Assembly: GCF_015207735.1 (NCBI RefSeq)
Contig: NZ_JADEWG010000008.1
Location: forward strand, 1-64,000
Length of the DNA stretch: 64,000 nt
Reading direction: 5' to 3'
Origin: [Phormidium] sp. LEGE 05292
Lineage (GTDB): Bacteria > Cyanobacteriota > Cyanobacteriia > Cyanobacteriales > Aerosakkonemataceae
In this document: piece after piece, positions 1 through 64,000 of the stretch
Position numbering within the stretch: the first letter of the stretch is position 1
Layout of the letters: each line of letters begins with the position of its first letter
Made by a program: the position numbers and the translations under genes
Notes under the pieces: model-generated
The model's database searches: none
What the model was told of the DNA's origin: nothing
The model's input: the letters and a program-made list of their open reading frames with translations, nothing else

Positions 1-49
1 GGGAGATAGGGGGATGATGGAGATGGGGGGACAAGGAGAATTTTTCTTT

Positions 50-110
50 TGCCTTCTGCCTTCTGCCTTCTGCCTTCTGCCTTCAAAAAGCCTTTTGCCT
101 TCTGCCTTTC
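50..110. repeat. CCTTCTG heptamer tandem repeat
   Basis: A 7-base unit (CCTTCTG) is repeated about six times, broken once by a short A-rich insert. It lies just beyond the stop codon of the TPR gene read from the minus strand. It resembles the short tandemly repeated repetitive (STRR) sequences known from filamentous cyanobacteria. Confidence 0.8.
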
Positions 111-111
111 T

Positions 112-1245
112 TCAATAAAGGTCTGGTTTGAGTGCCTTAGCTTTTTCTAAGCTGGCATTAGCTTCTTCTGTATGCCCTAAGTTACTCAAAGCTACACTGC
201 GGTTATACCATGCTTCGTAGCGTTCTGGGTTAATTGTTAAGGCTTTGTCCCAACTAGCGATCGCTTCTTCTAAGTTACCTAAATTACCTAAAACTAATCC
301 ACGATTAAACCAAGCTTGATCGTCTTGGGGTTTTATTTCTAAGGCTTTGTCGTAGGATGCGATCGCTTCTTCTAGTCTACCTAAATTGCCCAATAATACT
401 GCTTTATTAAACCAAGCTTGGTGATATTGGGGTTGAATTTCGACGGCTTTAGTGTAACTCTCCAAGGCTTCTTGAATGTAGCCTAAATTAAATAAAGCAT
501 TGCCGCGATTGTTCCATGCTTCGTATTTGTCGGGTTTCAATTCCAAGGTTTTTTCATAACTGGCGATCGCTTCTGTTGCTTTACCTAATTTAAATAAAGC
601 GTTGGCGCGATTGTACCAAACTTCGTTAGCATTGGGTAAAATTTCTAAGGCTTTGTCGTAAGTTGTAATCGCTGCCCAAAAGTCTCCAGAATTAAATTGT
701 TCGACCCCTTGATTAAATAAATCTTGAGCTTTTTGGGTAGGAGTTTCTACTATTTCTGGTTCTCGATAAAATTCGTGACTATATATGTAGGCTTCAGGCG
801 ATTTTGCCAATAAAGAAAAGCCAATTTCACGGGATATTCTGCCAAATGTACCGCAACCTAATTCACCTAATCTAATCATTTGACTAGCTAAATGATCGTT
901 TGAGGTTGGTGCAGCTAATAAGCGATCGCCAAATCCCCTTAACCAATCAATCCATTCTGCTTCTGTAGTTCTCTCAGACAAAGCCGCAAAAACTCGCTCA
1001 ACTTGAATTTTTCGCCATCCATGATCCACCCCTTCTAGTAACTGCATGAAAAAATATTCATAATCTGTACTATCTAAAGGTCTACTCTGTTCAGGAGACA
1101 CATAATTTTGTAACACTTGAAATTTCTTTGGCTTTGGTGTTAACCAAGGTTTTAACCATCGTCTGAGTTTTCTTCTCAACCAGTTGAGAATAACTCGACC
1201 AGTACGTTTGATCTTTTCTTTAATTTCAGGATTAATTTTATTCAT
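112..1245 (-). CDS. TPR-repeat protein
   Basis: A 377-residue protein. The C-terminal half (about residue 173 to the end) is six consecutive 34-residue tetratricopeptide repeats of the pattern W-x-N-[RK]-[GA]-x-x-L-x-x-L-G, each ending in an acidic-hydrophobic helix and a proline turn. This is a protein-protein interaction scaffold. The N-terminus is strongly basic (residues 15-43), and residues 50-160 form a non-TPR region that I do not recognise. The gene lies 15 bases downstream of the caspase-like gene on the same strand, so the two are probably co-transcribed and the scaffold may serve that protease-like protein. No catalytic motif or signal peptide is visible. Confidence 0.88.
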   Translation of the reverse strand: MNKINPEIKEKIKRTGRVILNWLRRKLRRWLKPWLTPKPKKFQVLQNYVSPEQSRPLDSTDYEYFFMQLLEGVDHGWRKIQVERVFAALSERTTEAEWIDWLRGFGDRLLAAPTSNDHLASQMIRLGELGCGTFGRISREIGFSLLAKSPEAYIYSHEFYREPEIVETPTQKAQDLFNQGVEQFNSGDFWAAITTYDKALEILPNANEVWYNRANALFKLGKATEAIASYEKTLELKPDKYEAWNNRGNALFNLGYIQEALESYTKAVEIQPQYHQAWFNKAVLLGNLGRLEEAIASYDKALEIKPQDDQAWFNRGLVLGNLGNLEEAIASWDKALTINPERYEAWYNRSVALSNLGHTEEANASLEKAKALKPDLY

Positions 1246-1260
1246 TTGGCAACCGCTTGT

Positions 1261-2547
1261 TTATTGTTTCCCCCAAGAACCATTTTCACATTCAATCAAT
1301 CTCTCAAGTATGCTGATAGCTTGAGGATTTCCTGAATTTCGCACTTGTTTTTCCATCGCAATATTTAACAATTCCATCCGTAATCGCATTAAATAAGCTT
1401 CTTGTTCTTCCGTTTTGGCTTTCCCTCCCAGAATAGTTCTTTGATTTTCTTGGAAAGACTTTTCTGGATCAAATTTAAACATTTTTATGATATAATTAAT
1501 TACAGACTTTTGTTCAGGACGTGCTGTTATTAAAGTAACATTTATTGCCTGAGTTACAATTTTTTCTTGAATCCTTTTATTAGCTTGATTTTGTAACCAA
1601 TATTCGGAAGTAGAAAGGGGAAAATCAACATTTTGTTGGTCTATTTTGGCAAAAGCATGGGCTTCTGCGAAAGACACTCTTCCATCTTGGTTATAGTCAG
1701 CTGAAGTGACTGTTTTACCAGTGCGGCTGCGACCACTTAAACCAGCGAAGAAACTAGAGCTATAATCCTCATAGTCGGCTTCGTTAACTTGTGGAGAACA
1801 GCCAACGGAAGGTCGGGTTTTCACAGTAGCAAAGAAACCACAGCGAGGTCTTTGAGTTATAGGAAGCTTGGGATTACCACCTTCATAAATTAAATTAGCA
1901 AATGACCCAGAGTAGCATTGACTCATCATAGCTACAAAAGATGTTTTCGGAGGTAATCGATCTAACAAGGAAGAAAACGTTTGAACGCTCAATGGTTCAT
2001 CATTCCATAACAAGATTAGGTTATTATTGATATTCTCAGGATTACGAGTTCCGTGTCCTGTAAAATAAAAGAACACAGAATCTGACTTTTTACTCTGCAA
2101 TTGTTGAAAGGTGCTGCGTAGGTTAGACAAAGTTGAGGCACCCTTGATATTGGGTATCTCTGGAATTTTAAACAATTGTCTGCCGTTTTTATCCAAGTAG
2201 CTCACTGTGGCTTGTTGATTGTTACCATTAGCAAAGAAGATGGGTACCTCTGCTGGATTGTAGCCCATTACACGCAGAGTCCGCTGAAAGTACAAAATAT
2301 TTTTTTCAATGCCGATTTCATTCGCTTCTGGCGCAGGTCCACCGCCGATAATTAAAAAACTTTGGGTTGGCTGCAAGTTTAAATTATTTTGTTTCCCTTG
2401 ACTAGTTTCGATTTTTTGTGGTAATAAATTGGGCTTTTCTTTTTTTGCTTTAATATTATGAGGATTTTTTTGTGGTAATTGTAGACCGATGAATGTGAGA
2501 ACAGCCAAGCTACAGAGGAATAAACTATTGCTGAAAAATTGTGGCAT
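1261..2547 (-). CDS. Caspase-like (C13/C14-type fold) secreted or membrane-anchored protein with EF-hand loop
   Basis: A protein of about 428 residues from the ATG at 2547; an open frame continues 26 codons further, but the ATG precedes a hydrophobic N-terminal segment (NSLFLCSLAVLTFIGLQL), so I chose it. The caspase/legumain dyad is visible: a His in FYFTGHGTRNP (about residue 165) and a Cys in MMSQCYSGSF (about residue 211), each after a hydrophobic beta-strand. Further on, DYNQDGRVSFAE fits the 12-residue EF-hand calcium loop. I infer a calcium-responsive cysteine peptidase or peptidase-like protein, anchored in or exported across the membrane. The substrate is unknown. The next gene on the same strand is a TPR protein, 15 bases away. 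Confidence 0.8.
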   Translation of the reverse strand: MPQFFSNSLFLCSLAVLTFIGLQLPQKNPHNIKAKKEKPNLLPQKIETSQGKQNNLNLQPTQSFLIIGGGPAPEANEIGIEKNILYFQRTLRVMGYNPAEVPIFFANGNNQQATVSYLDKNGRQLFKIPEIPNIKGASTLSNLRSTFQQLQSKKSDSVFFYFTGHGTRNPENINNNLILLWNDEPLSVQTFSSLLDRLPPKTSFVAMMSQCYSGSFANLIYEGGNPKLPITQRPRCGFFATVKTRPSVGCSPQVNEADYEDYSSSFFAGLSGRSRTGKTVTSADYNQDGRVSFAEAHAFAKIDQQNVDFPLSTSEYWLQNQANKRIQEKIVTQAINVTLITARPEQKSVINYIIKMFKFDPEKSFQENQRTILGGKAKTEEQEAYLMRLRMELLNIAMEKQVRNSGNPQAISILERLIECENGSWGKQ

Positions 2548-2671
2548 GGTAATTGCTAGGTGATAACAAGTAACCGATCGGCAATTCAAAGTTAAAATTT
2601 TTAAACTCAAGATTGATAATCTCACCTTTAATAGGCATTTTAACGATTAACTATATTGCTTGTTGTTTCTT

Positions 2672-4681
2672 ATGTCCTACGAACCCCTACATCATAAGTA
2701 TCGTCCCCAAACTTTTGCCCATTTGGTAGGTCAGGAGGCGATCGCGACTACTTTAACTAATGCTATCCAACAAGATCGGATTGCGCCAGCATACTTGTTT
2801 ACTGGGCCTAGAGGTACAGGTAAAACTTCTAGTGCGCGAATTTTTGCCAAGTCGTTAAATTGTCTTGCTAGTAATGTTCCCACAGAAAGTCCCTGTGGTA
2901 AATGTGATGTTTGTGTAACTATTGCCAAAGGCTCATCTTTAGATGTAATTGAAATTGATGCTGCTAGCAATACTGGGGTGGATAATATTCGGGAAATCAT
3001 TGAGCGATCGCAGTTTGCCCCCGTACAATGTCGTTACAAAGTTTACATCATTGACGAAGTTCATATGCTATCAACAGCGGCGTTCAATGCTTTACTAAAA
3101 ACTTTAGAAGAACCGCCCGATCGAGTAATTTTTGTCTTAGCAACTACAGATCCGCAAAGAGTTTTACCCACAATTATTTCCCGTTGCCAAAGGTTTGATT
3201 TTCGCCGCATTCCTTTACAGGAAATGGTCGAACATTTGTGGCAAATTGCTAATCAAGAAAAGATTAACATTACCAAAGAAGCAATTACTTTAATTGCCCA
3301 AGTTGCCCAAGGTGGATTAAGAGATGCAGAAAGTTTATTAGATCAGTTAAGTTTATTTCCCGGACAAGTGACAGTTGAGGCTGTTTGGGATTTAGTGGGT
3401 GCAGTTCCCGAACGGGATTTGATGGAGATGTTGGAAGCGATCGCCAATGACGAAAGTACCAAAGTTTTAGAAATTGCCCGTCGTCTCATGGATAGAGGAC
3501 GAGAACCTTTAATTGTGTTGCAAAATTTAGCCAGTTTTTACCGAGATTTGTTAATTGCCAAAAGTGCGCCTAACCGTCCAGAATTAGCAGTTGTCACTAC
3601 TCCCACTTGGGAAAAAATGTGTGATTTTACATATTTACAAAATCCGGAAATTTTAGCAGGGCAAAAATTACTTAAAGATAGCGAATTTCAGATTAAAAAC
3701 ACGACTCAACCCCGATTATGGTTAGAAGTTACTCTATTAGGGTTATTACCTTCAGCAATTAGACAAACAACACAACCTGCTACTAATTTCCCAGTTACCC
3801 AAAACGCTAAACCTGTTAATATAGCTAATAATTTGTCAACATCAAATGTTAAAAATACGCAACCTGCCGAAGATTCAACTTCTGTAAAATCTTCAGTTAA
3901 ATTCGAGCCGATTCAACCAAAGCAAGAGATTAATCCTTCTGTTTCTGAAACCTCTGAAACTGCGAAAATTGAATCAATACCAGAAAATTCTCAACTGGCA
4001 GATATTTCAGAGGAAAACATCAATTTGGAGCAAGTTTGGCAGCAAATCTTAGCAAATTTATCCATTTCGGCAAAATCCCTTTTTAAGGAACATGGATGTT
4101 TATTAAACTTCCAAGATTCTCATGCTCAAATAGGAGTTAAAACAGCTAATTTACTGAAACACGCTCAACCAAAAATATCAGACTTAGAAGCTGCATTAGG
4201 AAGAATTTTTAATCGAAAAATTAAAGTAACTTTGAAAGTATTTACACCAAATCAAAGCGATAGTAATCAAAATGTAAAAGTTACTAATAAAGAAAGAGAA
4301 ATTTTTCAGCCTCACAGAACTAAGATTGAATCTACAACTCACTCTCCTGAAGTTCCGGTAAAAGCTGATTCAGAAATACCGACTCGCTCAATAACACCTG
4401 TACCAGAACAAAAAGTAACACAGCCAATAGTAAATGAACCGAAGAAAGCGCAGCCAAAAAGCAGCGAAGAATTAGTAAAAAATGCGGAAGCTGAAATAGT
4501 TGCTAAGGCAACTCAACGTTTAATTAGTACTTTTAAAGGGGAGGTTGTGGAATTACCTGATGTACTGGAATTAGCTGATACGTTACCGGAGAAAAACAAT
4601 TTGCGATCGTCCTCAGAAACACCAGATTTTGACTCAACTTTTGAACCAGAAGATGAATCAGAATCAGCAGAAGAATTTTAG
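2672..4681 (+). CDS. dnaX: DNA polymerase III subunit gamma/tau
   Basis: The clamp-loader ATPase of the replisome, 669 residues from the ATG giving MSYEPLHHKYRPQTF, the conserved start of the family. An in-frame TTG at 2660 is less likely. The Walker A motif GPRGTGKT is at 45-52, zinc-binding cysteines are at 64, 75, 78 and 81, the Walker B/DEVH box is at about 128-131, and the sensor region reads TTDPQRVLPTIISRC. Residues after about 370 are a long, low-complexity Gln/Ser/Thr/Glu-rich tau-like tail. No intein interrupts the ATPase core, unlike the dnaX of some cyanobacteria. It is divergent from the caspase-like gene, with about 125 bases between the starts. Confidence 0.96.
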   Translation: MSYEPLHHKYRPQTFAHLVGQEAIATTLTNAIQQDRIAPAYLFTGPRGTGKTSSARIFAKSLNCLASNVPTESPCGKCDVCVTIAKGSSLDVIEIDAASNTGVDNIREIIERSQFAPVQCRYKVYIIDEVHMLSTAAFNALLKTLEEPPDRVIFVLATTDPQRVLPTIISRCQRFDFRRIPLQEMVEHLWQIANQEKINITKEAITLIAQVAQGGLRDAESLLDQLSLFPGQVTVEAVWDLVGAVPERDLMEMLEAIANDESTKVLEIARRLMDRGREPLIVLQNLASFYRDLLIAKSAPNRPELAVVTTPTWEKMCDFTYLQNPEILAGQKLLKDSEFQIKNTTQPRLWLEVTLLGLLPSAIRQTTQPATNFPVTQNAKPVNIANNLSTSNVKNTQPAEDSTSVKSSVKFEPIQPKQEINPSVSETSETAKIESIPENSQLADISEENINLEQVWQQILANLSISAKSLFKEHGCLLNFQDSHAQIGVKTANLLKHAQPKISDLEAALGRIFNRKIKVTLKVFTPNQSDSNQNVKVTNKEREIFQPHRTKIESTTHSPEVPVKADSEIPTRSITPVPEQKVTQPIVNEPKKAQPKSSEELVKNAEAEIVAKATQRLISTFKGEVVELPDVLELADTLPEKNNLRSSSETPDFDSTFEPEDESESAEEF

Positions 4682-4728
4682 GAAAGAGGGGTTTTAGGGA
4701 TTCAGAGTACAGGGAAGAATTAAATTTT

Positions 4729-4763
4729 CCCCTTGTCCCCTTGTCCCCTTGTCCCCTTGTCCT
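4729..4763. repeat. CCCCTTGT octamer tandem repeat
   Basis: About four copies of an 8-base unit (CCCCTTGT). The array ends two bases before the stop codon of the minus-strand glycosyltransferase gene. The same unit recurs at 20565-20600 and, inverted, in the 3' end of ylxR near 52360. Confidence 0.85.
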
Positions 4764-4764
4764 T

Positions 4765-6168
4765 CTAAGACTCTGCGCCTTTATGGACAGTTTTCACCCA
4801 TTTTAGTCGTTTAGGTAAAACGGACATTCGGGCGGTGGTACTAGCCATAACAATGACCCAGTGAAGCATATACAAATTGCCACGTAGGGTATTGAGCGCA
4901 GTTAACAACGGGTTAGGAATAGTGGCTTTTTGCTGTTGATTAACGCGCCGTAAACCGCGAAACATAGCGATAAAAGACATCGTGAGCATAAGACCTGTGA
5001 CTGGACTAAACACAGGCATTCGGTTGCGAGCGATCGCCATTAAAAAATCTGGCACTGCTGCGGTGGGGAGGAAATATTGGGTAATCCAAAACATAAACAG
5101 ATCCCAAGTTTTCCGGTAGCCCATCGAACCTGCAAAAATCGGTCGCCAATAGTCCAGATAACGCTGATAACCGCCTTCTGCCCAACGGTTACGTTGATGC
5201 CAGAGAGCGATCGTAGTTGTTACCCCTTCCTCTTCCACAGCTGGATCGATGACAAATTCAATATCCCATTGCTCCAGATGCAGACGAATAGTTAAATCGA
5301 GGTCATCAGTAATAGTTTCCTCATTGAAACCGCCACAGTCTTCCAAAGCAGAACGGCGAATAAACTCGCCATTTCCGCGCAGTTCGCCAATGCCACCAAG
5401 GGCGATCCGCTGTTGTTGAAAATAGCTATCCAATGCCATTTCCGCCACTTGACCCATAGTGAGCAAATTCACATCAGGGTTAGAGATAGCCTTTTGGACT
5501 TGGACTGCGCCCACCTGTTCTTTAGCAAAAACAGGGACAACGCGCCGCAACATATCTTTAGGTACTTGAGCATCAGCATCAAACACAGCGATAATATCGC
5601 CACGAGTCAGAGGCAGGACTTGATTTAGGGCCCCTGATTTGCCGCCAGTCGCACCTGACGATCGCCGGAACACTTTCAACTGCTCGTATTTCTGAGTTAG
5701 TTGCTTGAGTAAAAGTGAGGTTTTGTCCGTGCTATTGTCATCAATTACCCAAAGTTCATAACGGTAGCTGGGATAGTCTAAACTACAGAGGGTATTTACC
5801 AATCTTTCAATTACAGCCTCTTCATTTTTAGCTGCTACCAGCAAAGAAACGAATGGCCAAGAATCTTGGTTTTCGGTTGACAAAGGCTCAGGTAAGGCAT
5901 GGGGGCGAGCACGCAGAACGCGGATCGCATGAATTCCCATTAAGGTTGTCAAGCCTAAAATTAGCCAACTACCCCAAGAGAGTAAATGCAGGGCAATAGT
6001 GCCACTCCAAACTATCGTCAGGACGATCGCCGCTTTGCGCCTACGTCCTCCATACCTTTGGTTAGGTGTTTTGTCAGATTCCTCTGTTTGCGAGATATCG
6101 GAGATCAACGAGCTCAGTTCGTCAAGCTCGTCGTAGGAATTGTTTTCGGGCCAGGAGTTCGCTGGCAT
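4765..6168 (-). CDS. mgdA: GT2 glycosyltransferase, probable monoglucosyldiacylglycerol synthase
   Basis: A processive-type GT2 enzyme of 467 residues. A membrane segment spans about 47-80. The GT-A motifs follow in order: VIDDNSTD (141-148), DADAQ (197-201), TDDLDL (287-292) as catalytic base, and QRNRW (325-329). More membrane helices follow towards the C-terminus. Layout, length and an acidic Ser-rich N-terminus match the cyanobacterial MGlcDG synthase (Synechocystis Sll1377 family), which transfers glucose from UDP-glucose to diacylglycerol in the first step of thylakoid galactolipid synthesis. The exact acceptor is inferred from family resemblance; another cellulose-synthase-like GT2 is the alternative. 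Confidence 0.75.
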   Translation of the reverse strand: MPANSWPENNSYDELDELSSLISDISQTEESDKTPNQRYGGRRRKAAIVLTIVWSGTIALHLLSWGSWLILGLTTLMGIHAIRVLRARPHALPEPLSTENQDSWPFVSLLVAAKNEEAVIERLVNTLCSLDYPSYRYELWVIDDNSTDKTSLLLKQLTQKYEQLKVFRRSSGATGGKSGALNQVLPLTRGDIIAVFDADAQVPKDMLRRVVPVFAKEQVGAVQVQKAISNPDVNLLTMGQVAEMALDSYFQQQRIALGGIGELRGNGEFIRRSALEDCGGFNEETITDDLDLTIRLHLEQWDIEFVIDPAVEEEGVTTTIALWHQRNRWAEGGYQRYLDYWRPIFAGSMGYRKTWDLFMFWITQYFLPTAAVPDFLMAIARNRMPVFSPVTGLMLTMSFIAMFRGLRRVNQQQKATIPNPLLTALNTLRGNLYMLHWVIVMASTTARMSVLPKRLKWVKTVHKGAES

Positions 6169-6752
6169 ATTTCAGTTGATTCAACCACCAGTACTGCTAA
6201 TGCAGCCTTATTGTATCCAAGATTGCTGTACTACTTAGCAGCTGCCGCTATTGATTTGGTAATTTTCGGGGAGGATATTGCGCTGGAAATGAGTTGCTAT
6301 GGGGCTGGGAGAGGATTTTTCTTTTATTTCAATTATTTATGTAACTGAGATCTTGCGCCACGAGGCGGAGTCTCTATTTCTCGTTCCCAGGTTCAACCTG
6401 GGAACGAGGTCTTGGGAGGTTCTACCTCCTTTCAAAGAGCAAGATCTGAGTGTAATGTATTTCTGTAATGAAAATTTCGGATTAGTTTTGCGGCAATTTG
6501 GTAATTCCACTAGGTAAATTGGGGAATAATACGATCGTGCAAAAAAATTCCCAAACATCTGTCTCTCTCTTAACTTATGGTGATAAGCAATCCTGATTAA
6601 TTTCTAAAATTGTTGATGTATCAGGAATCCCAGTTTTAGGGGCAATTCATCAATTGCTTGTACAGTCCCCTGGCACAGGATTTTTTACCACAAGTACAAG
6701 AGAACCATTCAGTTGAGTACCTATAATAACGAGCGAGCAAAAAGGGAACATT
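6169..6752. other. 584-base intergenic region
   Basis: Divergent spacer between the GT2 gene and the ebsA-like gene. It holds one copy of a three-hairpin dispersed repeat (6344-6432). Short open frames overlap that repeat and have no recognisable product. Promoters for both flanking genes must lie here, but I cannot place them. Confidence 0.6.
6344..6432. repeat. Three-hairpin dispersed repeat, copy 1
   Basis: The element starts ACTGAGATCTTGC. It continues with a GAGGC-type arm, then a long palindrome (CTCGTTCCCAGGTT with its complement, one base between), then GGGAGGTT and its complement. The same ordered structure occurs at 41970-42067 and 61655-61752. Confidence 0.8.
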
Positions 6753-7130
6753 ATGGATATTATTGAGCAACTGCCCCCAGCCAATCCCCAAAGAGTAAAT
6801 GTTTATATGCCATATTACCAAGGCAATAAGCGAACTTGGCTACCGAAGGCAATGAGCCTTTATGAAAAGGGCGTACTCGAAGGCAATCGCAAAATTGAAG
6901 GTGGTGAGAGCATCCCTTTTGTTGCAACTTGGAGTGTAGCTGCATTACCAGCCGATTTAACTCGTTGTCGGTTGCAGTTTGATGGCAATGCGGAACTCAG
7001 CTATGAGATGACTTTGGCTAATAATGAATTTGTTAACTTTCTCATAGAAGTCATAATGAATTTTAAGTCCACGCGGACGATCGACTTTTCCAAGAGTTTC
7101 TACCGGAGGCTGTTGCGCCTGGATGAATAA
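6753..7130 (+). CDS. ebsA: EbsA-like type IV pilus-associated protein
   Basis: A 125-residue cytosolic protein with no membrane segment or signal peptide. The reading MPYYQGNKR, then EGNRKIEGGESIPFVATW and LTRCRLQFDGNAELSYE, resembles the cyanobacteria-specific EbsA family. In Synechococcus elongatus EbsA joins the type IV pilus machinery and is needed for biofilm self-suppression. The assignment rests on remembered family resemblance, not a search. A purine-rich AAGGGA lies ahead of the ATG. It sits alone ahead of the DRTGG gene on the same strand, 46 bases away, and may be co-transcribed with it. Confidence 0.6.
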   Translation: MDIIEQLPPANPQRVNVYMPYYQGNKRTWLPKAMSLYEKGVLEGNRKIEGGESIPFVATWSVAALPADLTRCRLQFDGNAELSYEMTLANNEFVNFLIEVIMNFKSTRTIDFSKSFYRRLLRLDE

Positions 7131-7176
7131 AAATTGGAAAAGCCACCTTTTTAGTATTAAAGTCAGGAGCTAGGGT

Positions 7177-8268
7177 GTGCCAAAATTTACGAAATATCTG
7201 CTGATTGGGTCAACAGAATCTTATAGTGGCAAGTCAGCAGTAATATTGGGGCTTGCCCATCAGTTAAAACAAAAACAACTGGATATTGCCTACGGTAAGC
7301 CTCTGGGAACTTGTTGGAATGAACCACAAACGGATGCGATCGATGAGGATGTGAAGTTTTTGGCTCAAAACCTGAACTTGCCATCAGATCGAATTAGACC
7401 AACTCTGTTTTTTTTGAGCGAAGATGCTGTAGCTAAACGCATCAGAGGCGAGGACAGGGTAGATTACCGTGCGGAATTAGCAAAATATCTGGATGTGGCT
7501 AGTGGGGAGTTGGTGTTGCTGGAGGGGCCAGGTACTCTAGAAGAAGGCAGTTTATTTGATTTTTCTTTACTAGAGGCGGCTAATTCTATTGATGCCTCGA
7601 TCCTACTAGTGTCCCGTTGGCAGTCTTTACTGTCAGTGCATAAGTTATTGTCAGCGAAGCGTTTGTTGGGCGATCGCTTATTGGGCGTTGTCCTGAATGA
7701 TGTGCCAGTAAATCAAATGGAAATGGCTCAAACAGAAGTCCGTCCATTTCTAGAAAAACGGGATGTTCCAGTGTTGGGTATTTTGCCTCGTAGTGCTTTG
7801 CTCCGCAGTGTGACTGTTAGGGAATTGGTAAAACAATTGAAGGCTGAGGTTTTATGTCGTAGCGATCGCTTGGATTTACTGGTAGAAAGCTTGACAATTG
7901 GGGCAATGGATGTTAATTCGGCGCTGAAGTATTTCCGCAAAGGGCGGAATATGGCGGTGGTAACAGGGGGCGATCGCACGGAAATTCAACTAGCGGCGCT
8001 GGAAACTTCCACCCAATGCTTGATTTTAACAGGACATATCCCACCTTCAGATTTGATTTTGAGTCGGGCTGAAGATTTGGAAATTCCCATTCTCTCAGTC
8101 GATCTGGATACTTTAACCACTGTAGAAATTATCGATCAAGCTTTTGGTCAAGTGCGTCTCCAAGAACCGATCAAGGTCGAATGTGTCCGTCAGTTAATGG
8201 CACAACATTTTGATATTAATCGGTTACTGACAAAACTCGACTTACAGGCAGCTGTGACGTTGCCTTAA
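7177..8268 (+). CDS. BioD-like P-loop and DRTGG domain protein (phosphotransacetylase-family annotation)
   Basis: 363 residues. The GTG start has AGGAG eight bases upstream. The N-terminal half is a BioD/dethiobiotin-synthetase-like P-loop domain (GSTESYSGKS, residues 11-20). The C-terminal half carries a DRTGG domain, here with the variant GGDRTEIQ at about 265-272. This two-domain build is the N-terminal part of long phosphotransacetylases and also occurs alone in cyanobacteria, where its function is undetermined. No acetyltransferase domain is present, so the common name phosphotransacetylase family does not imply that activity. It probably forms a run with the neighbouring genes at 6753 and 8315. 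Confidence 0.8.
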   Translation: MPKFTKYLLIGSTESYSGKSAVILGLAHQLKQKQLDIAYGKPLGTCWNEPQTDAIDEDVKFLAQNLNLPSDRIRPTLFFLSEDAVAKRIRGEDRVDYRAELAKYLDVASGELVLLEGPGTLEEGSLFDFSLLEAANSIDASILLVSRWQSLLSVHKLLSAKRLLGDRLLGVVLNDVPVNQMEMAQTEVRPFLEKRDVPVLGILPRSALLRSVTVRELVKQLKAEVLCRSDRLDLLVESLTIGAMDVNSALKYFRKGRNMAVVTGGDRTEIQLAALETSTQCLILTGHIPPSDLILSRAEDLEIPILSVDLDTLTTVEIIDQAFGQVRLQEPIKVECVRQLMAQHFDINRLLTKLDLQAAVTLP

Positions 8269-8314
8269 CCGAGTCTGTTAAAATAACTAGGTCGTTGTGT
8301 CTTCAACTTAATCC

Positions 8315-8818
8315 TTGAGTCAATCGCTGGACATTCCTAAATTTGATGAATTAGTCCAAGAACTAGCGACGATCCAACAAACAGGTTCTAAACGAATTGC
8401 CCTGTTAGGTTCGCGCCATGTTCCTATTACCCATCAGCACTTAATTGAAATGATGAGCTATGCCCTGGTTTTGACAGGGAATAAGCTGCTCACTTCTGGT
8501 GCTACTGGTACAAATGCGGCGGCTATTCGCGGCGCAATGCGGGCCGATCCCAAGTTGTTAACGGTAATTTTACCCCAGAGCCTGGACAGGCAACCACGAG
8601 AATCTCGCGAGTTGTTGGAACAGGTAATGCACTTGGTAGAAAAGCCGGAAAACGATCATTTGTCTTTGGGTGAAGCTAGTGCTCTCTGCAATCAGGAAAT
8701 TGTTTCCCGATGCCAACAATTAATTTGCTTTGCTTTTCACGATAGTAGGACTCTTTTGAAAACCTGCGAAGATGCTGAGGAGCAAAGAAAATTAGTCACC
8801 TTGTTTTACTTTGATTAA
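8315..8818 (+). CDS. SLOG/DprA-like Rossmann-fold protein (DNA recombination-mediator protein A family)
   Basis: 167 residues from a TTG start. It has a Rossmann-like fold with GSRHVPITHQHLIEMM near the N-terminus and a glycine-rich turn SGATGTNAAAIRGA around residues 66-79, typical of the SLOG/LOG/DprA nucleotide-binding superfamily. It is far shorter than true DprA and has no winged-helix domain, so a role in DNA processing is not shown; nucleotide or nucleotide-derived ligand binding is the safer inference. It is 46 bases downstream of the DRTGG gene, same strand. Confidence 0.7.
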   Translation: MSQSLDIPKFDELVQELATIQQTGSKRIALLGSRHVPITHQHLIEMMSYALVLTGNKLLTSGATGTNAAAIRGAMRADPKLLTVILPQSLDRQPRESRELLEQVMHLVEKPENDHLSLGEASALCNQEIVSRCQQLICFAFHDSRTLLKTCEDAEEQRKLVTLFYFD

Positions 8819-8863
8819 GGTGCAAATCTGCGAAATAAATCAGGGCTGATGAGGTGATTATTA

Positions 8864-9268
8864 ATGTCAGGATCGATAATTTTTCTGTATTGCATTGCTG
8901 TGGCTATTGTTTTAGTTTATGTTCCCTTTTTGCTGGTGGCTTATGCTCGGGTCAATTTGGGAACACAAGCTTTAGCAACTCCTAGAGCTATGGTTGATAA
9001 GTTACCTGCTTATGCTCAACGTGCTACTTGGGCGCATCAAAATGGTTTTGAAGCTTTGATGATCTTTGCTCCAGCAGCATTAATGGCTTATGTGACAGGT
9101 GTAAATTCGACTCTGGCAGTATTTGCTGGGTTAACTTTTTTGGTTGCCCGTTTGCTTTACTCGGTGTTTTACATTTTGAATGTACCACTGTTGCGATCGC
9201 TGACGTTTGCGATCGCAACTCTTTGCAGTGGCACTTTAATTGTGTTGAGTCTTGACCAGGCTAGATGA
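8864..9268 (+). CDS. MAPEG family membrane protein
   Basis: 134 residues with four predicted membrane helices (about 5-28, 62-80, 83-103 and 110-130). It carries the MAPEG-type segment RATWAHQNGFEALMIFAPAAL, where the family has conserved Arg/Asn/Glu positions. MAPEG proteins include glutathione- and eicosanoid-metabolising membrane enzymes; the bacterial substrate is usually unknown. GAGGTG lies about eight bases before the ATG. Confidence 0.85.
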   Translation: MSGSIIFLYCIAVAIVLVYVPFLLVAYARVNLGTQALATPRAMVDKLPAYAQRATWAHQNGFEALMIFAPAALMAYVTGVNSTLAVFAGLTFLVARLLYSVFYILNVPLLRSLTFAIATLCSGTLIVLSLDQAR

Positions 9269-9346
9269 AATTTCTTGTTAGGTAATGGGTAATAGGTAGG
9301 AAAATTAGCAATAACAAATCTCATGCCATCTTTAGATTTGAAATTT

Positions 9347-9379
9347 CCAATTAACCACCAATTACCAATTACCAATTAT
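9347..9379. repeat. CCAATTA heptamer repeat
   Basis: Imperfect tandem copies of CCAATTA/CCAATTACC, just upstream of the YajQ-family gene. Related CCAAT(A/G)AC units occur at 38148-38177 beside pyrE. Confidence 0.7.
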
Positions 9380-9405
9380 CCCCAGTTAGCGTTCAGTTAC
9401 TTGTT

Positions 9406-9897
9406 ATGGCCTCCACTTATTCGTTTGATATTGTTAGTGACTTTGATTACCAAGAATTAGTAAATGCAGTCGATCAAACTACTAGGGAAATTAGTAGTCG
9501 CTACGACCTGAAAGATACTAAAACGACAGTAGAATTAGGTAAGGATACGATTACTGTTAACACGGATAGCGAGTTTACTTTAGATGCCGTGCATACAATT
9601 TTGCAAACAAAAGCAGCAAAACGTAATTTATCCTTAAAAATTTTTGATTACGGCAAAGTTGAAGCAGCTAGCGGTAATCGAGTCCGTCAAGAAATTACCC
9701 TAAAAAAAGGGATTAGCCAGGAAATGGCTAAACAAATTAGCAAATTAATTCGTGACGAATTTAAGAAAGTACAAGCTTCCATCCAAGGCGATGCAGTGCG
9801 AGTTTCCGCAAAAGTTAAAGATGATTTGCAAGCTGTTATTCAGCGTTTGAAGCAGGAAGATTATCCGGTAGCGTTGCAATTTACTAACTATCGCTAA
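9406..9897 (+). CDS. YajQ family (UPF0234) nucleotide-binding protein
   Basis: 163 residues that follow the family almost end to end: [24 protein letters not shown] at the start, [23 protein letters not shown], and a C-terminal [23 protein letters not shown]. YajQ proteins are small cytosolic proteins with two ferredoxin-like domains. A Xanthomonas member binds cyclic di-GMP and acts with a transcription factor, but that role is not established in cyanobacteria. A diguanylate cyclase is encoded elsewhere in the window (32611-34125); any link is speculative. Confidence 0.93.
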
Positions 9898-10018
9898 ATT
9901 TTAAAGTTGGTTGGGTATGATTTCCCAACTAACTAATGCAAAAAGGCAGAAGTTAGAAGGACATAAGATTTTTAACTTTTATATTCATTTCTGCAATGCT
10001 GCACTCGGTTTTAAAAGT

Positions 10019-10501
10019 ATGGCTAATCTGACAAAGATCGATCGCCAAAGAGAACATCAAGCCAATGAACGCACGTTTTTAGCTTGGTTAAGAACAGCAA
10101 TTGCCTTAATTGGTTTTGGTTTTGCTATTGCCCGTTTTGGCTTATTTCTCCGACAAATAGAGATTTCGTTTACAGGTAAAAATACTATTCCCGATTCTTT
10201 GATTAATTCCCAAAGTTTAGGCATTAGTTTAGTAATTTTGGGAGTAATTGTCATTGCGTTATCTGTATGGCGGTACAACAAAGTTCTCCGACAAATTGAA
10301 GAAGCTAACTATAAACCTAGCCGTTTAATGGTGTGGTTAACTGCTGTAATTGTGATGGTTTTAGGATTACTAAGTATTCCTCTTTTGTTGTTGCGACATA
10401 ACCCTGTTCCTACTAAATTAAATCCACTAAACAGAAAAACAAATATTCCCTCTGTAGTCAATAAAAGTTTAATGACAACACCCGTTTTGAAGAGACGCTA
10501 A
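10019..10501 (+). CDS. DUF202 / YidH-like membrane protein
   Basis: 160 residues from the ATG giving MANLTKIDRQREHQANERT. The frame is open to 9911, but the DUF202 signature (ANERTFLAWLRTAIALIGFGFAIARFG) begins right after this ATG and the upstream part looks non-coding. Three membrane helices follow (about 23-40, 62-80, 99-120). The C-terminal 45 residues are basic and low in complexity. The function of DUF202 proteins in bacteria is unknown; related eukaryotic domains occur in vacuolar transporter chaperones. Confidence 0.85.
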   Translation: MANLTKIDRQREHQANERTFLAWLRTAIALIGFGFAIARFGLFLRQIEISFTGKNTIPDSLINSQSLGISLVILGVIVIALSVWRYNKVLRQIEEANYKPSRLMVWLTAVIVMVLGLLSIPLLLLRHNPVPTKLNPLNRKTNIPSVVNKSLMTTPVLKRR

Positions 10502-10965
10502 TTCTTGAAACTCAGTCCTACGCTACCTTGTCTTACGTGCTACGCACACGCTACGCGAACGTGGTTCAAAAAAAGTAATCAAACAGGATTAAGTATAAAG
10601 GGGGTATTTAACCCGGATTTGGTATAAACTGTCGCCCGAATGCTGATGCCTCCGGCACGCACTCGCGTTCGCCCCTACTCTTAACCGAGCAGTATTGCTT
10701 GTGGGGTGGAGATCCTGTTTGACGAGAGTTTTCACTTTATTTATATCTACCTACTTATTTATCGAGAAATATATTTGGAGTGCCTTGATATATACCTTTT
10801 AATAAAGGCAAAGTTATACCTTCCAATACCTTGTTAACTGCGGCAAAATCTTCCACGATCGGATCTGTGGTTCTTTGAAATGAACCAAGACTGATTTTTG
10901 CTTTTGGGGACTGAGATTCTCGATCGTCAAGCATTCCCCAAATTAATCCGGTTTACTTAATTATT
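10502..10965. other. 464-base intergenic region with short repeats
   Basis: No convincing gene. It holds a repeat-like stretch built of CTACGCACACGCTACGCGAAC (two words abutting, about 10537-10563) and a GC-rich stretch at 10640-10680, both of a type often dispersed in cyanobacterial intergenic DNA. The promoter for the kinase gene presumably lies in the last 150 bases; I cannot place it. Confidence 0.55.
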
Positions 10966-12264
10966 ATGAGTACGAAAAAACCCTATTTAGGGAACGGAAG
11001 TCATTATTTTCAAAGCCTGTTAAATCAACGGCTTAATCACCGCTACCGTATTATTAACCACTTAGGACAAGGTGGTTTTGGTTACACATTTCTGGCGGTA
11101 GATGAACAACAAAATTTACAGCCTTGTGTGATTAAACAAGTATTCTTCCAAAGTAATACAACTCATCATCAAACTACTACAGAACGCTTTCATCAGGAAG
11201 TCAAGAAATTAGCTCAATTAGGCGAACATCCTCAGATTCCTGAGTTATTCAATACCTTTGAGCAAGATGGCTGTGGCTTTATCGTGCAAGAATGGATTGA
11301 TGGTTTGACTTTGGAACAGGAAGCAAAAGCAATTCCGTTTAATGAGGTTGAGGTTTGGCAATTTCTGCGAGAAATATTACCAGTTATACAGCATCTCCAC
11401 GATCGCCAAATCATCCATCGAGATATTAAACCTGCTAATATTATTCGCCGCCAGAGCGATCGTCAATTAATCTTAGTTGACTTTGGTGCAGCAAAGCAAA
11501 TCACTCACCTCAACTCATGTCATACAGGAACGATGATTGGCAGTGTAGAGTATGCTGCGCCAGAACAAATCAAAGGTCAAGCGGTTTTTGCTAGCGACTT
11601 GTACAGTTTGGGTGTAACTTGCCTGTATCTGTTAACGCAGATGCGACCTTTTGATTTGTATGACATTGTTGAAGATGACTGGAAGTGGCAAGCTTATTTA
11701 CCTCAACCTATTAGTTCCGAGTTAAAAGCGATTTTGTATAAATTATTGCAACCAGCAGTCAGACGACGTTATCAGTTAGTATCAGAGATTTTAGCAGATT
11801 TAAATTCTTCAACTGAGAAACAAACAGATAGTGCGATTCAGAGCAGAAATTTTTCCGATTCTACTCTGCTCAAATCAATTACTAACTTTGTTCAGAAAAC
11901 TCCGTCCGTATCTGGAGCTACAGTCTACCTCCCATTAACGCAGAATTGGTATTACCTGCCTGGTAGAGAGAACGCCTGGGATTGTGAAACCGAAAAAGCT
12001 TTTTTTTTAAGTCTGCGATCGACAAGTGCAGCAAACACGCCTCCTGTTCGAGAGACTTTGCCATTTGCCCAAAAAATTATAGTACTCAAAGCATTTCCTT
12101 TGGTGCGGCAAGCCTTGATTGTCAGCATCAATGCGTTGATTGGCGGCGTAGCGATGGCTTTTCTGGTGTATTGCTTGGGAAACATTCTTTTTTTCATCAG
12201 TACGCCTCCCTATCCGAATGCTACTCCTTTAAAGGACGAACGATCAACTTTGAAACTTTATTAA
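10966..12264 (+). CDS. Membrane-anchored Ser/Thr protein kinase
   Basis: A 432-residue Hanks-type kinase. The glycine loop LGQGGFGYTFLAVD is followed by a catalytic Lys in VIKQ. HRDIKPANI (about 150) and DFGAAK (about 172) form the catalytic and metal-binding loops, and APEQ the activation-segment end. A single membrane helix lies near the C-terminus (about 381-412), so the kinase domain should face the cytosol. A juxtamembrane linker of about 130 residues has no recognisable domain. All key kinase residues are present. The gene for a 78-residue membrane protein follows 20 bases later. Confidence 0.92.
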   Translation: MSTKKPYLGNGSHYFQSLLNQRLNHRYRIINHLGQGGFGYTFLAVDEQQNLQPCVIKQVFFQSNTTHHQTTTERFHQEVKKLAQLGEHPQIPELFNTFEQDGCGFIVQEWIDGLTLEQEAKAIPFNEVEVWQFLREILPVIQHLHDRQIIHRDIKPANIIRRQSDRQLILVDFGAAKQITHLNSCHTGTMIGSVEYAAPEQIKGQAVFASDLYSLGVTCLYLLTQMRPFDLYDIVEDDWKWQAYLPQPISSELKAILYKLLQPAVRRRYQLVSEILADLNSSTEKQTDSAIQSRNFSDSTLLKSITNFVQKTPSVSGATVYLPLTQNWYYLPGRENAWDCETEKAFFLSLRSTSAANTPPVRETLPFAQKIIVLKAFPLVRQALIVSINALIGGVAMAFLVYCLGNILFFISTPPYPNATPLKDERSTLKLY

Positions 12265-12284
12265 GTGTTAGTAAATTACCTCCG

Positions 12285-12521
12285 ATGACTTCCACTAGTT
12301 TAGTAAAAAAATTGCGGGTTTACTACTCGAAACTATTCGACAAAGATGTGGTTGAACTGGTGTTTACCTTCATTTTGCTATTTATGACGACTTGCATTGG
12401 CTCAATGCTAATGATTTGTTTTTTCTGGGAAATGGAAAAGCGATCGTTACCTCAAACAGAAACTAAACAATCGTTTGGCTTGCTTGTTCCAAATTTACAA
12501 AGTACTAAACGCTTGTCCTAG
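12285..12521 (+). CDS. Small single-helix membrane protein, unrecognised
   Basis: 78 residues from the ATG MTSTSLVKK. The frame extends upstream to 12171 but would overlap the kinase, so I take the internal ATG, 20 bases after the kinase stop. One strong membrane helix (VELVFTFILLFMTTCIGSMLMICFFW) is flanked by a basic N-terminus and a polar tail. I do not recognise the family. Its position suggests co-transcription with the kinase, possibly as partner or substrate; that is inference only. Confidence 0.5.
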   Translation: MTSTSLVKKLRVYYSKLFDKDVVELVFTFILLFMTTCIGSMLMICFFWEMEKRSLPQTETKQSFGLLVPNLQSTKRLS

Positions 12522-12590
12522 AGATGACTGGAAATCACATTGTTTATCCAACCACAATCCAAGAAGTTGCTGATTAAGAAAGAATTCAGT

Positions 12591-12628
12591 TTTAGCGCTC
12601 TTATTTCAGATATACTAAGAGCGCTAAA
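12591..12628. promoter_or_regulatory. 13-base inverted repeat upstream of the YnfA-family gene
   Basis: TTTAGCGCTCTTA and its exact complement are separated by 12 bases. The right arm ends 18 bases before the ATG at 12647. No T-tract follows, so it is not an obvious terminator. It could be an operator or a leader hairpin masking the start. Confidence 0.5.
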
Positions 12629-12646
12629 GCGCAACAACATACCTTT

Positions 12647-12970
12647 ATGCAAAATTTTGTTTTCTTCCTAATTGCTGCATTTAGTGAAATTTTTGGTTGC
12701 TACAGTTTTTGGGCGTGGTTGAAACTTGGAAAAAGTCTACTTTGGGTTATTCCAGGACTGTTTTTTTTAGTCATCTTTGCTATTACTCTCACTAAAATAG
12801 ATGCTTCAAATGCTGGCAGAGTATATGCCGCTTACGGTGGTATTTACATCTTAATATCTCTCCTCTGGTTATGGTTAGTTGAAGGTGTCCAACCAGACAA
12901 GTGGGATTTGTTGGGCGTTACAGTTTCCCTCATTGGAACATTCGTGATTCTGTTTAGCCCCCACCACTAG
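12647..12970 (+). CDS. YnfA family (UPF0060) membrane protein
   Basis: 107 residues with four membrane helices and the family signatures [13 protein letters not shown] near the N-terminus, [12 protein letters not shown] in the middle and [21 protein letters not shown] at the end. UPF0060 proteins are small four-helix inner-membrane proteins resembling small multidrug-resistance transporters; the natural substrate is not known. A perfect inverted repeat lies 18 bases upstream and may regulate the gene. Confidence 0.92.
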
Positions 12971-13130
12971 TAAAAAATGTCATCCTAAACAAGGATTATA
13001 TCTTGCTTTATATCTCACATTTATATCTCAGATATATTGATTTACAGAAGTTTACGGTGCTACATTAAAAATATAAATTGAGTCAGTTTAATCCAGCAGT
13101 TACTTTCCTAATGTGTCGTAGCTAATTAAG

Positions 13131-13442
13131 ATGAAACCTGTTAATTTCTTGAACAATTTTCGGTTTAAGTTCTTAATTTTTGATTTAATCTTTCTCACCA
13201 TAGCCATTGTACTCTTAGCTCAACCTAACTTTGTTCAACCAATCACTTCAGAACGAGCGCAAAATCCACAAGCATCTCAATTAGAAAATGTCCAAAAGCC
13301 TAGATGGTTAGTTTTTGCAACTGTCGCTGGAGTAGTAGGTTGTATTGGGTTAGTCGCTTTACGACAAAAGCATCAAGCAGCGATGAGAAAAAATCCTGAT
13401 TCAAAAGAGAATACAGCCGCAGAAGATACCTATTTTGGTTAA
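13131..13442 (+). CDS. Small two-helix membrane protein, unrecognised
   Basis: 103 residues. Two membrane helices (about 11-30 and 60-78) flank a Pro/Gln-rich loop, and the C-terminal 20 residues are charged. The first helix might instead be a signal peptide cleaved near AQPN. No family is recognised. The next gene (DUF7219-like) starts 26 bases later, suggesting an operon. Confidence 0.6.
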   Translation: MKPVNFLNNFRFKFLIFDLIFLTIAIVLLAQPNFVQPITSERAQNPQASQLENVQKPRWLVFATVAGVVGCIGLVALRQKHQAAMRKNPDSKENTAAEDTYFG

Positions 13443-13468
13443 TCAATTTGTTGCAGGAACAGTTAGAA

Positions 13469-13696
13469 ATGTCCACTAAAAACGAACTTTTGTATGCTCG
13501 CTCGCGCTATCACGGAAAAATCACACCAGACCATTTAGTGTTTAATGCAAACTTACAAGAATTTGCTCAACGCACTAATTACATCACCAGTTTAGAAACA
13601 AACGGTAAAATTTCCAGAGAAGAAGCTTATCAAAAAATTGAAGACCTCTGGCAACAGTTTGAACTCATCTATCAACAGTTAGAAATTGCTAGCTAA
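13469..13696 (+). CDS. DUF7219-like small protein
   Basis: 75 residues from the ATG MSTKNELLYARSRYHG; an in-frame TTG at 13448 would add seven residues. The core YARSRYHGKITPDHLVFNANLQEFAQR is a pattern I associate with a cyanobacterial small family (DUF7219), of unknown function. It is predicted cytosolic and mostly helical. It follows the two-helix membrane protein closely and precedes the glycosyltransferase-like gene by 69 bases. Confidence 0.65.
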   Translation: MSTKNELLYARSRYHGKITPDHLVFNANLQEFAQRTNYITSLETNGKISREEAYQKIEDLWQQFELIYQQLEIAS

Positions 13697-13765
13697 ACAT
13701 TTAGAAAGACTGTTGAACTTAACTCAACCTCAAATCATTGATCATTTTGAAAACATTGTCAGGAA

Positions 13766-15214
13766 ATGAAACCTAAAGAAACTTTTTTTGTAATTCCAAC
13801 ATACCGACTCAGAGATGTAGCGGAGACGATCGAAAAATATGATGATAATTTCTGGGCAAACGGACACGCACCCAAAATTATAATTTTTGACGATTCAACT
13901 TTAGTTAACTACGAAAAGTACTACCCACTTTTAGAGCAAACAAAAACCGTCAACGATATATTTTACGTCGGTCCTCAGGAGAAAGAACAATTTATTACAT
14001 TCTTGAACGAAAGATTACGGGATAAAAAGTTAGAATCGTTGGTCAGAAATTTATTTCGCCCTAGTTACGGAGGCAATCGCAACTTCACATTGATGTACAC
14101 TCTTGGACATTTAATGGTGAGTTCTGACGATGATATGCGACCTGATGCACTAATCGAAACAAGTCCCGAATCTTTAAAAACAGATGAAATTTGTCGAGGC
14201 AAATTGTTTGGGGCAAATGAAACCGGATTTGTTCATCGATCGTTTGATTTACTAACAGCATTTGAAGATGTTTTGGGACAGAAAGTAAGCCAAGTTCCAG
14301 AAAACTATGAGATTGGAGAATTGGTTGTTGACACGACAATGGATCTGGAAACTAACACTACGAAAGGTTACTTCCGAGAAAATTCTTTGTTATTGCGATC
14401 GGGGGAAATTTCCGAGGATGCCGTTGTTAAAATGGCTCAGACCTTTCGGACAGGAACCAATGACATTGATACGCTGGATTTTGTTTATATGTATCTCAAT
14501 AATGATAATCAAATTAATCCAGACGATTTAAATGAATTGTATGTTCTTGTTAATTTCCGACCCGTTGTAACTAACAAAAATTGGCGAATGGATTGTGGTG
14601 TTGCTGGCTATGACAATCGACTAGGATTACCACCATTCTTTCCCACAAGATTGAGATTTGAAGATTACATTTATAGGCTTTGGATTCAGCAAAATGGCAT
14701 TGTTGCAGCCCATGTTGATGCAGTACAAAACCATATCAGAAATAACTATATGCGTAATCCGCTAGTAAGTGAAATTTTCAACGAGGAAATTTCCAATCTG
14801 CTGAAACGCAAAATTAAAGATAGCCTCTATGAACTTGATGATTTGAGTATTAAGTTTGGCTACACAGGCGAAATCACTTTGCAAGATTCAGAGGAAATTT
14901 TGCAAAAAATTACTGCAATCTATACTGATATTATCAAAGCGGCAAAAAGAACTCAAGATGAAGATCGTAAGCAATCGCTGCAAAGATTTGCTGATAGTTT
15001 AACGAGAGTATTTTATGGATTTGAACCGGACTTTTTCCAGCAAAATGTTTCCAGAATTATTGATGATGTAGTGAGTCAGTTTCAAGCTGCTTTGGAAATT
15101 TGGCCTACATTGGTTGAAATTTGTTACTTCCAAAAAGACAAAAAAGATTTGCCGCAGACTAGAGTCAAAAATCAAAAACTCAAGTCTAGAAATGGTTCTA
15201 AAGTACATAATTGA
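13766..15214 (+). CDS. Predicted GT-A-type glycosyltransferase, family not recognised
   Basis: A 482-residue soluble protein. The N-terminus reads as a nucleotide-sugar transferase: beta-strand FFVIPTYRLRD (7-17), IIIFDDS (38-44), then GGNRN (102-106) and VSSDDDMRPD (118-127), which resembles the DXD metal-binding motif. A later RFEDYIYRLW may hold the catalytic base. The last 150 residues are predicted helical. No membrane helix or signal peptide is present. I infer a cytosolic GT-A enzyme acting on an unknown sugar and acceptor. It does not match a CAZy family I can name. The upstream neighbours are two short proteins of unknown function. Confidence 0.65.
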   Translation: MKPKETFFVIPTYRLRDVAETIEKYDDNFWANGHAPKIIIFDDSTLVNYEKYYPLLEQTKTVNDIFYVGPQEKEQFITFLNERLRDKKLESLVRNLFRPSYGGNRNFTLMYTLGHLMVSSDDDMRPDALIETSPESLKTDEICRGKLFGANETGFVHRSFDLLTAFEDVLGQKVSQVPENYEIGELVVDTTMDLETNTTKGYFRENSLLLRSGEISEDAVVKMAQTFRTGTNDIDTLDFVYMYLNNDNQINPDDLNELYVLVNFRPVVTNKNWRMDCGVAGYDNRLGLPPFFPTRLRFEDYIYRLWIQQNGIVAAHVDAVQNHIRNNYMRNPLVSEIFNEEISNLLKRKIKDSLYELDDLSIKFGYTGEITLQDSEEILQKITAIYTDIIKAAKRTQDEDRKQSLQRFADSLTRVFYGFEPDFFQQNVSRIIDDVVSQFQAALEIWPTLVEICYFQKDKKDLPQTRVKNQKLKSRNGSKVHN

Positions 15215-15224
15215 TTTGATTAAT

Positions 15225-15270
15225 TGAGGTATAGCGAATAAAAGCTTTATACTGCGATCGTTATACCTCA
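15225..15270 (+). terminator. Possible terminator hairpin after the glycosyltransferase gene
   Basis: TGAGGTATA and its exact complement TATACCTCA flank a 28-base loop that itself holds AAAGCTTT. There is no T-tract, so it may be a factor-dependent or bidirectional end between converging genes. Confidence 0.35.
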
Positions 15271-15465
15271 CCAAGATAGAAAATGCTATTGATTACAACC
15301 TAAATTCTTAGTGACTAACAGGACATCCTCCTCTGTTGATAAAAATTGCTCTTTAATAAATCCAGTATTTTTCTGTTTTTGTAAGGTAAACCTAAGTTTT
15401 AATTTATGTTGCCTGTCTCCTGAAACTAGAATTTCTGGATCTCATTTACCTGTAACCTGCTGTAA

Positions 15466-18400
15466 CTATTTCTGTCGAACTGGAATTTCAATAATAAACT
15501 CTGTACCTTGACCTAATTGGGAGTTACATTTTAATTTACCATTGTGTTTTTCTACAATAATGGAGTGAGAAATACTTAATCCTAACCCTGTACCTTTACC
15601 TACAGACTTTGTTGTAAAAAATGGATCAAATATTTTACTTTTAATATCTTGAGGCATTCCTACGCCATTGTCAGCAATACTAATAATTATTAACTGATTT
15701 TTCACTTGAGTTGTAATTGTAATATTTCGGGGTTCGGGTTGAGTTTCTAACGCATCTATGGCGTTTGCTAAAATGTTCATAAACACTTGATTCAATTGCC
15801 CTGCGTAACATTCTATCAGGGGTAATTTGCTATATTTTTTAATTACTGAAATCCCAGAAAAGTGAGGCTTGGCTTTTAGTCGATGTTCTAAAATCATGAT
15901 CGTGCTATCAATCCCTTCGTGAATATTGACTACTTTCATATCAGCTTCATCTAAGCGGGAAAAAATCCGCAAACTCTGTACAATATCTTTAATTCGAGTT
16001 GCGCCCACTTTCATGGAATTTAATAATTTTGGTAAGTCTTCGACTAAAAATTCTAAATCAATTGCTTCTGCTTCCATTTGAATTTGTTGCGCGGGAAATG
16101 GGTAATGGACTTGATAAAGTTCGAGCAATTTAAGTAAGTCTCGGATATAATCGGTAGCGGGTTGAATATTGCCATAAATGAAGCTTACAGGGTTATTAAT
16201 TTCATGGGCTACGCCTGCTACCATTTGTCCTAAAGAAGACATTTTTTCGCTTTGAATTAATTGGGTTTGAGTCTGTTGTAATTCTTGTAATGCTATTTCT
16301 AATTGTTGGGTACGTTCCCGACTTTGGGCGTATAGTTCTGCTTGGTTAAGGGCGATCGCTAATTGTACCCCCACAGCTTCTATTAATTCTACTTCGCTGT
16401 CAGTAAAAGGACGTTTATAGCGAGTATGTCCGAAACTAAAAGCGCCCACTTTACCAGATTGAGTTTGAATGGGTAAAATTAAAATTGAAGTATAACGTAA
16501 CTCTGAGAGAAATTCTCGCAAAATTGGATCGGGGAAAGTCCTAACTTCATCAACTTGGAAAATTTCCCGCATCATAATTTTTTCACATAAAGGGCCAAGC
16601 ACAGTTGCTTTATATAATCCTAATATACTTGGCAAAAGGTCGTTTTTTGCTTCTTTAATACATTCCCAAGTTTGGGGATTACTATCATAATGATACCAAC
16701 CAAAAGCGGCGCGATCGATCTGTAATAAGCTACGGGCTTCATTTACCGTAGTTTCTAAAATGCGATCGATATCTAAAGAATTACGAATTTGGTTAGCAAT
16801 GCGATTAATTAATGCTTCTTGTTGTGCTAATTTGCGGAATTGTGCTTCGGAGTTTTGCAAAGCTATTTCGGCTTTTTTGCGTTCGGTAATATAAGTAGAA
16901 GTAGCAATGATTCGGTGAATTTTCCCGGCTTGATCTTTGAGAGGAGTTAAAGTTGCCATTAACCAAACTTCTTCATCATCAATGTTCGTACAACTTTCAT
17001 AAGAAATAGAAGCTTTGGCGGCTAAACATTTGTTAAATCCCTGCCGAAATTCGTTGGATAACTGTGGAGGAAAAAGTTCTTCAGGAGTTTTACCAAAAAT
17101 AGCTTGAGAACTAATTCCAGTAATTTTTTCTGTTGCGGGATTCCAACCAGCATAAGTAATATTGCCATTTTCAGCAACATCAACGACACATATAATATAA
17201 TTAACACCATCATAAATACTGGCTAAAAATTGCTCTCTTTCTCGTAAAGCAGTTTCAAATTGTTTACGATCGCTAATGTCGCGTCCTTCAGCAATTAATA
17301 ATATTACCTCTCCGGTACGATCGCGAAGCGGCTTTAGAGAAAAATCAATAGTTGCCGCCTGATTATTTGCGCCCCAAACATCCACTTCATAGCGGACTAA
17401 TGCGCCTTTTGCTGCTTCTTTAATAGCGGTTTTTAATTGTTCTTGTACCTCTAATAAATCCTCATGGCTAGTCAGCGATAACCTGGTAATTAATCTATCT
17501 TCCTCTACCCACCATCGGGTTTGCCAAAAAGGTTTGTTAACTACATCGGAAGAGGTAATTCCTGCAAAATCTAATGCGGCTTGATTGATTTCAATCAAAG
17601 TACCATTTGGTTGTAATAAAGCAACAAATTGGAAGGATTGATCGAAAATAGCACGAAATTTAAGCTCATTGTCTTGCAGGGCTTTTTGTACTTGTTGTCT
17701 TTGGCTATCAATTCTGGTTAAAAATCTAGCCGTACACCAAATTACCCAATTAAAAAAGATAATATTTAACAGACTCGATAAAGTGATGGCAATTTCTGGG
17801 GAATAACTATTACTGCGATAACCGATTAAAATTAGCCAGCCGACAATTAATGGCATTGCGATCGCAATAGGTGACATCCGTCTTGCCATAATTCCCCCAG
17901 CATTTTCGCTAGTGAAAGTTCTGATCCAACCATGTTCGGGAGCAGCCAATAAAATTCCCAAAGACAATAAAACAATTGCTATACTTGTTGGCAATAGCAT
18001 TATAGTATAAGAACCAAATCCATAAAAATCTTTGATTTGATAAACCTCACCTAAAAAACCAATTAAAGAAATCAAAAAAGCCATAACACCAAAAAATTGA
18101 GCAGCACTATAAAAGTTTTTTACTAAAAGTAATAATGCTATACTTAGAAAAACAAAAGTAATAGCTGTATTAACAGTCAAACTTTCTGGTATCTTCCAGA
18201 AATTAATCTGAAAAAATAAGGAAACCATTTCTAAAGTCTCTACAAAAATTAGCAAGACTAAACAACCAAAAGTCAAAATTGGTAATTTAGCTTTAACCTT
18301 TTCTTGATGCCATAGCCACAATGTTAACCCGGATAAAATTAATCCTAATCCAGGAGCATTTATCGAATTAAAATAAAGGTAAAACCCAAATAAAATACTG

Positions 18401-18489
18401 ATTACACTAGTAAATTGAGATAGCAGCTTCAGTAATTTAATAAATTTGGATATTTTTTCTATATCTTTTTGTGACATTGAATATTTCAT
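15466..18489 (-). CDS. Membrane sensor histidine kinase with PAS, PAS, GAF and HATPase domains
   Basis: 1007 residues. The N-terminus has about eight membrane helices (30-270). PAS domains begin at about 276 and 418, and a GAF domain covers about 563-720. The phosphoacceptor His is in GVAHEINNP near 760. The ATPase has the N box (NQVFMNILANAIDAL, about 900), DNGVGMP (about 943) and GTGLGLS (about 966). There is no receiver domain, so phosphotransfer must go to a separate response regulator, none of which is adjacent. The start with AGAG six bases upstream was kept over an ATG four codons later. The signal sensed is unknown. Confidence 0.93.
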   Translation of the reverse strand: MKYSMSQKDIEKISKFIKLLKLLSQFTSVISILFGFYLYFNSINAPGLGLILSGLTLWLWHQEKVKAKLPILTFGCLVLLIFVETLEMVSLFFQINFWKIPESLTVNTAITFVFLSIALLLLVKNFYSAAQFFGVMAFLISLIGFLGEVYQIKDFYGFGSYTIMLLPTSIAIVLLSLGILLAAPEHGWIRTFTSENAGGIMARRMSPIAIAMPLIVGWLILIGYRSNSYSPEIAITLSSLLNIIFFNWVIWCTARFLTRIDSQRQQVQKALQDNELKFRAIFDQSFQFVALLQPNGTLIEINQAALDFAGITSSDVVNKPFWQTRWWVEEDRLITRLSLTSHEDLLEVQEQLKTAIKEAAKGALVRYEVDVWGANNQAATIDFSLKPLRDRTGEVILLIAEGRDISDRKQFETALREREQFLASIYDGVNYIICVVDVAENGNITYAGWNPATEKITGISSQAIFGKTPEELFPPQLSNEFRQGFNKCLAAKASISYESCTNIDDEEVWLMATLTPLKDQAGKIHRIIATSTYITERKKAEIALQNSEAQFRKLAQQEALINRIANQIRNSLDIDRILETTVNEARSLLQIDRAAFGWYHYDSNPQTWECIKEAKNDLLPSILGLYKATVLGPLCEKIMMREIFQVDEVRTFPDPILREFLSELRYTSILILPIQTQSGKVGAFSFGHTRYKRPFTDSEVELIEAVGVQLAIALNQAELYAQSRERTQQLEIALQELQQTQTQLIQSEKMSSLGQMVAGVAHEINNPVSFIYGNIQPATDYIRDLLKLLELYQVHYPFPAQQIQMEAEAIDLEFLVEDLPKLLNSMKVGATRIKDIVQSLRIFSRLDEADMKVVNIHEGIDSTIMILEHRLKAKPHFSGISVIKKYSKLPLIECYAGQLNQVFMNILANAIDALETQPEPRNITITTQVKNQLIIISIADNGVGMPQDIKSKIFDPFFTTKSVGKGTGLGLSISHSIIVEKHNGKLKCNSQLGQGTEFIIEIPVRQK

Positions 18490-18811
18490 TTTTTCTCTGT
18501 ATATTGGCTATAATTTAGGAGTTTTTGGATAAAAATTGCCTATATTAAGCTAGCTAACAGCCATGTAATGTTCATATCTATCCCTTGCACCCCTGCTGCC
18601 TCAACAAGCAATTTAAAAGATTAACAGCTTAGTTGTTTTACCACCAGATAAACTGATTTTATTAGTATCTTGATGTAATTGATACCCGATTAACTACTGA
18701 AAATTAAGGGTTTGTAATGAAAAAATATAAATAAACAAATTAGTTAAAAATACAGACAATAAACCCCGCCTAGAGAGACGGGGTAACACCGAGAGATAAA
18801 TGAAATTTATT
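18490..18811. other. 322-base AT-rich intergenic region
   Basis: Spacer between hemL (minus strand) and the sensor kinase start. It contains the probable hemL terminator (18763-18784). I see no further gene or structured RNA. Confidence 0.55.
18763..18784 (-). terminator. Probable hemL terminator
   Basis: On the minus strand ACCCCG pairs with CGGGGT across a 10-base loop, about 30 bases after the hemL stop, followed by a TTATT stretch. The stem is short and the T-tract weak. Confidence 0.5.
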
Positions 18812-20110
18812 CTAGATAGTAGAGAGAACTTCCTTAGCAGCTGCCAAAGTGCGATCGATATCCTCTTCCGTATGAGCAAAGGAAGTAAAACCAGCTTCAA
18901 ATTGCGAAGGTGCCAAATAAACACCACGTTCTAACATTCCGCGATGGAAACGACCAAATTTAGCCGTATCTGACTTTTTGGCATCCTCATAATTATGAAC
19001 TGGCCCGGAAGTAAAGAATAAACCAAACATGGCGCTAATTTGACCGCCACAAACAGCATGACCTGTTTCTTTGGCAATTTGCAACAAGCCATTACTGAGT
19101 TTTCTGGTAATCTTTTCCAAATACTCGTAAGTACCGGGTTTTTGCAGTAATTCCAAAGTTTTAATCCCCGCTGTCATTGCCAAGGGATTGCCGGATAATG
19201 TTCCTGCTTGGTACATTGGGCCAGCAGGTGCCACCATAGACATGATATCCTGTCTACCGCCATAAGCACCTACTGGTAAACCACCGCCAATAATCTTACC
19301 TAAAGTCGTTAAATCGGGAGTAATGCCAAATTTTTCTTGTGCGCCGCCGTAAGCAATGCGGAACCCAGTCATTACTTCATCAAACACCAACAATGCACCG
19401 TTTTCTTGGGTAATTACCCGTAAACCTTCCAAAAATCCGGCATCTGGAGGAATAAAACCTGCATTACCTACCACTGGTTCCAGAATTACACCTGCAATTT
19501 CACCAGGGTTTTCGGCAAACAAAGCTTTTACAGCTTCTAAATCGTTGTAAGGTGCGGTGAGCGTGCTGCTAGTTACAGACTTGGGAACGCCCGGAGAGTC
19601 GGGTAAACCAAGGGTAGCAACACCGGAACCCGCCTTCACCAGAAACATATCGGCGTGTCCGTGATAGCAACCTTCAAATTTAATTACTTTCTCACGTCCG
19701 GTAAAAGCACGCATTAAACGCAATACCGCCATGCAAGCCTCAGTTCCAGAATTGACAAACCGCACCATTTCAATACTAGGAACGGCATCAATTACCATTT
19801 CTGCCAGGACGTTTTCCAGAACAGAAGGTGCGCCGAAGCTAGTACCTTTATCTAAAGCCTCGTGTAGTGCTTTAATTACTTCTGGATGAGCGTGACCGCA
19901 GATTGCTGGACCCCAAGTTCCTACATAGTCAATGTATTCATTTCCATCAACATCCCAGATGTAAGCGCCTTTAACATGGTCAAAGACGATGGGTTGTCCT
20001 CCCACTGATTTGAAAGCACGTACAGGAGAACTCACGCCTCCTGGCATGATTTTCTGCGCTGCTGCAAAAATTTCTTCCGATTTGGTGGTTTTAAAAGAGG
20101 TGGTCACCAA
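18812..20110 (-). CDS. hemL: Glutamate-1-semialdehyde 2,1-aminomutase
   Basis: Converts glutamate-1-semialdehyde to 5-aminolevulinate, the last step of the C5 route feeding heme, chlorophyll and bilins. 432 residues, the standard length. It shows [23 protein letters not shown] at the start, the [22 protein letters not shown] block, [29 protein letters not shown], and the PLP-binding Lys in [14 protein letters not shown] (about 271). It is transcribed alone on the minus strand. Nothing is missing or unusual. Confidence 0.97.
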
Positions 20111-20232
20111 AGCTGTCTCCTTAACTGTAAGTCTTTGCCTGTCTTGGCTTTAAAGTCTGTCTTAAGATAGATGCAACCAATGATTGACAATGTTACTCTC
20201 GCGATACCCCCATCTACCCGTAAATAACCAAG

Positions 20233-20445
20233 ATGTTATATAAGAGCAATCAAGATTTACCAGCAGATGTGCGCGATCGCCTTTCTGAAGCTGCTCAAGA
20301 ATTATACCGAGCAGCGTTCAATTGTGCTATTCATTGGTACGGTGAAGAGTCAAAAGCTCATCAGGTTGCTTGGTGTGCTGTAAGAACTCAAGCCGCAAAT
20401 ATTTATAATACCCTCGATCAGGGGTCAAGTACTTTAGTAGCTTAA
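20233..20445 (+). CDS. ChaB-like small protein
   Basis: 70 residues. The pattern LP-x(9)-AQELYRAAFNCAIHWY, then KAHQVAWCAVR, follows the ChaB fold (a small helical domain first named from E. coli ChaB, a putative regulator of cation transport). The cellular role in cyanobacteria is unknown. It is divergent from hemL, with 122 bases between the starts. Confidence 0.75.
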   Translation: MLYKSNQDLPADVRDRLSEAAQELYRAAFNCAIHWYGEESKAHQVAWCAVRTQAANIYNTLDQGSSTLVA

Positions 20446-20451
20446 GAAGGC

Positions 20452-20600
20452 AGAAGGGAAGTTTTAAGTTTTGAGTTTTGAGTTTTGAGTTTGTAGGGGC
20501 GGGTTTTGCCCAGAGATTGTTTGTGCGGTACAAAGATTATGTACTAAACCCGCCCCTACCGTGTCGCCTTGTCCCCTTGTCGCCTTGTCCCCTTGTCCCC
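20452..20600. repeat. Composite repeat block (GAGTTTT units, palindrome, CCCCTTGT units)
   Basis: Three repeat types lie in series. TTTTGAG/GAGTTTT heptamers occupy about 20463-20492. An inverted pair GTAGGGGCGGGTTT (20493-20506) with its complement (20546-20559) is next. CCCCTTGT/CGCCTTGT octamers run to 20600. The block separates the chaB-like gene from hisIE. Confidence 0.8.
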
Positions 20601-20639
20601 TAAAATAAGCAATCTACTCTGCTTTTGTGACCGAAGTTT

Positions 20640-21287
20640 ATGCCTGCTGATTTAACGGCTCTTAACCAGTCTATCCCGATCGAGCAAATTCGTTACGACG
20701 AACGTGGGTTAGTTCCGGCTATTGTTCAAGATTACCTTGATGGTACTGTCTTGATGATGGCTTGGATGAATCGGGAATCTTTAGCCAAAACGTTGGAAAC
20801 AGGAAGAACTTGGTTTTGGAGTCGTTCTCGATCGGAATTATGGCCTAAAGGGGAAACTTCCGGTCATGTGCAAAATGTCAAAAGTATGCGTTATGACTGC
20901 GACAGCGACGCATTACTAATTACTGTGGAACAGATTGGTGATATTGCTTGCCATACTGGGGAACGCAGTTGTTTTCATCAAACCAATGGGTCGAAGATTG
21001 CGCCACCTGCGGATACTTTATCACAGGTGTTTGAGGTAATTTGCGATCGTAGAGATCATCCCAACGAAGAGTCTTATACTTGCAAGTTAATTGCGGGTGG
21101 AAATAACAAGATTTTAAAAAAAATTGGCGAAGAATCCGCTGAAGTGGTGATGGCTTTTAAAGATGATGATAAAGAAGGAATTGCTGGCGAAGTTGCAGAT
21201 TTATTTTATCATACTTTGGTCGCTTTAGCGCATCATAATGTTGATATTAAAGCAGTTTATCGGAAGTTGCAGGAACGGCGGAGATAG
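20640..21287 (+). CDS. hisIE: Bifunctional phosphoribosyl-AMP cyclohydrolase / phosphoribosyl-ATP pyrophosphatase
   Basis: Steps two and three of histidine biosynthesis in one 215-residue protein. The N-terminal HisI half carries [38 protein letters not shown] and the metal-binding residues in YDCDSDALL and [11 protein letters not shown]. The C-terminal HisE half has the conserved [26 protein letters not shown] and [11 protein letters not shown]. The fused arrangement is usual in cyanobacteria. Both active sites look complete. No other his gene is nearby. Confidence 0.97.
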
Positions 21288-21350
21288 GTTTTTTGCTATT
21301 ACTGAGAAAGTTGTAATTTAAGTTGCTAGTTACCAGTATAGTTCTTTCTT

Positions 21351-21443
21351 AGCCCCCCTTATTAAGGGGGGTTGGGGGGATCTAAACCCAGTAATGACAG
21401 CGTTATATCCCCCCACTACCCCCCTTACTCAAGGGGGGAACTC
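21351..21443. repeat. MITE-like element with G/C-run inverted ends
   Basis: Left end AGCCCCCCTT followed by AAGGGGGGTTGGGGGGATC; right end ATCCCCCCACTACCCCCCTT followed by AAGGGGGGAACT. Left and right parts are mutual inverted repeats around a short unique core. It follows hisIE and could act as a transcription end. Confidence 0.7.
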
Positions 21444-21467
21444 CGAAAGAATTAATCACTTATCAGT

Positions 21468-21587
21468 TCATATTGCAATACAAATCAGTTCATCAGCTTT
21501 CAAAATAGCCATTGCATATTCCCGCCCTTGGTTATCAGCAAATTCTACTAAATATTTGCTTTCATTTTCAGAATTGTATATTTCCAT
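21468..21587 (-). pseudogene. 5'-truncated DUF4926-like fragment
   Basis: From an ATG at 21587 the frame reads MEIYNSENESKYLVEF, then DNQGREYAMAILKADELI. This resembles the C-terminal half of DUF4926 proteins, small proteins often encoded near toxin-antitoxin genes. The usual N-terminal half, with the VGTIVE-type strand, is missing. Upstream DNA runs directly into the stop of the kinase-WD40 gene eight bases away. I read it as a remnant left after a deletion, not a working 39-residue protein. Confidence 0.45.
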
Positions 21588-21594
21588 AAATCTA

Positions 21595-23460
21595 TTAATT
21601 TTGCTTGTATAGTTTAATCGTCTTATCTTGACTACCGCTAGCAATGAAACTGCCATCAGAAGAAATGGCAACACAACTAACCAAATCTGTATGACCGACG
21701 AGTATTCCTATTTCTTTTCCAGTACTAACTTGCCACAATTTTACAGTTTTATCCCAACTTCCACTAATGAGAATTTGATTATTGGGGGAAAAGGTAAGCG
21801 CAGAAATTAACCAAGGATGTCCTGAAAGAATACAATTACATTGCCAAGTTGTGGTATCCCAAAGGCGAATAGTTCTGTCTTCGCCGCCTGTAGCTAGTAA
21901 TTTGCCATCGGGACTAAATACGATCGCTCTCACCCCCCCAGTATGTCCAACCAAAGTACAAATTAATTCAAACTTTATTAAATCCCAAATATGCACAATT
22001 TGATCGGAACTTGCACTTGCTAATATAGGGGAAACTGGACTGAAAGCGATCGCATTTATCCCTAATTTAGCTCCTGATAATGTTGTTATCTGTTCTCCTA
22101 TTTCGGGATGCCATAATTTGACAGTTTTATCAGCACTACCACTGGCAAGAATTTTCCCGTCAGGACTGAATGCTAAAGCGTTGACAGCGCCATTGTGACC
22201 GAGTATTGTGTGAATTTCCTGGCGTTTTTGCAAATCCCAAAGCTTGATTTGGCGATCACTACTTCCGCTTGCTAATATGTTCGGGGAATGAGGATGAAAA
22301 GCAACAGATTTGACTTTTCCTGTATGAGCTTTTAAGGTAAAAAATTCCTGTAGAGACGTTGCACGCAACGTCTCTACAAAATGACCAATATCCCATAAGC
22401 AAATTGTTCGATCGTCGCTGACACTGGCAAGCATTTTATCGTCAGGAGAAAGAGCGATCGCATTAATCCCAGAAAATAGCCCTCCATCACCGACAAGTGT
22501 GGCGTAAGTTTCCCAAGTTTGTTTAGGAGGAGGTGCTGAAATTGGGATTTTTTTACCTGTGAGTTTTTGCATTTCGGTGAGTGCAACTTCAGCAGAAGGA
22601 AATCGCTTTTCTAATGAAGGTTCGATTAGGCGATCGATAATTTGCGCCAAATCATATTCTACAGAACTTGCCAAATCTGACAGCCAATAATTTCGCCATA
22701 CCCAACAATTATTCGCCAAATCGAACAGGTGAAACGGACGAATTCCTGTTAGTAAATTCAGGCAAACAACCCCTAAACTGTAAAGATCGCTGCTGAAAAC
22801 TGCGCTTCCTCTCACTTGTTCTGGTGCAGCATATTCAGCACTACCGATCGTCGTTCCTGGCGTAACAAAAAAAGTTTCTGTCACCAGTTTTGCCGCACTA
22901 AAATCAACTAAAAATAAATCATTTAACGATTTTATTTGAATAATATTCTCAGGTTTAATATCGCGATGAATGACTTGATGGGAATGAATGAACTGGAGGA
23001 CGGGAAGTAAATTTTCTAAAATTTGCCAGACTTCCGCGGCACTAAATTGACCCTTTTCGCCTAAAAGTATTGCTAGGTTTTTTCCAGTTATGTATTTTTG
23101 GACGAGGTAGAAATTGCCATTTTCGGCAAAACTGTCTATAACAGCAGGAATTTGGGGATGATTGCCTAATTCTTTTAATTTGTTGATCGCATCTCCAAAC
23201 AAAAATTTTTCGGAATCACCCCGATCGAGAACTCGCCAAAATTGTTTGACAACACAAAGAGTAGGAGAATCTTCAGCCAAATCAAAGGCTAAAAATGTTT
23301 GTCCAAAGCCTCCCCTACCCAAAACTTTAACCGCACGATAGCGTTTTTTGAGAAGTAAAGTAGAGCCACAAAATTGACAAATTACAGAATTGCGATCGTA
23401 ATTTTGTGACTCATTACAACTAGGGTTGAAACAAATTGTTTCTCTACCTTCAAGACTCAT
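21595..23460 (-). CDS. Ser/Thr protein kinase fused to a seven-bladed WD40 propeller
   Basis: 621 residues. A short N-terminal zinc-ribbon-like segment has Cys pairs in CFNPSC and CQFCG (residues 10-33). A Hanks kinase domain covers about 38-300: LGRGGFGQTFLAFD, VVKQ, HRDIKPENI, APEQ. Its metal-binding loop reads DFSAAK, with Ser in place of the usual Gly. Seven WD repeats (about 310-621), each ending in a [LI]-[WY] strand, close one propeller. A perfect 30-base palindrome lies in frame between blades 1 and 2. The kinase should be active if Ser at the DFG position is tolerated; the propeller probably recruits partners. Confidence 0.92.
   Translation of the reverse strand: MSLEGRETICFNPSCNESQNYDRNSVICQFCGSTLLLKKRYRAVKVLGRGGFGQTFLAFDLAEDSPTLCVVKQFWRVLDRGDSEKFLFGDAINKLKELGNHPQIPAVIDSFAENGNFYLVQKYITGKNLAILLGEKGQFSAAEVWQILENLLPVLQFIHSHQVIHRDIKPENIIQIKSLNDLFLVDFSAAKLVTETFFVTPGTTIGSAEYAAPEQVRGSAVFSSDLYSLGVVCLNLLTGIRPFHLFDLANNCWVWRNYWLSDLASSVEYDLAQIIDRLIEPSLEKRFPSAEVALTEMQKLTGKKIPISAPPPKQTWETYATLVGDGGLFSGINAIALSPDDKMLASVSDDRTICLWDIGHFVETLRATSLQEFFTLKAHTGKVKSVAFHPHSPNILASGSSDRQIKLWDLQKRQEIHTILGHNGAVNALAFSPDGKILASGSADKTVKLWHPEIGEQITTLSGAKLGINAIAFSPVSPILASASSDQIVHIWDLIKFELICTLVGHTGGVRAIVFSPDGKLLATGGEDRTIRLWDTTTWQCNCILSGHPWLISALTFSPNNQILISGSWDKTVKLWQVSTGKEIGILVGHTDLVSCVAISSDGSFIASGSQDKTIKLYKQN
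22349..22378. repeat. 30-base palindrome inserted in frame in the kinase-WD40 gene
   Basis: TGTAGAGACGTTGC and its exact complement flank two bases. Its length (30) preserves the reading frame and adds ten residues (VETLRATSLQ) between WD blades 1 and 2. This palindrome type is commonly intergenic in filamentous cyanobacteria. Confidence 0.85.
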
Positions 23461-23507
23461 CTTTTTATATTAATTTGGGATCATCAGTTACCTTTCCCGC
23501 TAAGTTA

Positions 23508-23579
23508 AACCCCACCCCTTAATCCCCTCCCCGTAAACGGGGAGGGGAGACAAAGCGCAGCTTTGGCGGGGGTGGGGTT
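23508..23579. repeat. Nested GC-rich palindromic repeat
   Basis: Outer arms AACCCCACCCC and GGGGTGGGGTT enclose an inner hairpin with arms CCCCTCCCCG and CGGGGAGGGG around TAAA. It lies between two minus-strand genes, so it may end flotillin-gene transcription or simply be a mobile palindrome. Confidence 0.8.
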
Positions 23580-23593
23580 CTTCAGGTTCAAAA

Positions 23594-23652
23594 TTCGCCT
23601 TTAGGAGTCCGCGTAGGCGGACTTCGTTTGTGTAGACGCGGTTTTAACCGCC
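23594..23652. repeat. Palindromic repeat running into the flotillin-like gene
   Basis: AGTCCGC and GCGGACT flank a short loop, and the far end is the palindrome GCGGTTTTAACCGC. The last codons and stop (Gly-Gly-stop) of the flotillin-like gene are inside this repeat. Confidence 0.7.
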
Positions 23653-25620
23653 TTTTTCTAACTGATCTTCTACTTGGCTTTTGACAATTAAATTCTGACC
23701 ATTACTTTTACCATTACCTTGCAATTCTTTAGTTTGATTCCACAACAACATTCCCATCAAACCATCAACTAAACCTGAACCTTGGCTATTACCGCTAACA
23801 GCTACATCGGGAACAACTCGCACATTGCGATCGCCAATCACCTGCATCAATTGTAACGCTGTGTAAGATTGCGAACCTAAAGCATTTACACCAGCTTCAT
23901 AAGCATCCGCTTTCGCTTCTCCAGTGACGCGAATCGATTCCGCTTCCCCATGCGCCTCATTAATTTTTGCAGTCGCATGAAGTTCAGCAATTTTAACTCC
24001 TTGTTCTGCTGTCACCACATCTTTTTGAATGTCCGCTAAAGCCGTTTCCCGCACCAGTTCTTGACGCTGCGACTGCGCCATTCGTTGAACTTCGTAGGTT
24101 TTCTGTTGTTCTTCGGCGATTTTGCGATCGGTCAAAGTTTGCATTAGTTCAGGCGGCGGCGAAATCAAACCGATCAAAGTATCAACCGCCTGCACATCAT
24201 AAGCACGCAACGCCTGACGCACGTATTCGGCTGCTTCTGCTTGGCGTTGAGCGCGATCGACCAAGAAATCCAAAATCGTGTATTCTTGTGCAGAATTGCG
24301 GAAATAATTACCTACAATTGGACGCAAAACATGATCTACTAAATTCTGCATCGAACCCAACCGGGAAATTACTTTTGGTGCATCAACAGCAGCAACATGA
24401 ATTATTTGGAAAACTTCTAAATCGAAAGTAAAACCATCAAAAGAAAGCAACTTCAAAGCAACTAATTTAGAATCATAACCATGTTCGCCGCTGAATCGCG
24501 CCGTAAAATTCAACACAATATTAGTTGTGGGAACCAATTCCACTTTCATAATTTTTGTGTTGAGGGGATGTTTACCGGGGTACAAAGGTTCAATCCAAAC
24601 GCCTTTGTCACCTTTATTAACTAAATTGCCGTGAGTAAAAGATTCGCCGCTGATATCTTCGTGCGATCGACCCACAAACGAAATTACTACGCCTACATAA
24701 CCGATCGGCACTTCCGTCATTGGTTCTTGTTCCACCTTCACAAACCAAGGATTTAAATTCCAAGAACCCGAAAGAATTACTTGTTCCTGCAAACCTCTCC
24801 GTCCGCCACCATTAATAAAACTTTGCGCTTTTTGAAAGTTATCATGTTGAGGAATTATCGGCCCAGCAATTTCCCCTTCTTCAATGGGAACCCCATCTAA
24901 AGTAGAGACAATTCCCACTCGTTCCGACTCAACTTTATAGACCTTCAATTGCTCCTTAGTCATTCCATGTTTAGCAGCATTATTAGATGTAATTACCTCA
25001 AATAAAGCCGTATTAATCCGATAAGTTCCGGTAGTCATAACAGCTAATTGCCGACCTTTTTCGCCTCCATTAGTGAGGAACTTGCGAGCATTTTGAAAAT
25101 CATCACATTCAATAACTTTGCCTAAAATTCGATTGCGTGGAATAGTTGTGCCATCATTAGCAACAATTAAACCAATTTCATCTTGAGGAATAACGATAAC
25201 TTGCTCTTTCCGAATGCTATATTGCCAAGGAAAATAACCAAAATGCCATCCCGGTGGTAGGGTATCTGCTTGCAAACCCGCTTCACTATTGAGCGCAATT
25301 AATTTACCTGCGGGCAAACTTTTAGCAGCGAACTTTTTGGTAACAATTCCCACTTCTCGTTCGCCAATAACTATCAACCCTAAAATCCAACCAATTTTAG
25401 GTAAGAAAATGAGAATTACTACAACCCCGCCAACGGCATAAATCCACATTGGCAAACTGAATCCCAAATCAGCTTGCATCAACTGAACTTCTTGTGATTT
25501 GGGTTGTGGTAGGTTAGTTTGCTGAGGGGTGTTTGAAGCGATCGCACCTGCTGGTATTCCAGCCACCAATAAAGATGTTGCCAAAGGTAAAAACTTGTTA
25601 AAAAATTTGAAACGAGACAT
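23644..25620 (-). CDS. Flotillin-like SPFH/band-7 membrane protein
   Basis: 658 residues. A signal-like hydrophobic segment is at 8-28 and a second membrane helix at about 58-85. The SPFH/band-7 region follows, with REVGIVTKKF at 89 and LPPGWHFGYFPW at 121. Residues 149-209 and 235-297 are clearly related to each other (FQ-[NK]-A-[RQ]-x-F-[LI]-x-[NG]-G-G-x-[KR]-G-x-Q), indicating an internal duplication. The Ala/Glu/Gln-rich helical region (about 470-600) is typical of flotillin coiled coils that assemble membrane scaffolds. The last residues (KGG) are encoded by a dispersed repeat. Specific cargo is unknown. Confidence 0.88.
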   Translation of the reverse strand: MSRFKFFNKFLPLATSLLVAGIPAGAIASNTPQQTNLPQPKSQEVQLMQADLGFSLPMWIYAVGGVVVILIFLPKIGWILGLIVIGEREVGIVTKKFAAKSLPAGKLIALNSEAGLQADTLPPGWHFGYFPWQYSIRKEQVIVIPQDEIGLIVANDGTTIPRNRILGKVIECDDFQNARKFLTNGGEKGRQLAVMTTGTYRINTALFEVITSNNAAKHGMTKEQLKVYKVESERVGIVSTLDGVPIEEGEIAGPIIPQHDNFQKAQSFINGGGRRGLQEQVILSGSWNLNPWFVKVEQEPMTEVPIGYVGVVISFVGRSHEDISGESFTHGNLVNKGDKGVWIEPLYPGKHPLNTKIMKVELVPTTNIVLNFTARFSGEHGYDSKLVALKLLSFDGFTFDLEVFQIIHVAAVDAPKVISRLGSMQNLVDHVLRPIVGNYFRNSAQEYTILDFLVDRAQRQAEAAEYVRQALRAYDVQAVDTLIGLISPPPELMQTLTDRKIAEEQQKTYEVQRMAQSQRQELVRETALADIQKDVVTAEQGVKIAELHATAKINEAHGEAESIRVTGEAKADAYEAGVNALGSQSYTALQLMQVIGDRNVRVVPDVAVSGNSQGSGLVDGLMGMLLWNQTKELQGNGKSNGQNLIVKSQVEDQLEKGG

Positions 25621-25990
25621 ATATCTTCAATCTCCAATAAAAGTGGAAACTGTCCACTTGCAAACTAATACAATGCCAGTCCTACTTTTTACTGACGCAC
25701 TTAATTAAGAATTGGGAAAGAATCAAAAAAATATGCAACCTTAAACCTTAACTTAAACTTAAAGTTCCAGGCTATTTTGCCATCAGCAAAAAACTATAAA
25801 GTTGATTATAGCCTAGCAAATTTTCTCAGTTTGTCTATAGCAACCTCTCAACCGTTGAATTGTATCGGAAGTTACAAAAAATCCAATAAAACATTAAAAT
25901 ATCTAAAATCCGGTCGGAAAGATCGGATTTTATGGCATGATTGCAAAGTAAATGATTTTAGCGGTTTCAGCGCAGAGGAAACCAAAGATT
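25621..25990. other. 370-base intergenic region
   Basis: Divergent spacer between the flotillin-like gene and the peroxiredoxin gene. It is AT-rich, with a TTAAACCTTAACTTAAAC-type run near 25740. A weak open frame (25777-26001) shows no family features. Promoters for both genes are expected here. Confidence 0.5.
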
Positions 25991-26629
25991 ATGGCGCTTA
26001 GACTTGGCGACACCGTTCCCAACTTTACTCAAGCCTCCAGCGAAGGCGATATCGACTTTTATAACTGGGCAGGAGACAGCTGGGTTGTCCTGTTCTCTCA
26101 CCCCGCAGATTATACACCCGTTTGCACCACCGAATTAGGCGAAGTTGCCCGCCTCAAACCAGAATTCGACAAGCGCAACGTAAAAGTATTAGCCCTCAGC
26201 GTGGATGATGTAGAATCTCACAAAGGCTGGATTGGTGACATTGAAGAAACTCAAAGTGTAAAGCTGAATTATCCAATTCTGGCAGATCCAGATAAAAAGG
26301 TTTCTGACCTTTATGACATGATTCACCCCAATGCTACCAACACGGTAACAGTTCGCACAGTTTTTGTGATCGATCCCCAAAAGAAACTACGTTTAAGCTT
26401 TACCTATCCTCCCAGTACAGGACGGAATTTTGATGAAATTCTGCGGGTAATTGACTCTTTGCAACTGACAGATAATTACAGCGTAGCGACACCTGCTAAC
26501 TGGAAAGATGGCGAAGATGTAGTAATAGTGCCATCTTTAAAAGATCCCGAAGTTTTGAAAGAGAAATTCCCCAAAGGTTACGAAGAAGTTAAACCTTATT
26601 TGCGGATGACTCCTCAACCAAACAAGTAA
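25991..26629 (+). CDS. 1-Cys peroxiredoxin (Prx6 type)
   Basis: 212 residues from the ATG MALRLGDTVPNF; an in-frame upstream start at 25952 adds non-conserved residues and is rejected. The peroxidatic Cys is in HPADYTPVCTTELGE, the Prx6-type motif, followed by LALSVDDVESHKGW and RTVFVIDPQKKLR. No second conserved resolving Cys is present. The long C-terminal arm (DGEDVVIVPSL, then PKGYEEVKPYLRMTPQP) is typical of Prx6. It reduces hydrogen peroxide and organic peroxides in the cytosol. A clear terminator follows. Confidence 0.95.
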   Translation: MALRLGDTVPNFTQASSEGDIDFYNWAGDSWVVLFSHPADYTPVCTTELGEVARLKPEFDKRNVKVLALSVDDVESHKGWIGDIEETQSVKLNYPILADPDKKVSDLYDMIHPNATNTVTVRTVFVIDPQKKLRLSFTYPPSTGRNFDEILRVIDSLQLTDNYSVATPANWKDGEDVVIVPSLKDPEVLKEKFPKGYEEVKPYLRMTPQPNK

Positions 26630-26668
26630 TTTTTAGTTTGGTTGAAATTTGCAATAATTATTCTGTAG

Positions 26669-26696
26669 GGTGGGCAATGCTCACCTGATTTTTTTT
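26669..26696 (+). terminator. Intrinsic terminator of the peroxiredoxin gene
   Basis: GGTGGGC and GCTCACC (one G-T pair) flank AAT, followed after three bases by eight T. It lies 40 bases beyond the stop. Confidence 0.75.
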
Positions 26697-26757
26697 AGAT
26701 GGGGAAGATTTGCTAACCTTATATTGTGTGTAGTTTGAAGGGTCGAGGAAATTAATC

Positions 26758-27342
26758 ATGCTTTCCGAGCCTATAGTATTGCGGATGCCGCCACAGTTGC
26801 AAATGACAGATGAGCAATTTTTTGAGTTCTGTCAAATAAATCGTGATTTGCAGATTGAAAGGAACAAGTTTGGAGAATTGTTAATAATGCCGCCGACGGG
26901 TTCAGATTCAGGAAATCGAGAAGCTAGAATAATTCAGCAATTGATGAATTGGGCAGATGAAGATGGTACTGGGATTGCGTTTTCTTCCAGTGCAGGATTT
27001 ACTTTATCGACGGGGGCAGATCGATCGCCAGACGCTTCTTGGATAAAATTAGAAAGGTGGAATAGTTTAACCTCAGAACAGCAACAAAAATTCGCGCCAA
27101 TTTGTCCAGACTTTGTAGTTGAATTAAGGTCGCCTTCAGATAATCTGAAACCTCTGCAAGAAAAGATGGCAGAATATATGAGAGAACCAGGAGTACAGTT
27201 AGGCTGGTTAATTGATAGAAAGAATCATCAAGTTTATATTTATCGTCCCCATCAAGAAGTAGAAATTTTAGATAATCCGGCAACTATCAGCGGAGATCCA
27301 GTTTTACCTGGATTTATTTTAAATTTGAGTAAAGTTTGGTAA
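26758..27342 (+). CDS. Uma2 family (PD-(D/E)XK-like) protein
   Basis: 194 residues of the Uma2 family (DUF820), which is greatly expanded in cyanobacteria. The nuclease-fold pattern is visible: PDASWIK (91-97), then PDFVVELRSPSD (117-128), then QLGWLIDRKNHQVYIYRP near the C-terminus. The family is predicted to be restriction-endonuclease-like, but no biological role is proven. It stands alone, without an obvious partner, between the peroxiredoxin and cysteine synthase genes, 46 bases ahead of the latter. Confidence 0.9.
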   Translation: MLSEPIVLRMPPQLQMTDEQFFEFCQINRDLQIERNKFGELLIMPPTGSDSGNREARIIQQLMNWADEDGTGIAFSSSAGFTLSTGADRSPDASWIKLERWNSLTSEQQQKFAPICPDFVVELRSPSDNLKPLQEKMAEYMREPGVQLGWLIDRKNHQVYIYRPHQEVEILDNPATISGDPVLPGFILNLSKVW

Positions 27343-27388
27343 GAATATAAGTCAAAATTTTTAAAGGAGAATTAAGGTAAATTCAAAA

Positions 27389-28363
27389 ATGGACATCAAA
27401 AACGGCTTTATCGGCACCGTTGGCAATACACCACTAATTCGGTTAGATAGTTTCAGCGAAGAAACAGGTTGCGAAATCCTGGGAAAAGCAGAATTTCTCA
27501 ATCCAGGGGGTTCGGTGAAAGACCGCGCCGCACTTTATATTATTAAAGAAGCAGAAGAGAAAGGCTTACTCAAGCCTGGGGGTACAGTTGTTGAAGGAAC
27601 TGCGGGAAACACAGGTATTGGACTAGCGCATATTTGCAACGCCAAAGGTTACAAATGCCTGATTATTATCCCAGACACCCAATCTCAGGAAAAAATGGAC
27701 GCATTGCGAACATTAGGTGCAGAAGTTCGTCCCGTTCCTGCCGTACCCTACAAAGACCCGAACAATTATGTTAGACTTTCCGGCAGAATTGCCTCGGAAA
27801 TGGAAAACGCGATTTGGGCAAATCAATTTGATAATCTAGCGAATAGACTTGCCCATTACGAGACTACCGGAAAAGAAATTTGGGAGCAAACAGACGGAAA
27901 AATTGATGCTTTCACTTGCGCTACTGGAACAGGTGGAACTTATGCGGGTGTGTCGATGTTTCTCAAAGACCAAAATCCCAATGTTAAAACTATTTTGGCA
28001 GATCCAATGGGAAGTGGATTGTACAGTTATGCCAAAACTGGAGAAATTAAAATTGAAGGTAGTTCTATCACAGAAGGGATTGGTAACAGTCGGGTCACAG
28101 CTAATATGGAAGGCGTACCGATCGATGATGCCCTTCAAATTGATGACAAAGAAGCGATTCGGGTAATTTACCAATTATTACGAAAAGACGGCTTATTTAT
28201 GGGAGGTTCTGTAGGCATTAACGTTGGTGCATCTGTCGCCATTGCCAAAAAATTAGGCCCTGGACATACAATAGTTACCATACTCTGCGATGGTGGTTCC
28301 CGTTATCAATCACGATTGTACAATCAAGAATGGCTAGCCTCAAAAGGACTATCACCAGACTAA
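27389..28363 (+). CDS. cysK: Cysteine synthase A-type PLP enzyme
   Basis: 324 residues, fold-type II PLP enzyme. GNTPLIRLD is at the N-terminus, the PLP Lys is K44 in NPGGSVKDRAA, the substrate-binding loop is EGTAGNTGIG (69-78), and the phosphate loop is TGTGGTYAG. It should join O-acetylserine and sulfide to give cysteine. The motif details also fit cysteine desulfhydrase-like paralogues of the same family, so direction and substrate are inferred. AGGAGA precedes the ATG. A block of tandem repeats follows it. Confidence 0.88.
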   Translation: MDIKNGFIGTVGNTPLIRLDSFSEETGCEILGKAEFLNPGGSVKDRAALYIIKEAEEKGLLKPGGTVVEGTAGNTGIGLAHICNAKGYKCLIIIPDTQSQEKMDALRTLGAEVRPVPAVPYKDPNNYVRLSGRIASEMENAIWANQFDNLANRLAHYETTGKEIWEQTDGKIDAFTCATGTGGTYAGVSMFLKDQNPNVKTILADPMGSGLYSYAKTGEIKIEGSSITEGIGNSRVTANMEGVPIDDALQIDDKEAIRVIYQLLRKDGLFMGGSVGINVGASVAIAKKLGPGHTIVTILCDGGSRYQSRLYNQEWLASKGLSPD

Positions 28364-28380
28364 TCATTAGTCATTTCTAT

Positions 28381-28608
28381 CCAACAAAAAACTCTCATGA
28401 ACATCTGCGTTAATCTGCGTTAATCTGCTTTCATCTGCGGTTAAAAAAGAGATTTTCGCATCCCACAAAAAACTCTCATAAACATCTGTGTTCATCTGTG
28501 TTTATCTGTGGACATCTGTGGTAAAAAACAAGATTTTGCACCCCACAAAAAATCCCGATAAACATCTGCGTACCTACGGGAAGGCTATCACCTACATCTG
28601 CGGTTAAA
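28381..28608. repeat. Three ~80-base tandem units built of CATCTGYG repeats
   Basis: Units begin at 28381, 28462 and 28542 with CC(C/A)ACAAAAAA. The first two each hold four 10-base TTCATCTGYG-like words, then GGTTAAAA and a GATTTT(C/T)GCA tail. The third is interrupted by an unrelated 22-base stretch near 28571. The same unit occurs twice at 37968-38117. Confidence 0.85.
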
Positions 28609-28610
28609 TA

Positions 28611-29618
28611 ATGAAAATTAACGCTTTAGCATCATACCAAACAGGCGAATCCTTAAAAGATTACAGCTTCGACCCTGGAGAATTGCAAGACTACGACTGT
28701 TTAATTAAAGTATTAGCTTGCGGCATTTGCCACTCTGATATTCACATGATAGATAACGATTGGGGAAACTCGCGTTATCCTTTAGTTCCCGGACATGAAG
28801 TGATTGGGGAAGTGGTAGAGTTAGGTTCGCAAGTAAAACATTTGAAAATTGGCGATCGCATTGGTATAGGATGGCAAATGTCATCCTGCTTACAATGTCC
28901 TGATTGTCTCAAAGGTAACGAAAATCTTTGCGACCAAAACCAAGGTTTAATTGTCGAAGGTTATGGCGGTTTTGCAGATTACGTAAAATTAGACTCGCGG
29001 TTTGCTTTTCCTATTCCTAAAGGCATAGAAACGGAAGCCGCAGGGCCATTACTCTGTGGGGGGATTACAGTATACTCAGGCTTGCGCTATGGTGGCATGA
29101 GTTCCGGTCAAGAGATTGGCATAATTGGCATTGGCGGACTGGGACATTTAGCGGTGCAATTTGCTAGTAAATTAGGCAATAGCGTCACCGTTTTTACTAC
29201 TTCTCAGGATAAAGCAGAATTCGCCCATCAATTGGGTGCAAATCATGTGGTTGTCGTTCCTCCCGGAGAGTCGCCACCACCACCAACACGCCTACTCGAC
29301 ATTATTATTAGCACAGTTCCCACATCCTTGGATTGGGCAGCTTACATAGAGTATCTCAATTCTGATGGAACTTTAACTTTAGTAGGGGTTCCTGATGCAC
29401 CTTTGACGCTACCAATGTCCCTATTACTTAACAAGCGTCGTCGAGTGATGGCTTCTCCCATTGGCGGAAGAGCGATGATTGTGGAAATGCTTTCAATTGC
29501 CGATCGCTTTGGCATAAAGCCTATCATTGAAACCTTCCCTTTGCAACAAGCTAACGAAGCAATGCAAAAAGTCCGCGAGAATAAAGTTCGCTATCGTGCT
29601 GTTCTCAAAGTTAGCTAA
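28611..29618 (+). CDS. Zinc-dependent alcohol dehydrogenase (CAD-like)
   Basis: 335 residues of the medium-chain dehydrogenase superfamily. Catalytic zinc ligands are in CGICHSDIHMID and PGHEVIGEV; the structural zinc loop is CLQCPDCLKGNENLC. The Rossmann motif GIGGLGHLAVQFASKLG binds NAD(P). Architecture resembles cinnamyl-alcohol/YahK-type NADPH-dependent aldehyde reductases, so broad aldehyde-alcohol conversion is inferred and the physiological substrate is unknown. The start lies directly at the end of a repeat block. A hairpin separates it from the 2Fe-2S gene. Confidence 0.9.
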   Translation: MKINALASYQTGESLKDYSFDPGELQDYDCLIKVLACGICHSDIHMIDNDWGNSRYPLVPGHEVIGEVVELGSQVKHLKIGDRIGIGWQMSSCLQCPDCLKGNENLCDQNQGLIVEGYGGFADYVKLDSRFAFPIPKGIETEAAGPLLCGGITVYSGLRYGGMSSGQEIGIIGIGGLGHLAVQFASKLGNSVTVFTTSQDKAEFAHQLGANHVVVVPPGESPPPPTRLLDIIISTVPTSLDWAAYIEYLNSDGTLTLVGVPDAPLTLPMSLLLNKRRRVMASPIGGRAMIVEMLSIADRFGIKPIIETFPLQQANEAMQKVRENKVRYRAVLKVS

Positions 29619-29634
29619 ATTGAGGCAAAATCGA

Positions 29635-29666
29635 AGTAGGTTGGGTTTTTGATCGCTCAACCTACT
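29635..29666 (+). terminator. Hairpin after the alcohol dehydrogenase gene
   Basis: AGTAGGTTG and CAACCTACT form a nine-base stem with a T-rich loop. It ends eight bases before the next ATG, with no trailing T-tract, so it may instead shape the 2Fe-2S gene leader. Confidence 0.4.
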
Positions 29667-29674
29667 CGATAGAA

Positions 29675-29956
29675 ATGTCTGCAAAAACAGTTTTAATTTG
29701 TCAAAGTAAAGCCTGTCGAAAACTAGGCGCTGCAAAAGTTTTAGCAGCTTTTTTAGCGCATCCTGTACCCGACGTTAATATTATCGCCAGTACCTGTTTA
29801 GGACAATGTGGTAATGGCCCGATGGTATTAGTTGAACCGGAACATATTTGGTACAATCGCGTACATCCAGATGAAGTACCCGCAGTAGTTGAAAGACATT
29901 TAAAAAATGATAAACCAGTTGTAGCAATGCTTTATGCTAAGTTTCATCCCAAATAA
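29675..29956 (+). CDS. Thioredoxin-like 2Fe-2S ferredoxin
   Basis: 93 residues with four cysteines at 9, 14, 41 and 45 (CQSKAC and CLGQC), the spacing of thioredoxin-fold [2Fe-2S] ferredoxins. It carries GNGPMVLVEPEHIWYNRVHPDEVP, conserved in the family. It is a cytosolic electron carrier; the partner enzyme is unknown, although an alcohol dehydrogenase gene lies 57 bases upstream on the same strand. All cluster ligands are present. Confidence 0.88.
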   Translation: MSAKTVLICQSKACRKLGAAKVLAAFLAHPVPDVNIIASTCLGQCGNGPMVLVEPEHIWYNRVHPDEVPAVVERHLKNDKPVVAMLYAKFHPK

Positions 29957-30316
29957 TAAGCTAAAGCGCATCTAAATTCTATATTTTTGGTGTTAGGCAA
30001 AACTTTCAATCCCTCTCCCCATCAGCCTAAATTTTAAATTTAAATGCTTCGCTTTCCGGTAGCGATAAATCAGTCTTAAGGAGAGTATAGAAAAATATCT
30101 TTTTCTATCTAGGGAATAAGCAAAAAAAAATAGCAGCAGGGCTTGCCGTTTCAGTCTGTAGAGCGAACGTAAGATCAAGATTCTTTCGAGAATGGGGGCA
30201 GTTGCTATGAAGCAGAAACCTAAGTCGTGAGTATTAGGAATCACCGTTGCTTTAGATCTGTGAAGATGTTAATTCCGGGCTACTATCTCAACGGTGACAG
30301 CCCCCAGTCTGGTTTG
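29957..30316. other. 360-base intergenic region
   Basis: Between converging genes (2Fe-2S and the GC-rich orphan). The first half is AT-rich with a run of nine A. From about 30140 the composition becomes GC-richer and continues into the orphan gene, which suggests the foreign segment starts before its stop codon. A weak minus-strand open frame here is not convincing. Confidence 0.5.
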
Positions 30317-30856
30317 TTACGGGTTGTGCGTAACTGTCATGGGTAACTGCTGGAGCTGGGCGACGACCTGGGACGGCGCACCAATAGGCGCGAGGTCAAC
30401 GGGTGCTGCCAGCTGGTAAACGTTACCCTGCGGCGGAAACATCGGGAGTTTGTTGTTCAAATGCTCAGCCGTCTTAGTGTTCGACAGCACCAAGGGCGGA
30501 CCGCCTCCGGGCGGCTTCTCGATCGTCATAGTGAAATCCAGATATAACGTATTCTGGAAGGTCGGAGGGAGACTTTTGATGATTACGAGTGTGCTGAGCG
30601 GTGTCGTCTCGATATCAGCCCAACTGATGGTAACCCGGCCAAGTACAGGACTATCAGCCGAGATCTCGTAGGCGAGAATCTTTAGCTTGAGACCGCCGAG
30701 ACCTTCTGAAGTGGGCTTCTCTACTCGCACATCGAACCCTCCCTTGAAGTCCAGCGTAACTAGTCCCAGGACGTTCACTTGTAAGGGTACGTTGACTGCG
30801 TACTGACTGCATCGGATCACCAAACCAATTGGCGGAAAAAGTCCACCTATCGTCAT
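30317..30856 (-). CDS. GC-rich orphan protein, unrecognised
   Basis: 179 residues from the ATG MTIGGLFPPIG, preceded by AGAGG seven bases upstream; the frame extends further, but only through AT-rich DNA. Codons favour G and C at third positions, unlike the AT-leaning neighbours. The protein alternates hydrophobic and polar residues (predicted beta-sandwich), with Pro-Gly-rich stretches (EKPPGGGPPL) and no signal peptide, membrane helix or cysteine cluster beyond one Cys. I do not recognise it. Composition suggests recent horizontal acquisition. Confidence 0.65.
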   Translation of the reverse strand: MTIGGLFPPIGLVIRCSQYAVNVPLQVNVLGLVTLDFKGGFDVRVEKPTSEGLGGLKLKILAYEISADSPVLGRVTISWADIETTPLSTLVIIKSLPPTFQNTLYLDFTMTIEKPPGGGPPLVLSNTKTAEHLNNKLPMFPPQGNVYQLAAPVDLAPIGAPSQVVAQLQQLPMTVTHNP

Positions 30857-31090
30857 AATGTTAACCTCTTTCTTAATCTGGAAATAACAACCACAGAGAG
30901 CGGTTTGGTATTTCTTTCCAGTGAATTTTACCAGGTTGTTTATAGAAGTTATTGACATTAATTATGAATAAATGAGTATATAATTTATTAATTTATGTCA
31001 AATTTTTTTAAATTAAATAATTTTTTAGAAAATTTATATTCAGTCATAAAGTTTTCTAAAAAAACTGAGTAGTTACGCTTTGTAGGTTGG

Positions 31091-32131
31091 CTACTGTGCT
31101 TCTCGCGTCAAAAATGGAACTTCGACAACTTCACCTTCCACTTCTCCAACTCGCACTTTTAAACCTTCCCCACCAGCTTTTGTTCGCACATAACCTAACC
31201 CAAAATAACCCTGTTCAGTTTCGGTAAAACTCGTAAGTTTCCCTACCTTTTCATCATCCAAAGCGATCGCACTTCCCACTTCTACAGGCGCAGCTAAACG
31301 AATTCCCCAAAGTTGCTGTTTTACACCTTTATAAGTGTTCAACCTAGCAATAGTTTCCTGACCAATATAACATCCCTTAGTAAAAGAGATTGTTTGCCAC
31401 AAACCCGCCTCTAAAGGATTATAATCATCAGTTAATTCTTGGTCTGGAATCGGTCTTCCTTGAGTAATTCTTAACTGTTCCCAACCTTTTTCACCCAAAG
31501 GAACTGCACCTAATTCTACTAACTTTTTCCATAACTTCGCCGCATACTCAGCAGCAACAATTAAAGTATAGCCGGGAATTGCTAAACCACTACCGATAGC
31601 AACTCGAAATTCAATATTTTCTAACTTAAATAATTGGTGATTACTATAAGTTTGATTAATGATTTCTTCTGCACCCAACTCTTTAACAATTCGCTGACTT
31701 TCTAGCCCAATTAAACTAAAAGTAGCAGTATCATTAGTAATATCTTTCAGTTTTACCTTATCAGCAAAAAAGATATATTTATCCAACCATTGCAGCAAAT
31801 ATTCCCGACGATTTGGCGAAACTAAAAGCAATACTGCATCTTCTAAAACATAAGCAGTAACTAAATCAATTGTTCTGGCTGTAGAAGAAACAAAAACTGT
31901 ATCGCAACCTGCACCAGGTTTTAAAGATTGAAAATCATTGGTGCTTTGATTGTGTAAAAAGCGCAATCGATCGTCATCGCTGACTAAAATTCTACCCCAG
32001 TGAGATCGATCGCACAAAGCCACCCCTTCCCTAGCCGCCAACAAAGCATCCAACTCATTCCCAAAACTAACAGCTATTCCATCTATAATATTTGCGCCAG
32101 CAGCCACTTGAATATCATGTAAATGTTGCAT
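31091..32131 (-). CDS. ygfZ: YgfZ/GcvT-type folate-binding protein
   Basis: 346 residues with the diagnostic motif KGCYIGQE at about 251-258 and a GcvT-like fold (LHNQSTNDFQSLKPG near residue 60). YgfZ proteins bind folate and help assemble or repair certain iron-sulfur proteins through the conserved Cys. Length matches cyanobacterial and plant homologues. It lies 32 bases downstream of a small conserved gene on the same strand, so the two probably share a transcript. Confidence 0.93.
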   Translation of the reverse strand: MQHLHDIQVAAGANIIDGIAVSFGNELDALLAAREGVALCDRSHWGRILVSDDDRLRFLHNQSTNDFQSLKPGAGCDTVFVSSTARTIDLVTAYVLEDAVLLLVSPNRREYLLQWLDKYIFFADKVKLKDITNDTATFSLIGLESQRIVKELGAEEIINQTYSNHQLFKLENIEFRVAIGSGLAIPGYTLIVAAEYAAKLWKKLVELGAVPLGEKGWEQLRITQGRPIPDQELTDDYNPLEAGLWQTISFTKGCYIGQETIARLNTYKGVKQQLWGIRLAAPVEVGSAIALDDEKVGKLTSFTETEQGYFGLGYVRTKAGGEGLKVRVGEVEGEVVEVPFLTREAQ

Positions 32132-32163
32132 TATCCTCTCCTACCTCTAGGATAAAAAGTTTA

Positions 32164-32547
32164 CTAACTAGCGGGTAAATTTGTAAATATCTCTTCAATT
32201 ATCCGTTGAGTTTTCTCCTCCAACCTTTCCCAATCTATATCCCCAGTTTTATCAATTAAACTAGTATCAATCTGAACATCTTGGCTTTCTAGTTCCGAAT
32301 GAGTAGGTGGGTACTCCAAAAAGCACACCTGGAAGCAAAGTTCCCACAAATTTATACTAAATTCCCGATCTTTATGTTGTAAACGCAGTAAATAGCCCGG
32401 ATAAGGGCTTTGCACTTCCTCATAAGTACCTTTCCAAGCAGATTCTTCCAACTGTTTACGAAGATTATCAACAATACGGAGATAGGCGGGCTGCATCAAC
32501 AACTCAGCTTGCTGCCATGCAACCATATTAGTAATTTTCGGTTTCAT
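32164..32547 (-). CDS. Conserved hypothetical protein
   Basis: 127 residues, soluble, acidic, predicted helical plus sheet. MVAWQQAELLMQPAYLRIVDNLRKQLE at the N-terminus and YPPTHSELESQDVQID in the middle have the look of a conserved cyanobacterial family, but I cannot name it. It lies just upstream of ygfZ (32 bases) on the same strand, so a link to iron-sulfur or folate functions is possible but unproven. Confidence 0.65.
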   Translation of the reverse strand: MKPKITNMVAWQQAELLMQPAYLRIVDNLRKQLEESAWKGTYEEVQSPYPGYLLRLQHKDREFSINLWELCFQVCFLEYPPTHSELESQDVQIDTSLIDKTGDIDWERLEEKTQRIIEEIFTNLPAS

Positions 32548-32610
32548 TGGTATCTATTTGGATGGGAATAGTTTTCAGACTATCACTCCTAAGAGGTGCA
32601 TTGTAACCCA

Positions 32611-34125
32611 CTATAAGAGATAAGTGCGATCGCGTCCCTCTTGTTTTGCCCGATACAGCGCCCTATCAGCCGTCGCAATCAACTCTTCTGGCGAAGACTC
32701 TTGATGAGGAACAATGCTCGACACTCCCAAACTGAGAGTAACATATTGGCTGATAGGTGATTGACTATGGGTAATTTGTAACCCTTTGACTTTAGCCCGA
32801 ATTTTCTCTGCAATATCAAACGCCATTTCTGGATTTGTATTTGGCAAAATCACCGCAAACTCTTCTCCACCATAACGCGCCACCAAATCAGCGGGACGAT
32901 TCACAGTTTCTCGAATCGCTTTTGCCACTTCCTCTAAACAAAAATCCCCCGTCAAATGACCGTAAGTATCATTATAAAGCTTAAAGTAATCCACATCACA
33001 CATAATCAAAGATAAACAATTTGAATTCCCTTTAAACCTGAATCCTTGAGTCTCCTCAATTAATAAATGTTGCCATTCTTGGCTAAGATATATATTAAAC
33101 CAATACCGATTTGCTAATTGAGTTAAAGTATCTAAAGTCGCCAAGCGATGTAATTCTTCATTAACCGTTTGTAATTTTTCATAGAGCTGAGCTTGTTGAA
33201 TAGTTATTCCTATCTGTCTTGCCAACTGCTTGAGTAACTCCATCTCTAATTCTTGCTCATCATATTTTCGTAACAGATTTTCGATAATTAAAAATCCCCA
33301 TATTTTGCCTCCCTGTCGAATCGGAAATATTAAATTAGGCTGACTTTTACCTCGATATTGTAGTTGATTTTGAGAGCTATTAATAGCAGTATTAACTCCC
33401 ATTTTCGTTTCTTGGTAATTGTCTTGTCTGCCAGACTTTGTTGTAGTATTTGACCTGGGAATATCCTTTAAGTTTATGGAATCAAAATCTATTGTATAGT
33501 TAGAGTAATCCTCAAATTGATAAACTGATATCTGCTCATTTCGCAAAATTATTCGGAGTTCATTAACCGTATGTTTGAGAATTTCGTCTAATGTAGCAGA
33601 CTGACAAATTCTCTCTTGCATTATCCCAATTAAGTTCTGAATAGCCATTTGATGTTGAATGCGTAAATTTTGCTCATTCACTTGTTTTTGCAACTGGTAA
33701 ATAGTTATATTATTTCTGACTCGGACTAAAACTTCTTCTGGCTGAATTGGTTTATTGATATAATCAACTGCACCAATTTCCAAACATCTAATTTTCTCCG
33801 CTTGATGAGCAAGGTCAGAAAGCAAAATCAAAGGAATATCTTCAGTTATTTTGTGTTTTTTTAATAATTGACAAGCTTTTATGCCTTCAAAATCTGGTTC
33901 TGTAATATCCAAAATCATCAAGTCTGGTCGTGCATATTCAGCTTTATAAATAGCTGAATCAGTACTTTTTGCTACCACTACATTAAACCGAGATTCCGTT
34001 AATAATTTGGACAACAAATCAAAATTATTAGCATTATTGCCTATAATAAAAACCAACCCAGATTTAGCAGGTGGGTTTTTTTGAGTGGTAAATCTAGTTT
34101 GCGACATGGAGAATTTACTGACCAT
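32611..34125 (-). CDS. Response regulator with GAF-like and GGDEF domains (diguanylate cyclase)
   Basis: 504 residues. The receiver domain (about 22-140) has the phosphoacceptor Asp in MILDITEPD near 73 and the conserved Lys in NKPIQPEE. A GAF-like domain occupies about 170-320. The GGDEF domain (about 335-504) carries the active motif YGGEEF near 418, with TLTQLANR and DVDYFKLYND before it, so it should make cyclic di-GMP. The usual RxxD product-inhibition site five residues before GGEEF is not seen. No EAL domain is present. A shorter start (MSQTRF) six codons in is possible. Confidence 0.94.
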   Translation of the reverse strand: MVSKFSMSQTRFTTQKNPPAKSGLVFIIGNNANNFDLLSKLLTESRFNVVVAKSTDSAIYKAEYARPDLMILDITEPDFEGIKACQLLKKHKITEDIPLILLSDLAHQAEKIRCLEIGAVDYINKPIQPEEVLVRVRNNITIYQLQKQVNEQNLRIQHQMAIQNLIGIMQERICQSATLDEILKHTVNELRIILRNEQISVYQFEDYSNYTIDFDSINLKDIPRSNTTTKSGRQDNYQETKMGVNTAINSSQNQLQYRGKSQPNLIFPIRQGGKIWGFLIIENLLRKYDEQELEMELLKQLARQIGITIQQAQLYEKLQTVNEELHRLATLDTLTQLANRYWFNIYLSQEWQHLLIEETQGFRFKGNSNCLSLIMCDVDYFKLYNDTYGHLTGDFCLEEVAKAIRETVNRPADLVARYGGEEFAVILPNTNPEMAFDIAEKIRAKVKGLQITHSQSPISQYVTLSLGVSSIVPHQESSPEELIATADRALYRAKQEGRDRTYLL

Positions 34126-34515
34126 TTAGGTATCTGTTAGTACGAAATTGAGGATGCTTAACAGTATTCCTTGTTTAGCCAGCCGCTCAAGTGATGAGCC
34201 GAGTTCAATTCCTGTGACAATTAGGTATAAATAACGTGCGATAAACCTTAGATTTATTGTGAGTGAATCGCCTTTTTCCCCGTGATAGAAGTCACAAGTT
34301 TTTCGTTCCACTTACAACCCCTCTAGACGTTAACCCTGCGGTTCTCTCCTCATTCCCCAAAGGTGGATGATTTCGTTGTCTGTCATTGGTGCATCTGCCT
34401 GTTTTACAGATAGAGTATAGCGTTTGATGATTTTGCTACCTCTTTAGGGGTTGCTCTTTCCAACAAAATCTAAAAATCTTAGCTAAGACTCTTGGCAAAG
34501 TCCAAAATAACAGCT
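34126..34515. other. 390-base intergenic region with a duplicated 5' segment
   Basis: Divergent spacer between the GGDEF gene and the cassette at 34516. CAACCCCT near 34315 is matched by AGGGGTTG near 34446, a widely spaced inverted pair. At 34475 the words AATCTTAGCTAAG and CTTGGCAAAG resemble the first codons of the next gene 55 bases later, suggesting a partial 5' duplication. No RNA gene is recognised. Confidence 0.5.
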
Positions 34516-35250
34516 ATGCTATATCCAAGAATCTTAGCCAAGGTTTTTGGGAATCGGCAAATGTCCAAGATTATCTACGATGTCATCCAGCGTTTTGAGG
34601 TAGAAAACGGTATTCCCCGTTTAGTTTCGACAAATATCCAAGTGATTCAAGGTGGCGAAGATTTGCTGTCTTTGGCTATCAGTCTGCTAACTCAAATGGG
34701 TTTTTACGAGAAGTTTGAGGAAAAAAGGACATCTCAATATGTAGGCTATCGCCTTAAAAACCCCGGAAAAGGTGATAAACGTTATCAACTTGTTCTTTCC
34801 GAGAGAAAAGAAAGTTTAAATATTTCTATAACTAAAGATATTTTAGAGCAAGAAAGCTTAAAAATAGAGGAATGCTTGGTATGTGGATTGGCAGATTCAG
34901 ATGAAAGTTTTTATAACTTAGAATATGAATTTAGCACATTAGGAATAATTTGGATTATTCCCAGCAAAGAAGATGTATTTTTGCAGTCAATACAAGACCA
35001 ATACCCATCTGTTTTTGAGGGGGACACTACAGGTGTATTTAAACTTTATTACGACAACTATTTTTCAGGGGAGATAAGTTCTCTAAAACCAAAAGACTTT
35101 AGCATAGAAAAATTTGCTGCTAGTCAAACTTATCTAATACTAACAGAAGACAAACTTTTTCCATACGTATGGCAAGTATCTATCAGTTCAAAAGAAGTAT
35201 TACGAGAGTTTATTACTAGTTTTGCAAGAATTTTAATGGAGCAACAGTAA
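34516..35250 (+). CDS. First gene of a two-gene cassette, unrecognised
   Basis: About 244 residues from the ATG at 34516. Other starts are a TTG at 34492 and an ATG at 34561 (MSKIIYDVIQRF), which may be the true one. The protein is soluble and mixed alpha/beta, with one CLVCG Cys pair in the middle (around residue 130). It matches no family I know. Its stop codon overlaps the ATG of the DUF2726-like gene by one base (TAATG), so translation is coupled and the two products probably act together. Confidence 0.7.
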   Translation: MLYPRILAKVFGNRQMSKIIYDVIQRFEVENGIPRLVSTNIQVIQGGEDLLSLAISLLTQMGFYEKFEEKRTSQYVGYRLKNPGKGDKRYQLVLSERKESLNISITKDILEQESLKIEECLVCGLADSDESFYNLEYEFSTLGIIWIIPSKEDVFLQSIQDQYPSVFEGDTTGVFKLYYDNYFSGEISSLKPKDFSIEKFAASQTYLILTEDKLFPYVWQVSISSKEVLREFITSFARILMEQQ

Positions 35251-35726
35251 TGTCTATCAAAATCAAAAGATTGGTTAATCCATACGAAGAAAGAATGCTT
35301 GAATTTATCCAAATTTGTGTAGAAGCAAATTATAAAATCCACACACAGGTTAGTTTATCTCAATTTTGTGAAATAGACAGACCAATTGACTGGGACTTAA
35401 GAAAATTTTTCTTTAGTTCTAATGTAGATGCTTTAATAACAGACTTTGATTATAGACCTTGTTTAGTTGTAGAGTTTCAATCTTCATATCACGATAACAC
35501 AGACGCTAGGGAGCGCGATCGCAAAAAAGCCACCTTACTCCATCTCGCCAGAGTTCCCCTAATTTACTCACGGATAAAAGACTTTGGTTTATTACATCTT
35601 TCCTCCCCAGATGAACAAACAATTTTCAACTTATTCACAGGAAAAGGAAGGGAAAAAGCCGAATTACTCATTAGAAAACATTGCCAGCTACCTGCGGAAA
35701 ATCAAATGAAATTAGTAGCTTGGTAA
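35250..35726 (+). CDS. DUF2726-like PD-(D/E)XK nuclease-fold protein
   Basis: 158 residues. The core reads VDALITDFDYRPCLVVEFQSSYH: Asp60, then Glu75-x-Gln77, with a later ERDRKKATLLHLARVPLIYSR. This fits the DUF2726 pattern, a restriction-endonuclease-like fold (D, then E-x-K/Q) predicted to bind or cut nucleic acid. Gln instead of Lys in the E-x-K position occurs in several nuclease families. It overlaps the preceding gene by one base. The cassette could be defensive or a DNA-repair accessory; nothing in the sequence decides this. Confidence 0.72.
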   Translation: MSIKIKRLVNPYEERMLEFIQICVEANYKIHTQVSLSQFCEIDRPIDWDLRKFFFSSNVDALITDFDYRPCLVVEFQSSYHDNTDARERDRKKATLLHLARVPLIYSRIKDFGLLHLSSPDEQTIFNLFTGKGREKAELLIRKHCQLPAENQMKLVAW

Positions 35727-35832
35727 TTATAAAAGCGAAACTTGACATACTAATTACCATTCCTACCCATTTTATAAATTTTTCCTAACGTACCCTAACT
35801 CACCACCAATCCAAGGTGATACAATCAACATC

Positions 35833-37315
<1,483 letters not shown>

Positions 37316-37323
37316 AATTAAAG

Positions 37324-37354
37324 TAGGGTGGGAAAAATCCCACCCTAATCTTTT
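37324..37354 (+). terminator. Intrinsic terminator of thiC
   Basis: TAGGGTGGGA and TCCCACCCTA form a ten-base stem with an A-rich loop, nine bases after the stop, followed by ATCTTTTA. Confidence 0.85.
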
Positions 37355-37379
37355 ATATTCTTTATATTGGTAAAAAGAA

Positions 37380-37871
37380 ATGGATTTACAAGCCAAAATT
37401 AAGGTTACTCCCAATTGTGCTGTATTTACTCGCAATTATCAGCAGCACCTTGAAGATGCGATCAAGAAAAATCCTCGGCAACCTATTACCTTTCGTTCTT
37501 ATTTAAAATGGACATCAGCTGAATTAGCAGTAAAAACTCACAGTTTTTGTAAAATTTACTTTGTACCCGGTGAGGAAAAATTAGTTCAATATGAAGCTAT
37601 TTTAGAAGAAGTATTATTAGAACCGCAAGCAGATAACCCTAAAACCAAAGAGTTACTTACTAATTGTTTAGAATCTACTCAGGAAGAAGGTTTATGGGAG
37701 AAAGAGGACGGAGAAGTAGGCGTTCAAACTCTCTATGTAATTTCCCACTGCCGCAAATTGACCTCGCCTTTTATGCAAACTGAGTTAATAAAACTTTCGG
37801 ATGATCGTCCAATAGACGAAAATTTTATTCGCAGTTATGCGTTAGTTTATGAATGGAATAAATTCAATTAA
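37380..37871 (+). CDS. Conserved hypothetical protein
   Basis: 163 residues, soluble, charged, no signal peptide or membrane helix. The middle reads KIYFVPGEEKLVQYEAILEEVLLEP and the end LYVISHCRKLTSPFMQTELIKLSDDRPIDENFIRSYALVYEW. The alternation of short strands with a terminal Trp is faintly like PUA/EVE nucleic-acid-binding folds, but I cannot support that. Two Cys near the middle and end do not form a known motif. It is alone on its transcript, downstream of the thiC terminator. Confidence 0.6.
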   Translation: MDLQAKIKVTPNCAVFTRNYQQHLEDAIKKNPRQPITFRSYLKWTSAELAVKTHSFCKIYFVPGEEKLVQYEAILEEVLLEPQADNPKTKELLTNCLESTQEEGLWEKEDGEVGVQTLYVISHCRKLTSPFMQTELIKLSDDRPIDENFIRSYALVYEWNKFN

Positions 37872-37967
37872 TTGAAAATATGACTACTCGCTTTCAGGCA
37901 AATGCAGATCTTAATGAAAATCTTGTAATTAAAGTAGTCATCAGTCATTGGTCATTAGCCATTACTA

Positions 37968-38117
37968 CCCCACCAAAAACCTAGAAGAACATCTGTGTTC
38001 ATCTGTGTTCATCTGTGGACATCTGTGGTTAAAATCAAATTTATGCAGCCCACCAAAAATCTAGAAAAACATCTGCGTTCATCTGCGTTCATCTGCATTC
38101 ATCTGCGTTCAAAAAAA
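37968..38117. repeat. Two more ~80-base CATCTGYG tandem units
   Basis: Units begin at about 37968 and 38048 with CCCACCAAAAA and each hold four 10-base TTCATCTGYG words. They are the same family as 28381-28608. A short remnant of the words lies at 47259-47286. Confidence 0.85.
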
Positions 38118-38147
38118 CGATCGCAAACTCTCACCACAAATCTAATA

Positions 38148-38177
38148 CTAACGACCAATGACCAATAACTAACGACC
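38148..38177. repeat. CTAACGACC direct repeat overlapping the pyrE stop
   Basis: Two exact copies of CTAACGACC start at 38148 and 38169, with ATGACCAATAA between. The second copy supplies the last two codons and stop of pyrE on the minus strand. Confidence 0.65.
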
Positions 38178-38765
38178 CACTAATTCCTGCGCCCGACTTT
38201 GAATTTCCTCAATGCCAAAAACCGCCGAAAACTTCAACCCAACAGACTGATAAAACTCCGCACCACCCTGCTTTCTATCCACCAAAGAAATCACTTCTTC
38301 CACAGTGTAACCAGCTTGGCGCAATCTCTCCACCGCCTTCATTGCTGACTGTCCAGTTGTCACCACATCTTCCAAAACTACCACCTTTGCACCATCGGGT
38401 AAATTTGGCCCTTCAACGTAAGCTTTAGTACCATGACCTTTAGCTTCTTTTCTAACAATTAAAGCGGGAATTGGACGATTTTCCAAAGCAGAAACTACGC
38501 TTACAGCTGATACGATCGGATCGGCACCCAAAGTTAACCCAGCAACAGCTTGAGTATCTTCCGGTAACATTGCTAGAAGCAAACGTCCGATCGCCAAAGC
38601 ACCTTCAGGATGTAAAGTTACCTGTTTACCATTGATATAATAAGAACTCTTTTGTCCTGAAGACAGCACAAAATCCCCAGATTGATACGCCAACTGACAA
38701 AATAAATCTAAGAGTTGCTGCCTTAAACTCGTCAAATCAGATGAACTTTTAATTTCACTAGTCAT
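38169..38765 (-). CDS. pyrE: Orotate phosphoribosyltransferase
   Basis: Step five of pyrimidine synthesis: orotate and PRPP to OMP. 198 residues. The PRPP-binding motif is VVVLEDVVTTGQSAMKAVERL near 130, with GADPIVSAVS and RKEAKGHGTKAYVEGP completing the active site, and YQSGDFVLSSGQKSSYYINGKQ at the N-terminus. All catalytic residues are present. The stop codon lies in a dispersed repeat. It is divergent from the secreted-protein gene at 38848. Confidence 0.96.
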   Translation of the reverse strand: MTSEIKSSSDLTSLRQQLLDLFCQLAYQSGDFVLSSGQKSSYYINGKQVTLHPEGALAIGRLLLAMLPEDTQAVAGLTLGADPIVSAVSVVSALENRPIPALIVRKEAKGHGTKAYVEGPNLPDGAKVVVLEDVVTTGQSAMKAVERLRQAGYTVEEVISLVDRKQGGAEFYQSVGLKFSAVFGIEEIQSRAQELVGR

Positions 38766-38847
38766 TACAGTAATTAATCTAAATCAGCCAACAATGATCT
38801 TAGACTGAAAGATAGGCTAATATTTGGGAAAAAGTGAGGGTGAAATT

Positions 38848-39336
38848 ATGGTCATGCGCCTTAGCAGTTTAATAGCAGCATTAACGCTGAGTGCTGCTAC
38901 TAGTTTAATTGGCACTACTGCCAAAGCTCAACCGGGAGTAGATTGTACAACCTACAACACCATAGATTGTGTCAACCCTTTTCCCTTGAGCGGTTACACT
39001 CTAGATGAAGCAATGAATGATGCTTATTTCAGCCACTATAAGCCACTTTATGAAGATCAACTGTTGCCCAGACAACTTAACTACATTTTTGGCTTCGGCG
39101 GCAGTTTATTTGAAGGCGCTTACCCAGAAATTGAAATAACCAAGGACGCAAAAGCAGTTCATGAGTTTTACGTAGAAGCCATGAGATTACAAAATACTAG
39201 TGGCCCTGTGTTGCGAACTAGAAATTTACCCAATCCTTACAACACCTCTGTATTGCAACTCCAAAATAGTTTGATTATTAACCCAAACCCAGTTCCGGGA
39301 GTCGAACTGTACAACGAAGGATTACCTCCACAGTAA
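38848..39336 (+). CDS. Secreted or periplasmic hypothetical protein
   Basis: 162 residues from the ATG MVMRLSSL. A clear signal peptide follows (LIAALTLSAATSLIGTTAKAQ), with likely cleavage after AKA. The mature part is about 135 residues with two cysteines close together (CTTYNTIDC), probably a disulfide, and no domain I recognise; FGFGGSLFEGAYPEIEITKDA is the most regular stretch. It is predicted to be periplasmic or extracellular. No operon partner is visible. Confidence 0.75.
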   Translation: MVMRLSSLIAALTLSAATSLIGTTAKAQPGVDCTTYNTIDCVNPFPLSGYTLDEAMNDAYFSHYKPLYEDQLLPRQLNYIFGFGGSLFEGAYPEIEITKDAKAVHEFYVEAMRLQNTSGPVLRTRNLPNPYNTSVLQLQNSLIINPNPVPGVELYNEGLPPQ

Positions 39337-39432
39337 AACTTTGTAGTAGGGACTTTAGTCCTCATTTCCAACCAAGGCAGGACAGAATTCCTTACTACCA
39401 CACATCTGGTGCTGATTCTGGTAAATGTAAAA

Positions 39433-39505
39433 TCGGCAGTGCAGGAGTCGAACCTGCCTGAGGCGAATTATGAGTTCGCTGCCTAATCCGCTCGGCCAAC
39501 TGCCG
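39433..39505 (-). tRNA. tRNA with CAT anticodon, probably tRNA-Ile2
   Basis: A full 73-base cloverleaf on the minus strand. Acceptor CGGCAGT pairs with ACTGCCG; the anticodon arm is GCGAA-CTCATAA-TTCGC; the T arm is GCAGG-TTCGACT-CCTGC; the discriminator is A and CCA is not encoded. The AACTCATAATT context resembles plastid trnI-CAU, where the C is lysidine-modified to read ATA codons. Elongator tRNA-Met is the alternative. It is not initiator-like. Confidence 0.92.
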
Positions 39506-39667
39506 GAAAAAGACTGTTACCTACAAAGCGGTACTAGCTTCATATAGATTTTATAATACCACTTCAAGTATATCCAGAGCGTTAAGCTTTTTAATTGTAT
39601 AATCAGTCAGGTAAATTCGACAAGCTTTAATGCTAGCTGAGTTTAATTGAGCGTTAGTGGAAGCAAA

Positions 39668-40393
39668 ATGGCGAAAAACGTAACATCCATCAAAAGATTG
39701 AACCCAACAGCAGTAGTGACAATTACTTTGTTAGCACTGATGCTTGTTGGGGGCTGTTTGAGTGGAATTTGGGGGTTTGCTTTAGGTAGGGAAGCTCTCA
39801 AAGGTGTCACTCAACCAGATGCTCGACCAACAGCCAAAAAGAATCAGAAGGACTCGCAATTGGCCTCCAAACCCCTGGTTTTTGTCAAAGAAGCCGATAT
39901 CATTAAGACTGTAAAAGTTCGGATACAGGAAAAAGACAAGCAAGAGAAACCAGAAAAAGAAAAGAAACAAGCAGACAGTAATATTGATGAGAAGTTGGTT
40001 GCTAAAGCTGAAGCTGCTCAAAAACCGCCAACTCAGTCAGGTTTTCCTATTACTACCAAAGATAAAGGTGTAGTCTTGGAAATTCTATCCACACATCAAA
40101 AAGAGGGGATTTTACTGCTGGATGTTAGCTTAAAGAATGAAAGCTCTCAACCAGTACAGTTTGTTTATAGCTTTTTAGATGTTACTGATAACTGGGGAAG
40201 ACCTTTAAGTGCTAACATAGAAGGCTTGCCAAAAGAATTACCAGCTAATAGTCAGGCATTTACTGGGACAGTAAACATTCCGAGTTCAGTGTTAGAGAAT
40301 GCAGAGCAACTTTCTTTGACGTTAACAGATTATCCTGAGCAAAAAATTCGTCTGCAAGCTGCTGGTATTCCGATTGCCAAACCTAGTAACTAA
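39668..40393 (+). CDS. Membrane-anchored hypothetical protein
   Basis: 241 residues from the ATG MAKNVTSIKR; an in-frame GTG at 39647 adds seven. One N-terminal membrane helix (TITLLALMLVGGCLSGIWGFALG) is followed by a long Lys/Glu-rich charged linker and then a beta-rich domain (about 130-240: VLEILSTHQ, LLLDVSLKNESSQPVQF, LTLTDYPEQKIRL). The last part resembles an immunoglobulin-like fold. The C-terminus should be periplasmic or lumenal. The function is unknown. It is 38 bases ahead of the CNNM gene, same strand, so they may be co-expressed. Confidence 0.7.
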   Translation: MAKNVTSIKRLNPTAVVTITLLALMLVGGCLSGIWGFALGREALKGVTQPDARPTAKKNQKDSQLASKPLVFVKEADIIKTVKVRIQEKDKQEKPEKEKKQADSNIDEKLVAKAEAAQKPPTQSGFPITTKDKGVVLEILSTHQKEGILLLDVSLKNESSQPVQFVYSFLDVTDNWGRPLSANIEGLPKELPANSQAFTGTVNIPSSVLENAEQLSLTLTDYPEQKIRLQAAGIPIAKPSN

Positions 40394-40431
40394 TTGCAAA
40401 TCATTTTTTTATAATAATAGTTTTTCCTTAA

Positions 40432-41937
40432 ATGTTTGCCACTGTTGTGGTTTTGTTAACGACCAATCAGGGATTGAGTAATCAAGTTCCCACTGTTCTA
40501 ACTTGGTCAGATGTTTTATTTCGGATTTTGTCAGTGTTGTTGCTAATTGCAATCAACGCTTTTTTTGTTACTGCTGAATTTTCTATGGTTTCGGTGCGAC
40601 GATCGCGCATTAACCAACTAGTTAACTCTGGTGACATTCCGGCAAAAACAGTTCAAGATTTGCAACGCAGTATCGATCGCTTACTTTCAACTACCCAACT
40701 GGGAATTACCCTTTCTAGTTTAGCTTTGGGTTGGATTGGTGAAAATACAATGGCGATTTTAGTCGCTACTTTTTTGACTCGCTTACCATTACCCCGATCC
40801 CTCAATCAAATAATGGCTCATACTTTAGCCATTCCCTTAGCTTTTTTCTTAATTGCTTATTTACAAATAGTTTTAGGAGAGTTATGCCCTAAATCAGTTG
40901 CCTTACTTTATTCTGAACAATTAGCCAGATTTTTAGGGCCGCCAAGTTTAGCGATCGCTCGCTTTTTTAACCCCTTCATTTGGATTTTAAATCAATCCAC
41001 TCGCTTGTTATTAAGACTAGTCGGAATTCGTTACACTGGGCAAGGTTGGCGAACCCCAGTTACCCCCGAAGAATTACAACAAATTATCACCACTTCAACC
41101 GAATCAACAGGCTTAGAAGCTGAACAAAGAGAACTGTTAAGAAACGTCTTTGAATTTGGCGATATTACAGCCGAAGAGGTAATGATTCCCAGAATTAGTA
41201 TTGCCGCTATTCCTAGCACCGCCACCTTGCGAATGCTACTTTATGAAATTGCCGCCAATGGTCACTCGCGCTACCCAGTTATGGGAGAATCTTTAGATGA
41301 TATTCGGGGAATTATAGACTTTATCGAATTAGCTGAACCTTTAGCCCAAGGAAATCTTAATTTAGATACTCACATTCAACCTTGGATTCGTCCTGTAAGA
41401 TTTGTTCCTGAGTATACACTATTGAGTGAATTGTTGCCGATGATGCAGCGATCGCACCAGCCAATGGTAATGGTAGTTGATGAATTTGGCGGTACAGCTG
41501 GATTGGTCACAATTAACGATTTAATTGCCGAAATAATCGGTGATAATAACGAATCAGAAAATTCCGAAGATTTAATCATTCAAAGCGTAGATGAACAAAC
41601 ATTTTTGGTACAAGCACAAATCAATTTAGAAGAACTCAACGAATTGCTAGACTTAAATTTACCCTTAACTAATGAATACCAAACCTTAGCAGGTTTCTTA
41701 CTTTATGAAGCCCAAAAAATTCCCCAGGTTGGAGAAAGTTTACGCTATAAAAAATTGGAATTTACTGTGGTTTCTTCGGCTGGACCCCGCCTTAATCAAA
41801 TTCGCGTTCGTCGCCTTGACTCAACTGCAAGTTTTATCGAAGATAGCAACGAATTAAACACCGTAAATCAAACAGACGAGCCTCTGACAAACGAGAACTC
41901 TAGCAAAAGCACTGACGATGACATTACTTCAAATTAA
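40432..41937 (+). CDS. CNNM/CorC-type membrane protein (hemolysin-family annotation)
   Basis: 501 residues. Four membrane helices of the DUF21/CNNM domain cover about 30-200, with FFVTAEFSMVSVRRSRI and LSSLALGWIGE. Two CBS domains follow (about 240-350; VMIPRISI and MVVDEFGGTAGLVTI), and a CorC/HlyC domain (about 370-470) ends it. CNNM proteins move or regulate Mg2+ or Na+ across the membrane; the old hemolysin name is not functional evidence. A second, shorter CNNM gene is at 61877 and lacks the CorC domain. A strong terminator follows. Confidence 0.9.
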   Translation: MFATVVVLLTTNQGLSNQVPTVLTWSDVLFRILSVLLLIAINAFFVTAEFSMVSVRRSRINQLVNSGDIPAKTVQDLQRSIDRLLSTTQLGITLSSLALGWIGENTMAILVATFLTRLPLPRSLNQIMAHTLAIPLAFFLIAYLQIVLGELCPKSVALLYSEQLARFLGPPSLAIARFFNPFIWILNQSTRLLLRLVGIRYTGQGWRTPVTPEELQQIITTSTESTGLEAEQRELLRNVFEFGDITAEEVMIPRISIAAIPSTATLRMLLYEIAANGHSRYPVMGESLDDIRGIIDFIELAEPLAQGNLNLDTHIQPWIRPVRFVPEYTLLSELLPMMQRSHQPMVMVVDEFGGTAGLVTINDLIAEIIGDNNESENSEDLIIQSVDEQTFLVQAQINLEELNELLDLNLPLTNEYQTLAGFLLYEAQKIPQVGESLRYKKLEFTVVSSAGPRLNQIRVRRLDSTASFIEDSNELNTVNQTDEPLTNENSSKSTDDDITSN

Positions 41938-41969
41938 TTGCTAAAACTAAACCTAGTTCATAAACATCA

Positions 41970-42067
41970 ACTGAGATTTTATTCTAAGAGGCAGAGCCTC
42001 TTTTTTCGTTTCTCGTTCCCAGGTTGAACCTGGGACGAGTTCTGGGAGGTTCAACCTCCCTTGCTAC
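41970..42067. repeat. Three-hairpin dispersed repeat, copy 2 (also a terminator)
   Basis: The same order of hairpins as at 6344. Its first hairpin is AAGAGGC-AGA-GCCTCTT plus a run of T (41986-42006), a good intrinsic terminator for the CNNM gene. Next come CTCGTTCCCAGGTT with its complement (one base lost) and GGGAGGTT with its complement. Confidence 0.85.
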
Positions 42068-42154
42068 AAATTTAAGTCAAGGAAAACCCCGCTTTTATAG
42101 AGATTGGGAATCGGAGTGATCTTTATATTAAATCTTTGATATAACAGTTATTTA

Positions 42155-42829
42155 CTAACAATAATCTACAGGATCTTTTAACCCTAATTCCTCAAAAGCT
42201 GCCAAACGTAAGCGACAAGAATCACAAACACCGCAAGCTTTTTCCCCGCCAGCATAACAAGACCAAGTTTTTGACCAAGGCACCCCTAAACTATTACCTA
42301 ATTGAATAATTTCTGTCTTTCTTAAATCAATTAAAGGCGCAACAATTTTAATTGGTTCACTTTCAAGACCCTGCTTAGTTCCCAAACGAAAAACTTCCTG
42401 CATCGCTTGGATATAGTCAGGACGGCAATCTGGATAACCAGAATAATCCAAAGCATTTACCCCAATGTAGACCCTAGACGCGCCGATCGCTTCTGCATAG
42501 CCCAACGCAAAACTCAAAAAAATTGTATTTCTGGCTGGAACATAAGTAATTGGAATACTTCGTCCCATTTCTGTCAGCGATCGATCGCTCGGCAAATCAA
42601 TCTGATTATCCGTCAGCGCCGAACCTCCCCACAACCGTAAATCAAAACTCACAACTTGGTGTTCCCGCACCCCAGCAAAACGCGCAACCTCTTGCGCTGC
42701 AAGCAACTCTCGGCGGTGACGCTGCTGATAATCAAACGAAAGAGCATAACAATCGAACCCATCCGCCAGAGCTTGATATAGCACAGTTGACGAATCTAAA
42801 CCCCCAGATAGTAAAATCACCGCTTTCAC
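42155..42829 (-). CDS. queC: 7-cyano-7-deazaguanine synthase
   Basis: Makes preQ0 from 7-carboxy-7-deazaguanine in queuosine biosynthesis. 224 residues. The ATP PP-loop is SGGLDSS (8-14), followed by ALSFDYQQRHRREL and PVPARN-like IPITYVPARNTIFLS. The C-terminal zinc site is WSCYAGGEKACGVCDSCRLR. All four zinc cysteines and the PP-loop are intact. It is divergent from the Gfo/Idh gene, with no other queuosine gene adjacent. Confidence 0.97.
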   Translation of the reverse strand: MKAVILLSGGLDSSTVLYQALADGFDCYALSFDYQQRHRRELLAAQEVARFAGVREHQVVSFDLRLWGGSALTDNQIDLPSDRSLTEMGRSIPITYVPARNTIFLSFALGYAEAIGASRVYIGVNALDYSGYPDCRPDYIQAMQEVFRLGTKQGLESEPIKIVAPLIDLRKTEIIQLGNSLGVPWSKTWSCYAGGEKACGVCDSCRLRLAAFEELGLKDPVDYC

Positions 42830-43035
42830 AATTTTTCCTCCCTCGCTACTCCTTCTAGCTTTGGCTTACGGCATTTTACGCTAAAGCATAAAATCTCCTA
42901 TTGGTCAACCTAACCTGTATAGGAACTTTGAGTCTGCTTATAAATTCTTAATCAATGGAGCCACTATGTTACCATCTGGATGGTTTTTGACGGCTATAAG
43001 TAAAAAGACCGAGCGTGGTGTAGGAGCATACCAGA

Positions 43036-44109
43036 GTGCAAGAAAGCATCTCCGTAAGATTTGCAAATGCTTATATGCAACGAAATATAGAACCGTTGCG
43101 AATCGGGGTCATCGGTGTGGGTAACATGGGACAACATCATACCCGTGTCTTGAGCCTACTCAAAGATGTGGAACTAGTTGGTGTCGCAGATATTAACGTA
43201 GAACGCGGCTTAGATACTGCTAGTAAGTATCGCGTGCGCTTCTTTGAAGATTACCGCGACTTGCTGCCTCATGTAGAGGCTGTTTGCATTGCCGTACCGA
43301 CTCGCTTGCATCATTCAGTGGGAATGACCTGTCTGCAATCAGGCGTTCATGTTTTGATTGAAAAACCGATCGCAGCTAGCATTGGCGAAGCTGAATCCTT
43401 AGTCAACGCTGCCGCTGAATCCGGGTGCATTCTCCAAGTCGGACACATTGAACGCTTTAATCCAGCATTCCAAGAACTCAGCAAAGTACTGAAGACTGAA
43501 GAATTACTGGCGCTAGAAGCACACCGCATGAGTCCCTACTCAGACCGAGCTAACGATGTCTCTGTAGTCTTGGATTTAATGATCCATGACATAGACCTCT
43601 TACTGGAATTAGCAGCCGCGCCAGTGGTGAAATTAACCGCCAGTGGTAGTCGTGCTTCCGATTCTGGCTATTTAGATTATGTAACCGCTACTTTGGGCTT
43701 TAGCAATGGCATAGTGGCGACTCTGACTGCTAGCAAAGTCACCCACCGGAAAATCCGCCGCATTGCAGCCCACTGTAAAAACTCTTTGACTGAAGCTGAC
43801 TTTCTCAATAACGAAATCCTGATTCATCGCCAAACTACCGCCAACTACATGACTGATTACGGTCAGGTACTCTATCGGCAAGATGGTCTAATCGAGAAAG
43901 TTTACACCAGCAATATTGAACCACTCCATGCAGAATTGGAGCATTTTGTCAATTGCGTGCGTGGCGGCAATCAACCTTCTGTAGGCGGCGAACAAGCTCT
44001 CAAAGCCCTGCGTTTAGCAAGCTCAATTGAGCAAATGGCTCTAGATGGTCAAGTTTGGCATGAGAAAGAGATAGAGCGCATTAATAATCAATCACCTGCA
44101 AAGGTGTAA
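43036..44109 (+). CDS. Gfo/Idh/MocA family NAD(P)-dependent oxidoreductase
   Basis: 357 residues. The start is GTG because AGGAG lies nine bases upstream; an ATG 13 codons later (MQRNIEPLRIGV) has no ribosome-binding site. The Rossmann nucleotide motif GVIGVGNMGQHH (24-35) and the catalytic EKPIA (about 113) are present, with GHIERFNPAFQEL in the substrate domain. Family members oxidise or reduce sugars, often UDP-sugars or inositol; the substrate here cannot be read from sequence. It converges with the SGNH gene, only two bases apart at the stops. Confidence 0.92.
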   Translation: MQESISVRFANAYMQRNIEPLRIGVIGVGNMGQHHTRVLSLLKDVELVGVADINVERGLDTASKYRVRFFEDYRDLLPHVEAVCIAVPTRLHHSVGMTCLQSGVHVLIEKPIAASIGEAESLVNAAAESGCILQVGHIERFNPAFQELSKVLKTEELLALEAHRMSPYSDRANDVSVVLDLMIHDIDLLLELAAAPVVKLTASGSRASDSGYLDYVTATLGFSNGIVATLTASKVTHRKIRRIAAHCKNSLTEADFLNNEILIHRQTTANYMTDYGQVLYRQDGLIEKVYTSNIEPLHAELEHFVNCVRGGNQPSVGGEQALKALRLASSIEQMALDGQVWHEKEIERINNQSPAKV

Positions 44110-44111
44110 AT

Positions 44112-45122
44112 TCAGCCAAGTTTTTCTTCCCTGTCTGTAATGGCTGATGATTTTAGCTCTAATAATTGCCCAATAGATTGAGTAATTGCTTGGCTAACTT
44201 GCCAATTACCTTGATAGCTGAGGTGAATATGATCCCTATATAAACTTTCTTTTGACTCGGCAGAGTTAAACACTGGCAAAAAGTCCAGATACACAATTTG
44301 CTTGCTGGTAGTGAACTCGGTAAGACGTTGGCGTTCTTTAATCTCGTAATCACGCGGGCCAGGTAAGCCAACTTCTCGCAATAATGGTGTCATTGCCAGC
44401 AAAAATTTTATGTTGTTAGATTTTGCAATCGCTTGAATTTCCCCAATTGCTGCTAAATTAAACCCAACCCTATCCCCTGGTTCCTGATTCAAAGTTGCTA
44501 ATTCCGGTATATTTGGTGCTGGTAAAACATAGCGAGTAAAAACTTCTTGTAATGCTAACATTGGTTTTTTGGCGGGATAATTGCGATCGCGTCCCACCTG
44601 CACACTAGAAGGCGCAGTAGCAAACAAATCATCAGTATTAATTAACAACACCACCACTTGCGCCCCAAAAGTCCCAAACCGTTTTAAATAAGCTAACTCA
44701 TTCCTTGGCCCCCAAGAATTTGCTGAAGCATTCAGAACTTCCACTTCCGTAAATTCATCTTTAGCAATAGTTGCTTTTAACTGACTTACCATCATTGCCG
44801 ATAAAATCTCAGCTCGATCGGTCCACCAACCACCATTTGCGATCGAATCTCCCAGCAACAATACCCGCAAAGTTGATTCCTTACGAGTCGGAGAAATCTG
44901 CTCACCCCGCATCGAATACTCATTAATCTCAATTCGATTCCCAAATCTTCGCGTTCGCTGATTGGGCGCTAGCAAATAACCAATCTCTGCATCCGCAACA
45001 TAAATTAACGGATTGCCAAAGCCAAAGCGGGATCGTAATCCCACCTCTAACAATAACAACACAACAAAAACCACCGCTAAAACTATCGGCAATTCTTTCA
45101 CAACTCTTTTCTCCCCAAACAA
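44112..45122 (-). CDS. Membrane-anchored SGNH/GDSL-fold hydrolase
   Basis: 336 residues. An N-terminal membrane helix (about 12-27) anchors a soluble domain. The catalytic Ser is in LLLGDSIANGG (91-93), Asn in NASANSWGP, and the Asp-x-x-His pair in DHIHLSYQGN near the C-terminus. This is the SGNH set of an esterase or acyl-modifying enzyme, as used in polysaccharide O-acetylation. The catalytic domain should be outside the cytoplasm. Converging with the sugar oxidoreductase gene, it may share a glycan-related role, but that is inference. Confidence 0.85.
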   Translation of the reverse strand: MFGEKRVVKELPIVLAVVFVVLLLLEVGLRSRFGFGNPLIYVADAEIGYLLAPNQRTRRFGNRIEINEYSMRGEQISPTRKESTLRVLLLGDSIANGGWWTDRAEILSAMMVSQLKATIAKDEFTEVEVLNASANSWGPRNELAYLKRFGTFGAQVVVLLINTDDLFATAPSSVQVGRDRNYPAKKPMLALQEVFTRYVLPAPNIPELATLNQEPGDRVGFNLAAIGEIQAIAKSNNIKFLLAMTPLLREVGLPGPRDYEIKERQRLTEFTTSKQIVYLDFLPVFNSAESKESLYRDHIHLSYQGNWQVSQAITQSIGQLLELKSSAITDREEKLG

Positions 45123-45316
45123 TGTTCAGTTCGTTGTCAGCACTTTAGTGCTAAAAAAGCCAAAATCTAACAAAAAACTTTCTAAAGATATAGTTAATTA
45201 TTGAGTTTTTGTAACAAAAGGTAATAGACGAAGGCAGCAACAACTAGTTAATTTATTATTTGAAACCCTTATTTTCTAAAATTTTGCACCGCTCTACAGG
45301 AGGAATATACAGGGCT

Positions 45317-45457
45317 ATGACAGACTTAAATCGTGGCATCATGAAATTCGAGGGAGCCGATACCCCCAAAGCAGTTACTATTTCAGCAATCCTAGTTCTA
45401 GGTACAATTCTCGGCTTAATAGTTTGGGCAATCACTTCTGCTTACGCCGTCAGCTAG
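45317..45457 (+). CDS. Small single-helix thylakoid-type membrane protein (possibly Psb35-like)
   Basis: 46 residues from the ATG after AGGAGG (13 bases) and AGGG. The frame extends upstream to 45260, but that part is not protein-like. The sequence MTDLNRGIMKFEGADTPKAV leads into one membrane helix (TISAILVLGTILGLIVWAIT). It resembles very small photosystem II-associated proteins such as Psb35, which stabilises a CP47 assembly module and Hlips in Synechocystis. That match is from memory and uncertain. It is too short for most gene callers, yet has a good ribosome-binding site. Confidence 0.7.
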   Translation: MTDLNRGIMKFEGADTPKAVTISAILVLGTILGLIVWAITSAYAVS

Positions 45458-45462
45458 AAGGG

Positions 45463-45625
45463 AGTTTTGAGTTTTGAGTTTTGAGTTTTAGAGAGTTTGG
45501 GGAGTCAGAGAGTTAAGAACTTTTTCTTGCTCCTCTGCCCCTCTGCTCCTCTGCTCCTCTGCCCCTCTGCTCCTCTGCTCCTGGAGCTCCCCTGCCCCCC
45601 TGCTCCTGGAGCTCCCCTGCTCAGA
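45463..45625. repeat. GAGTTTT and CTCCTCTG tandem repeats
   Basis: GAGTTTT heptamers at 45463-45489 are followed by an array of about nine 8-base CTCCTCTG/CCCCTCTG units (45529-45585). Two copies of CTGGAGCTCCCCTGC-like words end it. This low-complexity DNA gives spurious open frames. Confidence 0.85.
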
Positions 45626-45766
45626 GAACCCCTGCAACTATTAAATTGGTGTGAGTTTGTACAAAAAAATAACTTTTCTTCCTCTAATCTGAGGACGTTG
45701 TAACAGAAAATATTAGATTCTGGGCAAACTACCAGAAAGCAACGTTAACTGAGGCAAGAAGAAAAT

Positions 45767-47158
45767 ATGGTACAACTTACACCAAATCCTAGTTATAGTT
45801 TGGCTATTCGCATTGAATTACCTAACCGGGCTGGAATGTTAGCCAGTGTAACCCAGGCGATCGCTTCTGTTGGTGGTAATCTAGGACAAATTGATTTAAT
45901 CGAGCAATCACGTCACGTTTCAATTCGAGAAATTACCGTTGATGCTGCCAGCTTGGAACAAGATGAGGAAATTATCCAAGCAGTCAAAGCACTCCCCGAT
46001 ATCAAAATTTTAGAAGTTTACGATCGCACTTTTAACCTCCATCGCGGCGGCAAACTCAGCGTCAACAGCAAAATTCACCTGAAAAGCCAATCTGACTTAG
46101 CAATGGCTTATACTCCTGGTGTAGGTAGAATTTGCACTGCGATCGCTCAAGACCCAGAAAAAGTTTACAGCCTCACCATTAAACAAAACACAGTGGCGAT
46201 CGTTACCGATGGTAGCGCCGTTTTAGGATTAGGCAATTTAGGCCCTGCTGGTGCATTACCTGTCATGGAAGGCAAAGCCATGTTATTCAAAGAATTTGCA
46301 GGTATTGATGCCTTCCCCATTTGCCTTTCTACCCAAGACCCCGACGAAATTGTTAAAACCGTGAAAAATATTGCCCCAGTCTTTGGCGGCATTAATTTAG
46401 AAGATATTGCCGCACCCCGTTGTTTTGAAATTGAAAGACGACTGCGACAAGAATTAGATATACCCGTATTTCACGATGACCAACATGGTACTGCGATCGT
46501 TAGTTTAGCTGCCTTAATTAACGCCCTAAAATTAGTCAAAAAATCCTTATCAGAAGTTCGCATTGTCATTAACGGTGCAGGTGCAGCTGGTATTGCCATT
46601 GCCCGCTTACTGAAAAAAGCAGGCGCAGAAACTATCTGGATGTGTGACTCTAAAGGTATTCTCTCCCAAAATCGCACCGACCTCAACGAAGAAAAACGCG
46701 AATTTGCCGTCAAAGCCCAAGGTTCTCTGGCTGGAGCTCTCCAAGGCGCAGACATTTTCCTTGGCGTTAGCGTACCTGGCGTTCTTACCCCGGAAATGGT
46801 CCGATCGATGGCAAAAGACCCAATTGTTTTTGCAATGGCTAATCCCATTCCTGAAATTCAGCCCGAATATATTGTCTCAGATGTTGCCGTCATCGCCACA
46901 GGTCGCAGCGACTACCCAAACCAAATTAATAATGTTTTAGCCTTTCCGGGCGTATTTCGTGGTGCCTTAGACTGTCGCGCCACCACCATCACCACCACCA
47001 TGTATTTAGAAGCTGCTTATGCCATTGCTTCCCTAGTCAATCCCTCAGACCTCAGTCCAGAACAAGTTATTCCTTCTGTGTTTGACAAACGAGTTGCCAC
47101 TGCTGTTGCGAGTGCAGTTCAACAAGCCGCACGTCTAGAAGGTGTTGCTCGTTCTTAA
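45767..47158 (+). CDS. NAD(P)-dependent malic enzyme with N-terminal ACT domain
   Basis: Decarboxylates malate to pyruvate. 463 residues. The N-terminal ACT domain (about 10-85; SLAIRIELPNRAGMLASVTQAI) suggests allosteric control by an amino acid. The malic core has YTPGVGRIC, LGNLGPAGALPVMEGKAMLFK, HDDQHGTAIV and the NAD-binding GAGAAGIAIARLL. Catalytic Tyr and Lys positions are present. ACT-fused short malic enzymes are common in cyanobacteria. It is monocistronic, followed by an inverted-repeat end. Confidence 0.93.
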   Translation: MVQLTPNPSYSLAIRIELPNRAGMLASVTQAIASVGGNLGQIDLIEQSRHVSIREITVDAASLEQDEEIIQAVKALPDIKILEVYDRTFNLHRGGKLSVNSKIHLKSQSDLAMAYTPGVGRICTAIAQDPEKVYSLTIKQNTVAIVTDGSAVLGLGNLGPAGALPVMEGKAMLFKEFAGIDAFPICLSTQDPDEIVKTVKNIAPVFGGINLEDIAAPRCFEIERRLRQELDIPVFHDDQHGTAIVSLAALINALKLVKKSLSEVRIVINGAGAAGIAIARLLKKAGAETIWMCDSKGILSQNRTDLNEEKREFAVKAQGSLAGALQGADIFLGVSVPGVLTPEMVRSMAKDPIVFAMANPIPEIQPEYIVSDVAVIATGRSDYPNQINNVLAFPGVFRGALDCRATTITTTMYLEAAYAIASLVNPSDLSPEQVIPSVFDKRVATAVASAVQQAARLEGVARS

Positions 47159-47200
47159 TATTAAAGCATCACGGAAAAACTCTGTTTCTGGGTAATCATC

Positions 47201-47236
47201 CTACAATTCGCTGCTACCTGATGTGGCGAATTGTAG
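47201..47236 (+). terminator. Inverted repeat after the malic enzyme gene
   Basis: CTACAATTCGC and its exact complement GCGAATTGTAG flank 14 bases. It lies 42 bases after the stop, with no T-tract, so it may act bidirectionally or not at all. Confidence 0.45.
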
Positions 47237-47367
47237 ATATCAAATCAATTCTTAATTTTGATTCATCTGCATTAATCTGCGGTGAAAAATCTGAGAGCGA
47301 TCGTTTTTGCTAGAAGTCCGATCGGAAAGTACTCGATCGAGCTAAAGCCGCATTTTGCGATCGCACT

Positions 47368-47727
47368 CTACAAAGCCAAAGTTTTCACCTGAAAAATTTG
47401 CTGATATTTACTGAGAATTTTCTCATATTCCTGTGATTGACCAACACCCCGCAACTGACGCAAATAATTTTCTACTAGTAACCTAGCATCAGCACGTCCC
47501 ACAGGTTCCACGAAAATTTCAGTACCATTGATAGTAATGACAAAAAACAGCCGCATTGCATAAATAGTCGTGAACAATTCCTGATTATCTTGCAATGGAC
47601 AAACGCCATAAAGTAAACCAAAAGTCGGATGGTTTAAGTAATTTTCTGTAGTTTCACTTACATTTGCCCTCAGAGGACTAATCTCATCAAGCAGAGCATT
47701 AAACTTATTTTTGTGAAAGATAACCAA
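47368..47727 (-). CDS. Conserved hypothetical protein
   Basis: 119 residues, soluble, no membrane helix. VSETTENYLNHPTFGLLYGVCPL and FFVITINGTEIFVEPVGRADARLLVENYLRQLRGVGQSQEYEKIL are the regular parts. It looks like a small alpha/beta protein of a cyanobacterial family I cannot name. It is transcribed alone, with a long AT-rich upstream region. Confidence 0.65.
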   Translation of the reverse strand: MVIFHKNKFNALLDEISPLRANVSETTENYLNHPTFGLLYGVCPLQDNQELFTTIYAMRLFFVITINGTEIFVEPVGRADARLLVENYLRQLRGVGQSQEYEKILSKYQQIFQVKTLAL

Positions 47728-48263
47728 AGGAAACCACCTTTTTAATTATTACTGAAGATAGATGCTAGCTGTAAAGCTTAATTAATTTATTTTCCCATTT
47801 ACCAGACTTAATAGCAATAGACACATATTAATTTTATGCAATTAATATATACTTATTAGTAAAAAAAATAAAATAACTTCATAAATTTAATAGTAGTTAC
47901 TCTACCTGACTAGGTAGAGGGTTAATCTTAGCTAGCTAAAGGAAGATGCACTAGATAAGCTCATAGATAGAGCTTATATTTTCCCAAATTTGCAACAATA
48001 TTAATAAATTCTGCTTTTTCATCATCACCACTGAATTTTTATTTTTTTGACATCTTCTATATTGTTTTGTTATTATCGTCACTGCTTTATCGGAACCAAA
48101 AGGTAGACCGTTGCCGGAAAATGCTCAAGTTTAACTGTATATAATCCCAGATTTTGGCTCAAGGCGCAAAATCTTTAATTGCTTTAGGGGAAAAGGGTAA
48201 AGGGTAAGGAAATATCCAACCCCTAACCCTTTTCTCTTTCCCTTTTTACTAGGAGTATTAATC
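47728..48263. other. 536-base AT-rich intergenic region
   Basis: Divergent spacer. It includes a seven-base hairpin (TCTACCT with AGGTAGA, 47911-47928) and, at 48185-48246, an imperfect inverted repeat (AAAGGGTAAAGGGTAAGG against CCTAACCCTTTTCTC words). AGGAG lies before the ATG at 48264. No RNA gene is recognised. Confidence 0.5.
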
Positions 48264-49751
48264 ATGAACCCAGTACAAAAATTAACCATTAAAAAGAAAC
48301 GCTTAACTGGAAAACTGTTATTTGAAAGAGTGATGGCAGCGATCGTCCTACTCAACTTCACACTAGTAATATTTGATCTGACATACATATATTGGCGTAA
48401 TTTCTGGCTCCAGGGTAATCTCAGACTGGTTAATTTAACAATTAACGTTCCTTTACCCCCTATTACTAAATGGTACGATCCAGTTAAAGGTATTGAACCT
48501 CATCGAGACACAGCAAGTTATCTAAATACAGTAGACCAACTAAAACAACAAATATCACAAACAGGTTTACAGTCTCCAGAAGTAAAAAAATTGTTAGCAG
48601 ACTTGCAGCTTCAAAGCGTAGAAATGATCGAAACAAATCCTTTTGCAGTGGCTAACAAAACAGGTACATTAGAAAAAATTAAAAATCGGATGCGACGGCA
48701 TCTCGATAATGACTCTGCTAAAGAATCATTTCGAGAATTTTGGAGCTATTCATTCTTATCACAAAGAGGTTGGGAAGAGGAATTAGCTTATTTTAAAAGA
48801 CAAATTCAACCATTAATTGAAACTAATTATTTCCGTCCCATTGGCGAAAACGGTCAACCAGTTGATTTTTTCTTTGAACGCATTGATTGGGTATTTTTCC
48901 TGATTTTTAGTCTTGAATTAATCGGAAGAGTAATATATATTAGTCGCAATAATAAAGGCGTAAGTTGGCGAGAAGCAATTCTTTGGCGTTGGTATGACAT
49001 TTTCCTCCTCTTACCATTTTGGCGACCTTTAAGAATCATTTCAGTTTACATGAGGCTCAAACAATGTGAAATCAAGCGATTTGATAGGTTTCAACGACAA
49101 GTTAACCAGCTTTTTATTGCTAATTTTGCCGAAGAAATTATTGAAGTAGTGGTAGTGGGAGTAATTAATCAAATCCAAGATTCCATTCGCCAGGGAGATT
49201 TAAGAAATTGGTTATCTCAATCTCAAAATCGCACTTATATAGACCTCAATAATACCGATGAAGTTGCAGAAATTAGTAACATAGTTACCAGATTAGCTGT
49301 TTACAGAATTTTTCCTAAAGTTCAGCCAGACATTGAACTATTACTCCAGCATAATATAGAAAGCGTGCTGCAAAATTTACCAGCTTACCGCAGTGTTCAA
49401 GCTATTCCCGGATTAGCCAACTTACCCAAACAATTAACCGAAAGATTAGTTGCCGAAATTTCCCAAGCCACATATCAAGGTTTAACATCTGCGATCGAAG
49501 ATCCAGTAGGTGCGAAACTATCAGGAAATTTGGTAAATCATTTAGGGGAAGCGATCGCCCAAGAACTAAGAAACCAACATACCATAGAAAGAATTCAGAG
49601 CTTACTGATTGATATGCTCGAAGAAATCAAAATAAACTACGTCGAACGCCTATCTCAAGAAGATATGCAACAAATTATTGAACAAACCAGACAACTGCGC
49701 CAGAGAACAGCACCAAAAGCAGTAGAAATCCTTCCCTATAAACAAATATGA
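48264..49751 (+). CDS. Multi-helix membrane protein with a voltage-sensor-like segment
   Basis: 495 residues. Helix one is at about 24-48 (AAIVLLNFTLVIFDLTYIYW). After a soluble stretch of 150 residues, helices near 200-226 (WVFFLIFSLELIGRVIYI) and 234-266 follow; the latter reads ILWRWYDIFLLLPFWRPLRI then ISVYMRLKQ. Acidic-plus-Arg helix followed by an Arg-spaced helix recalls S2-S4 of ion-channel voltage sensors, but there is no pore motif. The C-terminal 220 residues are soluble and helical. It is a conserved-looking protein I cannot name; ion-transport involvement is inference. Confidence 0.75.
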   Translation: MNPVQKLTIKKKRLTGKLLFERVMAAIVLLNFTLVIFDLTYIYWRNFWLQGNLRLVNLTINVPLPPITKWYDPVKGIEPHRDTASYLNTVDQLKQQISQTGLQSPEVKKLLADLQLQSVEMIETNPFAVANKTGTLEKIKNRMRRHLDNDSAKESFREFWSYSFLSQRGWEEELAYFKRQIQPLIETNYFRPIGENGQPVDFFFERIDWVFFLIFSLELIGRVIYISRNNKGVSWREAILWRWYDIFLLLPFWRPLRIISVYMRLKQCEIKRFDRFQRQVNQLFIANFAEEIIEVVVVGVINQIQDSIRQGDLRNWLSQSQNRTYIDLNNTDEVAEISNIVTRLAVYRIFPKVQPDIELLLQHNIESVLQNLPAYRSVQAIPGLANLPKQLTERLVAEISQATYQGLTSAIEDPVGAKLSGNLVNHLGEAIAQELRNQHTIERIQSLLIDMLEEIKINYVERLSQEDMQQIIEQTRQLRQRTAPKAVEILPYKQI

Positions 49752-50117
49752 ACCCCAACAATCAAAACACCAGAGTCAGCTGACTCAGTGCAAGCAAGAC
49801 TTTAGCTAATCGGTAAGTTAGAATACAATCAAGATTGCGCTCGGCGTGAAAGTACAACCAAGAAGCATTCTGAAATAAAAGCAGAGCGCAGAGGTATCTT
49901 GGTAATACTGGCGCTATCTCTCATAAGTGAGAGCAGGAAAGTAGGGGCGGGTGAGAGCAGATATGTTTGCGTTTCTCACAGATAATCTCTCAGCAAAACC
50001 CTCCCTTAAGTAATCGGTTCCCCTAATCCTCGGAAGTCAACCGTGGGATTTTGTAGAAGGAAAAATTCTTTCATGGGAAGTGGGTATTTGCCCCACTTTT
50101 TTTATTGGAGTTGACGG
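49752..50117 (+). promoter_or_regulatory. Structured 366-base leader of the rimP-nusA-ylxR-infB cluster
   Basis: Several stem-loops stand in a row: GAGTCAG/CTGACTC at about 49771-49784, CTCTCA/TGAGAG at about 49918-49933, and GTGAGA/TCTCAC at about 49951-49979. An intrinsic terminator is at 50078-50106. GTGGG at about 50043 could compete for the terminator's CCCAC, as an antiterminator would. The region could instead hold a separate small RNA. Confidence 0.6.
50078..50106 (+). terminator. Intrinsic terminator directly ahead of rimP
   Basis: AAGTGGG and CCCACTT flank TATTTGC and run into seven T. Only about 12 bases separate the T-run from the rimP ATG, and GGAG sits between, leaving no room for a promoter. 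Confidence 0.88.
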
Positions 50118-50579
50118 ATGACTCATCCCTTAGTACCACAAATTATCGAAATCGCTAACCCCATCGCTGAAGCCTTAAGCTTAGAAGTTGTGGGCGTAGT
50201 ATTTCATACCAACCAAAGCCCTCCCGTGTTGCGAGTAGACATTCGTAATCCTGTGCAAGACACTAGTTTAGATGACTGCGAACGGATGAGTCGGGCTTTA
50301 GAAACCAGTTTAGATGCCACAGGCGTAATTCCAGACGCTTATGTACTGGAAATTTCCAGTCCGGGAATTTCTCGCCATCTATCCAGCGATAGAGAGTTTA
50401 TCTCCTTTAAAGGATTTACAGTACTCGTCAATACATCTGAACCTTATGAAGGCAAGAGTGAGTGGCGAGGAAAACTGATCAAGCGAGATGACGCATCAGT
50501 TTACTTGAACCAAAAAGGACGGGCTTTCGCCATTCCCCGCCCCTTGATTACTAGGGTGCAACTGGAAGAGAAAGAGTAG
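50118..50579 (+). CDS. rimP: Ribosome maturation factor RimP
   Basis: A 153-residue factor for 30S subunit maturation. Characteristic parts are [41 protein letters not shown] and [24 protein letters not shown] is eight bases before the ATG. It is the first gene of the rimP-nusA-ylxR-infB cluster, an order conserved from E. coli to cyanobacteria. A terminator immediately upstream suggests that its transcription depends on read-through. Confidence 0.97.
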
Positions 50580-50733
50580 CAATTTTCGATTTTAGATTGC
50601 CGATTTTCGATTTTTGATCGTACATATACGGTCGCTAAATGAAAGTTGGGGAATCGATTGCATATCGCCAATCTAAAATTCACCCACCAGAGTGTCACCT
50701 CGGAAAAACAAATAAATCGGAGGCTTTTTACTT
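50580..50733. other. 154-base rimP-nusA spacer
   Basis: It carries tandem AT-rich words of the type CGATTTT(A/T)GAT near 50587-50620. CGGAGG lies before the nusA GTG. No gene is seen. Confidence 0.5.
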
Positions 50734-52032
50734 GTGACGATCGTTAAATTACCAGGACTAAAAGACTTAATAGAAAGTATTAGTCGAGAACGTAACTTAC
50801 CCAAACATTCCGTTAAAGAAGCACTGCGGGAAGCACTTCTTAAAGGATACGAACGTTATCGACGCACACAAAACATGGATCGACGGCACTTCGACGACAA
50901 CTACTTCGACAACTTAGAAGTCGAACTAGACGTAGAAGAAGAAGGCTTTCGAGTTCTCGCCACTAAAAGTATTGTGGAAAAAGAAAAACTCAGCAGCCCC
51001 GATCACGAAATAGCCCTTGAAGAAGTTAAAGAAGTTGTAGAAGAAGCCCAACTAGGCGACACCGTAGTATTAGATGTAACACCAGACCAAGGCGAATTTG
51101 GGCGCATGGCAGCGATCCAAACCAAACAAGTACTCTCCCAAAAACTGCGAGATCAGCAACGAAAGTTGATTCAAGAAGAATTCCAAGACTTAGAAGGAAC
51201 AGTTTTACAAGCCAGAGTCTTGCGATTTGAAAGGCAATCAGTAATCCTCGCTGTCAGCAGTAACTTTGGTCAACCAGAAGTCGAAGCCGAACTACCCAAA
51301 CGGGAACAGCTTCCCAACGACAACTACCGCGCCAACGCCACCTTTAAAGTATTCCTGAAAAAAGTTCGGGAAGGCCCGCAAAGAGGCCCACAACTGCTAG
51401 TATCCAGAGCATCTGCCGGATTAGTAGTTTACCTCTTTGCCAACGAAGTCCCAGAAATTGAAGACGAAGTGGTACGGATAGTCGCCGTAGCTAGGGAGGC
51501 TAATCCGCCCTCACGTTCCCTTGGCCCTCGGACTAAAATAGCAGTAGATACGTTAGAAAGAGACGTAGACCCGGTAGGTGCTTGCATCGGCGCTAGAGGT
51601 TCCCGGATTCAAGTAGTAGTTAACGAATTGCGGGGAGAGAAAATCGACGTAATTCGCTGGTCGCCAGACCCAGCTACCTACATTCAAAATTCCCTCAGTC
51701 CAGCTAGAGTGGAAGAAGTGCGGTTGGTTAACCCTGAAGGTCGGCAAGCTCACATTCTCGTGACCGAAGATCAACTAAGTTTAGCTATTGGCAAAGAAGG
51801 GCAGAACGTTCGTTTAGCAGCCCGTTTAACTGGTTGGAAAATCGATATTAAAGATATTGCCAAGTACGACGCAGCGGCAGAAGACCAAAAAATTGCTGAG
51901 GCATTAGCTAAAGGACAAGCAGCCAGCATTGATGCCGAGAGAGAAGATAGCATCAGAATCTACAGCTTGGATGGCGACGCAGAAGAAACAGACTACGATG
52001 AAGAGACATCTGTGCCAGAAGATGAAGAATAA
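50734..52032 (+). CDS. nusA: Transcription termination/antitermination factor NusA
   Basis: 432 residues from a GTG preceded by CGGAGG. The NusA N-terminal domain (about 1-125), the S1 domain (about 135-205; LEGTVLQARVLRFERQSVIL) and two KH domains (GACIGARGSRIQVVVNELRGEKID near 280 and LAIGKEGQNVRLAARLTGWKIDI near 350) are all present. The tail is acidic. NusA tunes pausing and termination, and in E. coli it represses its own operon leader; the leader terminator ahead of rimP would allow similar control here. Confidence 0.97.
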   Translation: MTIVKLPGLKDLIESISRERNLPKHSVKEALREALLKGYERYRRTQNMDRRHFDDNYFDNLEVELDVEEEGFRVLATKSIVEKEKLSSPDHEIALEEVKEVVEEAQLGDTVVLDVTPDQGEFGRMAAIQTKQVLSQKLRDQQRKLIQEEFQDLEGTVLQARVLRFERQSVILAVSSNFGQPEVEAELPKREQLPNDNYRANATFKVFLKKVREGPQRGPQLLVSRASAGLVVYLFANEVPEIEDEVVRIVAVAREANPPSRSLGPRTKIAVDTLERDVDPVGACIGARGSRIQVVVNELRGEKIDVIRWSPDPATYIQNSLSPARVEEVRLVNPEGRQAHILVTEDQLSLAIGKEGQNVRLAARLTGWKIDIKDIAKYDAAAEDQKIAEALAKGQAASIDAEREDSIRIYSLDGDAEETDYDEETSVPEDEE

Positions 52033-52034
52033 GA

Positions 52035-52409
52035 GTGAAACCTAACTATCGACGTTGTATCAGTTGCCGAAAGGTAGATTTAAAGTCAAATTTTTGGCGG
52101 ATTGTGAGAGTCTATCCATCCCGGCAGGTACAATTAGATGAGGGCATGGGGCGATCGGCCTATCTTTGTCCCCAAGCAACCTGCCTGGAAACAGCCCAGA
52201 AAAAAAATCGCTTAGGTAAGACATTAAGAGCAACCGTACCCCCAGAGCTATATCAAGCCTTATGGCAACGTTTATCCAATCAGCCTGTACAAGCGAATCC
52301 TACAACCCCAAAACTATCAGCATCCGATTCGGCAATAGATGATGGCTACTGGGACAAATGGACAAGGAGACCAGGGGACAAGGAGACTAGGGAACAACAA
52401 GAAAATTAA
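52035..52409 (+). CDS. ylxR: YlxR/DUF448 RNA-binding protein
   Basis: 124 residues from a GTG two bases after the nusA stop, so translation is probably coupled. The core is RRCISCRKVDLKSNFWRIVRVYP, then GRSAYLCPQATCLETAQKKNRLGKTLR, the DUF448 pattern with paired cysteines and basic surface. The E. coli and Bacillus proteins bind nucleic acids. The last 20 residues (from DKWTRRPGDKE) are encoded by GGGGACAAGG-type repeats, the inverse of the CCCCTTGT units seen elsewhere; this tail is probably a recent extension. Confidence 0.93.
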   Translation: MKPNYRRCISCRKVDLKSNFWRIVRVYPSRQVQLDEGMGRSAYLCPQATCLETAQKKNRLGKTLRATVPPELYQALWQRLSNQPVQANPTTPKLSASDSAIDDGYWDKWTRRPGDKETREQQEN

Positions 52410-52843
52410 CCTTGAGCCTTTTTTCCCTTGGAGCCATTCTTCCCGGAAAATCAGTTACCTCATGCCTGGGTAATGGGTGCCAGAATAGTAAAAGTCATAA
52501 TTAAACAACAAATGGAGTTAAATAATCAGCCATAACAATCACATTTAAGAAAAATTTGGTGCAAGATTAGAAGAGTGGGTGTGAAGCGGAAAGCGAATCG
52601 CCTTGGAGCAATCCGGCTATTTGACGGACGGAGGCAAAAACAACTACTTTAGAAGTTGGATCTGATTTATTAACTTATCTCAGGAGCCAGAGTCAAGTAA
52701 AAAGCCAAACTGGTTTTTCCTTGGCAGCACCAACACTATTTGAACACCGCCAAAGGAGGCAGCGTTCCAATGATGTAAACAACTATCAAAAACAGTGGCT
52801 CAAAAGAGAGTTACCACTGGTAGGATTCAAGGGGAAAGCGTGG
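52410..52843. other. 434-base ylxR-infB gap
   Basis: Unusually long for this operon. It holds a possible small hairpin (GCCAA with TTGGC near 52708-52729) and CCTTGGAGC/CAGGAGCC words. The frame is open from 52721 but the first 41 codons look unlike IF2. An internal infB promoter or leader is likely; I cannot place it. Confidence 0.5.
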
Positions 52844-55800
52844 ATGAACAACGGCAAAGTCAGAATTTACGAGTTATCACGGGAATTGAATTTGGAAAAT
52901 AAGGATATCCTTGCTATTTGCGACCAGCTGCGAATTCCGGTAAAAAGCCATAGCAGCACCATTCCAGACGCGGATGCAGAACGCATTCGCTCCTTAGCTG
53001 CGGAAAAATACACCGCTCAGCATTCTTCTCCAACTAAAGAGGTAATGAATCGCGTCTCAACATCAGGTTCCAGAAATAACCCCAACTTACAACTTAGCGC
53101 TAATGCGCCCGGTTCGGGAGCTAAACCTAGTGCTCCCAAAAAACAACAGATTTTAGGAATTCGCCAGCATCAGGAGATCTCAAACAACCCAGGCAAGCCG
53201 CAGGGGGCAACAGTGGCAATCCCCCCCAAATCGCCAGTGAACAATCAGCCAACGCAGTCATCCGTAAAACCGACAGCGCCGAACAAACCAGTACGTCCCA
53301 ATCCCCAACCGGAGACGATCGCTAAAGAAGCAGATACGGATACGGAAACATCGGATGATAAACCGGATGGTAAACTCAAACAATTACAGAATCCACCCGT
53401 CACGCCTCCGGTAGCACAAAAACCCAAACTAGTTGAACCACCGTCCAGACCAAGTGCGACTAGCCCTAACACGCCGCTGCCAACACCAAGTCGGCCTCAA
53501 CCTCAACAACCGCAAAAAGCGCAGACAGTTGAGCAGCCAAAGGCAGACCAACCTAAGAGCGAGCAACCCCGGAAAAAACTCAAACCAGTAGGGCAAACAA
53601 GGGATCGGCAAGAAAGACCCGAAAAAGTTGCCCCTACAGGTGAAAAACCAAATCGAGCTTCTGCTGCGGCACCGCTCCCAGCAATACCAGAACTGCAACG
53701 CCCTAAACCGCCAGTCAGACCAACTGCGCCAGCAGCACAGAAATCTCCAGGGAGAACTGTAGGTGAAGAAGATATAGAAACCGCAGTAATAGATGAAGAT
53801 TTAGATGTCAAACCGCGCAGTAAGGCAGATAAAGAACTGAAGCGGCCTGTTGCAATACCGCCCAGGACAGCACCGAAGAAAAAGAAATGGGAAGAAGAGG
53901 AAGAAGAACAACCGCAAAAGGCTGCCAAACTGGCTGGTAAGGGTAAACGCAGCAAGCAAATCATTGATGAAGACGAAATTGATTTCGACGATCCAGAACT
54001 CGATGCTTTAGCTCCGGCGATTCAAGTCAGTTTGTCTGTAGCTCGTCCACCAAAGCCGAAAGCTGCCAAACCATCTCAACCCGTACCAGCTGCTACTTTA
54101 CCAACAGCCAGAACTAAACCTTCACGAGATGGAGGAAGTGCTAGTCGAGCCGCAAATAATAGGCGCAATCGTGAAGAAGCAGCACCAGAACGTCCGCAAA
54201 AGCTAGTATTGACGGGCAATATGACCGTGCAGGAACTAGCCGCAGCTTTGGGAATCGCAGAAACGGAAATCATCAGAAAGTTATTCATGAAGGGAATAGC
54301 CGTTAATCTGACCCAAAATCTGGATATGGCTACCACAACGATGGTGGCAACCGAACTGGGTGTAGAAGTAGAAACTGCTCAGAAGCAATCGGAAGCTACT
54401 AAAGGTAGCGAGATGATTGATGCTGAAGACCTGGAATACCTAGAGCGTCGTCCTCCAGTAGTTACCATCATGGGTCACGTAGACCACGGTAAAACCAGCT
54501 TGTTGGATGCGATCCGAGCTAGCAAAGTGGCTCAGGGAGAAGCAGGCGGCATTACCCAGCATATTGGTGCTTACCACGTAGATGTTCAGCATAACGGCGA
54601 AACTCAACAAGTGGTCTTCCTGGATACTCCTGGTCACGAAGCCTTTACTGCAATGCGGGCGCGGGGAGCCAGGGTAACAGATATTGCTGTGTTAGTAGTA
54701 GCTGCTGATGATGGGGTACAACCACAGACAATTGAAGCAATTAGTCACGCCAAAGCTGCGGAAGTGCCAATTTTGGTGGCAATTAACAAGATTGATAAAC
54801 CAGAAGCACAGCCCGATCGCGTTAAACAAGAATTAACCGAATTTGCTCTAGTCCCAGAAGAATGGGGCGGTGACACGATTATGGTGCCTGTGAGTGCCAT
54901 CCAAAAAGAAAACTTGGATACACTGCTGGAAATGATTCTGCTGATTGCTGAAGTAGATGAAAACCTATTGGCTAACCCGAATCGGGCAGCTAAAGGTACT
55001 GTAATTGAAGCTAACCTGGATAAATCTAGAGGGCCAGTGGCTACCCTGTTAGTCCAAAATGGTACTTTACAAGTTGGTGATATCCTAGTAGCAGGATCGG
55101 CCTTTGGTAAAGTTCGAGCAATGATTGACGATCGCGGTCAGCGTGTCGATGCCGCAACTCCTTCCTTCGCCGTAGAAGTCTTAGGTTTGGGTGACGTTCC
55201 GGCAGCAGGTGATGAGTTTGAAGTCTACCAAGATGAAAAGAAAGCTAGACTAACTGCCGAAGCACGCGCCGAAGAACAACGGCAATCTCGCTTGATGCGC
55301 GGTGTGACTCTGACTACCCTCTCGGCTCAAGCTCAAGAAGGAGAACTTAAAGAACTCAACTTGATCTTGAAAGCAGATGTTCAAGGTTCTCTAGAAGCAA
55401 TTATCGGCTCATTACAACAACTGCCGCAAAATCAGGTACAAATTCGTATCCTGTTAGCTGCACCAGGGGAAGTTACGCAGACAGACGTTGACCTAGCCGC
55501 AGCTAGTAATGCTGTAATTATTGGCTTCAACACTACCCTGGCTAGTGGCGCACGCCAAGCTGCCGACCAAGCAGGTATTGATGTCCGCGAGTACAACATC
55601 ATCTACAAACTCTTGGAAGATATCCAAGGAGCGATGGAAGGCTTACTGGAACCAGAATTGGTGGAAGAACCCCTTGGTCAGGTGGAAGTCCGGGCTGTCT
55701 TCCCTGTGGGTCGAGGTGCGGTTGCTGGTTGTTATATTCAATCTGGCAAGGTGATCCGTAACTGTAAAGTGCGGGTACGCCGCAATAACCAAGTGATTTA

Positions 55801-55966
55801 CGAAGGCTCTTTGGATTCCTTGAAACGGATGAAGGAAGATGCTAGAGAAGTCAATGCCGGATTTGAGTGCGGTGTTGGGATCGATAAGTTCAACGACTGG
55901 CAAGAAGGTGACATTATCGAGGCTTACCGCATGGTGACAAAACGCCGTACTTTGACTGGCAGTTAG
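52844..55966 (+). CDS. infB: Translation initiation factor IF-2
   Basis: 1040 residues from the [24 protein letters not shown], the conserved IF2 start, with GGGGA upstream; 41 more in-frame codons exist upstream but are not IF2-like. Residues about 60-470 are Pro/Gln/Lys-rich and poorly ordered, typical of cyanobacterial IF2. The GTPase domain starts near 540 with GHVDHGKT (about 543-550), then DTPGHEAF and NKIDKPEA. The end (domains III and IV) has [19 protein letters not shown] and [16 protein letters not shown]. It guides initiator tRNA to the 30S subunit. Confidence 0.97.
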
Positions 55967-55982
55967 CTGAAAGTGTAAAGTT

Positions 55983-56066
55983 TTAGATAGTTATGAGTTT
56001 TGAGTTATAAGTTTTGAGTTAACTTACTAAGTTAAAACTCATAACTTAATACTCGAAACTCATAAA
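55983..56066. repeat. GAGTTTT-type repeats, direct and inverted
   Basis: TATGAGTTTTGAGTTATAAG is followed by its inverted relatives (TTAAAACTCATAACTTAA and CGAAACTCATAA). It separates infB from the next gene and could fold into a long hairpin. Confidence 0.7.
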
Positions 56067-56068
56067 TT

Positions 56069-56680
56069 ATGATCCGTTCTTTTTGGTCTGAGCCTTTCAT
56101 CTGGATTCATTTGGCTGGAATAGCAGCTTTCCCAATTTGGTTAGGAATACTACTGCTGTCTTTAGCGATCGGCGATCCTGTATTGCCAGTTTGGTTGGAA
56201 TTTAGTTTAATTGCCATTATTGGTATTGCGCCAATTTTGTGGATGCAGTTGGTCAAACCCTTTAATATTTTCTGTATTTTGGTAGTAGCTCTCAAGCCAG
56301 AAGTACTAACTGTTGAACAAAGAAAGATTTTGAGTTTATTTAAACGCCCTTTAGAAAAGGTAGGAGCAATAGCAGCACCATTGTTTTTACTCTGGGTGCT
56401 GTGGCAAATTTATAGTGTGGCTCCTGTGGCAGCGGGAATCCCACCTTTAGCACCATCATGGCGAATTGTTGGTTTGTTAGTTGCCGGAGTCGCTTTTCTG
56501 TTAGCTAATCTGTTTTTTCAGATTCCTTTGAGTGTTTTGGGGGTGTTACTTACCAAAGAATCAGAATTTGCGACTACAGAACCTTACCCAGTGGAAAGAA
56601 TTCCTGCCGATTTTACGATCGCAGGTTTTCAAGTAGACAGAATTTTACCTAAAAAATTGTCGTCAAAAACACTAAGCTAA
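56069..56680 (+). CDS. Low-complexity-tail membrane protein, conserved in cyanobacteria
   Basis: 203 residues with four membrane helices (about 13-35, 43-75, 98-115 and 130-160). The N-terminus RSFWSEPFIWIHLAGIAAFPIWLGI matches a cyanobacterial family usually called low-complexity tail membrane protein; here the C-terminal tail is short. The function is unknown. It sits 102 bases after infB behind a repeat, so it is probably a separate unit. Confidence 0.75.
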   Translation: MIRSFWSEPFIWIHLAGIAAFPIWLGILLLSLAIGDPVLPVWLEFSLIAIIGIAPILWMQLVKPFNIFCILVVALKPEVLTVEQRKILSLFKRPLEKVGAIAAPLFLLWVLWQIYSVAPVAAGIPPLAPSWRIVGLLVAGVAFLLANLFFQIPLSVLGVLLTKESEFATTEPYPVERIPADFTIAGFQVDRILPKKLSSKTLS

Positions 56681-56756
56681 AATTCAAATTCATTCACAAT
56701 AGAAGATACTAAGTCTACCTCATCCACCTAATCTGTTATTCCTCTTTGTGATAGTT

Positions 56757-56954
56757 ATGGCTAAACAACCTGCTGCATCAAACATTCAAGATATTAATGA
56801 TGCTCAAGTCTGGGACAACCTCAAAGAAGCGATCGCTTCTTGCTCTGGTTTTGAGCGTTGGCAATATGAGCAACAAGTCGATCGAGATGATACCAGCCTT
56901 GATTATCGAGTGCGTCGGTATCTACGTGAAACTTTAGAAACATTAGCTTATTAA
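56757..56954 (+). CDS. Small conserved hypothetical protein
   Basis: 65 residues from the ATG MAKQPAASN; a GTG nine bases upstream is possible. It is a charged helical protein with ASCSGFERWQYEQQ in the middle and YRVRRYLRETLETLAY at the end. I do not recognise it. A perfect terminator follows about 120 bases later. Confidence 0.65.
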   Translation: MAKQPAASNIQDINDAQVWDNLKEAIASCSGFERWQYEQQVDRDDTSLDYRVRRYLRETLETLAY

Positions 56955-57071
56955 ATTGATCGCTTTCAACCAATTAGTGCAGGAAGGCAGAGTATTCTAA
57001 GGAAAGAAGGCTTTTCTTGATTCAACTGAGTTGGTTATTTCTGCTGCACTGCATTAGTTCCTCAATGCTAA

Positions 57072-57106
57072 AGACTGCTGCTTTTAGAGCAGCAGTCTTT
57101 TTATTT
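57072..57106 (+). terminator. Strong intrinsic terminator
   Basis: AGACTGCTGCT and its exact complement flank TTTAG and run into TTTTTATTT. It follows the small gene at 56757, by about 118 bases. Confidence 0.93.
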
Positions 57107-57261
57107 AAAAATAACTTATAACTACAAATTTTATGACTTATGACCCTTGCAGATAGAGCCTTGAATGTGGTAAACAAACAGCTACAAACCTCTATAGATA
57201 ACTTTCATCTGTCCCAAGTATAAAAAAGTAGTACTCAAAATATCCGAAAATTAGTAAACAC

Positions 57262-58962
57262 TTGGCTTCTCATATCAATCTGGTGACTATTTTGAACCAC
57301 AATTTTACTAAATCCATCCAATCTACTAAAACCCTAAAAGCTGGATTAGCTGCATTCTTGCTTTCTGCTTCTAGTGGATTAATTTTACTTCCCGCTGGGG
57401 CAAACCCTCAGTTAATCTCCCAACAACCAACTCAAATTACTGCACCTGCGACTGCCAATATTATTTACGTTAATCCGCAAACAGGCAATGATAGTGCTGG
57501 TGCTGGCAATCAAGCGGCACCTTATCGCACTATTACATTTGCTCTCCAACAAGCGCAACCGGGAACAGTAATTCAGTTAGCACCAGGTTCTTACACCTCG
57601 CAAACTGGCGAAATTTTCCCCTTAACCGTCAAACGTGGCGTAATTTTACGGGGGAATGATGCCACTAGAGGTCAGAGTATTGTGATTCTTGGTGGTGGTA
57701 AATATCTGAGTCCGACTTTTGCAGGTCAAAACGTCACAATTATAGCGGAAAGTGAATCTGAGATTCGCGGGGTAACTGTAACTAACCCGATTAAACGGGG
57801 TACAGGTGTGTGGATTGAATCGAGCAATCCGACTATTGCTAATAGTACTTTTAGTGATAGTAAACGGGAAGGAATATTTGTTACTGGTGAAGCTAATCCC
57901 ACAATTGAAAATAACCTGTTTATCCGCAATGATGGTAATGGAATTTCTGTGGCGCGTGCTGCTAGAGGGCGAATTCTGCGTAATCAGTTTCAAAGTACGG
58001 GTTTTGGTATTGCTATTGGCGGTACATCTTCTCCATTAGTTGCCGAAAATCGCATTCTACAAAATACTGATGGCATTTATATTAATGATTCTGCCCGTCC
58101 GGTGTTGCGGAGTAATGTAATTCAAAATAATGCCCGTGCTGGTATTGTAGCCACAATTAATGCTCAACCTGATTTGGGAACGGAGACTGAACCAGGAAAT
58201 AATATTATTCGCAATAATGCAAAATTCGACCTTCAAAATGCTACTTCTACAGTTACCATTTTGGCGATCGGTAATGATATTAACCGCAGTCGCATTTCTG
58301 GGCGAGTCAATTTTGTCGCTGCAACAGTAAAACCTCCCACTGGCGGAACTAATGCCGCTTTTTCAGATATTGAAGGACACTGGGCAAAACCTTATATTGA
58401 AGCCCTTGCTGCTAAAGGTATTTTAACTGGTTATGAAGATGGAACATTTCGTCCCAGCGAACCAGTCAACCGCGCCCAATTTGCCGTAATTATTCAAAAA
58501 GCTTTTGCCCCTACACCACAGCGCCCCAGCATAACTTTTGCTGATGTGAAAAATAATTTTTGGGCTTTTCCAGCAATTCAAGCTGCTTATCGAGGTGGGT
58601 TTTTATCTGGCGATGGGCGCAATTTCCGACCTCTACAACAAATTACCAGAGTTCAAGCGTTAGTCGCTTTAGCAACTGGTTTGAAACTGCCTAGTGGTAA
58701 TACTTCTGTGCTGACTTTTTATAAAGATGCTGCTCAAATTCCTAGTTACGCCGTTTCAGCTGTTGCCGCTGCCACTAACCAAAAGTTGGTGGTAAATTAC
58801 CCAGAACAAAGTCAGTTAAATCCCAACCAAGTTGTCACTAGGGCTGATGTTGCTGCTTTTGTATATCAGGCAATGGTAAATGCAGGACGTGCGGAAGCCA
58901 TTGTTTCCCCTTACATAGTAACCGTTTCCTCTAATGCGCCATCAGAAGCAGGAGGACAATAA
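57262..58962 (+). CDS. Surface protein with DUF1565/parallel beta-helix and SLH domains
   Basis: About 566 residues; the TTG at 57262 gives a basic N-terminus and signal peptide (LKAGLAAFLLSASSGLILLPAGA), but no ATG exists nearby, so the start is uncertain. DUF1565 begins at about 70 (IIYVNPQTGNDSAGAGNQAAPYRTI). Right-handed beta-helix repeats run to about 345 (NPTIENNLFIRNDGNGI type). Then come three SLH modules (FSDIEGHWAKPYIEALAAKG and two weaker copies) to about 540. SLH domains tie proteins to the cell wall, and DUF1565 proteins often bind polysaccharide. Two large hairpins follow the stop. Confidence 0.9.
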   Translation: MASHINLVTILNHNFTKSIQSTKTLKAGLAAFLLSASSGLILLPAGANPQLISQQPTQITAPATANIIYVNPQTGNDSAGAGNQAAPYRTITFALQQAQPGTVIQLAPGSYTSQTGEIFPLTVKRGVILRGNDATRGQSIVILGGGKYLSPTFAGQNVTIIAESESEIRGVTVTNPIKRGTGVWIESSNPTIANSTFSDSKREGIFVTGEANPTIENNLFIRNDGNGISVARAARGRILRNQFQSTGFGIAIGGTSSPLVAENRILQNTDGIYINDSARPVLRSNVIQNNARAGIVATINAQPDLGTETEPGNNIIRNNAKFDLQNATSTVTILAIGNDINRSRISGRVNFVAATVKPPTGGTNAAFSDIEGHWAKPYIEALAAKGILTGYEDGTFRPSEPVNRAQFAVIIQKAFAPTPQRPSITFADVKNNFWAFPAIQAAYRGGFLSGDGRNFRPLQQITRVQALVALATGLKLPSGNTSVLTFYKDAAQIPSYAVSAVAAATNQKLVVNYPEQSQLNPNQVVTRADVAAFVYQAMVNAGRAEAIVSPYIVTVSSNAPSEAGGQ

Positions 58963-58965
58963 TCG

Positions 58966-59026
58966 TTCGTTGTAAACACTTCAGTGTTTCTCTTTGGCTA
59001 GGAAACACTGAAGTGTTTACAACGAA
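58966..59026. repeat. 25-base perfect inverted repeat
   Basis: Two perfect 25-base arms (left TTCGTTGTAAACACTTCAG and on) flank 11 bases. It starts four bases after the stop of the SLH gene. It is either a mobile palindrome or the main transcription end. Confidence 0.88.
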
Positions 59027-59070
59027 AATAAAGAACCAGCCGCAGTAACTTCTGGGGCTGGTTCTTTATT
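59027..59070. terminator. 15-base inverted repeat, probable bidirectional terminator
   Basis: AATAAAGAACCAGCC and its exact complement flank 14 bases and abut the preceding 61-base palindrome. Its A- and T-rich ends suit termination from either side, and converging genes lie on both sides. Confidence 0.65.
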
Positions 59071-59104
59071 CTGACTTTAAAAAGCTGTCAGTTTTTTTAG
59101 CTTA

Positions 59105-59194
59105 GGGGTCTTTATATAGGCTGACCCCATTTAAAACCCGGTATTTATGTCCGGGGGGGTTTTTATAGTCAGGGTCTTTATATAGGCTGACCCC
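59105..59194. repeat. GGGTC...GACCCC hairpin duplicated 66 bases apart, with a terminator between
   Basis: Two near-identical units (GGGTCTTTATATAGGCTGAC plus CCC) occur at 59105-59128 and 59171-59194. Between them is CCCGG/CCGGG with a T-run (59137-59164). The minus-strand DUF3493 gene ends 184 bases further on. Confidence 0.75.
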
Positions 59195-59377
59195 GTTTCA
59201 GACACCTTTATTGTGACAGCAATATCGCGAAATCCTAAAATTGTTAATGTTTTTTTTATATTTCTTACCAAGTTTCTTGAATTGTTACTTTTTGTAAATT
59301 TATTTTGCTTATACGTTACCTTAGCAAAATTTATAAAAATCTTTAGAGTGTTTTAAGAATTAATCCCTTGATTTAGA

Positions 59378-59665
59378 TTACAAATCACGCTTGGCTTTTT
59401 TCTCCTGGGATTTTTTGGCGGCTCTTTGTTCTAAACGGAACAGCCACACCATTAAAGCTAATATACCCACTTGCAGGGCAAAATTAGGCAGGGCTGTGTC
59501 AACTTCTCGACCTGCGGCTAGTTGGGACAAAAACACTACAGCACCAATGAGTCCTGAAGCGCCGAAAGCTATATAAATAAACTGTCTTAACCCGCGATAA
59601 GGGGCTTTGATCTCTTCTTTGAGTCGGGCGTATTTTTCTGGGGTGGGGGGTTTTGGTGTAGCCAT
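59378..59665 (-). CDS. DUF3493 domain membrane protein
   Basis: 95 residues with two membrane helices (about 27-46 and 62-82). The core PYRGLRQFIYIAFGASGLIGAVVFL matches DUF3493, a family of cyanobacteria and plastids. The N-terminus is Pro/Lys-rich and the C-terminus very basic. The thylakoid is the likely location; the function is unknown. It is divergent from the ABC exporter gene by about 110 bases. Confidence 0.85.
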   Translation of the reverse strand: MATPKPPTPEKYARLKEEIKAPYRGLRQFIYIAFGASGLIGAVVFLSQLAAGREVDTALPNFALQVGILALMVWLFRLEQRAAKKSQEKKAKRDL

Positions 59666-59775
59666 GAGATTTTAGATTTATCAGCCGCCGAAGTTTTATA
59701 ATACAACTATAATACAAACAGCCCAGTTAGATTTTATGGAAAGACTGGGTGTGGTTGTCGTTAACAAGCCAAGAC

Positions 59776-61599
59776 ATGGCAAAATTTGCAGATGTCGTCG
59801 GATATTTTCGTCCTTATCGGACGATCGCACTTTTCAGCATTACCGCTACGAGTGTGTTTGAGATTGTTGACCTAATGGTTCCTTATACCATTGGGCAAAT
59901 TTTAAACGTGCTATCTGGACAGAGTTTAGATGGCCCATTGCAAACAGCGATCGCAGCAGTAGCCACTCTGACGGGGATACCTGCAAGTAAGATTTTATCC
60001 CTAAGTGTGTTGTTAGCAATCATCTTTTTTGTCACGGTAGTCAGAGCACCAATTCAACCTTGGTTTACTTCTTGGTTTCATTGGGAAATCGCCCTCCGTT
60101 CTCGGCGGGATAATTCCCAGAAAGCCTTAGAAAAAATCCTCACCTTACCCTTAGAATTTTATGACGAAAACAACCCTGGTCGCATTGCCGGAAGAGTTGC
60201 CAGAGGCATTACTAATCATACATGGACTTATCCAGAAGTTGCCGGACAATTAATTCCCAAACTCGCTAGAGTTTTGGGAATTTTTGTGATTATTTGTTTA
60301 ATAGAGTGGCGAATCGCTATTCTATTTTTGCTGTCTTTTCTGCTAATTCTGGGATTTAGCATGAAAAATTTGCAAGAGATAATGAAAAAAGAAGAACGGC
60401 TAGATAAGTATATAGAAAATACTGAAAGCCGCACTTCGGAAATTATCACAAATATCAAGACAGTCAAAGCGTTTGCGACCGAACCAAGAGAATTAAAGCG
60501 ACAAAATGAACGCCTCGATCGAGAATTGAAAGTAGTTGATTACCGAATCCACATAAGTTACGTCAAGTTAAATACTTGGCAAAGGACTGTGATTCAATTC
60601 TTCGTGTTTATGGTGTTAGGTTTGACCTTGGCTGCTACAGTGGGGGGAAAAATTTCTTTAGGGCATTTTGTCACAACTTTAACTATTTCTAGCATGGCTT
60701 ATGCCGAGTTAGAACCGATTAGTCAATTAGCAGAAGTATTTGCGCGGCGCTATGCTTCGATGCTGAGGTTTCATGAATTTATTCAGCAACCATCTGGCGA
60801 AGATACAATTGATTTAATATCATCGGGAAAGAGTTTGCTTCCGACTAATAGCTATCAGTTTACAGGTAAAATAGAGTTCAGCAAAATGAGTTTTGGCTAT
60901 GTTAGCGATCGCTTAGTCCTGCGAAACATTAACCTGCTCATTGAACCCTATCAAACTGTAGCTTTAGTTGGGCGTTCTGGTTCAGGAAAATCTACTTTAG
61001 TCAAGCTACTGTTTCGGTATTTTGAACTTACACAAGGGCAAATTTTAATCGACGGAGAAGACATTCGCAACCTTGATGTTACAGCTTACCGACGCAGATT
61101 AGCGATCGTCCACCAAGAAGTAGATATCTTTAACGGAACAATCCTCGATAACCTCAAATATGGTAATCCCAACGCCACATTTGCCGAAGTAGAAGAAGCT
61201 TGTCGCATCGCCAGAGTTACCGAAGTAATTGAGGAAATGCCCCAAGGTTACTATACAGTTGTTGGAGAACGAGGTGTCAGACTTTCCGGTGGACAACGAC
61301 AGCGGTTAGGAATTGCCAGGGCGCTGTTAGTCAATCCCGATGTGTTAATCTTTGATGAAGCAACTTCTAGTTTGGATTATGAATCTGAGCGATCGATCCA
61401 GCTAGCAATGCGAAGTATCTTAGGCACCCGTACCACCATAATTATTGCCCACCGACTCAGCACCGTTCGGGAAGCAGATAAAATCATTGTCTTAGACCAA
61501 GGTCAAATAGTTGAAGTTGGTACACACAGCGAACTATTACACCAAGAAGGGATTTATCATCGTCTCCACTCACTGCAAGAAACAGGTGAGCTAATTTAG
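59776..61599 (+). CDS. ABC exporter, fused permease and ATPase
   Basis: 607 residues from the ATG MAKFADVVGY; an in-frame GTG at 59749 would add nine. The first 300 residues are a six-helix type-1 exporter membrane domain. The ATPase has Walker A GRSGSGKST (about 399), signature LSGGQRQR (about 500), Walker B LIFDEATS, and H-loop AHRLSTV. It should work as a homodimer or with a second half-transporter. The substrate is unknown; lipid, peptide and drug exporters share this build. No accessory genes are nearby. Confidence 0.94.
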   Translation: MAKFADVVGYFRPYRTIALFSITATSVFEIVDLMVPYTIGQILNVLSGQSLDGPLQTAIAAVATLTGIPASKILSLSVLLAIIFFVTVVRAPIQPWFTSWFHWEIALRSRRDNSQKALEKILTLPLEFYDENNPGRIAGRVARGITNHTWTYPEVAGQLIPKLARVLGIFVIICLIEWRIAILFLLSFLLILGFSMKNLQEIMKKEERLDKYIENTESRTSEIITNIKTVKAFATEPRELKRQNERLDRELKVVDYRIHISYVKLNTWQRTVIQFFVFMVLGLTLAATVGGKISLGHFVTTLTISSMAYAELEPISQLAEVFARRYASMLRFHEFIQQPSGEDTIDLISSGKSLLPTNSYQFTGKIEFSKMSFGYVSDRLVLRNINLLIEPYQTVALVGRSGSGKSTLVKLLFRYFELTQGQILIDGEDIRNLDVTAYRRRLAIVHQEVDIFNGTILDNLKYGNPNATFAEVEEACRIARVTEVIEEMPQGYYTVVGERGVRLSGGQRQRLGIARALLVNPDVLIFDEATSSLDYESERSIQLAMRSILGTRTTIIIAHRLSTVREADKIIVLDQGQIVEVGTHSELLHQEGIYHRLHSLQETGELI

Positions 61600-61654
61600 G
61601 TTAAAAAGGTAAAAATAAAAGGTGAAAGAAAGCAAAGCTTTCCTTTTATCTTTT

Positions 61655-61752
61655 ACTCAGATCTTGCACCAAGAGGCTAGCAGCCCCTGTTTTTCGTTCC
61701 CAGGTTCAACAACCTGGGAACCAGTCCAGGGAGATTCTACCTCCCCTGCTGC
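61655..61752. repeat. Three-hairpin dispersed repeat, copy 3
   Basis: It starts ACTCAGATCTTGCACCAAGAGGC. The middle palindrome is GTTCCCAGGTT with its complement AACCTGGGAAC around four extra bases, so pairing is kept despite the insertion. The third arm pair is GGGAGATT with ACCTCCC, which is imperfect. It follows the ABC exporter. Confidence 0.8.
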
Positions 61753-61870
61753 AATACTGAATTATACCGTTTCCTCCATTGCGCTGATTCCCCTGTACTT
61801 CCTTTCTTCTTCCGTGAGGTAGAAAAGAAAATCAAATCAGGATGGAGTAAATGCCTTTTTCCTTCCTTAG

Positions 61871-62980
<1,110 letters not shown>

Positions 62981-63081
62981 ACCAGACTCTTTTTTGTCAG
63001 AGAATCAACACAGAAAAAATTTGCTCCAACCCCTTGTCAACCAAAAATTTGAGTGCTACTATAAATAATCGTGGATCAAAC

Positions 63082-63163
63082 GGGTCGATGCCCGAGTGGT
63101 TAATGGGGGCGGACTGTAAATCCGCTGGCTATGCCTACGCTGGTTCAAATCCAGCTCGGCCCA
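63082..63163 (+). tRNA. trnY: tRNA-Tyr (GTA)
   Basis: An 82-base class II tRNA with long variable arm. Acceptor GGGTCGA pairs with TCGGCCC, the anticodon loop is ACTGTAAAT, and the T arm is GCTGG-TTCAAAT-CCAGC. CCA is not encoded. tRNA-Thr follows 11 bases later, a common cyanobacterial pair. Confidence 0.96.
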
Positions 63164-63174
63164 CCTTCCACGAT

Positions 63175-63246
63175 GCCCGTGTAGCTCAGTGGTAGAGCAC
63201 ACCCTTGGTAAGGGTGAGGTCACGAGTTCAATCCTCGTCACGGGCT
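63175..63246 (+). tRNA. trnT: tRNA-Thr (GGT)
   Basis: 72 bases. Acceptor GCCCGTG pairs with CACGGGC; the anticodon arm is ACCC-TTGGTAA-GGGT; the T arm is ACGAG-TTCAATC-CTCGT. The discriminator is T and CCA is not encoded. Confidence 0.97.
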
Positions 63247-63280
63247 TTTTAAGAATTAAGATACAGCAAAGGTTTCAGGC

Positions 63281-63332
63281 TGTCGATTGCCACATTATTT
63301 GTCAACGCGGACAAATAATGTGGCAATCGACA
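63281..63332. repeat. 52-base palindrome truncating the vapC-like gene
   Basis: Two perfect 23-base arms (left TGTCGATTGCCACATTATTT and on) flank AACGCG. On the minus strand the arm enters the toxin reading frame after residue 73 and supplies its last 12 codons and stop. Confidence 0.9.
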
Positions 63333-63552
63333 CTATTTGATTAGTTTGTTGCTGATTTTCAATAATTTCTAACAAAGAGCGATTTAGTGTTAATTTACCT
63401 AGCTGTAACTTAATTTGCATCTCCCAAATACTGATTACACTCAGGAGCAAAATATTTGACCTATCTTGCAACAGTGTCAAAGCTGTTTGTGAGAGATTAT
63501 TCGGCTGACTATCCCACCAAATAAAAGTATGAGTATCAAACAATAATTTCAT
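63295..63552 (-). pseudogene. 3'-truncated VapC-like PIN-domain toxin
   Basis: The remaining frame is 85 residues, from the ATG that overlaps the antitoxin stop (ATGA). It starts MKLLFDTHTFIWWDSQPNNL, with Asp6, Trp12-13 and Glu44 of the PIN active site. Family members run to about 125-130 residues and need two more acidic residues in the lost C-terminal half. The palindrome at 63281-63332 replaces that part. The protein should lack RNase activity. It would be a normal vapC partner to the intact antitoxin upstream. Confidence 0.8.
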
Positions 63553-63791
63553 GCACCTGCTGTCCAAAATTCTTCTGGTAATGGTTCATCAAAATCATTA
63601 CTTGTTGATATTGCACCAGGATGTAACCCGGCTATTCTTGGTGCATTTTGTTCCATAATTGGAACTATACGAGCTAATGGTTTCCCGCTATCTGTCAGTA
63701 AAATTTCTGTTCCTTCATCAATAAGATTTAATAATTGTTGTACACTCATTTGTGCAACACTCACATCTATTGTTTTTTGCACTGCAGTCAT
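63549..63791 (-). CDS. Phd/YefM-type antitoxin
   Basis: 80 residues. The N-terminal DNA-binding half reads IDVSVAQMSVQQLLNLIDEGTEILLTDSGKPLARIVPI, the Phd/YefM pattern. The C-terminal DFDEPLPEEFW tail binds the toxin in this family. The stop overlaps the start of the vapC-like gene by four bases (ATGA), the standard toxin-antitoxin arrangement. The antitoxin looks complete while its toxin is truncated, so it may be a leftover or act against a related toxin elsewhere. Confidence 0.88.
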   Translation of the reverse strand: MTAVQKTIDVSVAQMSVQQLLNLIDEGTEILLTDSGKPLARIVPIMEQNAPRIAGLHPGAISTSNDFDEPLPEEFWTAGA

Positions 63792-63870
63792 ATTAATTTG
63801 CCAAAATCAGCAACTTATCTAAGATTTAAGATAACACTTTTTCCCCATTTACTTTCTATCTTTACCCAAA

Positions 63871-63960
63871 ATGCGTTGGCGTAGCCTACCAAGATTGTAT
63901 ATCGCACTCTAGATTTTCTGCTTTTATGCGTTGACGTAGCCTGCCGTAGGCATATCGCTT
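63871..63960. repeat. GCGTTGGCGTAGCCT-type repeat, two copies
   Basis: ATGCGTTGGCGTAGCCTACC at 63871 and ATGCGTTGACGTAGCCTGCC at 63926 both lead within 20 bases to TATCGC. In the second copy GCCTGCC and GTAGGC can pair. This repeat is widespread in filamentous cyanobacterial intergenic DNA. Confidence 0.8.
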
Positions 63961-64000
63961 TTTTAATCTATTTACCGGGCAAATCCAACGCAATTAACAA

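Follow-up and report, generated by a model that had tools for sequence, protein, structure and literature searches.

A conserved terminator hairpin in the leader of the cyanobacterial rimP-nusA-ylxR-infB operon and its probable part in NusA-sensitive attenuation

Leader terminators of rimP-nusA operons and the locus in [Phormidium] sp. LEGE 05292

The closest described system is the rimP-leader (Naville and Gautheret 2010), a terminator-type attenuator that was called the most ubiquitous and for which feedback by NusA was proposed (PMC2965389). As its main text describes it, this element combines a GGG/CCC core and a U stretch upstream of rimP-nusA-infB with a signature tied to the operon and shows no evident antiterminator, and in all of these respects it resembles the leader analysed here. 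NusA feedback through leader attenuation is described for B. subtilis, likewise with an intrinsic terminator gating read-through into the gene (PMC12288461), and the metY-rimP-nusA operon of E. coli carries the leader terminators t1 and t2 and is under NusA control (PMC6511841). For rimP-nusA of S. agalactiae, a short terminated RNA and a long transcript from one transcription start site (TSS) were described and NusA feedback was proposed (PMC4448216). Cyanobacteria are described as being without Rho, and in vitro, NusA stimulated the RNA polymerase of S. elongatus at each of the two intrinsic terminators examined (PMC13289151).

We analysed a stretch of 64,000 nt (contig NZ_JADEWG010000008.1, positions 1 to 64,000), referred to as the window. 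A first-pass annotation of this DNA had named an operon rimP-nusA-ylxR-infB behind a leader ending in a terminator, and RimP_N, NusA_N plus KH, YlxR and IF-2 domains were all detected. The features at the 3' end of the leader and in the operon are as follows:

50078..50103, + strand: intrinsic terminator (rimP-leader motif), from sequence, relatives and predicted hairpin energy; AAGTGGG 50078-50084, loop TATTTGC 50085-50091, CCCACTT 50092-50098, T run 50097-50103
50104..50107, + strand: ATTG directly after the T run; cyanobacterial relatives mostly have RTTG here (counts from 57 relatives)
50118..50579, + strand: rimP (PF02576, E 7.3e-16; PF17384, E 5.6e-07)
50734..52032, + strand: nusA (PF08529 and PF13184, NusA_N plus KH domains)
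52035..52409, + strand: ylxR (PF04296)
52841..55966, + strand: infB (IF-2 domains; longest ORF from 52721)

The leader occupies an intergenic spacer of 366 nt, bounded by a 495-aa ORF (48264-49751), for which no Pfam match was obtained at E 0.001, and by the rimP ATG at 50118. The terminator that had been placed just 5' of rimP, AAGTGGG/CCCACTT with a seven-T run, is present in the sequence; its description as a stem plus seven T holds for the number of T, two of which lie inside the stem. The segment from the T run to the ATG, ATTGGAGTTGACGG (50104-50117), measures 14 nt and not about 12 bases as first given. The conclusion drawn from this distance stands: the gap, which is at most 20 nt in 39/57 relatives, is too short for a promoter between terminator and rimP, which is thereby ruled out, and rimP transcription must therefore pass through the terminator. 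The predicted energy of the hairpin is -8.4 kcal/mol (median of the 57 relatives, -9.5). The pattern AGTGGGn2-10CCCRCTTTTTTT had a single match in the window and none in 100 shuffles, and it is present as a single copy in the window's own genome. A simple terminator scan did not include the hairpin at 50078-50103 among its outputs, possibly since the stem can continue into the T run through G-U pairs.

Compared with the published rimP-leader, the terminator lies 14 nt before the start codon, where a range of 4-130 nt before rimP-nusA-infB is described, and it shows the GGG/CCC core followed by a U stretch as AAGTGGG/CCCACTT plus T7. The signature is also operon-specific (109 of the 118 matches listed in the collection scan described below, one copy in the genome), and nusA follows as the second gene with no promoter room in the 14 nt, as in leaders of the NusA-feedback type. 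The published core reads GGGc...gCCC (PMC2965389), whereas the window has GGGT and thus no c...g closing the core; we take the lower-case letters to denote less conserved positions. The main text of the same paper reports no larger conserved element, whereas cyanobacteria have the recurrent hairpin P1 (see below) and RTTG. With regard to the other systems, E. coli resembles the window in carrying CTGGGCTTTAGGCCCTTTTTTTATG upstream of rimP (sequence inspected) but has two terminators and an upstream tRNA gene (PMC6511841), where the window has one clear terminator. The S. agalactiae leader terminates 31 nt past its TSS (PMC4448216), whereas the TSS in the window is represented by candidate sites, and the NusA effect reported for B. 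subtilis (PMC12288461) is one that we infer for the cyanobacterial leader.

The Rfam family RF01770 (rimP), a model of 102 positions, shares the gene name. It gave no hit in window positions 48500-51000 up to E 1, and at its 47-bit cut-off none of 60 relatives and one of 14 control genomes passed (stricter filters, more than 40 genomes searched); because it passes in just one of the controls, the result in the relatives says little. In the same region, the Rfam search gave only a chance-level match to CncR1 (19.7 bits against a threshold of 76), and the leader was rejected as an RNA of a known Rfam family.

A cyanobacterial version of this control had been thought undescribed. No cyanobacterial account of the leader was found in the literature texts covered: the main text of PMC2965389, its species tables lying outside the search, holds no word beginning 'cyanobacteri', rimP is absent from the text of PMC13289151, and nusA and rimP are absent from PMC5386190 and PMC8155712; nor did any title or abstract opening among the papers listed point to such an account. 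Supplements lay outside this scope, and the site may be tabulated there. The novelty was nevertheless overstated, since the kind was published in 2010 as the rimP-leader (PMC2965389).

Distribution of the hairpin in cyanobacteria and other phyla

RimP was found in 59/60 relatives. Of these, 57 carry the motif GTGGG-n5-8-CCCRC with at least six T no more than 800 nt 5' of rimP. The two exceptions are L028, with the motif about 1.6 kb upstream of rimP, and L059, where only a diverged remnant, CCCCGCTTTTTTTG, is left. The pattern is present in one copy in 51 of the 60 relatives, in two copies in three and in none in six (54 with the pattern; reversed-pattern control, 0/60), and it occurs in 109/386 genomes of the phylum (control, 0/386). 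In Microcoleus-like genomes (L034, L092, L105, L107, L117, L134 and L028) the gap between T run and rimP is roughly 230-540 nt and about 1.6 kb in one.

The expression used for the relatives required GTGGG and CC-Y-R-Y-T, so that the constancy of the stem in the 57 relatives is partly imposed; the 5'-arm U, imposed in this way, is invariant, and of the two partners allowed A occurs in 28 and G in 29. Neither the length of the T run nor the bases behind it were imposed: 56/57 relatives have seven or eight T and one has six, and the four following bases are A/G in 57, T in 55, T in 51 and G in 51. The base following GGG is T in 45/57 cyanobacterial relatives and C in 52/66 non-cyanobacterial leaders (ten loci judged to lie outside the operon were dropped before the non-cyanobacterial base, RTTG and fold counts). 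In an alignment of 41 leaders out of 52, selected for a CTTCTTGG-like box and called A1, four of seven terminator pairs are invariant and none shows compensatory changes.

The exceptions were surveyed in 34 hand-picked, not random, genomes, 14 from other orders of the same class and 20 more distant within the phylum. By scan and by eye, the motif form was seen in four of the 14 (one with six T), a variant in two and neither in eight, five of which belong to family f41. In L196 and L198-L200 of f41, the rimP leaders are without a T run but have a recurring hairpin, CCTGACGGTACCTC..GAGGCGGGTCA, and a GGGC...GCCC-like hairpin closer to the gene; by eye, L195 of the same family has neither. For the 20 distant members, rimP starts were estimated from partial RimP matches. 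In L217 the hairpin has an extended stem and is followed by six T, and five loci from another class (L208-L210, L218, L219) have the AGTGGG...CCCRC core before rimP, the full T run being absent. A different pre-rimP terminator, AAAAGAA...TTCTTTTTT, is found in five of six f47 genomes (L214-L216, L224, L225), two f54 genomes have a third type, and seven of the 20 are without any. Some cyanobacteria and non-photosynthetic relatives are without T run or motif.

A scan of a collection of 84,980 species with a pattern including RTTG returned at least 118 exact matches, and in 109 of the 118 matches listed a RimP or NusA match was found downstream (limits accepted: rimP up to 1,200 nt, nusA up to 2,500 nt); matches outside the operon are kept in the denominators of all operon counts. 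Two of the nine unplaced matches probably precede rimP or nusA as well, as L090 is apparently the same place as L256 (position 7655, same flank) with NusA downstream, and the record of L168 ends 22 nt past the match, yet starts a RimP-like MAHP. The other seven look like chance hits. Their nearest long ORFs were checked in four, leaving out L106, L167 and L177: L093 and L104 account for a carboxypeptidase-like protein and EzrA, and in L087 and L103, two Patescibacteria with the same hairpin, the nearest long same-strand downstream ORF is signal peptidase and not nusA.

According to database record labels (L060-L177), which may err for MAGs, the 118 matches listed include Cyanobacteria, Desulfobulbaceae and other Deltaproteobacteria, Planctomycetota, Chloroflexota, Marinimicrobia, Hydrogenedentota, Acidobacteria, Alphaproteobacteria and Eggerthellaceae. 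The RimP of L076, labelled Candidatus Gracilibacteria, is 68% identical to that of the window; the label is therefore probably wrong and the genome cyanobacterial. For 33 loci from the matches listed, 32 genomes were covered, and one copy was counted in 31 of them (reversed control, 0/32); in the 32nd, G435, whose site is not in the operon, a palindromic site was counted on both strands.

With the pattern lacking RTTG, 28/118 Desulfobacterota genomes matched (reversed control, 2/118), with rimP downstream in 24/28 loci. The other four either end 7 nt past the match (L231) or precede an AbiU2-like gene (L237), an FG-GAP protein (L246) and an ORF without Pfam match (L253). In Planctomycetota, 9/119 genomes matched (reversed control, 0/119), and nusA lay downstream in eight of nine loci (30 to 286 nt, by match position), the ninth standing before a nuclease-like gene. 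RTTG was present after the T run in 6/34 non-cyanobacterial loci selected without it, and was rejected as an ancient part of the element.

The hairpin also stands before nusA without rimP, namely in 12 of the 118 matches listed. We searched for RimP_N in 16 genomes with the hairpin before nusA and no rimP between them (nine of the 12 listed, omitting those of L073, L101 and L129, plus seven from the Planctomycetota scan). No match was obtained in 15 by the single Pfam model used, PF02576, which finds RimP in 10/14 control genomes, archaea included; in the exception, G602, the RimP match lies on another contig. Where RimP seems absent, the element thus stays with nusA, which makes NusA a likelier regulator than RimP.

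Structure and candidate promoters of the upstream leader

Several stem-loops in series had been described in the leader. Folding does predict them, but the fold of the whole leader is only somewhat better than that of shuffled sequences (z -2.12; 1/100 shuffles equal). The elements upstream of the terminator are listed below, where G001 is the single congener compared:

49819..49829, + strand: candidate -10s TAGAAT / TACAAT, an alternative upstream promoter, inside a block conserved with G001
49918..49933, + strand: upstream hairpin CTCTCA-TAAG-TGAGAG, from folding and an A-T to T-A compensatory change in G001
49941..50009, + strand: possible long-range stem GTAGGGGCGGGT (49941-49952) / ACCCTCCCTTAA (49998-50009), by eye from the G001 alignment
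49981..49986, + strand: candidate -10 GATAAT (5 of 6), one possible promoter, from sequence and kept in G001
50025..50050, + strand: hairpin P1, AATCCTCGG / CCG-T-GGGATT, from folding, a compensatory change and a structure peak in 82 leaders
50056..50072, + strand: small hairpin P2, GAAGGAA / TTCTTTC, just 5' of the terminator, from fold prediction only

P1 and the hairpin at 49918-49933 each show one compensatory change against G001, which is CGG/CCG to CAG/CTG in P1 and spans an alignment gap in the loop in the other. The long-range stem, which folding did not establish, has 12/12 pairs in G001 and 10/12 in the window.

We also used 82 nonredundant cyanobacterial leaders out of 132. Folding in 36-nt windows gave a peak at -58 to -22 (mean z -1.56, 44% below -1.5), with -1.20 and -1.03 in the adjoining windows, -0.12 to -0.64 in eight other windows ending before the hairpin and -0.73 in the window reaching the hairpin's first bases. 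A hairpin of at least six pairs, bulges allowed, was found at the P1 distance in 63/82 leaders, compared with 42.8 for shuffled leaders (at most 53 in 20 rounds), with a mean energy of -12.1 against -8.6 kcal/mol. The peak is weak (-0.53) in the 66 non-cyanobacterial leaders, so P1 looks cyanobacterial.

In A1, both-side changes occur in 7/8 P1 pairs, and 80.8% of P1 cells are paired. Taking P1 and terminator together, the paired share is 90.0% of cells, compared with 24.4-57.4% when slid, and 41 cells show both-side changes compared with 15.8 in shuffled alignments (reached in 0/500 shuffles); the number of pairs with such changes is 7 against 5.2, a value reached by 70/500 shuffles. P1 was placed in A1 by hand from one sequence, and these values lean towards that structure, a lean from which the alignment-free fold tests are free. 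RNAalifold did not report P1 on A1, which we think is caused by misaligned P1 arms. What is new here is the cyanobacterial form with P1, conserved in structure more than in sequence, and with RTTG after the T run.

The block conserved between the window and G001 begins near 49795, making a 5' end near 49800 possible. A promoter scan of the window listed neither GATAAT nor TAGAAT/TACAAT, and by eye no -35 partner of GATAAT was seen. Across the 82 leaders, counts based on a simple consensus gave 31 and 30 -10-like hexamers in the 6-nt windows beginning at -73 and -20, respectively (mean 11.0); with a -35-like partner, the numbers were 23 (window from -72 or -73) and 15 (from -20; mean 6.4). The -73 peak would place the TSS about 60 nt 5' of the hairpin and before P1. 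The -20 peak falls within A/T-rich sequence and may mark a promoter or reflect composition only; if the TSS is close to the hairpin, as in S. agalactiae, P1 would be absent from that transcript. Attenuation as a reading is independent of the choice of TSS, and its odds are therefore unaffected by the second peak.

Interpretation of the leader and its significance

The best reading is that the leader is a NusA-sensitive transcription attenuator of the rimP-nusA-ylxR-infB operon, to which we assign a probability of roughly 0.7. This agrees with the first-pass annotation and is favoured by the need for read-through and the conserved link to nusA. RNA polymerase would start upstream, probably form P1 and then meet the hairpin and U tract before rimP, where it would either terminate, giving a short leader RNA, or continue into the operon genes. 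Termination at intrinsic terminators is known to be enhanced by NusA; plentiful NusA should therefore lower read-through, and scarce NusA would permit it, which would amount to negative feedback.

Several points count against the attenuator reading: an ordinary NusA-stimulated terminator would not require invariant letters, T run or motif are missing from some cyanobacteria and non-photosynthetic relatives, and the simple terminator scan missed the hairpin. Terminator stems usually drift with compensating changes; that this one is nearly identical between phyla suggests that it is recognised directly. AGUGGG/CCCRCU might thus be a very old cis element whose letters are read by the complex of NusA and RNA polymerase, a dedicated NusA sensor across phyla, with P1 as a second input added by cyanobacteria; we put this forward tentatively, as an idea that is possible and not the likelier one.

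The regulator might instead be RimP, or another ribosome-assembly signal, binding the hairpin or P1. RimP was named as a possible regulator in the main text of PMC2965389, the cyanobacterial loci begin with rimP, and P1 is structured and lies close to the terminator, but the same hairpin stands before nusA where no RimP domain was found (15/16 genomes), and we regard this version as very improbable. The hairpin would yield a short RNA in any case, and folding predicts structure along much of the window leader, so that a partial terminator that is fixed and unregulated, or a small-RNA source, has to be weighed as well; one sequence tied to one operon across phyla would exceed the needs of an unregulated stop, and we consider this reading quite improbable. 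A mainly translational or mRNA-stability element, in which hairpin and U run keep a fixed spacing to the start codon, would fit the spacing of 13-15 nt in 32/57 relatives, and a U-rich stretch before the ATG could help ribosome binding. This spacing reaches 230 nt among the same 57 relatives, however, and the hairpin of Planctomycetota precedes another gene, which leaves such an element only a slim chance.

A switch, in which an upstream segment pairs with a terminator arm, seems improbable to us. The GTGGG at 50043-50047, earlier proposed as the competing antiterminator, is part of the P1 3' arm; by eye it is present in 3/10 family members compared, and 6 of the 82 nonredundant leaders contain it, where shuffling gives a mean of 3.3 and at most 7. 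Its membership in P1, which has its own compensatory change, and its frequency within the shuffled range count against this role, for which it was rejected, and a conserved competing pairing was not found in the window. In other families, the ACTTC of the CTTCTTGG box could take this part. The box, which may resemble boxA, is found in about ten families at 23-28 nt 5' of the terminator (the 41 A1 leaders, e.g. L012:1970-2059). It occurs in 14/82 leaders against a shuffled mean of 0.18, and ACTTC in 20 against 6.9; pairing of ACTTC with GAAGT of the terminator is possible in 98.5% of A1 cells compared with 42.0-61.0% when slid, in leaders chosen for the box or a near form. This pairing shows no compensatory changes, however, and the box was not found in the window. 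Covariation had been suggested as a check on both terminator and alternative pairing: P1 shows compensatory changes, but the terminator pairs show none in A1 and the GTGGG pairing is not conserved.

For a NusA-sensitive attenuator, the occurrence of the hairpin before nusA without RimP bears on the choice between NusA and RimP that the main text of PMC2965389 leaves open. The cyanobacterial element is one that Rfam's model does not report, and its hairpin is a short, defined template on which the action of NusA can be tested in the Rho-less cyanobacteria.
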